Assembly (NCBI GenBank): GCA_947172415.1
Contig: OX359200.1
Coordinates: 6,636,501-6,700,500, forward strand
Source: Chondrosia reniformis
Taxonomy: Eukaryota > Porifera > Demospongiae > Chondrillida > Chondrillidae
Direction: 5' to 3'
DNA length: 64,000 nucleotides
Each line of letters opens with the position of its first letter. Positions within the stretch are counted from its first letter, which is position 1. The notes beneath the pieces are model-generated. The model ran no database searches and was not told where the DNA came from. It saw only the letters and a program-made list of their open reading frames with translations. The position numbers and the translations under genes are program-made. Positions 1 to 64,000 of the stretch are shown here, one piece after another.

Positions 1-2058
1 TGTTTTCTGCTCCAAGTCCCCGAGCAACATGAGACACTGTTTCCTCTAACTCAACCAATTGAGCCAGTATGTCTAAAGGAGGGATACATGGTCTGACCAA
101 TGACATGGTTAAGGTACCCCACTACCATATAAGGGAAGCACATACCAGACAACTGATTGGTCATTTTAGATTTAACTTTCTCCTCCACAGAAATGGCAAC
201 TCCTTCTGGTAAGGGCCTCTTCACAGAAAATGGCAGTTCACAGAAATCAAAGAGACAGTCAGTGATCCATCTCACAAACATCTCCAAAATTGTGAAGAGC
301 TGTTTTATCTTGATTCCTTCAATAGTATGAAACTCTTCTGCTGAAAAGCTGCATGAAGAGATGGGTTCAGAGGTCATTTGGTATACATGTGAATACATTC
401 ATGATGAAAAGGTTAATATTTGATTTCATTGCTGCAGAAGACCTACGGGTTGAAATGTTCATATATCTACTTCTCGAATATAGGTGTTGTTGATGCTCAA
501 ATATATACCTACCTTTTCACATGTGAATATACACATTTCATTTACTTATTTACTGTATGTAATTTTATAAATGGAGTAGCTTTTAGTATCACTTGGCTAC
601 TTTAGAGAGAGCCCAGGAGAGCTAGTTTGCATGAGCTAAAGACAAAACATTACAACAAAATTACTTTTCCAGTTCTATCCGGTTCAGCAACTCTTGAGGA
701 TTATGTTCCTTCTCCTCAAAATAACCTCCCAAAAACTGACTCAAAGTCAATTCTTGTGTATCAGTCCTTACTTGTATGTTCTATGAAATGTACAACAAAG
801 TAGACACTCCATTCTGAAGCTATATCCACCTACACTAACATAGGCTAGGTGTATACCTGTGAGTGATAGGCTAGGTGTATACCTGTGAGTGATAGGCTAG
901 GTGTATACCTGTGAGAGATAGGCTAGGTGTATACCTGTGAGAGATAGGCTAGGTGTATACCTGTGAGAGATAGGCTAGGTGTATACCTGTGAGAGATGGG
1001 CTAGGTGTATACCTGTGAGAGATAGGCTAGGTGTATACCTGTGAGAGATAGGCTAGGTGTATACCTGTGAGAGATAGGCTAGGTGTATACCTGTGAGAGA
1101 TGGGCTAGGTGTATACCTGTGAGAGATAGGCTAGGTGTATACCTGTGAGAGATAGGCTAGGTGTATACCTGTGAGAGATAGGCTAGGTGTATACCTGTGA
1201 GAGATAGGCTAGGTGTATACCTGTGAGAGATAGGCTAGGTGTACCTGTGAGAGATAGGCTAGGTGTATACCTGTGAGAGATAGGCTAGGTGTACCTGTGA
1301 GAGATAGGCTAGGTATATACCTGTGAGAGATAGGCTAGGTGTATACCTGTGAGAGATAGGCTAGGTGTATACCTGTGAGAGATAGGCTAGGTGTATACCT
1401 GTGAGAGATAGGCTAGGTGTACCTGTGAGAGATAGGCTAGGTATATACCTGTGAGAGATAGGCTAGATGTATACCTGTGAGAGATAGGCTAGGTGTATAC
1501 CTGTGAGAGATAGGTTAGGTGTATACCTGTGAGAGATAGGCTAGGTGTATACCTGTGAGAGATAGGCTAGGTGTATACCTGTGAGAGATAGGCTAGGTGT
1601 ATACCTGTGAGAGATAGGCTAGGTGTATACCTGTGAGAGATAGGCTAGATGTATACCTGTGAGAGATAGGCTAGGTGTATACCTGTGAGAGATAGGCTAG
1701 ATGTATACCTGTGAGAGATAGGCTAGGTGTATACCTGTGAGAGATAGGCTAGGTGTACCTGTGAGAGATAGCCTGCTGCTGTTCTAAGACCAGACACTAG
1801 TTCAGACAATTTGTTATAGTCTGCATTGTGAAAGTCTGCCTCCAACCCTTTCCTCTCATCCTCTGAGAGAGACACCTTAATGGATACACAGAACATGTGG
1901 TAATACTGGAGTTTAAAATTCACTAATTCACTATACTTTATAGTCATTTGGTAGCTCTTGAGAGAGTGCAGCAAGGTCTACTGGACAGCCTGGACCTGCC
2001 AACCTAACAGTGATAGAGAATGACTCATTGGGAGCACATGCAAGGAGCTTTCCTCTAC
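1..2058 (-). CDS. Copy A exons: C-terminal domain, interrupted by a large satellite
   Basis: An exon at about 1763-1974 encodes LLHSLKSYQMTIKYSELVN and SLSEDERKGLEADFHN, matching the human C-terminal helices (DLSPENAKLLSTFLNQ, from memory). It ends at CTCTCACAG/GTACAC, the first unit of the 26-base satellite. The next probable exon is about 665-783 (DTQELTLSQFLGGYFEEKEH). Further exons are about 110-352 (FSAEEFHTIEGIK, LPFSVKRPLPEGVA) and, after a tiny intron of about 45 bases, a helical exon running off position 1 (ILAQLVELEETVSHVARG). The stop codon was not located, so the gene probably ends just outside the window. Confidence 0.65.
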
Positions 2059-5000
2059 TCACCCAGTTCCTGGAGTGTGGGAGCTCTTTTCTAAATTCCT
2101 AAACCTGAAAGGTCTTCTAATGGTCTTCTCAACACCTTTCAAGTGAGGCTTGCCAGCTATGAAATACTTCACCACGTCTCCTTCCAGCTTCTCCATATCA
2201 AACTGTAGTGTCGGTCCAACATGACAGAGAGATGTGGTCGGATCCTCCATGCTCAACTGGTGTCTGCTACGCATTATGCTCAGAAAGAGGTGGTCCATTG
2301 AGAAGTCATCCGTCTTCTTTGAGAAGATGGCATCTGATTGGCTAAACTCCTTCACATCCATTTCTACAGGAGTCTCTGGCAGCCAGCACCGATAGGCAGT
2401 TGTCAATCCACGACTTGCCACCATGTGCACCAAGGTATTATGCAAGTTGATCTGTGTGAAAGGGATGGAGGATGTGGAAGATCAATGCATGAAACACTGT
2501 AAAATGTAAACTAGCTTATCGTACACTAAGCTAAAAGAACTCACTATATTCTGCATCACAGCACACAACCAGTCATTTCCTTCTTGAGATTCTTCAGTGG
2601 ATAGGAACCTCATAACTGGAGTTTCATCAGTGATCTTTGTGATCTGTCCTTCCTGTCTGTGTCTCAAACAACCTCCAGTACCAATCACATCTCCATTCAG
2701 ATGAACATACTCATTGAATAAACCTAGAGGAATTACAGAAGAAGTTAGTTAAGTGTTAAAAGTTTATAATAATGTACATCTTTATATACCAACCTTTCAT
2801 TCTGTTGAACAGAGTTCTAATAGCATTGGCTTCCGAAGGAAATCTTTTAGTGGCTTTTAGAATAATGTTATCAACAGTCATTTTGGGGGCTGCTTCGTAG
2901 GAGAGAAGATGAGCTAGCCTCTGGTCCAGCCAAAGGTAGAACTCCACCAGATCTGGGAGCAGAGCACTGCCGACTGCCAGTCTGTGCCTGTCATCGACAA
3001 ACTGAGCCAGGATGGGACTGACCGGAGTGCTTCCTGGAGTGGTGGATCGGCCTTCACTCAGAGACACTAGATTGTGATTAAATTCTCTTTCTGAAGGAAA
3101 ACTGGGGTACAGTGTGCTCATGACCCTATAATGTGAAGGAGAATAGTTTAAAGGGCAATCTGTGTGTGCTGCATAATTTACTCACTTCAGTTCATTGAAA
3201 AGTGGATGTCTGACTAATTCACAGTGCTGCTTCAACTACATATGGAAAGGTAAGAGAGATAAATGAGCATTGTAAGTTATGAAGATAAGTTGAAAGGTTA
3301 TAAACATCAACAAACCACATCAGACAGTCCCTGCTTGGATCTCTCATAAATCTTTGAATGCCAAACTTTCTCATACTGCAGTACACTTTCCTTGGAGTCA
3401 AATACACCTTCATTCACCTTCCCGGACTGTCCAAGCTATGTAATAGACATCATTATTACTATTATGTGTGTGTAGCAATGCATATGTTATCTGTATACTG
3501 TATGTAGTATTGTTTACCTTAAAGAGAGTGTCAAGGGACCTGACGATGAAGAAGGACCTCTCTTCATCAGTAAACTTGAGATTTACAGACATAAAGAGCC
3601 AGATCTTCCTCAAGTACTCTAAACAGAAGTGTCGTAAGGGTTGCCAATCAGAGATAATGTGACCTACAGGAAGTAGAGGCATACAGGAAGTAGAGGCGTA
3701 CAGGAAGTAGAGGTGTACAGGAAGTAGAGGTGTACAGGAAGTAGAGGTGTACAGGAAGTAGAAGTGTACTTGATAATGGAGCTAGTCACTCTAAAGTGCT
3801 AATAATGTTTGACACACCATGTATCTTGTTCTGAGCTTCAGGGTTGGTCAATAAGGAGATGCAGAGGGCTCCAAATGAGGTCCAGTTCAAGAGGTAGAAC
3901 GAGTGGAGGGAGAGACCTGACTCGTGTTCCCTGTAGTCTGGACGTTCATACTTGCCCTCTTCATTCAGCAAGATTCCACAATCAAAGAACATTTTCTCAG
4001 CTGATACTTTACTTGGATACTACAGCAAACAGAAGAAATTGTAACTTCTAAAACACTCTTTAAAAACATTCTTTGCAGTAGCTTACCATGAACCCAGGCA
4101 AGAATGTGCCCTCCAGTCTAGACTGCCCAAACAAGAAATACCACAAGTGACTGGATCCTTCAGGTAGACTGAATACCACAGCGATTAGATTAGCTAAAGC
4201 ATGTCGCAGCTCAACGTCTGATGGATCTGAATGGATGGACACACCAAAGGCAAAGGTCCATAAAGGCTGGGGTAAGTGCTTGATCAATCTACACTTACCT
4301 TCTTTTTCATCTTTTGGGTAAAAGAGACTGTGAATTGGGTCAAACTTTTCTGATTCCTTAACATTTCTCACTTTAGGTCTAACTTGTTCACCCACAAACT
4401 CAAGTATTTCTTCTCTGGCATCAGCAGGAAGAGGTGCTTCCAGATGTCTTTGCATCTCGTCAGGATTGAGGAAAGAGGAGAGAATGTCAAGCTGTCCCCT
4501 TGTAAAGTTTAACTCTCTCAATTGAGTTTTTAGTAAATGTACAAGGCTAGAGCAACGTGTCTGCATCAGAATATTATACAGTGCCAATAATCTTTTACAC
4601 TCTTTATGTACATACATACGTACGTATATGCAGGTATGTATGCACATACGTATGTCCTTAAACAACATACAGCTACTCTACATGTATTCCAGGTTCTCAC
4701 CTTATGACAGTACAATCCATAGTATGCTACAAGCCAGATTACCATTCTCATAAACTGTTTAAGGTTGACCGGTATATTGTCATATCTCAACAGCTTATTA
4801 GAACTGTAATGAAGAGATAATGCTAAAAATTGATCTGTTTCAGCATATAACGTATTACAATGTACACGTTTTAAATATAATAAATATTACTATATCAAGT
4901 AAATGTTACATGTAAATTCTACTAACCGGAGTATTTCTCTGATTACTTGGACGAAAACAGTCTGAGTTTCCTTTTCTCGTTCCTTGCCCTCATGTTGTAC

Positions 5001-5769
5001 AATATCATTCATAAGTTGTGACACTGTGCTATAGATCTCTGTGAGCTGTCCCTTGGCTCCGTGAAGCATGAAGGGCAGTAAATGGACTGATTCCTTCCCA
5101 GCACTCTACAGTCAAGAATATGATTTACTTACATTCTTTCTCTACTTGAACATAAAAAGACATATTATACACTCAAACAGAATTCTCACCTCAAGTTTAT
5201 CTTTATAATCTTGAAGAAAATCGAGGGATCTTGTGATGTTTGGTATGTTAAGGAACTCCAACAATCTTGTTGGTCCCTTTAGCTCCCTCAGAAGATGCAT
5301 CAAGACCATTTGTTCATGGCCACCATTTTCTCCTCCTCCAGTAAAGGGTTCACTTACTTTTGTACAAATGGCTTGAGACCATTCTAGTGCCTGCACAGAT
5401 ATGGCCATAGAGATGACATCATCATTGACCAATCAAAATTGAGAATATTAAATTTGGGAAGATAATCCTTACATTCTGTCTGGTGTCTTTATGTGCCAGT
5501 GCCTCTGCACTCTTCTCCAAGGCCAGCTGAACCACAGCTTGCAGTTCTATCAAGCATACCAGCTTCTCTTGAACGTGACTTTGATTATTCTGCAGATGCT
5601 GCAAAACAATTGTAGTCCATTAAAGCAATACACGTATTTAGGCTGACACCATAATAAAGTGGAATCTGTAAGAATGGTCACCTCTCTATGACAGTCACTA
5701 ACTCAACGTAGCCACTTCAATTAAGTAAGTAGTATAGTAATAGTAATAGTAATAGTAATAGTAATAGTA

Positions 5770-5812
<43 letters not shown>

Positions 5813-8800
5813 TATATGCATACATAAATTTATAACTAACATCTTGCACTTCCTTGATTATCTGTAAAGCTGTTTCCAGTCGCATGCCAGACGCCTTCTC
5901 ATCTTTCATGTGTTCCAGCACAGTCAGAAAGTACAGATCTGCTAAAGGTTGCATCATCACATCACTCTGTGATGATAATGAATCATTATATTAATTTTTA
6001 TATGATATGATGATATGATGATATGATATGAAAAGCTTGTATATTTGTTCAGATATTACATTAAACAGTAAATATTACTTGTTGAGGTTATAACACACTT
6101 ACCCTCTTCACTTGTATAGCTGGAGTGTTCCTGTACACAACTGGCATGTAAGTGGTCAGGTCTTCTGATCTTCCCTTACTCAACAGAGTGTCAGCTACCA
6201 GCTTCCTTGGCTAAAGAGGACAGAAACTTCCTTAATAGTAAATCCTACTAATCGTACATACGTATATATCATTTGCAGAAATACATATACTATACATACG
6301 TACATTTTAAGGCTGTCATTCTGGTAATAAATTTAAATGTACACAACCCCATACATACAGTATGTGCATGCGTAGGAATGGGGTTGTATGCGTATGTATT
6401 GCACTGACCATTCTGTAGAATATGGACAGAGGTTTTACTGGTTTCTCATCGTCCATCTTGTGTGTCAGTATCCTCCTTAGGAAGTGTCTTGCCACTGATG
6501 GTGCGAGGACATTGAAGAGGGGAGACTCCCCCGGCCCTTCAGGCGAGTCCATACTAGATAGATCTACATCACCACCTACTGCAATGACGTCCTGAGTGAA
6601 GTCTAAAGTCAACTGCTCATTGATTAGGATGAAAAACCATCTTATATCATCCTCTGTGACTCTTGTGGAACTAGGAGAAAAGAAGAAGTCAAGCAAGTTC
6701 TCCAGATAACAGCTAATGTCTCTCTTGGGAAAGTCAGGGTGAATAACATCCAATAGTGATCCACTGATCTCACGAAGATTTGGGCACTTCTCTTTCATCT
6801 GTAACAAATAGATCAGATACATAGATCAGTTGATGTGCTATGATTCACAATGCACGTATGTATGTATTTATATCAAAATATTTACATCAAACTTTTCAGT
6901 GAAATATGTCTTGAGTAATGTATCTCCAAGTTTCATTGCCACTTCACTGAGGTCCTCATCAATCTCTGGTCTGACTTGTAATAGGAGGAAGACAGCTTGG
7001 AGAACATTCAACTTTGCTCTGTACACCTGTTCCATTTTGGGGGTCAGAAATAAGATGTCTTTCACTGAAGACTGTTGAGTCTGAACAAGATGGAGAATGT
7101 CACATAATCAGGTCAGACAAGCAGGCACAGTGGAAAGGAACTGTACCCACATACAAACCTTGCTTTAATAAGTATATGAAAACAGTCTATGAATATATTT
7201 AATCTGATATGCATTCAACCACATAAATAGGTAAAATACATAAAAAGGTAAAATATTGTTGCAGATTATTCATACATACTGTATGTACATAATTCAATAT
7301 TAAATGACAAATTAATCGTGTGCAATTGTATGCAAAACAAATTTTAACCTAAAACAGCTACATTATTAAGATTGGTTATACTTTGAGAGGACACAGTGAA
7401 ACAGTCACAAGTCCACTATACCATTACACACAGTAAACACACCACATTCCTATAGGACTTGTGCCAAGTCACAAGCTGCTCAGTATCTGGATACTGTAGA
7501 GAGCTTCCATACCGCAGACAACCATTAGCAAACGACAGAAAGAGGCTATCCAAAATGAACTGGTACAAGGCAGTGGAGTCACTAATGTATTCTGACTTCA
7601 TTTCTACAATAGATCTCAGTGTGTCTCCCGGAGACATAGCTAGGGGCAGCTGAGCTCCTGGATGAAGAGTGGCCTCGGTGACCTTCTGTAGGTCCTGCAG
7701 TGGTCGCAGAGTTGACATGAGTTTGGCAAGGTTTACTTGATTGATGTGTGCCCTACAGTGCAAGGCCACCAGTCTCCGTTGAGGGATAAGTCTAGTCAGT
7801 TGTCTGGTGAAGGTCAGGTTGACCAACTCCAAAGCTAGTTCATCATCTAATGAACTGATGTGGAATTTAGTGGAAATAAAATCTTTCCAATATTTGTCCC
7901 ACAATTTGGGTTCTTCTGAAATAGCTTGTACTGCAATACACAAGTCCTTATTCACACCTTCCTACAATAGGCAAGGGAGAAATGTAGAATAACACCATTG
8001 AATCAGTCTAATGTAAGAAAAATGGTGTACGTATGCTGCACATTAAGAGAGAGAGAAAGAGAGAGAGAGAGAGCTGGATGAGAATTGCAATTATGTCATT
8101 GTATATACTTGAATGTTTCCAGAAAGATTATGAAGAAAGGTATCTGAGAGGGCTTTATTGTAAGGCTCCACTGGCTGAGAGGTATCTGTAGAGTGGAAAT
8201 GAATACTCCTCACAACACTAGCTCACTTAAGCAAAAGATTGAAAACATTAAATAGGACACAAAATGGTCTAATTTTGTTCATGAAGAAGAAATAGCTCAC
8301 CATTCAAAGCTCCTTCGAGAGACCTTTCTGCAATTGGCAGATTTCCCTTCTGAATATTTTCAATGCAAGCCTCCATCATTCCATCCAGGATCTCACAGAT
8401 CTTGTGGAAGAATGGAAAGGAGGGTCTGGAGTGGAGAGCCTGGTGGATGGTCCAGGTGTTGTTGTACGCCTTCAACTCTGTCAGCTTTGGAGTGGGGACT
8501 AGTTCCAGTAGTCTCAGAAACAGGTCTACAGTTGGAGCATCTCCGCAGTCATAGATCACATCCAAGTTCAGTTGCTGATTTGTGTGGTATATCATGTAGG
8601 CAAGGAAATTATGGAATGCGGTCTGAAAGAAATCCTTCACCTAAAGAGGAAACAGAAGAAAATAGTTGAAGAAATCGATGAAAGGTTAATCATTTAAAAT
8701 TCAAGAATTGGAGATGCTGTCACATTCATCCACTACTGTACAACTCACAGAGTCTGTGATGCTGATGGTGGATTTGTGACTCTTTGAATACTGTGCAGCC

Positions 8801-11800
8801 TCTTCCAAGTGTCTTGCCATTCCTGATGGTTGCCAGTATCTAGCATACATTTCACACAACTTCTCTCCCATTGGTCCATTTAGTAACTTTTTGAATCTCT
8901 CTTCTTTTTGAGAGCCATTCTTTGGGGTACTATTGAATCCACCACCATTTTTAGAGCCAATGTTCACCCTACAAGACATTGTAAACAAATATGTGAGCAA
9001 TAGACCCATGCTCAATCACTCAATCTTATTCGGTCCCATTAGCCACATATAGGCCACTTTACAAGGGTCCTACCAGGTGGTTTGAAGTTATGTCACCATA
9101 CACTACTATATGTATGTACCTGGATGCAACTATACTGATGGAATCTGCTATCATTGACTGAACTGCATTCATGACAACATCTTGTCCATCGTTGGACTTG
9201 CTTCTTTGACATGCAATACTGAACCAAGATCTAATGTAGAGTGTATATTAAGATAGTATGCACCATTTAGCTAGAGAGCAGTACATCTCCCTTCCACTGC
9301 TCACCTGATGTCAACAATGCCTTCTGGTTCTGGTTGAATAGAGTCCAAATAGTGATGGTCCCACCCGTAGAGGAACAGGGCAGGGTAGCACGCATTGTAG
9401 AACATGGACGGAGGAAAGTGCAGCAACAGCACAAACAGTTTCTAATGAACCAATAAAGTACAACTTTGTGTCAAAGACAACAGTAGTGAGAGACCACAGT
9501 CATATTGCTTACGTTTGCATTCCTGAACCTGCTTCCTGCCTCCATTTGCTGTTCAATCATGATGCGAATGTGGTTCACCATCTGTTTGGAGGTCTCTTGC
9601 ATGTTAATAATCTACAATATCCACAACATGTCATTCTATTCAAACCACTGATAAATATTTACATAACTTACTAAAATCATAATCTTCTTCTCAATTCTTT
9701 CAGCAAATGTCTGCAAGTGACCTTTAAAGGCTCTCTCAGACAAGACACCGGACAACTTGCACAGATACACTTTATTCAGCTGTGATAGGGAAACACAAAT
9801 AGCTAAGTCATAGGCACTGCACACATCCTCTCATTATTCTCACATCTTCATGAACCATCTTCTTGATCAGTTTGTTGTGTTCATCAGTTGTGTAGCCAGC
9901 CACGCCAGAGCTGTACACAGCGGGGAGACGGTGGATGTCAGGAGTTGAACGAGTGAAGCAGACTAGCTTTGTCGGCACCGTCCACACTCTAGTGATAAAA
10001 TGGAGGAAATAAAGTGTTAAGATCAGGATTGTGAATGAAGGTGATCACATACTTCCATGGATACATATACTGGAGCTATTAACTACACATACGTACGTAC
10101 TTTGTAGGGTCTTCTAGAGATCGTAAGCTACTGTCAATCAGATCTTTCAAACTGAAGTGGTTTTGATGACTCAAATAGCAGTCCACACACCAGCGAGGTA
10201 ACCTCCTACAGACATACAGTATCCTTGGATCCATCCTTGTCAAGTGGGAAACGACCAACTTACCTTCTAGCCAAAGTGAGAGCTTCGGCTGTCATGAGCT
10301 GTAGCAGTCTCTTACACATATACACAGCCAGCCATTGTACTGTAACCATGACAACCAAGCAAGCTTCTTTAGTAACACCTTCCACATGCATATATCCATA
10401 CTCAGTCTTGGCTTCATCAGGATGAGGAGAGAGGTGAAGGTGGTTAATTACTTCCTTTACAAATCCTTCTACTTCATTGAAGCTGTATCGTTTGTTCACA
10501 ACAGCCTCGGCAATTCCCTGGAATTCCCCTTGAAGACTGGCAAACTGACCCAAAATGTAATCTGCGTCACTTTTCATCTCCTCATCAGACGACTGTTAAG
10601 AAATGTAACTGTTAATAAATTTTCAAACAATACATTCAACTTTATGGTACCTTCATAAAGTGAAATCCAGCGCTATTCTGCAGTGTCTCCATCAAGACAA
10701 CTAACAGTTCTCTGGGTCCCACTCCATTACCAACTCCATCTTGCTGCACATCAGAAGCGGCATCAGCTATCTTCACACTAGTGGTGCTAGTGTGTTCAAT
10801 CCTTGTGAATGTGAAGTCTGGAGTAGGAAGGACACTGAGGGCCAGCGACTCTACAGTCTCCCCAGCTCTGGCACCATAAAAGTTGGGTTCTTCTACAAAC
10901 TTGAAGAATTCATCAACCTGTGAGAATGTAAAAATGTTAATCTGACATTTTACATTTAATGTACAATGTCCCAAGTATAAATTGTGTCCAAGTGACAGAG
11001 GTTACAAGTGAGTTAAAAGTAATGATACAATTGATTAAATTTCTCATTCAAAAGAGGTACATTTGCGCACTCACTTTCTCCAGAGCTGACTTGACCACTA
11101 TGCTCATACAAGGGTCAAGGGACTGCAGTCTAGCTTGAAGGAAGTCCTTGTGGGAGATGCAGTACTTCTCAAATCTGTTGAGGAAAGGAGCCGGAGTGTT
11201 GGGGATCTCTGACTTCTTGACCACCACAACACACTGAAAGTCCTTGTGGACCCGACAAGGCTTGTGGTGGGCACCGATGGCAATGTTGGCATAGAATCTC
11301 GGTTCCTTTGTCGGATCAGGATCATCAATTCTTCTGAAATGTTGATTGAAGAGATCGTAAAAGCTCTCATGAATGTCATCAGTCTGAGTCATCAGAACAG
11401 TGTGTCCTTCAACTGCAGCATGTCTGATAGCAGCAATAGTGTTCACCTGAACAGGATGGACAAACAGAAATATATATACAGTATATACAGTACCTGTATA
11501 TACGTATGCATATATGCATATGCACTCCTTACTATTTCATATGCATTTAAGTACATGACTCCATGCTACGTACATATATGTATATTATTATGTGCATGAA
11601 TAAACATTATTTTTATCTACTGTAAGTACTTGAGAGTAAAGACCTGTTGAGAACTAAACCTAGTGAGAGCTTTGGATGAGGATACATATGTAATTAAAGT
11701 GGCTTACTTTCTGTAGCTGACTGTCTTCAGGGAAGTCACTGCACATGAATATCTTTGTTCTCTTTGGGTCCAGTATCTTGTACATGAGGAGGAGGCGTGA

Positions 11801-14800
11801 CAGAGAGTCATCTTCACTTGGGTCTACTATCAGCTTGTAACGAACTTCATCAAATGCCTCTTGTTCCCCAGTGGCTGATCTGTTTGGTTTATCTGCTAAA
11901 CTGTCCTTTAGGATTCTGATAATGCTTCTTCTCTCTATGCTTTTTGTATCTCTCTTCTTTAACTGTAAATAGAAAATTATTGAAAAACAGATTGATCATC
12001 ATTTGTTTCTTAAACTAACCTGTGCTATGAAAGTATTGCAAGTTAATTCAAAGTCTTCATTTCCATTAAAGTTCCTTTCTAATCCTCTTATAATCAACTG
12101 AGCATCAATAGCAGCTGTACCCTTTCTTCTCAAATAGTGGATGAGATGAATAAAGTCCCTTAAACCAAAGAAGGTCTTGAAACTATCAAGAAATAATCCG
12201 AACATATATACACGTACGTACGTATGTTCACAAGTCTGCCTATATTTCACAGTTGAGGTCAAAGGTCAAACCTTTCTTTCCTGTTCATCATTTCCTGGTA
12301 AGGTTGACACAATTTCTGTACTGATACTGTATCAGTGTCTTTTGATGAACCCAAGCACTCTTTTGCAAGTATCTCCATGTCACCCTAAATGTACGTATGT
12401 ACACAAAAATGTAATGTAAATGTAGTGTATGGAATGGGATGGGTACAAATAAAAAAGCATTAAGGATACTACAGAATATCTACACAACTCACAAAGCTGT
12501 AGCTTGCTCTAAACAGACTGACTGCTCTGTTTGTCTTGGCTGCATCTAGAAGATGGTTGGTGATAGCCACAAAGGCAACCTCACCACTATCCAAGTACTT
12601 GTGCAGAACCTAAAAAGAAGGAATTGGGAAAGAGCACAGTAGTCGTGTGTACATACAGACAACTGTATTTGAAGGCAAACACAACAAACTATTCAGTTGT
12701 ATGTCTGTTAACCTAAACACACATACTTTAAGAGATTCATGACTTTCTTCAGGCAAACCTGCTTCATCCATAAACACAACTGAAAAGTGGAAATATAAAA
12801 AAGTTGATTCTAACGTATGTACATCAGTAATATACAGTATATGTAAACCTACAACATACCACATTTGATAGGAATATGGAGGTCATTAAAGTTGTTTTGT
12901 CGAGTGACTGCTCTTTGGAATACAGTCTCCACCTCAACTGAAGTGGTTCTTCGGGAGCACTGATAAAAGTGAGGATCCAGTGAGGGGAAGAGAGAAGTGT
13001 CTCGAAACAGTTGCCTGCACAGAGAAGAAACAAAGATCAAGAAAACAAAAGATTTGCTATAAAAACATACACCATAACATATGTACATAGTGTTTTATAC
13101 TCTGTGTACTACTAATACTGTATATCAGAGATTACGTAAACATTACAGTTGAGAAGTGAAATAGGATGGATTGTACACTAGAAAAGGGAAAACTTCTACC
13201 AGTGGTGATGGTTAAGGATATAGTCCCTAAATAACTATAAGGTTCAGTCTACTGCATCCTCCATATACTAAACACACACTGTATACACACAATGCTAGTA
13301 TAAAAGGTGGGAACATACGATTTAGATTCTCCCCCTTTGATGTTTGATAGTGTCAAGTTAAATGAGAGAGTCTTGCTGGATCCTGGAGCTCCCACAATGA
13401 TGAGTGGAGTACTAGTACAGCAACACACTATGGTACAGAACAGGTTCTCCATGAGAGCTTGAGTCTTTGCTATTCCTCTCGGAATGGAGAGGTGATTGCT
13501 GTAAAAGTCCATCTGACAGGTGATGACAAGAGGAAATAAAACTAATAATATATTCAATGACTATTATTGACTGTACAATTACAATTATTACTCGGTTTTG
13601 TCCATCAAACCTACCTCCTCCTTCAGAGCTTCATCCACTGTCTTAGCTCTGATTTGTGTTTTCTTCAGATCATTCTTGTATCTCTTCCTGTAGTTCTCAT
13701 TCAACCTCAGGTAGTATACCAGACCCAGAGCCACCAGTACAGCGTGCTCCTGACTACTGTTTTCATCCACTTCAATTTCCCTAAACCTCTCCCTTCCAAA
13801 CCTACAGAATTTATAAAATAGTATAATAGGACAGGTATCAATATCAGTTTGTATCAAGTATACTAACTTGTGATATCCTTTAATTAGCCACTCATAGAAG
13901 GTGAATACCCTCTGCATATACATAGTAAGAAAGGTATTGTAAGATACACATTGAGAACATACATATATACATACATACTATACATTGCTGCATGCACAGT
14001 TGTTAGCTAGTTAAATAAGTAAAATCTCTACAAGAGATCCATATATGGTGTGTGTACCACTTGCACTCTGACCTGAATGTCCCTTTGACTGACGCAGCTG
14101 TGTGACAGCTTCTTGGAAACTTCCTCGGGAAAGAGGTAAGCTTGTCGGAGATGTTCAGCTGCATACACTCTCATTAGCTTCTGACTTTGCCCAATCATTC
14201 CACTCAAGTGACCTGACAAAGTACTTCAAGAAGAGAACAGCCACTTAAGACATTATAACTTGCCCAAAAATTGCCATTCTAAACTTGTCTACAGTCTCGC
14301 ACTAAACTCACTCATTAATATTTTCACCGATCATTCTCATCTTTGTTTTGATGTAGTCTTCTTCTTGTTGACTGTCCAAGAACCCGTAGTCCCACTTCAG
14401 GAACTTGATGGTCGGGTGAAGGCGGTGCACATTGTAGCTCCCCCTCACCCAGGTCTCTGACTTCCTCCCCTTCTCATGTACAAACACACTGTTCCCTCGA
14501 TGAGGATTACAAGCCGATACTATGAAAATATTTTCTTGAATTTTCTAAAAAAAAGTACAGATTGTGTAACTGTGATATTGTTGAACAATCTGTAAATTTT
14601 AGGATATACGAATGTAGGTACATGAAGTCCAGTTCCATACCTCTCCATAGAATGTTCTGTCAATTAAAACTTCCTTTAACAGTCCCAAACAGGAACAAGT
14701 GTTGATTTCATCCAAGAATACCTAACAGTTCATTAAAGTATCATATAATCATGTTTATAAATCTCTATAAACAGAAGAATCAACATACAGTGACTTTCGG

Positions 14801-17800
14801 TGTGATTCTGGTGAGACGCCATTTTCTCTCTAATAATCTAGCCTGACTGAAAATTGGCTCAAAGAACTCGTATATGTCCTTTGGAGTGAGGGCTGAGACA
14901 AGATGGAATAATACAGTCAGTCATCCACCTCTAATCCTTTACAAATGAGGTGTCCACCAGCCATCATCAGTACGTACCTGCATGAACATTGAGCTTGTAG
15001 AATGTCTTCAGAGGTTTTGCTCTCAAAAGATAAAACAACAATCCAGGAGTAAACTAGAGGGAAACAACAGACTTATACCAATCAGAATCAATGAGTAGTT
15101 TGGACACTATACCTGATTCTTCCTTTCTTGTCCAAACCTCTCCACTAGCTCCTCAAAGGAATACTCCGGGAACTCTTCCTCAGATCCTTCAGATTTCTTC
15201 TTCTGTATTTCCGACCAGACAGTGCTAAAATCTAACAAACTAATTACTGGTTGATAAATGGCTTTAAATGCATAGTCTGAAAGGACATCCAACAAAAATA
15301 TCTTCTTCAATGGTCCCTCCTTTGCAAGCTGCTTCTTCACTTGTTCTGGATCCTTAATTTCAGCTCTACAGTTACACACTTGTTTGAGGTGGTCATACCC
15401 AACTGGTTGTTTTTCATTGATACACTGAACCACTTTTAGAAAAGAGGCCATTACATTATCCTCAGCAGGTCTCAAATCTACCAAACAATATATAAAATAT
15501 ATAGATATGTAGATAAAGGAATATTCTATGCATGCACATTAAGTACTCTGCTTACTTCTAAAGATATAATGTACATATTGAACAACTTACGGCTGCAAAC
15601 TTGCTGTAGTAGTGTCAGTACTCTGTCCACTAGGAGCCTCTGTTCAGAGAGAAGAGATTGGTTCCACAAGACTGACAACATTTCCAGTAAAGCAGTCTTT
15701 CCAACTCCAGTTTCACCTTCAATAACAACAGGAATACCACACTGGAAACGTTCATGGATCTCCAACATCTAATAAACACAGGAACAGGAGTAGCAAGGGA
15801 AAGCAACAGAAAAATTAATTAAACCAACAAACCAATGTTTGATGATAAAGGTAAGTTAAAGTTGGTTGTTCAAGAAAAATTTGCTCACCTTTAAAGTATA
15901 GTCCAGTGTTAAGACATACTTCTTCTCATCAATAGCAGAAAGTCTCTTATTTTCCAGTGGAACATTCAAAGCACTTGACAAGTACTGGTCAAGATAGTCT
16001 CTGCTTCTTAGGGCTCTGGGTACAAAGGTGAACACATCACATGACCATCATGTGACCTCCAATCAATCAAAACTAACTGTGATGGAGGTATTTCAGCTCC
16101 CATTATTCTGTACTTCTCTTTGTCTGCTTCCTTCATGTTTTCAGAGTTGACAGCAATGAGATGGAAACTGCCTCCTCCATCTTTCACATCATACACAAGC
16201 TATTGGCAAAGATATACATACATGTTGTAGACATTGTATACATTATAGTCTCAGTTGTCCTGGCAACACAATCAATATAAGAGTGATCACACGTTACCTG
16301 CTGTTTAGTAGTGGTTGTCCAGTCCTTCATACGAGATGGCTGGCAGAAGTCTGACACTTCCCTTAACATTGTCTCCATGACAGTAGAACCAAGTTTAGAA
16401 GTGTCAATGGTATATCTGCTCTTATCTTTAGTTTTATACACAACACAACCTATACATACATACATAAGTATATACACGTACGTAGTATGGGCACACTCAG
16501 TGCATGTACTTTGATATACGTACATATGCATACAAATTGGATGTATGCAATAACTACTAACCTTCATTAAAGTTAAAGGCAGGAAAATTCTCCATAAATT
16601 CACATCTTCTTTTCATGTAACTATATTTAAGCAATAAGTTGGTCTCGATTATACAATATAACATTTTACAAGTACGTAAGTCAATATATACACTAGTGTA
16701 ACATAACAATGATTAACTGGTCTTGTATGTAAATCTGTGCATGTAAGTATACAGCACAGGATATGCAGATGGCTATACTACTGCCTTGTAAAACTCACCC
16801 GACAAACAGTTTCTGGTACATCTTGTTTGTTTTAACATTTTCTGGCATGTAAATGTTGAAGAGACGTTGACACTCATCTTCAGGAAGATCCTCCTTGTGA
16901 CCAAAGGCAATCTTATCTTGTTTACCTGAAATGACAAAGTGATGGCACATACAGGGACAGTCATTTCCTTAAAGTGGCTGCTTCAATTTAGTCCAAACAT
17001 TTTCACTATATTATTGTTATATGTATAAATCTAAACTCTGATATTCTAATCATTTGTCTAATAACACATAAATTAGGTGATTTACGTACATACGTATCTC
17101 TATCTTAATGTAGGTACTTCTACCATGCATATCTATCTATACATCTTATTGTGTGTTTACCTTGTCTGAGAGTTCTGTTAATTCCATCAGGATCATCTCT
17201 TCTCTGATAAGCTTTAAGATATTTACAGACTAACTGTACATCCCTGTCCACATCATAGGGACTGTACAAATGTATAAGATATGACAGTACAATGAATGTT
17301 GCAGAATATACGTAGCATCCTAGAACTACTGGTTACACAATATACTGCATTTATCAACCCACCGATCTGAATCTATTAACTTTAATTTTCCAATCAGTTC
17401 CACTACAGGAAGTTCCTTAGTAAACTCTTGGAGTGACTCTTCAGGACCAAGATTCTCACGAGAAGGAACCTATGCAGAAAAGACAGGAAGTAGAAGAAAT
17501 AGGCAGAAAGTAGAAGAGGTAGAAGATTTCCTTATATTGTTTTCATTTGCTGATTCTGTTGTATGGCTTCATGTTACAGAAATATATATATATATATAGA
17601 CCGATATATAATACAAGTTCATACACAACTATTATAACACTTCATTTATACGTCAATACATCATTTTTGCAAATGGCGGCGTTCAGGAAGCTTTAGTTAA
17701 CAAAGCTTTGGAATCGTTATTTAAATGTTCATGTAATTTCAACAATACCTGTACACACAATCGTTAAAGGGGAACTGACACCTAAATTTTCGAGTCCAAT

Positions 17801-20800
17801 TTTATTACAAATATGGAAACATACGAATATATATATTAAAGCCCAACAATGCGGCCAAGTATAGTTTGAGTGCGGGGGCGGCAGCTCCAAGGGTTTTTAA
17901 ACTCAAAATATTTGTTCTGGGACAGAAGAAGCAATGGAGACAGGAAGAGGAAAGAGCAGAAACAAGAAAAGTGCTACAAGAAGGAGCAGGTACAACTGAA
18001 GTAAAAGAAAAGACCAATATATTCTAGCATTAATTTATTTACTAACCTCAAAGAACAGTGACCACTTGAGGTCTCCCGGGAGCTTAAAAGAAACTCCGCT
18101 ATCACTGTCTTCAACATAGCCAAGGAAGATGAGATCAAAAAAGAATCTTTCTACTCTCTTCATCACATCTCTGTACAGATTTTTATCCAATTCAGTAAAC
18201 TCCTCCTTTAGGGATATAAACAGTACTTTATTCTTGTAATAGTACATGCATTGTAACAGAACCACTCACACTTGGAGGTAGCATGGTAAAACTGAAGTAG
18301 ATTGCATTGTTTCTCTCCAATGGCAGCTGCCTCAACTGAACTATTGTGTTATAGGGTGAGAATGACTCATTAATGACAACTGTCAGAGACTGCTTGTGAG
18401 CATTAAGTTGCTTTCGTATATAATGAGTCTTCCCATCACCTGAAGGGGAGCAAAGTGTTACAGTGAACAGTAGACAATCATTACTAAATACTCCCTATAT
18501 ATAATGTCTACTACATACATTATTACATGTCAGTACTTACCAGCTTTCCCATACACCAGTTCAGCAACAGCAAATGTTTCACAGCTAGGATTGAGTAATT
18601 TCTCACACTCGGATTTAGCTACCTCCCAACTGTACTTTAACTGATTACTTCTGTGTTCCTTCACCAGTACCCATGGCATGTCTTGTAGTACAGTTGGACC
18701 TGTGGCTATGTAGTGGAGTCTAGAGCTGTTCTTCTTCTTCTCCAAAGCCAAGTGAAGCTGTAGCAGTTCCTACGTATAGAAAGCAGACTCGATTAAAGAC
18801 TGAGGAATGATCCACTATCACTAGTTGGTAGAACTGACTTCTTGTAACTTGGCTGCTAATAGATTCATTTCAAGTATAGTAAACTGGAGATGTCTGAAGA
18901 ACAATCAGATAATCAATTTAGAAAGATAAAGAGTAATATTATAAAGTTCAGATTAGCTTACGGAAACTTCATAGCTCTCCTGTAGAAGAGGGACAGTTCA
19001 TCTGAAGTAGTGTCAGGTCTACAGTGATACAGTTCATAGGGACCTGGTATTCCCTTGTAGATTTCCAAGATCAATCTAATCAGGTCCTTTGAGGTGAAGG
19101 ACGTGGCAATGTGAAGAGTACAGGTATACTGCAAGGAAGGAAATGATCAATTTGACATCTGTGTAAAGCCTTCACAATTAGGTAAAGCCTTTCCTTGAAC
19201 TCAAATATTTTATTACATTATACACTTAACTCTTACCTTCCATGACTTAGAGTGACCAGGTAGTGGAGAAGAGAATGACATCTGACTCAATCTGCCACTG
19301 ATGGCACGATCAGGAAAGGCACAATCAGCTACTTTAGCGTTTTTAAAGAGAAACTCCAACATTTTCCCAACGTCAGCTACTGGCATCGTGGTCTTCCCCT
19401 TAAATGTGCTGGAAGCTACAATTTGTACAGTGTTTGATAGGTAGTCCTACATATTAGGAATTAATACGTACAGTAGGTATATACTGTACATATATATGTA
19501 TGTATGTATGTATGTATATACGTACGTACATTAATAGCATTTGATACCTATATATTATACGTACAGTACATACATACAAACATATACGTAAGTTCATGTA
19601 ATAACTAGTGCTACTAACGTTCAGAGCTGTGGTAATCTGGTCCCTCGTAGTGGAGAGTGAAGTGAAGAGGAAGTTAACTTCTTGAAGGATTTCTTTCAAT
19701 TTTATGTCAGTTTTAGTCATCATTAGAATTCTATGAAGTCTCAATATCTTTGGCATTCTAAAGAAGAGCAGTTTGTCATAGTCTTCCTGGATCTGTGACA
19801 GATCTCTCTGCCAGTCCTTCAACCTCTGCTCCATACCATTAAGCTACAGTCACCCAATTGTGGAATTAAAAGACTTGCCAGTTTGAGTCAGAGTAAGACA
19901 AACCTTATTCTCTGCTTCTTGTAATTCACAGTTACACTTTAATTTTGGGATTATAGCTTTCCCATAGCCAAGATTCCTCAACTCTCTTTGAATAGTAAAC
20001 AGTGAATGAGCAATCTACAAGAACATAGTTAGTGGCAGTGTACATACAGTAAGTATTCCTTAGTATTGCAAAGAAATCACTAAAGTATATAAGTCTCTTA
20101 TTGTCTGAAGGATTTCTACAATACTCACTGTAGAAAATCGTTGAAACTTTGAATGATCTTCGTTGTTTTTTCCTTTCTCAAGAAACCCAAGTTTTCTTGT
20201 AAAATCTTCTATCTGTTCTTGTTGCCAGGTTACAACCCTAGCCTCCCCCACAGCTCCGCCCCCTCCACCTTGTGACGCAGGTGTGTAGCAGAGGACAAGC
20301 GTGTCACGTTGTCTCTCCTTGTGAGAGTAAGGAGACGACTTGGATGCAGTAGAGACTATCTGATTATCAAAGGCTATCCCAAACTCAAAGTAGCCTGTAT
20401 CCAGGAGACTTTTCAAATCCTCTCCAACATTTTCCAGGGTATCCCCCTATAAAAAGATGATGTCATTAAATAATTGCATTCTTAAAAACAAATAGACACT
20501 CACTTCTGCTCTAGAAAACCATAGTCGGACAAGATGGACATTCTTGTTGACTGTGTTCAACTGAATAAAGTCTGCAGCATATCCTTTTTCAATTTGTAGA
20601 GCTGTCACATTATAGACTTGCTCCATTAATTGCTGCAGGTTCTGTTTAGTGTCTAAAAATGGGAAAATATAGCGGAAAGCCACCATGAGGTGTGTCAGGA
20701 CCTGCTCGTTGTATTCCTCATGCTGGAGGTGCTGAGTGATGAGAGTGTGCTGCTGTTGGAAGACCTGCATCCCTTCTGCTTCTCTATAATTCTTCTCTTT

Positions 20801-23800
20801 CAAGAACTGGTAGAATTCAGCACTATCACGGATCAATGCAAAGAGCTTCAGAGATGGGAGTCGCTGATCATTGAGACCCAGAATCTCGTAAATTTTAATC
20901 AAATAATCTTGAGATTTGGCTGCAGTGAGTTCATCTTTGGTCTTTTCAGAGATCAGCATATCATGAATTATAAGCAATGCCTCCATTTTTGAATCTCTAA
21001 GACATCCTTCCAGTTGATACTGTTCACAGACTTTATTGATGTTATCAATGTAGTCTGCAAACTGGATCAATTGCATGATTGACTTTACATTTCCAACGCC
21101 ATCACTGTAGTTGACTCCATCAAAGTGGAAGGTTCTGAGGATGGTCAATTCATCATTGATGTCCAATGCACCCGCCTTTTCTTGAAACACTCCCAAAGCA
21201 CAAAGACTACCATATGTGGCATTGCCTTCTAAGATGCTCCTGAAGAAGGCTTCAGTGTCTTTCAGAGCTGCACAGTAGACCTACATAGTGTAAAGAGGAT
21301 AACATTGAGTCATTCTTTAACGATGTTTCTACTCACCATTGAGGGCACACCAGAAGAATCATATTCAGGAATATCTTCTGCTTCTGTAAAGAAGTCTTCA
21401 TTGTGCATAAAGCCTAAAAAATTTGACTGGCGTGATGACTGAGAGTGAGATGGTTGAGGGAGGGATGGAGTGCGTGCATCAATCCTCTCTCTGAGATAAC
21501 GATCAAAGAACTGACTCTCATTCATGACAAAGTGAACAATAAACTCCAAATACTGTGTAAGTGGGGTCAAAAATTCTTCTAATTCTGAGTGCAGATTGAT
21601 CAAAGATTTCATCTTAAGATTTGGTTTAAAGATGTCTCTAACTGTCTCATCCTCAGCTGGATAAACATGACCGGCAAATAACTTCTCATTACAGTCTGCT
21701 ACAGAGTCTTGAAGAAGACGGAGCAGTAATGAAGGAATGGAAAAGTTATACCTTTTAAAGACAGCCATCAAGGAACACCTACAGAAACAAAATATGTACA
21801 AAGCAAAGAGTAGGGGTACTGGGAGAAAAGAGATGGTTAAATTTCATACTTTCTGCCATCTCTGTATGTGGAAATCAAAATTTCCTTGCTCGCTTCTTTA
21901 CATTTAACCATCTGGTTCTTCTTGGCTGCAACAGCCTCTGGAGTTAACTGAAGAGATTCCATTTGAAGGTGTTTTGACATGTTTTCAATTGGAATCTGCT
22001 GAGCAGCATAACTGAATATTTCCTGATGAGTACAATCATCCTCTAAGATCTTGGTTTGCCATTCCCTCACAAAGTTCTGCAGTTCCACGATCCACTTGAA
22101 GTAGTTCTTCATGTGAGAATTGCCACTTTTCTCAACACAATCTTGCAATCCAACTAGAGATCCCTTTACAGTAAAACACTTAACAAAGGCGCTGTACACT
22201 GATAATAGTTGTATGGCAGGAACTGTATCAGCACACCATGACAGGTCAGGCTGGTGTGGGTTGACCAATTTACAGGTACGATCTAGGATCTCCCAGTACC
22301 AGTTGAGGGGAACAGGAACTGGACTGTTCCAAAGAGCTTGGTCCTTGTAATACTGTTCAAGTGCCCTAATGACAAACCTGACACACCTTGCACCTGAAGA
22401 CTGACCTTTGGTAGTGAGTTCAGAAACACTACCAATATAGCAAAACTATATAACAGGAGGAAAAATTACTTAAATACTTATTAAATAGTACAGGTGCTAA
22501 TAATAATACTCAGTTAATATACGTATGATGCAAATAAACGTAGAAGTAGTTGTTTCATTACTTTTTCCAAATGTATTAGTCACAGTTGCAAATACTGCCA
22601 TCCCTACCTACTTTTAGCTTCAAAGCCAAAGGTGCCTTATACTGCTTTCAGAAATGAGGTTTTAGTATGGTTTCCTGTTCATAACCTTGTATATACAGTA
22701 CATATACGTACGTATATATATATTTATATACGTATAGTATATTGTAACTTGTACTGTATATATATACGTATATAAATAGTACATTTAGTTTCGTTTTTTA
22801 TACATGTATAACTACAGTCAAGTACTACACAGTGCAAGTTACAAATCTAAAAAGATGCAAGTGAAGGATAATCAACAAGTATATTAAACAGTACAAGACT
22901 CTAGTCACACTGCTGCAGGCTTGAAAAAGCATTGAAATCCTCAACTTCTGCATAGAGAGTAGTAGTTTTTGCAGATCATATAAGGTAGAACACATGGCCT
23001 ACCAATTATCTTTTCACACCTTAGTATAGACTGAAGATGATGCATCTGGATGCCTTATACCAGGCAGATGATCATCATCATGGGGGCGAGCCTGAGTGAG
23101 TTTTTAGGCGATTGTTTTGCAATCATTGGTAGATGGGATAACAAAATTGACAAAGGTGGGAGGTAGCAGAAGCGTGATGGAGGCCAGGATCAAAGGAGAG
23201 CCTGTTAGCAATGGTCATAGTGTTTCGTAGCACCATGAATGCCACGTGCATGCATGTATGTGTGTGAGTGTGAAGTAGCTGGAAGGGACGCGAGATAAAT
23301 GTAAACAGATTTGCAGGAGGGAGGGGAGAAGCTAAAAGAGAATGGTGAAGTGCACTTGGAAAATGCAGGAGTTTGGAGTTACTTGGAAGTACAACAGGCA
23401 TATGGTGGAATGGGGAATGCATGTACTGTATAATAGAGGGCAGAGAATAGGGAAAGGTCCATGCATGGTGTGGAAGGCACTGATGGGAAGGCCCAAGGAA
23501 AGAGGAGAGGAGTAGGAGATACAGATGGATAGGGAGCAAGCTAAGTAGGACGTTGTGGATATCAATTGAGCTAGTGTGGAAGGAAAAATTAAGACAATGC
23601 CACTCCAGAAAACGTTGGGTATGGGTAAGGTTGGCTTTGTTTTGTGCGCTCAACCAAGCATTTGAAGCTTTACAAGGCGAACATTCAAGCTGTTCGCGAG
23701 AGGTGGCCAATTTCAACTGTTAAATAGAAATATATGGTAAGACGTACGAAACATACAGAAAAAATCGCCGTTCAACTTGTATGTGTGAGGCTCGCTCAGG

Positions 23801-26800
23801 GTCACCCCAATCAATGGTTGGTTGCATGTATTCACATAATCAACTGGGTTAGAGACCATTTAGTAACTTGCACACAAGGGATATCGTATGACGGCCTCAG
23901 CCTTTTATGTCCTTATATTAGATTACTATGGTATTTTGTAACTTGCATTGTATACGCTTGGCTGACTTTTGCTTTCTAGGCTTAAAATTAGTAGCTTTCT
24001 CTTCCTTTGCATCAAACACTGAACTAATAGAAAGGATTTAGAACCCCCCTTTACTAATACTATGCAAAGTAAAGCCTGTGTAAAAACATTTTCTACAAGA
24101 GATGCCCTTGAAATTGACGGCATTCAAACAACAACCGGACATCTAAAAATCAGCAAGTAGTTTGAGTTTGGGGGGCAATTCAAAATACTTGTTTTAAATT
24201 TTTTATTAAATGTTAAATCCAAGTTTCATTGCACACACTTGGACTTCAAATGCTGCCATCCCTACATACGTACTTCTAACTTCATTTTTATAAAATATTA
24301 GGAAACACAATTCTCATTGCACACACTTGGACTTCAAATAACTAACCTCAGCAAAGACTGAGAGAACTGCAGTTTGAATAGGAGATAGGATCACTGTCCC
24401 TTTCTTGGAATTCTACAAAATAAACATACAAAATAATCTCCAAGTAATAATTCATTATGCTTTCCTACTTACAAAGAATGATAAAAAGTCATTAGTAACT
24501 TGATCCTTCAATTTATTCTTATAAATTAAATTCTTGAGAAATTGTTTGAAATCTCCCTGAAGTTCCATAATATCAGCAGTTTCCTGTTCTCTGACAAACT
24601 CAGTTGAGAGGAGATGTTGATCTGTCAATTTGAGAAGATCTGACACAACAGCATGTTGCGGTCTACTGCTCTCACAAAAGGTTTTAACCACTTCAATGAA
24701 ACACTTGTGGTAGCGACTATCACATCTTGGCAAGCTATAAAGACAAGATTACAAGACATAATTGCAGAGAATGTCTCCAATTTTATTTTATGTTACATCA
24801 AACATCATTTATGTACTTGTATATACATACATATTAAACTTGACTGAATATAATTTACTTTTTAAAGAATTCTGCTAAAAGACCAGCAAACACTGGAGAA
24901 GAGCCAATCCTCATCCATGTTGTGTGTCTGCTTGCTTTAACACCTTTCAAATACTCTTCAACCAACTGCATACATCAACACATAATTAATTTACTACATA
25001 AATCAATCTATGTACATATGTATGTACTGTAAACAAGCAATATCACTAACCTCAGGAGGTATGTTTGGAATACTTTTGTAGTACTCTAGAAACTGATCAA
25101 TTGTAAAACTGTCCAATCGTTCCCTTAGCAATTCAAGAAACTGTAAAATAGGACAGACATCAATGTACATACGTACATACGCACTCTATACTGATAAGCG
25201 CATTCAATATGCTTCCATTACTAGCATATTAAAATTTATACGTTCAAATGGACACAACTACGTACTGGTTCTATATAGCATTGCTATTGCTAAATTAAGC
25301 TGAATGGATTTTTACAAGTGATCAAGTACTTTAAATTAAGATATAGAAAAATTAAAATAATAATATTACAATTACCTTTTCCTTCAATTTAATTCTAATT
25401 AGTGATTTCAGTGAACCTCTAGGAGCTCTGAGAGCATTAGACAGTTGATTGAGTACTGAAGCAGTTAGTTTTGGGTTCTTCTCTATCACAAGGAGGAGAA
25501 GTGATTTCCAAAAGTGTAAAAGAGGCTGAAATACTAGTTCTGGTTCTGGGGCAGGATCTTTATAACAGTTAGCAGCAGTTACAATGAACTCCACACCCTA
25601 CATACGTACATATATAAAAGTACGTATACATAAATGGATAATAAAATATTTAAAAACTTCAATATACGTATGTACACGTATTCTTGAATAGTACATAAGT
25701 ACAGTATATACGTACACACAGACGTATGTACAATGAATATGATTATATCGTACCTCCTCCAGAACTGTACCCAAATCCCCACCTGCACTTAGATGAGATA
25801 ACTCTTCCTTTCTAGGTGTGAAGTAGTCGTGTACAGATGAAACATATGACATCAAAAATGCATACAAATTTCTATGGAATTGGAAAAGTGTCCCCTTAAA
25901 TGTGCTCAGAATCACCCTACAAAATAAACACAATAATACATACATAACCATGTTACTTCTTATATACAATACCTGACACTTGAAAGCTGATAAATCTTTC
26001 CGTATGTAATTAACAAGTGAGCAAGGTTGTCACCAGAGAATTGTAACTCTTCAGGAATATCAAAGGAGTAGCCAAACTGAATCGTCCTTTGAATATCCTG
26101 AAAGTCATCTGGTCCATAAGTTTCTCTGCCAAAATACTACAAAATAAAAAAAACTTAACAGAACTGTCAGCTAATTACAGTCAACCGTACCTCTTTTACA
26201 TCAATGGTCCTTCTCCACAAACCAGTAAAACTTTCAGAATCTGATACCTCCATTCCAAACAACAAGTGGATGAACACTACACAGTGCATACGTATAGAAG
26301 GAGTCAAATGTAGTACATATGTGGAGACATGCACCTTATGAAAGGAGCCTGGTAAACATGACCACTCTTCCATTACAGAAATCCCCTTACCCCAAATGAG
26401 TCTCCTCCCTACAGTCTGTTGATTAGCTGCCTTAGAAGCTCTACATAATCTTAAAGTTGCTTTGGAGAGTTCACAGAATACAGTAGTTGGCTTCTGATCA
26501 GCTCCAACAATATCAAAGTCACTACACCAAAGTGAAATGAAAATTACCTCAGCTATTGGATCTCCTAATACTGTAGGTAGGTAACAGCATTTGACTCACC
26601 TTTTTAAGAAATGTTTTATGATACCAGGAAAGGATGCATCTCCACTGAGTTCTTCAAACTTACTGATGAAGCTTCTTATGTACGTGTAAACATTATCACT
26701 TCTTACATACACAGTCTCATTTCTATGAAATATACACATATTAATGGAACCATAACTTATCATTCAAGTGAACAGAGGAGCAGTGGAACTTGCTTTAGTA

Positions 26801-28245
26801 TCCTGTATACAATGATCAGATGAAGTAATGCTTCATTTTTAAAATTTGGCAGGTTCACCCGTTCCCTTAGATATTTTAAACCTTTATCTAGATCACTTCT
26901 CGAGTCCTTTAAGCAACAAATAAGGAATGTTATAGATTTTGAATTTGTATAATTAAATTGATAAACAACTTACAATTGTCTCAAAAATTTTCAGATGTGA
27001 GGCAACATGAATGAATAGAGTTTCATTAATCTCTACTTTGGGATCAGAAAAATAGCTCTTTAACTGTTTGCTAAAAGAATAACTACCTTTCTTTCCAAAA
27101 TGAAACCAGCCTGGTTCTAAAGATATCAAGAATAGCAATGTATAGTTTTGTCAATGGTTTCATTAAAAAAGGAAAAATTAATAATATTAAAAGAGGAGAA
27201 TTCATAATTGACTGCACAAGTACATACGGTCATCCTCATCAATGATTGGCTTGTCCATGTCACTTGAAGGTAGGTCATCCACACTGGTTTCCAGGGCAAC
27301 ACTGACTTGCAGATCACCTGGGTTTTCCATGTCAGAGAGAAGAGATAGAAGCTTAGTGCCATCTTTCTTCTTCAAAATACAAAATGAGCAGTTTTGAGGA
27401 AAGTCACAGTCCCAGAAATCATCTGGCAGGTCCACACTATCCTGGTAGTTGACTAAAATGTATCCAAGTATGTTCTTGGTTCGTGTGTCATCTAATACAG
27501 TATGCAAACTGTGTTTTTCCTTATTAAGTTCAAGTGCTAAAATATACTGAAAAGCAACATCTGATGCGTCATCAGGTCCAATACACTTGATCCAGTTGGC
27601 ATTCGGAGTAGCACATCCAGCAGGAATTGTGCAATGAATTGACAGCTCCTTGTCAGAACCTTCTCGCATCACTTTCAAAACTAAATAGAGTCAATGAGAA
27701 AATACTACAAGTCCCAAAGCCTCTACATCACATGCTGGGTCAACCAGGTTAGTACACACAACAATGAGACTAGTGTGACCTCGTATGACAGTAAGACTCA
27801 TTCACTTTAAACTGTAGTTTTGATAACATTTCAACAACAAGAATGTAGTAAAATGTACATAAATATATTCAGTTAGTATGTATGCAGAAGGAGCATGTGA
27901 AGGATATAGAGCATGTCTTCCCATTGTAGATGTGGCTGATTGTATTATGAGAAGTTCGAAATGAGTTACTTTTGATTTATATACACTTAATGGAATAGCT
28001 TGATCTTTCAAGGTGTTCCTTGAACCTGACCCGGATAGAAACCGACTAGACAACTAACCACATGGCTGGTCTTGTGTTGGAGGCTCTTGGTCAGACGGTT
28101 TCGCAATGTGCTGAAATGAATCCTTATCATCGCTCTCTGTCTGTACATTCACTTCAGGCACACCGAAACCACTTTCCTTGTCGTCCCCTTCCTCCACATT
28201 TATATCAGAAATGGCAACAGCAGTTTCATGCCCTTGTTTCGCCAT
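1..28245 (-). CDS. RNF213-like: RNF213-like giant AAA+ protein, copy A (spliced; 3' end at or beyond window edge)
   Basis: Large multi-exon gene read leftward. RNF213 (mysterin) is a cytosolic AAA+ mechanoenzyme of about 5,200 residues in human, with an N-arm, a six-module dynein-like AAA core and an E3 module acting in lipid-droplet biology and antimicrobial ubiquitylation. Seen here in order: N-terminal region, N-arm, P-loops GKAGDGKT (about 18460-18560), GETGVGKT (about 15700) and GAPGSSKT (about 13380), Walker B pairs LDEIN (about 14730) and FMDEAGLPEE (about 12750), the conserved HESFYDLFNQH segment, a GWDHHYLDS segment, and E3-shell/C-terminal motifs such as FDMEKLEG and AGKPHLKG. No RING or RZ finger was found. 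The ATG at 28245 begins MAKQGHET. A splice-acceptor-like CTCTTGTTAG lies 5 bases upstream, so a 5' exon may once have existed. All exons examined are open, and the family assignment is firm. Confidence 0.88.
843..1772. repeat. 26-bp minisatellite, about 36 copies, in a copy A intron
   Basis: The plus-strand unit is GATAGGCTAGGTGTATACCTGTGAGA. A few units are 24 bases (GTGTACCTG in place of GTGTATACCTG). The array is nearly homogeneous, with a few point variants (TGGGCT, TAGATG, TAGGTT, GTATAT). On the gene strand each unit reads CTATCTCTCACAG/GTATAC, a pyrimidine tract with AG followed at once by a donor consensus. The array starts exactly at the donor of the adjoining exon. Confidence 0.95.
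2059..7962 (-). CDS. Copy A exons: E3-module scaffold without RING or RZ finger
   Basis: Exons in order: NKDLCIAVQAISEEP to WHKSYRN (7457-7962), SSVKDILFLTPKMEQ (6890-7080), KCPNLREISGSLLDV with VTEDDIRWFFILINEQ (6416-6800), then helical exons to 4080, FFDCGILLNEEG (3830-4020), VEFYLWLDQRL (2795-3121), and FDMEKLEG...AGKPHLKG (2064-2450). From memory, human RNF213 shows ITEDKTELYMLFIN, FLPTMPED, and FDLEKIQ...QGKPRLSLKG in the same order, so the scaffold is conserved. Human places the RING between the equivalents of WHKSYRN and KDILFL, and the RZ finger just after FLPTMPED. Neither cysteine/histidine cluster is present here, nor in the introns at those points. Confidence 0.75.
3663..3770. repeat. 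17-bp minisatellite, about 6 copies, on a splice acceptor of copy A
   Basis: The plus-strand unit is TACAGGAAGTAGAGGTG. On the gene (minus) strand the units read CACCTCTACTTCCTGTA, and the copy next to the exon reads CCTCTACTTCCTGTAG, which is the acceptor of the exon beginning HIISDWQPLRHF. The polypyrimidine tract and acceptor have therefore been amplified in tandem. Confidence 0.85.
5728..5810. repeat. AAT/AGT trinucleotide microsatellite
   Basis: Uninterrupted (AGTAAT)n grading into (AAT)n on the plus strand, inside a copy A intron just after the exon encoding QPLADLYFLTV. It makes a spurious poly-Ile/Thr extension of that exon's reading frame. Confidence 0.9.
8049..8073. repeat. GA dinucleotide microsatellite
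   Basis: About 12 GA units with one AA interruption in a copy A intron, absent from the matching copy B intron near 61800. Confidence 0.85.
8110..10919 (-). CDS. Copy A exons: AAA5-AAA6 and hinge region
   Basis: Exons run from VDEFFKFVEEPNFYG (10666-10919) through MKSDADYILGQFAS (10260-10577), RLPRWCVDCYLSHQNH (about 10110-10210), VWMVPTKLVCFTRS (about 9850-9990), the LNKVYLCKLSG exon (9677-9780), LLLHFPPSMFYNACYP with GWDHHYLDS (9310-9450), to VNIGSKNGGGFNS (8750-8970) and VKDFFQTAFHNFLAY (8300-8640). In RNF213 this covers the inactive AAA5 and AAA6 modules, and VRRGLWQS/HIDDL-type strands map to the CFTRS and GWDHHYLDS parts. No P-loops are expected and none are seen. The copy B equivalents are at 58937-61763. 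The 10260-10577 exon differs by only two residues between copies. Confidence 0.75.
11077..13513 (-). CDS. Copy A exons: AAA4 module (Walker A GAPGSSKT, intact Walker B)
   Basis: The P-loop exon (13313-13513) encodes TPLIIVGAPGSSKTLSF, matching human AAA4 IPLFLVGKPGSSKSL (K2775). After HLFRDTSLFPSL and FYQCSRRTTS, a 53-base exon (12727-12779) encodes VVFMDEAGLPEESHESLK, the Walker B strand with Asp and Glu. VAFVAITNHLLDAAKTNRAV follows, equivalent to human GFVGISNWALDPAKMNR. A later exon (11077-11446) carries HESFYDLFNQHF, the HHKPCRVHKDFQ segment and PAPFLNRFEKY, all family hallmarks. AAA4 should be catalytically competent in this copy, in contrast to copy B. Confidence 0.85.
13615..15768 (-). 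CDS. Copy A exons: AAA3 module (Walker A GETGVGKT, Walker B LDEIN)
   Basis: The opening exon encodes RFQCGIPVVIEGETGVGKT, closely matching human AAA3 (RFRCGIPVIIMGETGCGKT, recalled from memory; the P-loop lysine there is K2426). The Walker B exon near 14660-14740 encodes VFLDEINTCSCLGLLKEVL with both acidic residues. The sensor-1 segment SACNPHRGNSVF follows, then VHRLHPTIKFLKWDYGFLD, where human has LPPSLIPLVWDFGQL. All ATPase residues that I can identify are present, so this module should be able to bind and hydrolyse ATP. The helical linker ending KTVDEALKEE leads into AAA4. Copy B carries an intact equivalent at 53563-55738. Confidence 0.85.
15889..19446 (-). CDS. Copy A exons: AAA1-AAA2 with first P-loop GKAGDGKT
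   Basis: The first exons (18960-19446) match the family segment that in human reads PSYEEVLLCTPATT; here it is PGPYELYHCRPDTT followed by SLFYRRAM. The Walker A motif GKAGDGKT is split by an intron (donor near 18540, acceptor near 18441) and followed by HYIRKQL, equivalent to the human AAA2 P-loop. The acidic Walker B pair expected after it is not evident: the strand reads YFSFTMLPPS. Downstream exons (15889-18260) carry family-like segments leading to YVLTLDYTLK just before AAA3, as in human (YELTTDNMLK). An intron at about 17471-18048 is much larger than its copy B counterpart (50940-51171) and contains an A-specific insertion. Confidence 0.8.
17471..18048. mobile_element. Copy A intron with an A-specific insertion
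   Basis: This intron is 578 bases against 232 in copy B (50940-51171). Extra sequence from about 17600 to 18000 contains a TA microsatellite and a stretch with AGTTTGAGTGCGGGGGC then CTCAAAATATTTG. A similar pattern, AGTTTGAGTTTGGGGGGC then CAAAATACTTG, occurs at about 24159-24192, suggesting fragments of one short dispersed element. No protein domain was recognised. Confidence 0.45.
19619..22445 (-). CDS. Copy A exons: N-arm / stalk ahead of the AAA core
   Basis: Five or six large exons encode mostly alpha-helical sequence with few introns. The biggest is about 240 codons (20500-21280, containing GVFQEKAGALDIND). The next (20060-20440) carries SLLDTGYFEFG and a glycine-rich loop, then EQIEDFTRKLGFLEKG. 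The last (19619-19834) begins MEQRLKDWQRDL and looks like a coiled coil. In RNF213 this stretch forms the N-arm leading into AAA1. Copy B has the same exons at 46606-49435 with five changes over the 118 codons of the 20060-20416 exon. No enzymatic motif is visible. The placement rests on position directly upstream of the AAA modules and on copy-to-copy conservation. Confidence 0.75.
22446..24346. mobile_element. Expanded intron of copy A holding repeat relics
   Basis: This intron separates the exon ending SVFAE from the one starting FCYIGSV. It is 1.9 kb here but only 437 bases in copy B (46169-46605), so most of it was inserted after duplication. The motif GCCATCCCTAC occurs at 22599 and 24253 in the same orientation, and matches the end of the short inverted-repeat family seen at 36098 and 41248. 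A 25-base piece next to the donor, containing CACACTTGGACTTCAAAT, occurs twice (near 24228 and 24320). The stretch 23123-23716 is open for 197 codons on the minus strand. Its composition is biased (rich in H, L, S, P) and I find no domain in it. TACG/TATA microsatellite fills 22690-22770. Confidence 0.55.
24347..28245 (-). CDS. Copy A exons: N-terminal region
   Basis: About a dozen exons. Exon 1 is 28059-28245, acidic and disordered-looking (many D, E, S). Exon 2 is 27228-27680 and encodes a compact domain starting LKVMREGSDKEL with several W, F and C residues, which I do not recognise. Exon 3 is 26974-27116. Later exons encode alpha-helical segments, for example around YGPDDFQDIQ, FKGTLFQFHRN and SLPRCDSRYHK, which fit the helical N-terminal part of the RNF213 N-arm. 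The donors and acceptors I could place are GT-AG and keep frame. Copy B carries the same exons at 41872-46168. This is the most divergent part between the copies: exon 2 shows about 20 differences over about 158 residues, against 2 in 105 in an AAA-region exon. Confidence 0.75.
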
Positions 28246-28611
28246 TATGTCTAACAAGAGCGGATATACAAATCATAACACATGCTAGGAGAGCAAGAAG
28301 TCGCAGTGTTAAGGCTATTCAGCTATTCAACAATTTGATTGGCTGTTGGCCCGATCTGGCGCGAGAGAGGTTCGATCTCTTACCTTATCTCATACACATA
28401 GTGACCGGATTGTTCTAAGAAATAAAAACTTGGTAATACCTCTCAAGCACGTATCACATGCAAGAGAGCTAAAATTAGCACAAAAGGGAAACCCCAAATT
28501 AGACAGTTAATAAAGTATTGTTAGCACGACTATTCTTCAATATAAATTACCTTCCTTTCTCTTCGATTCTCTTTTGTTGGGCCTGAATCAATTAACGCAC
28601 GTGATAACAAA
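28246..28611. promoter_or_regulatory. Head-to-head intergenic region between copy A and VPS35
   Basis: Only 366 bases separate the two start codons, so a shared bidirectional promoter is likely. Visible elements are an inverted CCAAT box (ATTGG at 28338-28342), a GC-rich patch (GGCCCGATCTGGCGCGAG, about 28347-28364), a pyrimidine-rich tract before the VPS35 start and a palindromic E-box CACGTG (28598-28603) 9 bases from the VPS35 ATG. No TATA box is evident. Homology to the region upstream of copy B covers only 28246 to about 28346, so the distal half is unique to this side. Confidence 0.55.
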
Positions 28612-31600
28612 ATGGTGGGTTGATTTTGTTCCACTTATCCAAAGCACTCTGGTCATTCTCATCCTTTTCGCTCTGTAGCCGGTTGTACAGAACACATCAA
28701 CGGAGGAGCAGGAGAAGCTTTTGGAGACAGCTATCAGTCAAGTGAAGCATCATGGATTTCAAATGAAGACGAGTTTGGTAAACACTTGTTAGAGCAGTTT
28801 CTTGTAGAACAAACGGAGACCTCATGTCTCCCGGGAGCTCCTCTATAACTTTATAAGTCTATTGACAAAAGTATTCGTTACTTACCATAAGAGTATGTCT
28901 AGCTGAGCGTCTGTATTACTGCTAATATAAGAAGTGCATACTTTACTGTTGAAGCCATAGTACTAGTTACAACTTTAAATGGAACTGTTCTACTTCAGTT
29001 CTCCTTAAGTCCCGAGTGAAAATTATTAGGATTTTCAATATTTTAGGATATAATACTTGCATATACCATATTTATGTAACATTTTAATTGTATACAAATT
29101 AAATTATTAAAGGATGTAAAATATTACAATCCAAATAGACATTTAATTGTATCTTGATACTGAATATACTCTTACACACTACATAATGCATGTTAGTATG
29201 TAAGTCAATTGCAAGATGCACTCACATGGCTTCAAGTGGACAGCGTTATTAAAAGACTATGATAGTCAGGTATACCTACATACGAATAGCTATTTCTATA
29301 CTTATTTAATGGATAATCTTGCAGAAATTTAATAGCATTGTACTTATAGTGCTTATTGTCCATGCTCACACCCAGGATAATAACCAGCTGATGGACGCAC
29401 TGAAGAACGCCTCCACCATACTACAGGAGATGAGGACTGCTCTTCTCTCACCAAAGAACTATTATGAGCTCTGTATCCTAGCAACCTGCTACTAGAATGG
29501 CTGTTACTCTAACTGATCAAATGGTTGTGGTTTCCTTATCTAATGTGTCTAGATATGTCTGTGTGTGACCAGTTACAGCATTTGGAACAGTTTCTATTGG
29601 TCGAATATCAAAAGAGCAAGAATTTGACCAACCTGTATGAGATGGTTCAGTATGCCGGAAACATAGTCCCTCGTCTGTAAGTGGACCACTGCACTGCCAT
29701 ATTAGGTAATATACCATAAATGGTATATGCCTCTTTCATATAATTACTTTTATTACTTTTACGTAACAAAATTTCTTGCCTTAAGATATTGCAATTGTTA
29801 TCATATTGATTAACATTTCATTATTGCTACACTACCTTGTACCTTGTTGCCATAGTTACCTCCTGGTGACAGTGGGTTCTATATACATGAGGACAAAGGA
29901 GGCCACGCGGAAGAACATTTTGAAGGATTTGGTGGAGATGTGTCGCGGAGTGCAGCATCCTCTCAGAGGTCTCTTCTTGAGAAACTATCTTCTTCAGTCC
30001 ACCAGAAATCAACTACCAGATGTAGACACAGTGGAGAGGTAAAATGGGGATGTTCCTTTAATTATGTACCATGGTTGCTAGGCTACCTGCTACTCCATTT
30101 TGCTGCAACATGCACTAAATAAGAGACACATTTGGTCTGTTATATGCTTACTCTTAATCTCCACCTTTTCTGTAGCTTTGAAGAAGGGTCCATTGATGAC
30201 TCTGTGTCATTCATCATTGCAAACTTCTCAGAGATGAACAAGTTGTGGGTTCGCATGCAGCACCAGGGCCACACAAAGGAGAAGGCAAAGAGAGAGAAGG
30301 AGAGACAGGAGCTGCGTATTCTTGTTGGGACCAACCTCGTCAGGCTCTCACAGCTGGACGGAGTGGACAGCAATATTTATAGGAAGGTCAGACTCATTGA
30401 GCAATAGTGTCCATCTCGTTGTGTTATTGTGTTGGTGTACTGCTTTGTAGGAAGTGCTTCCGAAAGTACTTGAACAAGTGACTGGTTGTCATGACCCAAT
30501 AGCGCAGACCTACCTCATGGAGTGTATCATACAGGTAGGGTACTCATCTCATCATAACCATAGTAACCACCTCACCATCACCATCACCATAGTGACTACC
30601 TCACCATTTTCAAGTATCATCAGGTATTCCTCAATTGTAACCTCCACAGCTGGTTTTACTGTACATTATTGCCATCCTTGCTCAATTTAGCAGCTTGCAC
30701 ATGCAGGGCTGTATGCAGAACTTGGGGCCAGAGGGGGCCAAAATGAAAATTTTCTAAATTTAGGGGGGCAATGGTATGAGGGTGTCAAAGCAGTTTAGGG
30801 GATTCCGTCAAATGCCCCCCTCTATGCAGCCCTGTATTGCTTCAACATTCTTCCACAATCTCCTCTATACTCTACTGTACTATGTGTGTCTACAGGTGTT
30901 CCCTGAAGAGTTCCACCTGGCCACTCTAACCCCATTCCTGAAGGCGTGCAGTGAGCTTGAGGCAGTTGTCAGTGTTAAGGACATCATCATAACACTGATT
31001 GACCGTCTGGCCAGCTATGCTCAGAGAGAAGACTCTGCCGGCATTCCAGCAAACATTCCTCTCTTTGACATCTTCTCACAAGAGGTGTCCCAAGTTATAC
31101 AAGTATGCCACACCCACTAGATCACATGATATACAAGTATGCCACACTCACTAGATCACATGATATACAAGTATGCCACACCCACTAGATCACATGACAT
31201 ACAAGTATGCCACACCCACTAGATCACATGATATACAAGTATGCCACACCCACTAGATCACATGATATACAAGTATGCCACACCCACTAGATCACGTGAT
31301 ATACAAGTATGCCACACCCACTAGATCACATGACATACAAGTATGCCACACCCACTAGATCATATGACATACAAGTATGCCACACCCACTAGGCCATTGG
31401 TATATTTGTAGTGTGTTTAGTGGCTTAGATGTCAATTACTGGCTTGGCAACATGTTGTTAAATTCCATCACAGTTACTCCAAAATGTCTTAAATATTTAC
31501 TTACTTACTGAATGTTGCAATAGAAATGTTACATTCCTCAGAAATTGTAGTGTAACTTGTCTTCATTTTCAAACTTGCAAATGGTTATACATACATATTT

Positions 31601-33312
31601 CTATATCAGCATGTAATAGATATTTATCTGAAAGAGTGTTGTAGATTTAAGATGCAAAGACTATTACATTATAACCATTCAATGATATGAATGACTAAGA
31701 TGCCAAGAGCCAAGAGAAGATCAAGATAAAGAAAATGACAAAGACTCCCAGGATCACTGATGAAGGGTGGAATTCCCAGAAATGGCTGTCTGACCCAGTG
31801 GAGAAGAAGATGAAAAAGAGGAAAAGAAGGAAGAGGAGACTCCTGTATCTTCATCCAAAGCTCTCTTCAGGTTTAGCTCCCCTATAGGCTCTTTTACAGA
31901 ATAGTCATATAGCATGTAGGAAAATGGTATCTTAGATTTTTCATGCAATGACTAAAGAGAATCATTTTATTCTGTAGTAGGTAGTACATATGTATCATGT
32001 GGTACGTAGGTAAATATTTATATATTCTAATAGTATTCATGTAAGTACTGGGATGGTATGTGACATGTTTTTTTAAATATCCTAAAAAGGACTTCCTTTT
32101 TATTACACTTGTGTAAACATGACTAATAGGTCGCAGACTTTTAGTCTCAAAGTAAATTAAAGGGATATCCTCACTCATGAATATTTTAATCTTGTGTTCC
32201 TCAGGCAAGACAAGACATGAGTCAGGAGGACATTGTAGCTCTCCAGTATTCTCTGATAAACCTCTCCCTCAAAGTGTACCCCGACAAGATTCACTATGTC
32301 AATAAAGTGCTCACTCACACAACAGACATATTCAGCAAGAAAGACATCTCTAGGTGAGCTTCCATCCCAGCATAGGGCATTTGCAGGCAAACACAATTTA
32401 TTCTGCCACTGCCTAAATCGATCATACATTAGCTGCACTAGGGTCGGAATGTTCTTGTGAGAAACATGTGGTGCAGTTATTATGATGGGAGCTGACTTGT
32501 ATTGGTTCAATCTCAGCAGTAATAAGAACTATCTAATATTATATACAATATGTTTTCATCACAAACCAGTTTCTGTGGTTTATGGACATTCCAGAAATGA
32601 ATACAAAAATAAATACAGCATCACAAATATAATAACTTGAAGAAGTTACTGCTAAAAAATGTAAAAATAAAAAAATAAAATATTCACAATTTGTTTTATG
32701 TGTGTATGAAATATTCGGTTACCGAGCAACATGTTAATAACAAGCAAAATAATTAACACCATAATTATTCCCATGCTTTTTTGTAATCTAAGTAGTTATG
32801 TGCATCTTAGACTTTATCTTTCTGGAGTTGTTCAGTCGTGGAGCAATAGACTATTAGTACTTAATAGCAAGCAGGATATCGTAATTATTCCCGTTCCCAT
32901 GCTCTTGTGTACTTTAGCTACAGTTGTCATTCCTTCCCTCTCCCATGTGTAGCATCTCCAGTACCTCAACAGCTGGCAAGGAGCTTGCTAATATGATGAA
33001 GACCATCGTGGAGGCGTACAAGGAGACACTGACCCTGCTTCAGGTGGAGTCCTTCCCTAATGTACTCGAGATGTTTGACTTTAGAGGAAGGAAGAACATT
33101 GCTTTGAAGATAGTGGAAGTGTTACTGGAGAACAATATATTGGTACCCTCAGTGGAAGAGGTAAGTTGGACGAGTAGATTTGTTAAAGTGAGAGAATATT
33201 ACGAGTGTTATCTCTTTTGTTTCAGGTGGAGAAGGTTTTGAAGCTTGTGAATCCTCTAGTGACAGACCAAGACGACAAACCAGATGAGGAGGTGTGCGTG
33301 TGCGTGTGTGCG

Positions 33313-33357
<45 letters not shown>

Positions 33358-33360
33358 GTG

Positions 33361-33392
<32 letters not shown>

Positions 33393-35923
33393 ACAAGGAT
33401 TACTTGTTGATTAGTTGATTGATCTAGAATACATTACCTTCATTTGTAGCTCAATAAGCAACTACAGCGATTCTACACTGTGTTTGTATGATTGTGTTGT
33501 GTATACATACATATATACATACGTACATGTTAGTGTGATTACCTTAAAGTGTTATTCACCCGATGTACACGTATTAGGTTAACTCTGATCTGTTCACTGA
33601 GGAACAAGAGCAAGTAGCAAGACTCATTCATCACTTCAGAGCAGACCATCCTGACAAGCAATATGCAGTAAGAATGAAATACCCTACAACTGACAGAGTA
33701 TTTTATAGTCTAATACAAATATATATTCAATGTTTAGCTGCTATGTATGTACATATGTTAAGGTTGCTTCTTATAGGCTGACTGTATATGTAGGTTGACT
33801 GTAGTTTCCATTTCCATTTAGATTTTAGTTGCCACTCGCAAGAGTTTGGAATCAGGAGGAGAGACCCGGCTAAAGTTCTCGCTACCACCAATTGTGTTTG
33901 GTTGTTATCAGTTGGTGTTCAGATACCATTCACTGAGAGCTGAGGTTTGTAGTTACATACGTACATACATATAATAGAGTGAGATCCACAGTGGAAGGGG
34001 CCATCATTGTACCCATAGGATCAGAATCAAGTAGGAGTAGGCAGGTTGAAGCCACGCATTAGAAAAACCATTTATATACTGTATCTACAAGAATCAGATC
34101 ATTCGAGTCAATACTCTCTGCTTAAGTGTCAACAAGTTTTCTGATTCTTGTACATACAGTATATGAATGTTTTTGTCTGGTTACACATGCTTAACACTGT
34201 CATCAACCAATCTGTAGCATTACACTTGTAACACATTTATACTTCAACATGGTCCCAGTTACTGTGTTAGTTCAAGTCTGTTTTGATTGCTTAGGATGAG
34301 CGATGGCAGAGGAAATGTGAAAAGATTTTGGATTTCTGTCACAAGACTGTACTGACACTTAACAAGGTCATTCCGGATATCTCCCTCAGAATGTTCCTAC
34401 AAGGAGCTCTGGCAGCTGATAGAATTGGTCTGGAGAAGGAGGCTTATGAATTTATTAGTCAAGTGAGTGTCACTTGGATATATGCAGTGAAGAGAGTATT
34501 GAATATTGCACTTACGTATTTAAATTTGAAAAGGTTAATTTAATTTGACAAAGATTTTTCTAACTACATTAAACTTATCTTTGAAATTTTTGGCTGGTGT
34601 TGAAATGTCCTACAAGTAGATCCAACTGAAAATTGCTCTTAGATGTTCAAAAAGTGAACCCTTTCAAAGATAATTATAAGTTGTGGTGTCATTTGAATTA
34701 CTACATATGTACATACGTATGTACAGTGTATATAAAGTGGTTAAACTGCATGGGAGCTCCCTTCAAACTAGATTTGTCTGATTTTCCAGTCCTTTAGTGT
34801 GTTTGAGGAGGACATTTCAGACTCCAAACAGCAAGTATCCTCCCTCTTCCTCATCATTGCAACCTTTGAACAGATGCAGAGCCTGGGGGAGGAGAACCAT
34901 GAGACCTTGAGGACCAACTGTGCTCGAAGTGCCTCCAATTTGCTAAAGAAGCCAGACCAGTGCCGAGCAGTGGCAATCTGTTCCCATCTCTTCTGGTCTG
35001 GTAAGGTGAAGGGACAGGATGAGGATGTTGGAGAAGAAGTAAGCCCTTTCCTTCCTTTTCTCCCTCATTCTTATCAGGTGTCCCTTCCAAACATAGCATG
35101 CAGTGGTAATACAATGTGATGTACGTATTATAGTGTGTTTTAGTGACACTTTGTGACAGCACATTATGATGGGTTTTATCATCTTAAGAGAGGAGAAGGT
35201 TAAGAATGTGAAAGATGTAGCATTTCAACGTGGAGGCTGAGAAGCTGTTGGCTAAAGCTGTCACTTCTATTCTGAGGTCCTTAACAGTGGATTTCCTCCA
35301 TACCTCTGATTAGTAGTTATGAACCATCTATAGCGCTTTCCCCTGGGACAGATAGCTGTGTTTAAAAATTCTACCTCTATTCTGATTATATTTAACAACA
35401 GTGATGTACTCTCTCCAGGTTCTCTGTTGAAATAATTGTGTTATATATCACTTGCATTGCACATGTATGTAAATGTAAGTACAGTTCAAGTTTAAAGTCA
35501 TTTCTATAGTGCCATGACAAGAAGAGAGTTGCAGAGTGTTTGAAGAAGTGTGGCCGTATAACTAGTCAGTGTATGGAAGGAGTGCAAGTGCAGCTCTACA
35601 TTGAACTGCTCAACACTTACATGCTATTTTATGAGAAAGGAAACAGTCAAGTGAGTCAGCTATCAATACACACCTTTACTTAAATTATTGACAGTCTGTC
35701 AATATCTCCCTTTAATGTCTTTCTTCTCTCTCAGATAACTCCCTCCTTCCTGAAGCAACTCATTGACAAGATTAAAGATGAGTTAACTAAACTAGAAGAC
35801 AGTGATGAAGCTAAACAGATTAAGCAACACTTCCTAAATACACTGACACACATCAAACTGAAACAGAGGCTTTCCTCAGAAGGAGAAGATGGACCAAGTT
35901 ACGATGGCATTGTAGTGCAGTAG
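28612..35923 (+). CDS. VPS35: VPS35, retromer cargo-recognition subunit (17 exons)
   Basis: VPS35 is the alpha-solenoid core of retromer. It binds VPS26 and VPS29 on endosomes and sorts cargo to the Golgi or plasma membrane. Exons: 28612-28614, 28679-28777, 29376-29472, 29553-29676, 29856-30038, 30176-30386, 30451-30534, 30896-31102, 32205-32353, 32953-33160, 33226-33291, 33578-33667, 33822-33944, 34295-34462, 34790-35038, 35510-35650, 35735-35923 (TAG). All phases close, and the sum is 796 codons plus stop, equal to human VPS35. Hallmarks are [12 protein letters not shown], the PRLYLL motif used for VPS26 binding, [78 protein letters not shown] and HLFWSG. The start is an ATG isolated on its own exon tip, giving [12 protein letters not shown] against human M-PTTQQSPQDEQ. 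Confidence 0.97.
28778..29375. other. VPS35 intron 2 (598 bases)
   Basis: AT-rich intron between the exon ending QMKTSL and the one starting [11 protein letters not shown] see no open frame, repeat or structured element in it. Confidence 0.7.
30704..30834. mobile_element. Short inverted-repeat element (MITE) in VPS35 intron 7
   Basis: The ends are CAGGGCTGTATGCAG and CTATGCAGCCCTG, imperfect inverted repeats of about 14 bases. The 131-base interior is G-rich on the left (GGGGCCAGAGGGGGCC) and C-rich on the right (GCCCCCC). A CAGGG start and such a short length suit a non-autonomous DNA transposon; the superfamily is not assigned. Confidence 0.6.
31103..31396. repeat. 34-bp minisatellite, about 8 copies, on the VPS35 exon 8 donor
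   Basis: The unit is GTATGCCACACCCACTAG plus ATCACATGATATACAA. The first unit begins at the exon 8 donor itself (TTATACAA/GTATGCC), and each following unit repeats TATACAA/GTATGCC. The array therefore offers about eight further donor-like sites directly downstream of the true one. Confidence 0.92.
31397..32204. other. Remainder of VPS35 intron 8
   Basis: AT-rich intron. It contains a roughly 150-base segment (31792-31945) that recurs almost unchanged at 63608-63757 in a copy B intron. On the plus strand this segment is rich in Lys/Arg codons (GAAGAAGATGAAAAAGAGG) and resembles the 3' end of a coding sequence, but no gene is recognised. The rest shows nothing further. Confidence 0.6.
33288..33393. 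repeat. GT/GC microsatellite starting at the VPS35 exon 11 donor
   Basis: Exon 11 ends GATGAGGAG and the intron opens directly with GTGTGCGTGTGTGCGTG, continuing as (GT)n with scattered C for about 100 bases. The donor is thus the first GT of the microsatellite. Confidence 0.85.
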
Positions 35924-36009
35924 AACTGCCAGTATTAGAACATGAAGTGGACATAACTCCTAAGAGATGTTGCATGCAGTAGTAATTTTGGATAAATTTA
36001 TATTATCTT

Positions 36010-36015
36010 AATAAA
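36010..36015 (+). terminator. VPS35 polyadenylation signal AATAAA
   Basis: The canonical hexamer lies 87 bases after the VPS35 stop codon, in an AT-rich 3' flank, and is followed within 15 bases by (TTA)n. It is the only AATAAA seen close to the stop. Confidence 0.75.
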
Positions 36016-36097
36016 ATCATATTATTATTATTAATGTCGGCACTAGACTAGGTTTACATGTGTGTACGACTGTATCAGAGAGTACGGCAGTACTCTC

Positions 36098-36392
36098 TAA
36101 GTAGGGATGGTCGGAAAAAAACATGGCCACCCTATCCAATGTATTATCAATTAACACCTCATAAATCAACAACGATAGGATTTTTGGTTGCATTCGAGTG
36201 TTTGCAGTCGTTTTTGCATGCTTTTCTAAACGCCAAAACATGTTTCGATGCTCTACAACCTTCACAAAGTGGTTAAACCGAAATCTAGAAAAAGTAACGA
36301 AACAAGAAAGTGATCATATGGTAAGGCTAATATTCATACTGAAACTTAACTATACACATCACTTCTATGTTTGGGCGCATCGATCCCTACTT
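36098..36392 (+). mobile_element. Short inverted-repeat element, family with AAGTAGGNATGG ends
   Basis: It runs from AAGTAGGGATGG to GATCCCTACTT. The interior shares CCTATCCAATGTATTA, AACACCTCATAAATCAAC, CATGTTTCGATGCTCTACA, CATATGGTAAGGCTAAT and GTTTGGGCGCA with the sequence at 41248-41740. It lies downstream of VPS35. It is non-coding, so a non-autonomous DNA transposon is the likeliest identity. Confidence 0.6.
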
Positions 36393-36974
36393 CTAGTATA
36401 TCCATGATGCGCCCAAACAACAAGCCATTAGATAGAGGAAATTAGCATGTGTCTTATGACTATTGCACAATAGTTGTTATGCAATGGACCTTTACAAAGA
36501 GGTACATTCTGTGTAGATCATGTAGATGGTGTAGATGGTGTAGATATCGTAGACACTGTAGATGCTGTATGTAGATGCTGTAGATGGTGTAGACATTGTA
36601 GATACCATAGATGCTGTAAATGCTGTCGATAATTTAATATTTAATATTTTTGCTTAATTCATTTATTCTTAAGAATATGTTTTATTCTTATTTCCTATTG
36701 TGAACAAGTGAGTTTATATTGTAACAAATTTTGGTATAAAATATGTAAAACATACGGATGCATTATGTACGTATTTGCTTTCAAATCAAAATGACTTTCT
36801 TCATAGGAGCTATCAATAGAATACACAGCATATTATAATCATTTCATATTAATATTTGGAAAGAGTCATCACTTAAGTATAGTATTTCCAAAGCAAAATT
36901 CCTTGCTAAATTCTGGTTGTTCCCCTGCGTTTTGCAGATCCTGCCAAGGTATTTGGAATATGCATTATTATTGT
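36393..36974. other. Intergenic stretch with short TGTAGATG repeats
   Basis: Positions 36512-36632 hold imperfect tandem TGTAGATGC/TGTAGATGG units of about 9-12 bases. The flanks are AT-rich with no gene-like open frame. A short inverted repeat, GTTTGGGCGCAT and ATGCGCCCAAAC, brackets 36369-36418. Confidence 0.7.
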
Positions 36975-38270
36975 TCACATGCAATCATGTGTTATTATAG
37001 CATACATACCTTTAGGCATTTTTCTTGTTTTTCTTTTTCTTTGGGGTACTGTATTTCCTTCAACATTATCTTTGTTTACCTCTACATTTCCTTCAACATT
37101 ACATTCATTTTTCTCTGCATTTCCTTCAACATTACATTCATTTTTCTCTGCATTTCCTTCCACATTACATTCATTTATCTCTGCATTTCCTTCCACATTA
37201 CATTCATTTTTCTCTGCATTTCCTTCCACATTACATTCATTTATCTCTGCATTTCCTTCAACATTACATTCATTTTTCTCTGCATTTCCTTTAACATTAC
37301 ATTCATTTTTCTCTGCATTTCCTTTAACATTACATTCATTTATCTCTGCATTTCCTTCAACATTACATTCATTTTTCTCTGCATTTCCTTCAACATTACA
37401 TTCATTTATCTCTGCATTTCCTTCAACATTACATTCATTTTTCTCTGCATTTCCTTTAACATTACATTCATTTTTCTCTGCATTTCCTTTAACATTACAT
37501 TCATTTATCTCTGCATTTCCTTCAACATTACATTCATTTTTCTCTGCATTTCCTTCAACATTACATTCATTTTTCTCTGCATTTCCTTCCCTATTACATT
37601 CATTTATCTCAGCATTTCCTTTAACATTACATTCGTTTATCTCTGCATTTCCTTCAACATTACATTCATTTTTCTCTGTATTTCCTTCCATATTACATTC
37701 ATTTATCTCAGCATTTCCTTTAACATTACATTCGTTTTTCTCTTCATTTCCTTCAACATTACATTCATTTCTCTCTGCATTTCCTTCCACATTACATTTG
37801 TTTACCTCTGCATTTCTTTTACCATTATCTTTGTTATCATCTGTATACTCTTTCATGCTATATTTATTTGTGACTTCTGTAGTTGATGTTTTGGGAGCTG
37901 AGCAAACTGAATAAAAAATCTTATCTGATAAATATTGTATACATATAAGATATAAGATACAAACCTGATTGCAGTGCCTCTGCCAGTTCATTATTGAGGC
38001 ATGTCTTGTGCACAGGGGGTTATTCCTCTTAGGACCAACAGCCCTCTGCAACATTGATGCAGTTGTTGGATCTACGGGTATTTCTGTAAATACAAACATA
38101 AACTGCTTAGTTTTTGCTTGATACTTCATGCGTTGTAGTATATCCCCCCTTGATTGGCCTGCTGTCCATATAGTAACACTTCGAATTTCCTGTGCATACT
38201 TTTCCATGGCGCTGCCTGTGTCTATAGGCACTGTTTGGCAGTCATTTACTACTTCTGATGTTGGCTCCAT
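36975..38270 (-). CDS. Repeat protein: 23 tandem 11-residue units ECNVEGNAEKN
   Basis: A 431-codon frame. Residues 1 to about 100 are non-repetitive (starts MEPTSEVVNDCQ; contains IWTAGQSRGDILQRMKYQ and FVFTEIPVDPTTASMLQRAV). A hydrophobic stretch (ILYLICIQYLSDKIF) comes next, then 23 units of 11 residues with consensus E-C-N-V-E/K-G-N-A-E-K/I-N, and a basic tail QRKRKTRKMPKG. One cysteine recurs every 11 residues. The hydrophobic stretch could instead be an unspliced intron: the candidate GTTTGT...TTCAG is 58 bases and would break the frame, so the single-exon reading is preferred. I do not recognise the family. Frames on the opposite strand are also open across the array, as expected for a 33-base repeat. 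Confidence 0.5.
   Translation of the reverse strand: MEPTSEVVNDCQTVPIDTGSAMEKYAQEIRSVTIWTAGQSRGDILQRMKYQAKTKQFMFVFTEIPVDPTTASMLQRAVGPKRNNPLCTRHASIMNWQRHCNQVCILYLICIQYLSDKIFYSVCSAPKTSTTEVTNKYSMKEYTDDNKDNGKRNAEVNKCNVEGNAERNECNVEGNEEKNECNVKGNAEINECNMEGNTEKNECNVEGNAEINECNVKGNAEINECNREGNAEKNECNVEGNAEKNECNVEGNAEINECNVKGNAEKNECNVKGNAEKNECNVEGNAEINECNVEGNAEKNECNVEGNAEINECNVKGNAEKNECNVKGNAEKNECNVEGNAEINECNVEGNAEKNECNVEGNAEINECNVEGNAEKNECNVEGNAEKNECNVEGNVEVNKDNVEGNTVPQRKRKTRKMPKGMYAIITHDCM
37060..37815. repeat. 33-bp coding minisatellite, about 23 copies, with higher-order units
   Basis: The plus-strand unit is ATTTCCTTCAACATTACATT plus CATTTTTCTCTGC. Variants recur in order: units 9-13 and 14-18 of the encoded protein have the same I,K,K,I,K pattern at position 10 with KGN in their second and third units. 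The array thus grew partly by 165-base (five-unit) duplications. Confidence 0.9.
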
Positions 38271-38435
38271 GTGTTTATTTTGTTTGTAATTTTGTTGGAA
38301 AAGAATTGATTTACTTCATCTTTGCAGTCTGACAATTCTAGGTCCTCCACAATCTGTAATGTTTGTACATGTAATACATATACATACATTCATACATAAA
38401 AGTACATGCAATGAACCTCTATGAGATAAAAGTAC

Positions 38436-39290
38436 ATGTATACATACGATATATATGGTAAAAATAATACATCTAATTTGCTATGTACATGGCATTTGGA
38501 TAGAGCATGGAGGAAGTCATTAAAAGAGTACATTAAGAATCAAAGTGACAGAATTACAATCTATTATCACTTACGAGTGATTCTTGAGGAGACTGACAAG
38601 GCAAAAATTTTAATTAAAAACCCAGCAACTCTGTACACTCCTTTCATCTGATTACAGGATTGAGGACGGTGATGCTCACAACATTAGCAGCAATAACAGT
38701 GTCACTGATGAGCAAGACAACACTAAGGACACTGATAGCAACCATAAAAGTCATGATAAAAAAGTAACAGTCAGCATGGTGATGAAAATAAACATGACAA
38801 TGGTGATAAAGATGAAAGCGACAACAGCAGCAATGATGATGGCAATGAGGATGTAGACAGCGATGGCAATGGTGATGAATACGATGATGGCAATGAGTAG
38901 ACAGTGATGGTAATGGTGATGAAGACAATGATGGCAATGAGGATGGAGACAGTGATAGTGATAACAAAGAAAGTGATGGAAGTGTTAATGATGGGTGTAT
39001 TGATGATGATGAAGATAGTGATGGTCAAAGCAATGATGATAAGGATGATGAATTTGATTACAGTGATAGCAATGCCGATAACAGACAACATCATTTCCAA
39101 AGTAGTACTGGATTTCTACAATACTTACGTCGAAATTACCATGTTACAATTAAGATGATCCAGCAACAGAAAGAAATGTAAAGTGGATACAGTGTAACAA
39201 ATGTGACAGCTGGTTTCATCAGTCATGTGTTGAAATTATAGACCCACATACTGCATATATATGTAGGGTATGCACTGGGAATCAACAATG
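38436..39290 (+). pseudogene. Decayed DNA-transposon gene with acidic linker and PHD-type zinc-finger tail
   Basis: The left part (38457-38650) encodes CTWHLDRAWRKSLKEYIKNQ then IYYHLRVILEET, which resembles the segment CxWHxDRxWRK found in MULE-like transposase proteins of invertebrates (recognised by pattern only). The middle (38650-39150) is a D/N/G/S-rich low-complexity region in which the open frame shifts more than once. The right part (39178-39285) encodes WIQCNKCDSWFHQSCVEI then YICRVC, the second half of a PHD finger (C-x2-C-x2-W-x-H-x2-C ... C-x2-C) followed by TGNQQ and a stop. Stops and frame changes between the parts indicate a relic, not an active gene. The parts may alternatively be unrelated neighbours. 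Confidence 0.5.
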
Positions 39291-39620
39291 ACAAATTAAA
39301 TGTAGTACTGCAATGAGATATTCACTAAACTTTGTAATTAACAAACTCTATTATTAGTCAATATTCTGAATTATGTGTGATAAATCAAGATTTTGTTTTC
39401 AATTACATATAAGAGAATATTATTATATAACATATAATATAACAGAGACAATAAAAAGTTAGGTATATAAAACATACATGCACTCACTATATATGATATA
39501 TAATATAATAGGAAATAACAAACCCATAATATAATATCTACCAAACCCACAATTTTTAGTAACATGACCAAGTCTAGAGAGGGTGCCCACACGATGTAAT
39601 CCACCTCCCAGTTCGAAACA
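39291..39620. other. AT-rich gap before the 39621 gene
   Basis: 330 bases of A/T-rich DNA with TATAATATAA runs at 39420-39530. The last 60 bases before the ATG are less AT-rich and could hold the 5' leader. No other element was seen. Confidence 0.6.
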
Positions 39621-40786
39621 ATGGAGGAAAAAAAGATCGTCGAATTCCTGAATGAACCTGATTTTAACCAACGGTTTCTTAACTACAATGACTCAAGGAA
39701 ATGGGTGCCAACGCTCCAGCGAAAGAATGCCATTAGAGCTGCCGATTCACAAGCGATCCAGTCAAAGCATACTAGCGAGGAAGCTAATAATTATTTACTC
39801 ACTCTTCTTGTCCAGGATCCTTCACTTAGAAAATTGAGAGCACTTTCTGAGGCTTTGAAGGAAGACGAGACTCACGATAACCAGCAAAAATTAGCGAAGA
39901 AGATTAACCATTTCTTAAAATCACAAGGTACAGTCAAATTATATATGCAAGCTGAGAATGAAACTTTGTCTCATATTACTGTATTTCACTAGAGCCTCAA
40001 ACAGTTTCCATCGAAAGGGAGAGACCGAGACATGATGCTGGACTACAGAAATACGACATCACCGTCGATTCGTGTCTTCCGACCATGGAGTATACCTTAA
40101 TGAGCCGTCCTGCACAAAGTGCAAAGGACTTAATGATGTCCCTTTACTTTTCTGCATATTCCCTCATCGTAGCATTGTTCACAGAGGGACACTTAGACAA
40201 GATCAAGGGGCAGGCTCTCCTGATTATTGATCATGGACACATGCTTAGGGTAGAAGGAAAGGAGAAATCAGTTATCATGGCAGCTGAGTCTGTTAAGAAA
40301 GTTTTAGATTATCTTGGTATTCCTGACTTGTGGGATGACCTCCTGCTGTTTGTAACCATTCTTCTTCCACTCAAGAATTGTGATCCGAGCTGCTACAAAG
40401 AGGCTATGGGGAACCTGAATCACTACAAACAACATCTCCTTCAATATCTGAAGGTCCAGCATATGATGAAGAATACCAAGGCACTCCGAGGACCTGAGAA
40501 GACCCCAGGACAAGATCAGGTAGAGGTGCATTTTACAGTAGAAAATAACATTTTTCAGCTTCAATATAGTACCTGTAATGAGCTGTTGTTGGTAGTACTA
40601 GCGGAAGGTGTAGGTATTTCACGAGATAAGATTGAATGTGGTTCAGTTCAACCAGGCAGCTCCATTATAACCTTCTACATACCAAAGCAGTATATTAAAT
40701 CAGTGAACAAGACCTACAAAGGAGCAGTCATTTGGGCTATGCTAGAGCTTAGAGTAATTTGGTGTGGAGACACAATGTTGGTGTGA
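39621..40786 (+). CDS. Helical death-fold-like (possible CARD) protein; probable 5' part of copy B
   Basis: Two exons, 39621-39927 and 39993-40786, in phase (G/AG), give 366 residues if translation stops at 40784-40786. Residues 1-102 are helical: EEKKIVEFLNEPDF, then HTSEEANNYLLTLLVQD and LRKLRALSEALKED. The spacing of the last two recalls CARD helices 4-5, but this is pattern recognition only. Residues about 130-270 form a second helical domain (AKDLMMSLYFSAYSLIVALF). The C-terminal 85 residues (EVHFTVENNIFQLQYS, CGSVQPGSSIITFYIPKQY) form a small beta/alpha domain whose GSxxxTFxIP signature recurs in sponge and cnidarian multidomain proteins as I recall. A donor TTG/GTGTGA at 40781 would bypass the stop and join the exon at 40993 in frame. 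No AATAAA follows closely. Confidence 0.6.
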
Positions 40787-40992
40787 TGTTATGAATACTA
40801 TTACCTTTCTGTGAATACTGTTAGCTGATTATGAATTATGCAATTGTATCCTAATATACGTATATTATCTCCTATCTTTGAAAAGTAGTCTTTCACTTCA
40901 ATTTTGTAAAGTTTTGGACCTGTATACATATTTATGACACCAGAACCTTTGCACTGGCTCCTTTTCACATAATATATACCCACTCCTTACAG

Positions 40993-41086
40993 CCTCCACT
41001 TCCTGGGAAGAAAGGTCTCCCTCTCCAGAGGTACAAGCCACAACTCTTGTCAGATTCCTTCTCTGATGTACTCCTGTTTACTCAAG
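40993..41086 (+). CDS. Candidate 94-base exon linking the 39621 gene to copy B
   Basis: It is bounded by ACTCCTTACAG and CAAG/GTAAGT, both strong splice signals. It reads PLPGKKGLPLQRYKPQLL then SDSFSDVLLFTQ without a stop. It leaves one base (G), and the acceptor GCTCTTGTTAG at 41871 supplies AC, giving GAC ATA ATG in frame with copy B exon 1. Upstream it takes phase 0 from a donor at 40781. I know no family for it. Confidence 0.5.
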
Positions 41087-41247
41087 GTAAGTTGTGCAGT
41101 TGTATGATTTTCTATTTACAGTATTATACCAATTTGGGACTGGGCAATTTGCATGGTTTTGTAAAGGATTTTAACTTATTTGTACATACATGTTATCAAT
41201 TCAATATCAAGTAAAGTAAAAAAAAACATTTACAAAAATGATGTTAG

Positions 41248-41740
41248 AAGTAGGAATGGCAGTGTTCACTAATACATCTGCAAAAAGTATCGAAACAAGA
41301 CACTGATTATATGGTAAGGCTAATCATATAGAAGTTACATATATACTGAAATTTAAGTAACTTAACCATACACTTCTGTGTTTGGGCGCACCAAGCTGAA
41401 GTAGGAATGTCTATTCCCTAGTTTGGAAATATTTATGACGATTTATACCTTTTATGTGTCCATATAAGTTCGCATATTAGCGCTAGTCCATTCATTGACA
41501 ATAAAAGAAGAAGAAAAAATGAATTTTGGAAATGGGCCTATTTCTGATTAGCCGCTTTTTGAATGTTGTAGAGCGTGTAGAGTGTGTAGAGCATCGAAAC
41601 ATGTTTTGGCATTTAGAAAAGTGTGCATTATTGGTTGCAAATAACCGAATATAACCGAAAATCGCTTCGTTGGTGATTTATGAGGTGTTGCTTGCTAATA
41701 CATTGGATAGGGCGGCCATTTTTTCCGGCCATTCCTACTT
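41248..41740 (-). mobile_element. Composite short inverted-repeat element upstream of copy B
   Basis: It begins AAGTAGGAATGGC and ends GCCATTCCTACTT, perfect 13-base inverted repeats. The right two thirds match 36098-36290 in inverted orientation (CATTGGATAGGGCGGCC, TTTATGAGGTGTT, GAGCATCGAAACATGTTTTG). The left third matches 36290-36390 in direct orientation and ends in its own GAAGTAGGAATG. It therefore looks like two copies or one rearranged copy. It ends 136 bases upstream of the copy B ATG, inside the intron or promoter region. Confidence 0.6.
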
Positions 41741-41871
41741 AGAGAGTACGGTATGATAAGGTAGGAGACGTTCTCTGGCACTACATCAGACAATCAAATT
41801 ATTGAATATCTGAATAGCCCTACACAGTGATAGCTAGCATGTGTTATGGCTTATATATCCGCTCTTGTTAG

Positions 41872-44800
41872 ACATAATGACAAAACAAGGGCATGAAACT
41901 GCTGTTGCCCTTTCTGATATAAATCTGGAGGAAAGGGATGACAAGGAAAGTAGTTTCGGTGTGCCTGAAGTGAAGGTACAGACAGAGAATGAAGATTCAT
42001 TTCAGCACATTGCTGAACAAGAGCCTTCAACACAAGACCAGCCATGTGGTTAGTTGTCTAGTCAATTACTATCCGGGTCAGGTTCAAGGAACACATTGAA
42101 AGATCAGGTTATTCCATTAAGTGTATTGATCAAAAATAACTCATTTCTTACTTCTCATATATTACAATTATCCACATCTACAATGAGAAAGACGTGCTCT
42201 ATATTCTTCACATACTCTGTCTCCATACGTACATACATACTAACTGAATATATATATTTGTGTTTATGTACATTTTACTGCATTCTTGTTGTTGAAATGT
42301 TATCAAAACTACAGTTTAAAGTGAATGAGTCTTACTGTCATATGAGGTCACACTAGACTCATTGTTGTGTGTACTCACCTGGTTGACCCAACATGTGATG
42401 TAGAGGTTTTGGGACTTGTAGTATTTTCTAATTGACTCTTATTTAGTTTTGAAAGTGATGGTACAAGGTTCTGACAAAGAGCTGTCCATCCTTTGTTCAA
42501 TTCCTGCTGGATCTACCTTCTCGAATGCTAACTGGATCAAGTGTATTGGACCTAATGATGACACAGCAGATGTTGCATTTCAATATATTTTAGCATTTGA
42601 ACTTAATAAAGAAAAGCACAGTTTGCATACTGTATTAGAGGACACACGAAGCAAGAACATACTTGGATACATTTTAGTCAACTACCTGAATAGTGTGGAC
42701 CTGCCAGATGATTTCTGGGACTGTGACTTTCCTCAAAGCTGCTCATTTTGTATTTTGAGGAGGAATGATGGCACTAAACTTCTATCTCTTCTCTCTGACA
42801 TGGATAACCCAGGTGATCTGCAAGTCAGTGTTGCCCTGGAAACCAGTGTGGATGACCTACCTTCAAGTGACATGGACAAGCCAATCATTGATGAGGATGA
42901 CCGTATGTACTTGTGCAGTCAATTGTGAATTCTCTTCTTTTAATGAAACCATTGACCAAACTATACATTGCTATTCTTGATATCTTTAGAACCAGGCTGG
43001 TTACATTTTGGAAAGAAAGTTTATTCTTTAAGCAAACAGTTAAAGAGCTATTTTTCTAATCCCAAGGTAGAGATTAATGAAACTCTATTCATTCATGTTG
43101 CCTCACATCTGAAAAAGTTTGAGACAAATGTAAGTTGTTTATCAATTTATTTATACAAATTCAAAATCTATAACATTTCATATTCTTTGCTTAAAGGACT
43201 CAAGATGTGATCTAGAAAAAGGTTTAAAGTATCTAAGGGATCGGGTGAACCTGCCAAATTTTATAAATGAAGCATTACTTCATCTGATCATTGTATACAG
43301 AATACTAAAGCAAGTTCCACTGCTCCTCTGTTAACTTGAATGATAAGTTATGGTTCTATTATTGTGTGTATATTTCATAGAAATGAGATTGTGTATGGGA
43401 GATGTGATAATGTTCACGAGTATATAAAAAGCTTTATCAGTAAGTTTGAAGACCTTAGTGGAGATGGATCCTTCCCTGTTGTAATAAAAAAATTCTTGAA
43501 AAAGTAAATGGAGAGTGCTGTTACCTATGTATTAGGAGGTCCAATAGCTGAGTTAATTTTTATCTCACTTTGGTGTAGTGACTTTGATATTACTGGAGCT
43601 GATCAGAAACTAACTACTGTATTCTTTGAACTCTACAAAGCAACTTTAAGATTGTGTAGAACTTCTAAGGCAGTTAATCAACAGACTGTTGGGAGGAGAC
43701 TCATTTGGGGTAAGGGAACTGTAATGGAAAATGTTTGTTTACCATCATCATTTCATAAGATATGGATACATACGTATCTCTGTGTATTTCTTGACTCCTG
43801 CTGTATACAGTGTTCATCCACTTGTTGTTTGGAATGGAGGTATCAGATCCCGAGAGGCTTAATGGTTTTTGGAGAAGGATCATTAATGCAAAAGAGGTCT
43901 GTTTGACTGTTAATTAATTATGATAGTTCCGTAAATTCATTTCTCTTTTATAGTATTTTGGAGAAGGGAAATATGGACCAGATGACTTTCAGGATATTCA
44001 AAGGACGATTCAGTTTGGATACTCCTTTGATATTCCTGAAGAGTTGCAATTCTCTGGTGACAACCTTGCTCACTTGTTAATTACAAATGGGAAGATTTAT
44101 CATTTTCAAAATCTCAGGTTTGTATTGAGGAACACATGTAATGGTTATGTAATAGCTATGTATGTATTATTGTGTTAATTTTGTAGGGTAATTCTGAGCA
44201 CATTCAAGGGGACACTTTTCCAATTTCATAGAAATCTGTATGCCTTTTTGCTGTCATATGTTTCAGCCGTAGATGACTACATCACACCTAGAAAGGAAGA
44301 GTTAACTTATTTAAGTGCAGGTGGGGATTTGGGTACAGTTCTGGAAGAGGTACGATATAATCATATTCATTGTACATATGTATGTATGTATGTATGTACT
44401 GTTATTGTATAGTGGGAAATTTTCGAGGGACAAACTTTTCACGAATTGCACCATTTTGCAAAATTCAAGGAAAATATTTTCGCGAATCCCTACTATAGAA
44501 ATTAGTAGTTCAAGTTTTGGGCCCCCACGAGTTTTTTAAAGTCGAAATACTTGCTTCCATGTGCATGAAGCAGAGTAGTTTTTCAGGAATGGCTGTGAAC
44601 GAAGAGGTCTACATTATTCAGTCGAAGATTTGAGGATATCACGTTTACAAGAACATATGGGAAGCTTGTATCAGCGAGAGGCTTAGCTGTTTCGCTTGAA
44701 GTACCTCAAAAGAGACATAGGTCCTACACACGCGGTCAAAAGAAAGCTTCCACTTTGAAAAATTTTCCAGGTCCAAACATTTCACGAATGTCCAGCTATT

Positions 44801-46168
44801 CATGAAATTTGTGAAAATTTTGTCCCTCTAAAATTTCCTGCTATACAGTATGTCTTACATTTAGATACTTAGATGTATGAAGTGTTTATTGAGTTTATAT
44901 CCATTTATGTACGTATATCTACCTTTATATACGTACATATGTAGGGTGTGGAGTTCATTGTAGTTGCTGCTAACTGTTTTAAAGATCCTGTCCCAGAGCC
45001 AGAACTAGTTGTTCCACCTCTTTCACTCTTTTGGAAGTCACTGCTCCTCCTTGTGATAGAGAAGAACCCAAAACAAACTGCTAAAGTACTCAATCAACTG
45101 TCTAGTGCTCTCAGAGCTCCTAGAGGTTCACTGAAATCACTAATTAGAATTGCATTGAAGGAAAAGGTAATGATTATTTTAACTCTCTTGTACATATCAC
45201 TCAAAATGAAGTGTTACACTGTATATAGTTGGATCTTATTTAAAGTGCTTGTTAGGCTAATAGCAATGGTAGAATCATTATCAGGGATAGTTGTGTCCAT
45301 TTGGTGATACATACGGATGTACTGAAAGCATAGTGAATACCTATTTTTCAGCAATAGCAATGGTACATACGTACGTACATGTCCTGTTTTACAGTTTTTT
45401 GAATTGCTAAGGGAACATTCAGACAGTCTTACAATTGATCAGTTTCTAGAGTATTACAAGAGTATTCCTAACATACCTCCTGAAGTTAGTGATATTACAG
45501 TATGCATATATTGATTATTTATAGTGAAGTTGATTATACGTATGTGTTAATACATGCAGTTGGTTGAAGAGTATTTGAAAGGTGTTAAAGCTGGCAGACA
45601 CACAACATGGATGAAGATTGGGTCTTCTCCAGTGTTTGCTGGTCTTTTAACAGAATTCTTTAAAAAGTAATTACAATCAGTCAAATTTAATAATATACAT
45701 GTACATAAATGATGTTTGATGTAACTAACATGAAATTGGAGACATTCTCTGCAATTATGTCTTGTAATCTTGTCTCTATAGCTTGCCAAGATGTGATAGT
45801 CGCTACCACAAGTGTTTCATTGAAGTGGTCAAAACCTTTTGTGAGAGCAGTAGACCACAACATGCTGTTGTGTCAGATCTTCTCAAATTGACAGATCAAC
45901 ATCTCCTCTCAACTGAGTTTGTCAGAGAACAGGAAACAGCTGATATTATGGAACTTCAGGGAGATTTCAAACAGTTTCTCAAGAATTTTATTCATAAGAA
46001 TAGATTGAAAGATCAAGTTACTAATGACTTTTTATCATTCTTTGTAAGTAAGAAAGCATAATGAATTATTACATGGAGATTATTTTTATGTTTATTTTGT
46101 AGAATTCCAAGAAAGGGACAGTGATCCTATCTCCGATTCAAACTGCAGTTCTGTCAGTCTTTGCTGAG
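41872..46168 (+). CDS. Copy B exons: N-terminal region
   Basis: Counterpart of 24347-28245. Exon 1 is shorter and acidic (ERDDKESSFGVPEV). Exon 2 encodes VLKVMVQGSDKELSI and DLPDDFWDCDFPQSC. Later exons carry YGPDDFQDIQ, FKGTLFQFHRN, RALRAPRGSLKS-type and MPRCDSRYHK segments. Introns differ from copy A by a 438-base element at 44408 and by repeat fragments at 46250-46530. The acceptor GCTCTTGTTAG immediately before ACATAATG shows that exon 1 is built as an internal exon. Confidence 0.75.
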
Positions 46169-49100
46169 GTTAGGCATTTGAAGTCCAAGTGTGTTCAATG
46201 AGAATTGTGAAATTAATATAATTTAATTTTTAAAATATAAAAATGAAGTTAGAAGTACTTGCAACTATAATAGACCAGCATAGAAGATGGCCAAAGGCCC
46301 ACCAGTGATTCTGACATCATTTCGAGAACCACCCTCCCATAAACATTAAACCATTAAAAAAATATGGTTGTCTTTCCAGTAACAGAATCCTTGTGACGTT
46401 CATCAGATCAGGTGAATTGTCATTTGTACCTTATGACACTTCCAATGCGGCTCCCCATAATAGTTATGTGTTTTGGTTTGTTTACACCATTTAATGATTA
46501 TCAATTAACACCTAATAAATCAACAATGATTCAATTTTCAGAGACAGCAATCTGGAGGAAAATTACTTAACACAACTTATTAAATAATTTTCCTCCATTA
46601 TACAGTTTTGCTATATTGGTAGTGTTTCTGAGCTCACTACCAAAGTTCAGTCTTCAGGTGCAAGGTGTGTCAGGTTTGTCATTAGGGCACTTGAACAGTA
46701 TTACAAGGACCAAGCTCATTGGAACAGTCCAGTTCCTGTTCCCCTCAACTGGTACTGGGAGATCCTAGATCGTACCTGTCACCTGATCAATCCACACCAG
46801 CCTGACCTGTCATGGTGTGCTGATACAGTTCCTATCATTCAGCTATTGTCAGTGTACAGTTCCTTTGTTAAGTGTTTTACTGTAAAGGGCTCTCTAGCGG
46901 GATTGCCAGATTGTGTTGAGAAAAGTGGCAATTCTCACATGAAGAACTACTTCAAGTGGATCATGGATCTACAGAACTTTGTGAAGGAATGGCAAACCAA
47001 GATCTTAGAGGATGATTGTACTCAACAAGAAATACTCATTTATGCTGCTCAACAGATTCCAATTGAAAACATGTCAAAACACATCCAAATGGAATCTCTT
47101 CAGTTAACTCCAGAGGCTGTTGCAGCCAAGAAGACCCAGATGGTTAATTGCAAAGAAGCGAGCAAGGAAATGTTGATTTCCGCATACAGAGATGGCAGAA
47201 AGTATGCAGTTTAATCATCTCTTTTCTCCCAGTACCCCTACTCTTTGCTTTGTACATATTTGTTTCTGTAGGTGTTCCTTGATGGCTGTCTTTAAAAGGT
47301 ATAACTTTTCCATTCCCATGTCACTGCCCCGTCTTATGCAAGACTCTGTAGCAGACTGTAATGAGAGATTATTTGCCAGTCATGTTTATCCAGCTGAGGA
47401 TGAGACAGTTAGAGACATCTTTAAACCAAATCTTAAGATGAAATCTATGATCAACCTGCATTCAGAATTAGAAGAATTTCTGACCCCTCTTACACAGTAT
47501 TTGGAGTTTATTGTTCACTTTGTCATGAATGAGAGTCAGTTCTTTGATCGTTATCTCAGAGAGAGGATTGATGAACGCACTCCATCCCTCCCTCAACCAT
47601 CTCACTCTCAGTCAACACGCCAGTCAAATTTATTAAGCTTTATGCACAATGAAGATTTCTTTACAGAAGCAGAAGATATTCCTGAATATGATTCTTCGGG
47701 TGTGCCCTCAATGGTAAATAGAAACACTGCCAAAGAATGACTCAATGTTAGCCTCTTTACACTATGTAGGTCTACTGTGCAGCTCTGAAAGACACTGAAG
47801 CCTTCTTCAGGAGCATCTTAGAAGGCAATGCCACATATGGTAGTCTTTGTGCTTTGGGAGTGTTTCAGGAGAAGGCGGGTGCATTGGACATCAACGATGA
47901 ACTGACCATCCTCAGAACCTTCCACTTTGATGGAGTCAACTACAGTGATGGCGTTGGAAATGTAAAATCAATCATGCAATTGATCCAGTTTGCAGACTAC
48001 ATTGATAACATCCATAAAGTCTGTGAACAGTATCAACTGAAAGGATGTCTTAGAGATTCAAAAATGGAAGCATTGCGTATAATTCATGGTATGCTGATCT
48101 CTGAAAAGACCAAAGATGAACTCACTGCAGCCAAATCTCAAGATTATTTGATTAAAATTTACGAGATTCTGGGTCTCAATGATCAGCGACTCCCATCTCT
48201 GAAGCTCTTTGCATTAATCCGTGATAGTGCTGAATTCTACCAGTTCTTGAAAGAGAAGAATTATAGAGGAGCAGAAGGAATGCAGGTCTTCCAACAGCAG
48301 CACACTCTCATTACTCAGCGCCTCCAGCATGAGGAGTACAACGAGCAGGTCCTGACACACCTCATGGTGGCTTTCCACTATATTTTTCCATTTTTAGACA
48401 CTAAACAGAACCTGAAGCATCTAATGGAGCAAGTCTATCATGTGACAGCTCTGCAAATTGAAAAAGGATATGCTACAGACTTTATTCAGTTAAACACAGT
48501 CAACAAGAATGTCCATCTTGTCCGATTGTGGTTTTCTAAAGCAGAAGTGAGTGTCTATTTTTTGTAAAAAGGGAGTTATTTAATGACATCATCTTTTTAT
48601 AGGGGGATACCCTGGAAAATGTTGGAGAGGATTTGAAAAGTCTCCTGGATACAGGCTACTTTGAGTTTGGGATAACCTTTGATAATCAGGTAGTCCCTAC
48701 TGCATCCAAGTCGTCTCCTTACTCCCACAAGGAGAGACAACGTGACACGCTTGTCCTCTGCTACACACCTGCGTCACAAGGTGGAGGGGGCGGAGCTGTG
48801 GGGGAGGCTAAGGTTGTAACCTGGCAACAAGAACAGATAGAAGATTTTACAAGAAAACTTGGATTTCTTGAAAAAGGACAAAACAATGAAGATCATTCAA
48901 AGTTTCAACGATTTTCTACAGTGAGTATTGTAGAAATCCTTCAGACAATAAGAGACTTATATACTTTAGTGATTTCTTTGCAATACTAAGGAATACTTAT
49001 ATGTATGTACACTACCACTAACTATGTTCTTGTACGTAGATTGCTCATTCACTGTTTGCTATTCAAAGAGAGTTGAGGAATCTTGGCTATGGGAAAGCTA

Positions 49101-52100
49101 TAATCCCAAAATTAAAGTGTAATTGTGAATTACAAGAAGCAGAGAATAAGGTTTGTCTTACTCTGTCTCAAACTGGCAAGTCTTTTAATTCCACAATTGT
49201 GTTACTGTAGCTTAATGGTATGGAGCAGAGATTGAAGGACTGGCAGAGAGATCTCTCACAGCTCCAGGAAGACTATGACAAACTGCTCTTCTTTAGAATG
49301 CCAAAGATATTGAGACTTCATAGAATTCTAATGATGGCTAAAACTGACATAAAATTGAAAGAAATCCTTCAAGAAGTTAACTTTCTCTTCACTTCACTCT
49401 CCACTACAAGGGACCAGATTACCACAGCTCTGAACGTTAGTAGCACTAGTTATTACATGAACTTACGTATATGTTTGTATGTATATTATATAAATGTTAT
49501 TAATGTATGTACGTACGTATATACCTACTGTATGTACGTATTAATAATACGTATGTAGGACTACCTATCAAACACAGTACAAATTGGAGCTTCCAGCACA
49601 TTTAAATGGAAAGCCAAGATGCCGGTAGCTGATGTTGGGAAAATGTTGGAGTTTCTCTTTAAAAATGCTAAAGTAGCTGATTGTGCCTTTCCTGATCGAG
49701 CCATCAGTGGCAGATTGAGTCAGATGTCATTCTCCTCTCCACTACCTGGTCACTCTAAGTCATGGAAGGTAAGAGTTAAGTGTATAATGTAATAAAGGTT
49801 TAAGTTCAAGAAAAGGCTTGTGAAGGGTTTTTCACCGATGTCTAATTGATAATTTTCCTTCCTTGCAGTATACCTGTACTCTTCACATTGCCACGTCCTT
49901 CACCTCAAAGGACCTGATTAGATTGATCTTGGAAATCTACAAGGGAATACCAGGCCCCTACGAACTGTATCACTGTAGACCTGACACTACTTCAGATGAG
50001 CTGTCCCTTTTCTACAGGAGAGCCATGAAGTTTCCGTAAGTTGATCTGAACTTTATAATATTACTCTTTATCTTTCTAAATTGATTATCTGATTGCTCTT
50101 TAGACAACTCCAGTTTACTATACTTGAAATGAATCTATTAGCAGCCAAGTTACAAGAAGTCAGTTCTACCAACTAGTGATAGTGGATCATTCCTCAGTCT
50201 TTAATTGAGTCTGCTTTCTATACATAGGAACTGCTACAGTTTCACTTGGCTTTGGAGAAGAAGAAGAACAGCACTAGACTCCACTACATAGCCACAGGTC
50301 CAACTGTACTACAAGACATGCCATGGGTACTGGTGAAGGAACACAGAAGTAAACAGTTAAAGTACAGTTGGGAGGTTGCTAAATCCGAGTGTGAGAAATT
50401 ACTCAATCCTAGCTGTGAAACATTTGCTGTTGCTGAACTGGTGTATGGGAAAGCTGGTAAGTACTGACATTATATATAGGGAGTATGTAGTAATGATTGT
50501 CTACTGCTCACTGTAACACTTTGCTCCCCTTCAGGTGATGGGAAGACTCATTATATACGAAAGCAACTTAATGCTCACAAACAGTCTCTGACAGTTGTCA
50601 TTAATGAGTCATTCTCACCCTATAACACAATAGTTCAGTTGAGGCAGCTGCCATTGGAGAGAAACAATGCAATCTACTTCAGTTTTACCATGCTACCTCC
50701 AAGTGTGAGTGGTTCTGTTACAATGCATGTACTGTTACAAGAATAAAGTACTGTTTATATCCCTAAAGGAGGAGTTTACTGAATTGGATAAAAATCTGTA
50801 CAGAGATGTGATGAAGAGAGTAGAAAGATTCTTTTTTGATCTCATCTTCCTTGGCTATGTTGAAGACAGTGATAGCGGAGTTTCTTTTAAGCTCCCGGGA
50901 GACCTCCAGTGGTCACTGTTCTTTGAAGTTAGTCAATAAGTTTATGTTAGAATATATTGTTCTTTTCTTTCTGTTTACTTGGGACTCCATCATTGCTCTT
51001 TCTCCTGTCCATATAATACTGCAGCAATGCCTATTAATATGCTAACTTTTCCTTCGTTGAAGTGTGACCATTTTATCTATGTGGAACAACCGGAAAAACT
51101 TCCTACCTCTTTTATTTCCTGTCTCATCTACTTCCTGCCTCTTCTACTTACTTCCTGTCTCTTCTGCATAGGTTCCTTCTCGTGAGAATCTTAGTCCCGA
51201 AGAGTCACTCCAAGAGTTTACTAAGGAGCTTCCTGTAGTGGAACTGATTGGAAAATTAAAGTTAATGGATTCAGATTGGTGGGTTGATAAATACAGTATA
51301 TTGTGTAACCAGTGGTTCTGGGATGTTATATTCTGCAGCATTCATTGTACTGTCATATTTCATACATTTGTATAGTCCTTATGATGTGGACAAGGATGTG
51401 CAGTTAGTCTGTAAATATCTTAAAGCTTATCAGAGAAGAGATGATCCTGATGGAATTAACAGGATTTTCAGACAAGGTAAACACACAATAGGATGTATAG
51501 ATAGATATGCATGGTAGAAGTACCTACATTAAGATAGAGATACTAATAAATACAGTCACCTAATTTATGTGTTATTAGATAAATGATCAGAATATCCGAG
51601 TTTAGATTTATATAGATAAATTTTCAGTTGCAAAGTCCACCCTGAGTACCATTAATATACTATTTTACTTAATTTTAACTTTGTAAGCATTCTACTGTAT
51701 TCATACTGCACTGATGAGTAATTTATTTGTATAGTTATATACAAATAAAGTACATTTGGTTATAAAGAACTTCTCTTATAATGAACAATTATGCAATTAT
51801 GATTTTGGTGTTTGTTACGTACATATAGTTGACTGTACGTATATGTAACTTCCTAGTCACCTAATTTATGTGTTATTAGACAAATGATCAGAATATGAGA
51901 ATTTAGATTTATATATACGTAGCAATAATATATAGTGGAAAATGTTTGGACTAAATTGAAGTGGTCACTTTAAGGAAATGACTGTCCCTGTATGTGCCAT
52001 CACTTTTTCATTTCAGTGAAACAAGATAAGATTGCCTTTGGTCACAAGGAGGATCTTCCTGAAGATGAGTGTCAAAGTCTCTTCAACATTTACATGCCAG

Positions 52101-55100
52101 GAAATGTTAAAACAAACAAGATGTACCAGAAACTGTTTGTTGGGTGAATTTTACAAGGCAACAGTAGTCATCTGCATATCCTAAAATGTATACTTACATA
52201 CATGCACGGATGCACAGATTTAAATAACAAGTTAATCATCATTATGTTACACTAGTGTATGTATATATTGACATATGTACTTGTACAAGTACGTATCTAG
52301 TAAAGACCAACTTATTGCTTAAATATAGTTACATGAAAAGAAGATGTGAATTTATGGAGAATTTTTTTGCCTTTAACTTTAATGAAGGTTAGTAGTTATT
52401 GCATACATCCAATTTGTTTGCATATGTATATCAACGTACATGTACTGAGTGTGCCCATACTACGTACGTGTATATACTATGTATGTATAGGTTGTGTTGT
52501 GTATAAAACTAAAGATAAGAGCAGATATACCATTGACACTTCTAAACTTGGTTCTACTGTCATGGAGACAATGTTAAAGGAAGTGTCAGACTTCTGCCAG
52601 CCATCTCGTGTGAAGGACTGGACTACCACTACTAAACAGCAGGTAATTTTTGTAACTAAGTGATCACACTTATAGCTTTACAGTTACTCATGTTGTTGAC
52701 AGAGAAACTGATGATGCTATAATGTATACATTGTCTACACCATGAACATAAATATAATAGAATAAGAATTCCATCTAACTGTGTCGAACTTATCTTTCCT
52801 TTGACTTTTGAGCATGTAGAAATGTAGTTTGGTTTCATTTCTTGGTTAAACATTTTGACCCTGGGGATCTTCTTCAGTAACTGAGAAAAACAGGAAGTAT
52901 TCCTACTTCCTGTTTTCTCTTCCTGCTGAGGGTCACATGACAGGAAATGAAAATGGTGAGAAAAATCCTCTATAAATAGAGGCGTTTTTCCACTCCACCA
53001 TCAGTCACTGAAAAAGACCCCCAGGGTCGAAACGTTTGACCAAGAAACTAAACCAAACTGCATTTCAAACGCTCAAAAGTCGAAGGATGTATCATCTTTG
53101 CCAATAGCTTGTGTATGATGTGAGAGGAGGAGGCAGTTTCCATCTCATTGCTGTCAACTCTGAAAACATGAAGGAAGCAGACAAAGAGAAGTACAGAATA
53201 ATGGGAGCTGAAATACCTCCATCACAGTTAGTTTTGATTGATTGGAGGTCACATGATGGTCATGTGATGTGTTGACCTTTGTACCCAGTGCCCTAAGAAG
53301 CAGAGACTATCTTGACCAGTACTTGTCAAGTGCTTTGAATATTCCACTGGAAAATAAGAGACTTTCTGCTATTGATGAGAAGAGGTATGTCTTAACACTG
53401 GACTACACTTTAAAGGTGAGCAAAGTTTTCTTCAACAACCAACTTCAACTTACCTTTATCATCAAACATTGGTTTGTTGGTTTAATTAATAGTTTATTAC
53501 TTTTACTTTTCTCTTTATTGAAGTTACTTTCCCTTTGCTACTCCTGTTCCTGTGTTTATTAGATGTTGGAGATCCATGAACGTTTCCAGTGTGGTATTCC
53601 TGTTGTTATTGAAGGTGAAACTGGAGTTGGAAAGACTGCTTTACTGGAAATGTTGTCTGTCCTGTGGAACCAATCTCTTCTCTCTGAACAGAGACTCCTA
53701 GTGGACAGAGTACTGACACTACTACAGCGAGTTTGCAGTCGTAAGTTGTTCAATATGTACATTAGGATCTTCAGAAGTAAGCAGAATACTTAATGTGCAT
53801 GCATAGAATATTCCTTTATATAAAGATATACGTACCTATCTATATATTTTATATATTGTTTGGTAGATTTGAAACCTGCTGAGGATAATGTAATGGTCTC
53901 CTTTCTGAAAGTGGTTCAGTGTATCAATGAAAAACAACCAGTGGAGTATGACCACCTCAAACAAGTGTGTAACTGTAGAGCTGAAATTAAGGATCCAGAA
54001 CAACAGAAGAAGCAGCTTGCAAAGGAGGGACCATTGAAGAAGATATTTTTGTTGGATGTCCTTTCAGACTATGCATCTAAAGCCATTTATCAACCAGTAA
54101 TTAGTTTGTTAGATTTTAGCACTGTCTGGTCGGAAATACAGAAGAAGAAATCTGAAGGATCTGAGGAAGAGTTCCCGGAGTATTCCTTTGAGGAGCTAGT
54201 GGAGAGGTTTGGACAAGAAAGGAAGAATCAGGTATAGTGTCCAAACTACTCATTGATTCTGATTGGTATAAGTCTGTTGTTTCCCTCCAGTTCACTCCTG
54301 GATTGTTGTTTTACCTTTTGAGAGCAAAACCTCTGAAGACATTCTACAAGCTCAATGTTCATGCAGGTACGTACTGATGATGGCTGGTGGACACCTCATT
54401 TGTAAAGGATTAGAGGTGGATGACTGACTGTATTATTCCATCTTATCTCAGCCCTCACTCCAAAGGACATATACGAGTTCTTTGAGCCAATTTTCAGTCA
54501 GGCTAGATTATTAGAGAGAAAATGGCATCTCACCAGAATCACACCAAAAGTCACTGTATGTTGATTCTTCTGTTTATAGAGATTTATAAACATGATTATA
54601 TGATACTTTAATGAACTGTTAGGTATTCTTGGATGAAATCAACACTTGTTCCTGTTTGGGACTGTTAAAGGAAGTTTTAATTGACAGAACATTCTATGGA
54701 GAGGTACGTATATAACTGGACTTCATGTACCTACATTTGTATATCCTAGAATTTACAGATTGTTCAACAATATCATGACAGTAACACAATCTGTACTTTT
54801 TTATTAGAAAATTCAAGAAAATATTTTCATAGTATCGGCTTGTAATCCTCACCGAGGGAACAGTGTGTTTGTACACGAGAAGGGGAGGAAGTCGGAGACC
54901 TGGGTGAGGGGGAGCTACAATGTACACCGCCTTCACCCAATCGTCAAGTTCCTAAAGTGGGACTACGGGTTCTTGGACAGTCAACAAGAAGAAGACTACA
55001 TCAAAACAAAGATGAGAATGATCAGTGAAAATATTAATGAGTGAGTTCAGTGTGAGACTGTAGACAAGTTTAGACTGGTAATTTTTGGGCAAGTTATATT

Positions 55101-58100
55101 TCTAATGTCTTAAGTGGCTGTTCTCTTCTTGAAGTACTTTGTCAGGTCACTTGAGTGGAATGATTGGGCAGAGTCAGAAGCTAATGAGACAGTATGCAGC
55201 TGAACATCTTCGACTAGCTTACCTCTTTCCCGAGGAAGTTTCCAAGAAGCTGTCACACAGCTGTGTCAGTCAAAGGGATATTCAGGTCAGAGTGCAAGTG
55301 GTACACACCATATATGGATCTCTTGTAGAGATTTTACTTTATTTAACTAGCTAACAACTGTGCATGCAGCAATGTGTATAGTATGTGTGTATAAGTATGT
55401 TCTCAATGTGTATCTTACAATACCTTTCTTACTACATGTAGAGAGTATTCACCTTCTATGAGTGGCTAATTAAAGGATATCACAAGTTAGTATACTTGAT
55501 ACAAACTGATATTGATACCTGTCCTATTATACCATTTTATCAATTTTGTAGGTTTGGAAGGGAGAGGTTTAGGGAAATTGAAGTGGATGAAAACAGTATT
55601 CAGGAGCACGCTGTACTGGTGGCACTGGGTCTGGTATACTACCTGAGGTTGAATGAGAAGTACAGGGAGAAATACAAGAAGGATCTGAAGAAAACACAAA
55701 TCAGAGCTAAGACTGTGGATGAAGCTCTGAAGGAGGAGGTAGGTTTTGATGGACAAAACCGAGTAATAATTATACATGGCATTGTAATTGTACAGTCAAT
55801 AATAGTCATTGAATATATTATTAGTTTTATTTCCTCTTGTCATCACCTGTCAGATGGACTTTTACAGCTGTCATCTCTCCATTCCGAGAGGAATAGCAAA
55901 GACTCAAGCTCTCATGGAGAACCTGTTCTGTACCATAGTGTGTTGCTGTACTAGCACTCCACTTATCATTGTGGGAGCTCCTGGATCCAGCAAGACTCTC
56001 TCATTTAACTTGGCACTATCCAACATCAAAGGGGGAGAATCTAAATCGTATGTTCCCACCTTTTATACTAGCATTGTGTGTATATAGTGTGTTTAGTATA
56101 TGGAGGAGACAGTAGATTGGACCTTATAGTTATTTAGGGACTATATCCTTAACCATCACCACCAGTAGAAGTTTTCCCTTTTTATAGTACAATCCATTCT
56201 ACTTCACTTTCTCAGCTGTAATGCTTACATAATCTCTGATGTATTATTTAGAGTATAAACTAACTAAATACGTATGTTATGGTGTATGTTTTTAAAACAT
56301 GTTTTTATAGCAAATCTTTTGTTTTATTGTTCTTTGTTTCTTCTCTGTGCAGACATCTGTTTCGAGACACCTCTCTTTTCCCCTCACTGGATCCTCACTT
56401 TTATCAGTGCTCCCGAAGAACCACTTCAGTTGATGTGGAGACTATATTCCAAAGAGCAGTCACTCGACAAAACTACTTTAATGACCTCCACATACCTATC
56501 AAATGTGGTATGTTGTAGGTTTACATATATATTACTGATGTGCATACAGTATGTACATCAGTAATATAAACTTTTTATTTTTAGTTGTGTTTATGGATGT
56601 AAGATTGCTTAAAGAATATCAAGATAACCTTGAAGTAAGTTTCTAAGTAAATATCACTGCATACTCATGTACAGGTACTGTATTTAAATTGAATAGACTA
56701 CGTACGTGGTTTTAACTATTTATTCCACCTATCACAAATAATATATGTATTAGTTATACCACGGCGCTGAGGTGTATAAAATCCATATACACCGAAGCAC
56801 CGTGGTATGAGTGATATATACTCCGAAGTTTCTTATCGTTGTTTTGGCTGGACTTTAATTCAGGATGGCTCATCTAGCGTCTGTTTAGTTTTGCTTATTT
56901 GCTGACAACTTCATAGAATGCTCTTGCCCTGACTACTCCAACTGTCCTAAATGTAAGGAGAATTGTCCACCCCCCCAAGAAGAAACGTCTTAGTTTACCA
57001 TATTTGGGCAGGGATATAACAGGATTTAAGAAGCCGATGCAGTATATAGCTTCTTAAATCCTGTTATATCACGGTTACGAAATTTAAACACAGGTGGTTG
57101 CCCAGCAATGGAGTATATTGTACTTTTAATTTATATTTTTAAATATATGCAGTCATTGGTGCAGATTTTGTTTGTTGTGTTTGCCTTCAAATACAGTCAT
57201 CTTTATGTATGTACACACGACTACGTATATGTGTTTTCCCAATTCCTTCTCTTTAGGTTCTGCACAAGTACTTGGATAGTGGTGAGGTTGCCTTTGTGGC
57301 TATCACCAACCATCTTCTAGATGCAGCCAAGACAAACAGAGCAGTCAGTCTGTTTAGAGCAAGCTACAGCTTCGTGAGTTGTGTAGATCTTTTGTAGTAT
57401 CCTTAATGCTTATTGTATCCCTTAATGTTTGATATTCCATACATTACATTACATCTTGTGTGCTTACATACATTTAGGGTGACATGGAGATACTTGCAAA
57501 GGAGTGCTTGGGTTCATCAAAAGACACTGATACAGTATCAGTACAGAAATTGTGTCAACCTTACCAGCAAATGATGAACAGTAAAGAAAGGTTTGATCTC
57601 AACTACGTATATACATGTACAGTAGGTAGACTTTATGTATGTGTATACGTACATATGTGTTTGGATTATTTCTCGATAGTTTCAAGACCTTCTTTGGTTT
57701 AAGGGACTTTATTCATCTCATCCACTATTTGAGAAGAAAGGGGACATCTGCTATTGATGCTCAGTTGATTATAAGAGGATTAGAAAGAAACTTTAATGGA
57801 AATGAAGACTTTGAATTAACTTGCAATACTTTCATAGCACAGGTTAGTTTAAGACAATTGAAACAAATATTAACTGATCTGTTTTTCAATAATTTTCTAT
57901 TTACAGTTAAAGAAGAGAGATACAAAAAACATAGAGAGAAGAAGCATTATCAGAATCCTAAAGGACAGTTTAGCAGATAAACCCAACAGATCAGCCACTG
58001 GGGAACAAGAGGCATTTGATGAAGTTCGCTACAAGCTGATAGTAGACCCAAGTGAAGATGACTCTCTGTCACGTCTCCTCCTCATTTATAAGATACTGGA

Positions 58101-61100
58101 CCCGAAGAGAACAAAGATATTCATGTGCAGTGACTTCCCTGAAGACAGTCAGCTACAGAAAGTAAGCCTCATAAAGTACATGTATCCAGTATCCTCATTC
58201 AAAGCTCTCACTAGGTTTAGTTCTCAACGGGCCTTTACTCTCAAGTACTTAGATGTAGCATGTAAAAATAGTGTTTATTCATGCACATAATATATATGTT
58301 CGTAGCATAGAGTCTATATATATATGAAATAGTAAAGAGTGCATATATATATACAGGTTACAGGTACTGTATATACTGTATAAATATTTTTATTTTGCTG
58401 TTTGTCCATCCTGTTCAGGTGAACACTATTGCTGCTATCAGACATGCTGCAGTAGAAGGACACACTGTTCTGATGACTCAGACTGATGACATTCATGAGA
58501 GCTTTTATGATCTCTTCAATCAACATTTCAGAAGAATTGATGATCCTGATCCGACAAAGGAACCGAGATTCTATGCCAACATTGCCATTGGTGCCCACCA
58601 CAAGCCTTGTCGGGTCCACAAGGACTTTCAGTGTGTTGTGGTGGTCAAGAAGTCAGAGATCCCCAACACTCTGGCTCCCTTTCTCAACAGATTTGAGAAG
58701 TACTGCATCTCCCACAAGGACTTCCTTCAAGCTAGACTGCAGTCCCTTGACCCTTGTATGAGCATAGTGGTCAAGTCAGCTCTGGAGAAAGTGAGTGTGC
58801 AAATGTACCTCTTTTGAATGAGAAATTTAATCAATTGTATCATTACTTTTAACTCACTTGTAACCTCTGTCACTTATACTTGGGACATTGTATATTAAAT
58901 GTAAAATGTCAGATTAACATTTTTACATTCTCACAGGTTGATGAGTTCTTCAAGTTTGTAGAAGAACCCAACTTTTATGGTGCCAGAGCTGGGGAGACTG
59001 TAGAGTCGCTGGCCCTCAGTGTCCTTCCTACTCCAGACTTCACATTCACAAGGATTGAACACACTAGCACCACTGGTGTGCAGATAGCTGATGCCGCTTC
59101 TGATGTGCAGCAAGATGGAGTTGGTAATGGAGTGGGACCCAGAGAACTGTTAGTTGTCTTGATGGAGACACTGCAGAATAGCGCTGGATTTCACTTTATG
59201 AAGGTACATACCATAAAGTTGAAAGTATTGTTTGAAAATCTATTAACAGTTACATTTCTTAACAGTCGTCTGATGAGGAGATGAAAAGTGATGCAGATTA
59301 CATTTTGGGTCAGTTTGCCAGTCTTCAAGGGGAATTCCAGGGAATTGCCGAGGCTGTTGTTAAGAAACGATACAGCTTCAATGAAGTAGAAGGATTTGTA
59401 AAGGAAGCAATTAACCACCTTCACCTCTCTCCTCATCCCGATGAAGCCAAGACTGAGTATGGATATATGCATGTGGAAGGTGTTACTAAAGAGGCCTGCT
59501 TGGTTGTCATGGTTACAGTACAGTGGCTGGCTGTGTATATGTGTAAGAGACTGTTACAGCTCATGACAGCCGAAGCTCTCACTTTGGCTAGAAGGTAAGT
59601 TGGTCGTTTCCCACTTGACGGGGATGGATCCAAGGATACTGTATGTCTGTAGGAGGTTACCTCGCTGGTGTGTGGACTGCTATTTGAGTCATCAAAACCA
59701 CTTCAGTTTGAAAGATCTGATTGACAGTAGCTTACGATCTCTAGAAGACTCTACAAAGTATGTATGTATGTGTAGTTAATAGCTATATGTATATATCCAT
59801 GGAAGTATGTGATCACCTTCATTCACAATCTTGATCTTAACACTTTATTTCCTCCATTTTTTCTCTGTAGAGTATGGATGGTGCCTACAAAGCTAGTCTG
59901 CTTCACTCGCTCAACTCCTGACATCCACCATCTCCCCGCTGTGTACAGCTCTGGCGTGGCTGGCTACACAACTGATGAGCACAACAAACTCATCAAGAAG
60001 ATGGTTCACGAAGATGTGAGAATAATGAGAGGATGTGTGCAGTGCCTATGACTTAGCTATCTGTGTTTCCCTATCACAGCTAAATAAAGTGTATCTGTGC
60101 AAGTTGTCTGCTGTCTTGTCTGAGAGAGCCTTTAAGGGTCACTTGCAGACATTTGCTGAAAGAATTGAGAAGAAGATTATGATTTTAGTAAGTTTTGTAA
60201 ATATTTATCAATGATTTGAATAGGATGACATGTTGTGGATATTGTAGATTATTAACATGCAAGAGACCTCCAAACAGATGGTGAACCACATTCGCATCAT
60301 GATTAAACAGCAAATGGAGGCAGGAAGCAGGTTCAGGAATGCCAACGTAAGCAATATGACTGTGGTCCTTCACTACTGTTGTCTTTTGACACAAAATTGC
60401 ACTTTATTGGTTCATTAGAAACTGTTTGTGCTGTTGCTGCACTTTCCTCCGTCCATGTTCTACAATGCGTGCTACCCCGCCCTGTTCCTCTACGGGTGGG
60501 ACCATCACTACTTGGACTCTATTCAACCAGAACCAGAAGGCATTGTTGACATCAGGTGAGCAGTGGAGGAGAGATGTACTGCTCTCTAGCCAAATGGTGT
60601 ACACTATTTTAATGTATACTCTACATTAGATCTTGGTTCAGTATTGCTTGTCAAAGAGGCAAGTCCAACGATGGACAAGATGTTGTCATGAATGCAGTTC
60701 AGTCAATGATAGCAGATTCCATCAGTATAGTTGCATCCAGGTACATACATATAGTAGTGTATTGCGACATAACTTCAAACAACATGGTAGGACCCTTGTA
60801 AGGTGGCCTATATGTGGCTAATGGGACCGAATAAGATTGATTGATTGAGCATGGGTCTTTTGCTCACATATTTTGCTCGATTACAATGTCTTGTAGGGTG
60901 AACATTGGCTCTAAAAATGGTGGTGGATTCAATAGTACCCCAAAGAATGGCTCTCAAAAAGAAGAGAGATTCAAAAAGTTACTAAATGGACCAATGGGAG
61001 AGAAGTTGTGTGAAATGTATGCTAGATACTGGCAACCAGTAGGAATGGCAAGACACTTGGAAGAGGCTGCGCAGTATTCAAAGAGTCACAAATCCACCAT

Positions 61101-64000
61101 CAGCATCACAGACTCTGTGAGTTGTACAGTACTGGATGAATGTGACAGCATCTCCAATTCTTGAATTTTAAATGATTAACCTTTCATCGATTTCTTCAAC
61201 TATTTTCTTCTGTTTCCCCTTTAGGTGAAGGATTTCTTTCAGACCGCATTCCATAATTTCCTTGCCTACATGATATACCACACAAATCAGCAACTGAACT
61301 TGGATGTGATCTATGACTGTGAAGATGCTCCAACTGTAGACCTGTTTCTGAGACTACTGGAACTAGTCCCCACTCCAAAGCTGACAGAGTTGAAGGCGTA
61401 CAACAACACCTGGACCATCCAACAGGCTCTCCACTCCAGACCCTCCTTTCCATTCTTCCACAAGATCTGTGAGATCCTGGATGGAATGATGGAGGCTTGC
61501 ATTGAAAATATTCAGAAGGGAAATCTGCCAATTGCAGAAAGGTCTCTAGAAGGAACTTTGAATGGTGAGTTATTTCTTCTTCATGAACAAAATTAGACCA
61601 TTTTGTGTCCTATTAAATGTTTTCATTCTTTTTATTCTGGCTTAAGTTAGCTAGTGTTGTGAGGAGTATTCATTTCCACTCTACAGATACCTCTCAACCA
61701 GTGGAGCCTTACAATAAAGCCCTCTCAGATACCTTTCTTCAGAATCTTTCTGGAAACATTCAAGTATATACAATGACATAATAGCAATTCTCAGCCTGCT
61801 CTCTCTTAATGTTCAGTGTATACACACCTTACATTAGACTAATTCAATGGTGTTATTCTACATTTCTCCCTTGCCTATTGTAGGAAGGTGTGAATAAAGA
61901 CTTGTGTATTGCAGTGCAAGCTATTTCAGAAGAACCCAAATTGTGGGACAAATATTGGAAAGATTTTATTTCCACTAAATTCCACATCAGTTCATTAGAT
62001 GATAAACTAGCTTTGGAGTTGGTCAACCTGACCTTCACCAGACAACTGACTAGACTTACCCCTCAACGGAGACTGGTAGCCTTGCACTGTAAGGCCCACA
62101 TCAATCAAGTAAACCTTGCCAAACTCATGTCAACTCTGCGACCACTGCAGGACCTACAGAAGGTCAACGAGGCCACTCTTCATCCAGGAGCTCAGCTGCC
62201 CCTAGCTATGTCTCCGGGAGACACATTGAGATCTATTGTAGAAATGAAGTCAGAATACATTAGTGACTCCACTGCCTTGTACCAGTTCATTTTGGATAGT
62301 CTCTTTCTGTCATTTGCTAATGGTTGTCTGCGGTATGGAAGCTCCCTACAGTATCTGGATACTGAGCAGCTTGTGACTTGGCACAAGTCCTATAGGAATG
62401 TGGTGTGTTTACTGTGTGTAATGGTATAGTGGACTTGTGACTGTTTCACTGTGTCCTCTCAAAGTATAACCAATCTTAATAATGTAGCTGTTTTAGGTTA
62501 AAATTTGTTTTTGCATACAATTGCACACGATTAATTTGTCATTGAATATTGAATTATATACAAAGGTATTGAATGATCTGAAACAATATTGTTTAGATAT
62601 TTTTGCCTTATTACCTTTTTATGTATTTTACCTATTTATGCGATTGAATGCATATCAGATTAAAATACAATATATTCATAGACTGTTGAATATTAAATAT
62701 ATTCATAGACTCTTTTTCCTGTACTTATTACTTAAAGCAAGGTTTGTATGTGGTTACAGTTCCTTTCCACTGAACATACTTGTCTGACCTGATTATGTGA
62801 CATTCTCCATCTTGTTCAGACTCAACAGTCTTCAGTGAAAGACATCTTATTTCTGACCTCCAAAATGGAACAGGTGTACAGAGCAAAGTTGAATGTTCTC
62901 CAAGCTGTCTTCCTCCTATTACAAGTCAGACCAGAGATTGATGAGGACCTCAGTGAAGTGGCAATGAAACTTGGAGATACGTTACTCAAGACATATTTCA
63001 CTGAAAAGTTTGATGTAAATATTTTGATATAAATACATACATATGTGCATTATGAATCATAGCATGTCAACTGTTCTACGTATGTATCTGATCTATTTGT
63101 TACAGATGAAAGAGAAGTGCCCAAATCTTCGTGAGATCAGTGGATCACTATTGGATGTTATTCACCCTGACTTTCCCAAGAGAGACATTAGCTGTTATCT
63201 GGAGAACTTGCTTGACTTCTTCTTTTCTCCTGGTACTACAAGTGTCACAGAGGATGATATGAGATGGTTTTTTATCCTAATCAATGAGCAGTTGACTTTA
63301 GACTTCACTCAAGACGTCATTGCAGTAGGTGGTGACGTAGATCTATCTAGTATGGACTCGCCTGAAGGGCCGGGGGAGTCTCCCCTCTTCAATGTCCTCG
63401 CACCATCAGTGGCAAGACACTTCCTGAGGAGGATACTGACACACAAGGTGGACGATGAGAAACCAGTAAAACCTCTGTCTATATTCTACAGAATGGTCAG
63501 TGCAATACATACACACACAACCCCATTCCTACACATGTACATACTGTATGGGGTTCTGTACATTTAAATGTATTACCAGAATGACAGCCTTAAAATGTAC
63601 GTACGTATGACCCAGTGAAGAAGAAGATGAAAGAAGGGAAAAGAAGGAAGAAAAGACTCCTGTATCCTCATCCAAAAGCTCTCTTCAGGTTTAGTTCCCC
63701 TATAGGCTCTTTTACAGAATAGGCATATAGCATGTAGGAAAATGGTATCTTAGATTTTTCGTACGTATGTACATATATTTCTTCAAGTGATATATACGTA
63801 TGTACGATTAGTAGGATTTACTATTAAGGAAGTTTCTGTCCTCTTTAGCCAAGGAAGCTGGTAGCTGACACTCTGTTGAGTAAGGGAAGATCAGACGACT
63901 TGACCACTTACATGCCAGTTGTGTACAGGAACACTCCAGCTATACAAGTGAAGAGGGTAAGTGTGTTATAACCCCAACAAGTAATATTTACTGTTTAATG
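41872..64000 (+). CDS. RNF213-like: RNF213-like giant AAA+ protein, copy B (continues past window)
   Basis: This is the mirror image of copy A, with the same exon order and phases. The ATG at 41877 opens MTKQGHETAVALSD against MAKQGHETAVAISD in copy A. Exon 1 is 41872-42048, exon 2 is 42447-42902, and exon 3 starts at 42990. The P-loops are intact: GKAGDGKT (split exon, about 50455-50560), GETGVGKT (about 53610) and GAPGSSKT (about 55975). The AAA3 Walker B LDEIN is intact, but AAA4 reads FMDVRLLKEYQ. The last exon in the window (63849-63956) ends TPAIQVKR, so the E3-shell and C-terminal third lies outside. No RING is encoded between WHKSYRN (about 62397) and VKDILFLTSKM (62835). If the exons at 39621 and 40993 belong to it, the gene starts at 39621. 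Confidence 0.87.
44408..44845. mobile_element. MITE with about 40-bp inverted ends, in copy B only
   Basis: The left end is TATAGTGGGAAATTTTCGAG followed by GGACAAACTTTTCACGAA. The right end, read inverted, is TATAGCAGGAAATTTTAGAG followed by GGACAAAATTTTCACAAA. The matching copy A intron (about 25595-25752) lacks it. The TA at both tips is consistent with a TA target duplication (Tc1/mariner-like). It is non-coding. Confidence 0.75.
46169..46605. mobile_element. Copy B intron with repeat-family fragments
   Basis: After a donor region shared with copy A (TTTGAAGTCCAAGTGTGT), the intron contains ATTATCAATTAACACCTAAT plus AAATCAACAATGATT, matching 36146-36176 of the AAGTAGG family, and AAGTTAGAAGTAC shared with the copy A intron. 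The insert differs from that in copy A, so the two introns were invaded separately. Confidence 0.5.
46606..49435 (+). CDS. Copy B exons: N-arm / stalk
   Basis: Counterpart of 19619-22445. Large exons encode KCFTVKGSLAGLPDC, the ERIDERTPSLPQPSH segment, GVFQEKAGALDIND (about 47768-48547), SLLDTGYFEFG (about 48603-48920) and MEQRLKDWQRDL (49220). All are open, with a low replacement rate relative to copy A. They are mostly helical with no catalytic motif. Confidence 0.75.
49559..53415 (+). CDS. Copy B exons: AAA1-AAA2 with P-loop GKAGDGKT
   Basis: Counterpart of 15889-19446. PGPYELYHCRPDTT, LVYGKAGDGKT (split by an intron at 50459-50534), YFSFTMLPPS, RYTIDTSKLGSTVMET and YVLTLDYTLK are all present. 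As in copy A, an obvious Walker B acidic pair is missing after the P-loop. One intron carries a roughly 300-base foldback element (52790-53093). Confidence 0.8.
52790..53093. mobile_element. Foldback element with about 95-bp inverted arms, in copy B only
   Basis: The left arm starts TATCTTTCCTTTGACTTTTG and includes TAGTTTGGTTTCATTTCTTG and GACCCTGGGGATCTTCTTCA. The right arm, read inverted, gives ATACATCCTTCGACTTTTG, CAGTTTGGTTTAGTTTCTTG and GACCCTGGGGGTCTTTTTCA. A small inner palindrome, ACAGGAAGT/ACTTCCTGT, lies near 52891. The matching copy A intron (16201-16298) lacks it. Confidence 0.8.
53563..55738 (+). CDS. Copy B exons: AAA3 module, intact ATPase motifs
   Basis: Counterpart of 13615-15768. 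IEGETGVGKTALLEML (Walker A), VFLDEINTCSCLGLLKEVL (Walker B, about 54624-54690) and SACNPHRGNS (sensor 1) are all retained. The linker ends KTVDEALKEE. This module looks functional in both copies. Confidence 0.85.
55854..58790 (+). CDS. Copy B exons: AAA4 module with altered Walker B
   Basis: Walker A is intact (IIVGAPGSSKTLSF). The 50-base Walker B exon (56585-56634) encodes VVFMDVRLLKEYQDNLE in place of VVFMDEAGLPEESHESLK. The Asp remains but the catalytic Glu and the following conserved loop are gone. The adjoining exons (KYLDSGEVAFVAITNH at 57257, HESFYDLFNQHF at 58495) are nearly identical to copy A. The intron after the altered exon is 622 bases and holds two hairpins. ATP binding may persist, but hydrolysis in AAA4 is probably impaired. 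Confidence 0.82.
56756..57070. mobile_element. Double-hairpin insertion in copy B intron
   Basis: Hairpin 1 pairs 56756-56778 (ATACCACGGCGCTGAGG...) with 56786-56808, imperfect, 23 bases. Hairpin 2 pairs 57013-57034 (GATATAACAGGATTTAAGAA...) with 57049-57070, perfect over 22 bases. The tips read TTATACCACGG and TTATATCACGG in the same orientation. Copy A has no such sequence in its corresponding intron (12610-12726). It is probably a foldback-type DNA element. Confidence 0.65.
58937..61763 (+). CDS. Copy B exons: AAA5-AAA6 and hinge
   Basis: Counterpart of 8110-10919. VDEFFKFVEEPNFYG, MKSDADYILGQFAS, RLPRWCVDCYLSHQNH, VWMVPTKLVCFTRS, LLLHFPPSMFYNACYP with GWDHHYLDS, VNIGSKNGGGFNS and VKDFFQTAFHNFLAY follow in the same order, with near-identical sequence. 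No P-loop was seen, as expected for these modules. Confidence 0.75.
61884..63956 (+). CDS. Copy B exons: start of E3-module scaffold, no RING
   Basis: Counterpart of 6105-7962. NKDLCIAVQAISEEP to WHKSYRN (61884-62400) is followed, after a 420-base intron without any cysteine-rich frame, by VKDILFLTSKMEQVYRAK (62821-63013), the KCPNLREISGSLLDV exon (63106-63495) and PRKLVADTLLSKGRS (63849-63956). The rest lies to the right of the window. Confidence 0.75.
63600..63760 (+). repeat. Segment shared with VPS35 intron 8
   Basis: Positions 63608-63757 match 31792-31945 in the same orientation (GACCCAGTG, AAGAAGAAGATGAAA, ACTCCTGTATC, AGGCTCTTTTACAGAATAG, CATATAGCATGTAGG). The corresponding copy A intron lacks it, so it is an insertion in copy B. 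The nature of the repeat is unknown. Confidence 0.8.

Follow-up and report, generated by a model that had tools for sequence, protein, structure and literature searches.

Splice signals between a CARD-like exon and an RNF213-like gene in the sponge Chondrosia reniformis probably belong to two neighbouring genes

Does the sponge Chondrosia reniformis encode a protein in which a death-fold-like domain precedes an RNF213-like core, or do two genes lie next to each other there? The question is raised by a stretch of 64,000 nt (the window; C12:6636501-6700500 of genome G000, 117,379,552 bases in 15 contigs), in which a gene beginning at 39621 stands ahead of an RNF213-like gene, copy B. An earlier note had proposed that the 39621 gene, an exon at 40993-41086 and exon 1 of copy B are spliced into a single frame, and the signals it named are all present: a GT at 40781 in phase 0, the 94-base exon, an AG at 41870-41871 and a join reading GAC ATA ATG. 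We know of no CARD in RNF213, and the portions of the RNF213 literature available to us yielded no CARD-RNF213 architecture. We consider it likely that these are two separate genes, a rearrangement having brought a truncated CARD-like paralogue next to copy B, and a repeat now separating the two.

Splice sites were scored with a matrix built on 24 introns common to copy B and its window neighbour, copy A, taken from 37 filtered copy B introns; a self-trained splice model was dropped as it drifted to many micro-exons. Donor scores are rough, and since a conserved donor (that of exon E1 of the CARD-family gene, 2.67) and a conserved acceptor (that of its exon E2, 0.15) also score low, a low score does not exclude use. 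The 40781 donor is in phase 0, as claimed, but scores 3.47, with one of the 24 reference donors as low or lower, and in all six relatives the corresponding position is intronic. A second candidate, AGA/GTAATT at 40754, is likewise in phase 0 and scores 4.23 (again one of 24 at or below); it sits exactly on the deletion junction described below, and CCA/GTAATT occurs among the reference donors. GT sites scoring at least as high as the 40754 and 40781 candidates make up 17% and 24%, respectively, of those in the window, against 0.1% for the donor of the 94-base exon, whose score of 10.44 equals or exceeds those of all 24 references. The copy B acceptor, at 6.0, falls in the lower quarter of the 24 references (range 3.1-12.0). 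With either candidate donor (exon ending at 40753 or 40780), the joined frame runs without a stop from E1 into exon 1 of copy B. Given the phases, one donor would be expected to join one acceptor in frame by chance in about a third of cases, and the open joined frame is therefore, alone, weak evidence.

The relatives of the 39621 gene indicate what has happened to it. Searched as DNA against the genome, 39600-41100 shows the gene to be one of seven near-complete copies, with a fragment besides; the seven other near copies of its E1-E2 found in this way, the fragment being one, are 90-92% identical to it. The six fuller relatives (L009-L014) were taken into an alignment, from which the fragment was left out. 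All six have E1 (CARD-like), E2, E3 (39 nt) and E4 with common splice sites, followed by E5. In the window, on the plus strand, E1 (39621..39927; a CARD-like helical domain of 102 codons plus 1 nt) is open, with 75-85% protein identity to the six. It is followed by a truncated exon 2, E2' (39993..40753), which covers a helical part and the first part of a GSxxxTFxIP domain; the last 38 codons of E2 and the donor are gone. In the six relatives these codons are intact, ending in AATACCAAG/GTATGT. The junction, at 40753..40754, marks the absence of 440-570 bp (the E2 end, intron 2, E3 and most of intron 3) that six of six relatives keep, and it creates the AGA/GTAATT site. Since the E2 end is present not only in L009-L014 but in L016, L017 and L018, which are less closely related, the window copy has suffered a deletion. 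What follows, 40754..40786 (plus strand), is former intron-3 sequence, intronic in all six relatives, read through to a TGA at 40784-40786 and containing the 40781 donor.

The 94-base exon had been described as lone; it is in fact E4 of this multi-copy gene (40993..41086, plus strand, phase 0 to 1; acceptor TTACAG, donor AAG/GTAAGT), with splice sites kept in the six relatives. E4 occurs at no fewer than nine places in the genome, the window included, and each of the eight outside adjoins an E2 exon of the 39621 family. Beyond E4 the window copy departs from the family: similarity to the relatives ends at about 41212, and a search for E5 in window 41001-42000 gave only chance-level matches (best E 0.09, 16 nt). 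By eye, coiled-coil-looking exons lie 3' of E4/E5 in L010, L011, L013, L014, L017 and L018; none was found in the stretches fetched for L009, L012 and L016. No RNF213-like gene was found adjoining any of the six relatives. E1 and E2' are open in all seven copies, the window copy having no stop or frameshift, and dN/dS between it and its relatives is 0.48-0.65 over 349 codons (0.21-0.73 among the relatives themselves), a range that does not clearly suggest neutrality. At L016 (C2:10036000-10044900, minus strand, ~4145-5353), a 403-aa open frame lies about 540 bp past the E4 of that distant relative and, by eye, contains several divergent ubiquitin repeats.

As to the nature of exon 1, the suspected death-fold module holds at the level of profiles, but the exon alone has no Pfam CARD (PF00619) match at E up to 1, and lies below the gathering score of 23.9. 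A profile of 31 exon-1 family members (A1: the window, 10 of 30 listed loci and 20 further matches) was aligned by hhalign with one built from 20 of 25 stretches of this genome that are Pfam-CARD-positive (A3), giving Prob 96.0% and E 4.2e-9 over 70 columns; the single control, the middle domain of the 39621 family (A2) against A3, gave Prob 0.7%. Against PDB, 7 of the 11 sequences listed for A1 were CARD8 or BCL10; the best E, 0.03, is by itself not significant. Pfam CARD was matched at E up to 1 by 4 of the 31 members (best E 1.9e-4); ten members were scored singly, and three of the four CARD-matching ones, at 20.7, 14.1 and 21.8 bits, fell under the cut-off. AF2, run on the single exon 1 sequence, returned six helices at a mean pLDDT of 52.8, a low confidence and too low for a fold search. 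Exon 1 would resemble the CARDs of BCL10 and CARD8 in being a helical domain of some 90-100 residues, while differing in the want of a Pfam match of its own. Its membership in a large CARD-like family of this genome is supported at profile level: there are at least 150 matches to the family (332 candidates, of which 150 were scored) and 25 Pfam CARD matches. By eye the two sets have no place in common. In another sponge, Dysidea avara, NLR genes carry an N-terminal CARD or Death domain (PMC12909245), and the two cases are alike in that CARD domains have multiplied in a sponge and stand in combination with other domains. In the 39621 family, by contrast, the middle domain has no significant match in Pfam or PDB.

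The acceptor directly before the exon 1 ATG, which the earlier note noticed in both window copies and took as a sign of an internal exon, is found in all four RNF213-like copies compared at the 5' end (A, B, C14 at C14:4152815 and C12b at C12:4640952) and is accounted for by a predicted 5'-UTR intron. In copy B this intron would span 41761..41871 (111 nt, plus strand; donor AAG/GTAGGA, acceptor TTGTTAG/A); its counterpart in A, C14 and C12b measures 131-143 nt. The UTR donor of B scores 5.76, weaker than those of A (8.39), C14 (7.68) and C12b (8.39). Homology of these three copies to B extends into the 5' UTR. Upstream of the ATG, A and C14 share about 270 bp, and C12b about 170 bp, with a second, detached stretch farther upstream; copy B keeps 93 bp of native sequence by BLAST (from 41784), the multiple alignment giving about 127 bp, before the repeat begins, at which homology to A stops. 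A 470-base query from A's upstream end had no other match upstream of B in the window.

This repeat, probably a transposable element, occupies 41214..41749 in two pieces (41214-41408 and 41402-41749) and takes up the space separating copy B from what is left of the CARD gene. Further copies lie at L011/L015, L014, L050, L019, L024 and window 36090-36257. It contains acceptor-like sites, one of which, at 41422, scores 6.72, above the acceptor of B, and an AATAAA at 41500. Elsewhere in the window, at 36917-37975 on the minus strand, a 33-bp repeat array lies inside a 431-aa open frame with pentapeptide-repeat matches. Upstream of B, 38 A1/A2 queries together with E4 and E5 gave 39 CARD-family matches; the same queries found CARD-family exons in none of five other RNF213-like upstream stretches (A, 7.7 kb; C14, C12b, C6 and C5, 1.1-1.5 kb each, those of C6 and C5 lying upstream of an exon-2-like match and possibly including exon 1). 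With 150 of 332 candidates scored, the CARD-like matches nearest the C14 copy lie at a distance of at least about 65 kb. RNF213-like exon 2 has seven matches in the genome, none of which adjoins another CARD-family copy among the scored matches.

That copy B has an RNF213-like core is borne out in part. Exon 58395-58814 matches RNF213, the giant AAA+ E3 ubiquitin ligase, at E 1.7e-6, but the second of the two exons tested has no RNF213 match; Walker-like motifs can be seen by eye in the rough gene model. Exon 1 (41872..42048, plus strand, ATG at 41877) occurs in all four copies compared, in shorter form in C14 and C12b, and the rest of the model runs from 42447 to 63971 on the same strand and may extend past the window end. 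Copies A and B stand head to head (window 1-28245 and 41877-63971). Of the 61 model exons of at least 75 nt, 58 could be placed in A, with an identity of about 84-97% in the 5' exons that rises to 94-100% in the 3' exons, a gradient of the kind expected from gene conversion in an inverted pair. Over rough-model exons, dN/dS between A and B is 0.39 at the 5' end (611 codons) and 0.23 further on (3098 codons), a single A stop facing a B codon having been excluded. Gaps not divisible by three occur in 7 of the 58 exons; some cancel or sit at uncertain exon edges. About 23 kb past the window end, at C12:6723787 (L024), there is a partial copy of RNF213-like 5' exons with the same type of repeat nearby.

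We suggest, then, that the 39621 gene retains E1, most of E2 and E4, the 5' portion of a CARD-like gene; fuller paralogues of it go on to E5, and in most of those seen, judged by eye, past it into coiled-coil-looking exons. The window copy would have been shortened twice, by the internal 440-570 bp deletion and by the disappearance of all its sequence downstream of about 41212, so that the repeat and then copy B now follow the remnant. If expressed, the 39621 gene would most likely end at TGA 40784-40786, with a predicted product of 366 residues that holds the CARD-like domain and a portion of the domain next to it; alternatively, the gene may be a decaying fragment. Copy B would begin with a conserved ATG of its own (41877), and the preceding acceptor would be that of the predicted 5'-UTR intron. 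The exon structure of the relatives, the deletion, the repeat, the UTR-intron sites that the copies share and the want of CARD-family exons upstream of other RNF213-like copies can be read from the DNA itself; separate transcription of both genes, use of the UTR intron and a part for the repeat in the rearrangement are what we infer. The proposed fusion is not what these data favor, given that the relatives continue to E5, that the E2 donor is deleted, that the acceptor appears to be that of a UTR intron and that none of the five other upstream stretches has a CARD-family exon.

Several findings count against two separate genes. Copy B is without the native upstream region common to A, C14 and C12b, and its UTR donor is the weaker one; the E4 donor stands above all 24 references, and the joined frame from E1 to copy B is open; E1 and E2' have neither stop nor frameshift, and their dN/dS is that given above. 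These points could be read as the marks of a young chimeric gene, in which truncation and a repeat-bounded rearrangement put the front half of a CARD gene before a copy B that lacks its own upstream region, so that the CARD promoter would drive E1, E2' and E4 spliced in frame into copy B to give a CARD-like RNF213 protein. The E4 donor and B acceptor lie within the range of the 24 reference introns, the site at 40754 has a counterpart of its kind among the reference donors, and the RNF213-like genes look maintained by their A/B dN/dS (0.39 and 0.23, rough model). However, E2 has lost its real donor, and the two sites that could replace it are weak; a message crossing the repeat would meet an acceptor-like site stronger than that of B, and an AATAAA; the acceptor of B is otherwise explained; and no second example was found among the scored matches in the genome. 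We regard such a chimera, and this origin for it, as improbable, and keep it in consideration because B's upstream region is lost and the E4 donor is strong.

More improbable still is that both parts are dead, the CARD fragment being untranscribed and copy B a promoterless, silent copy kept A-like by gene conversion. The loss of B's upstream region, the rise in A/B identity toward the 3' end, as gene conversion would give, and the seven exons with gaps not divisible by three (with the reservations noted) agree with this, whereas E1, E2' and most copy B exons are open and A/B dN/dS is below 0.4. Two neighbouring genes, one of them truncated, account for the strong donor, the acceptor and the open frame through a truncated paralogue and a 5'-UTR intron, and the case is, in that respect, a lesson in reading splice signals without relatives.

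The CARD-like family has a bearing beyond this locus. With at least 150 family matches in the genome, and yet only 4 of 31 tested members reaching Pfam CARD even at E up to 1, it suggests that Pfam-based counts of CARD genes in sponges may be too low. Were the chimeric message to prove real, it would be a freshly made immune-type protein that joins a death-fold adaptor to an RNF213 machine, with its parents still in the genome, and such a protein could use its CARD to form clusters and could ubiquitylate its partners or the surfaces of pathogens.
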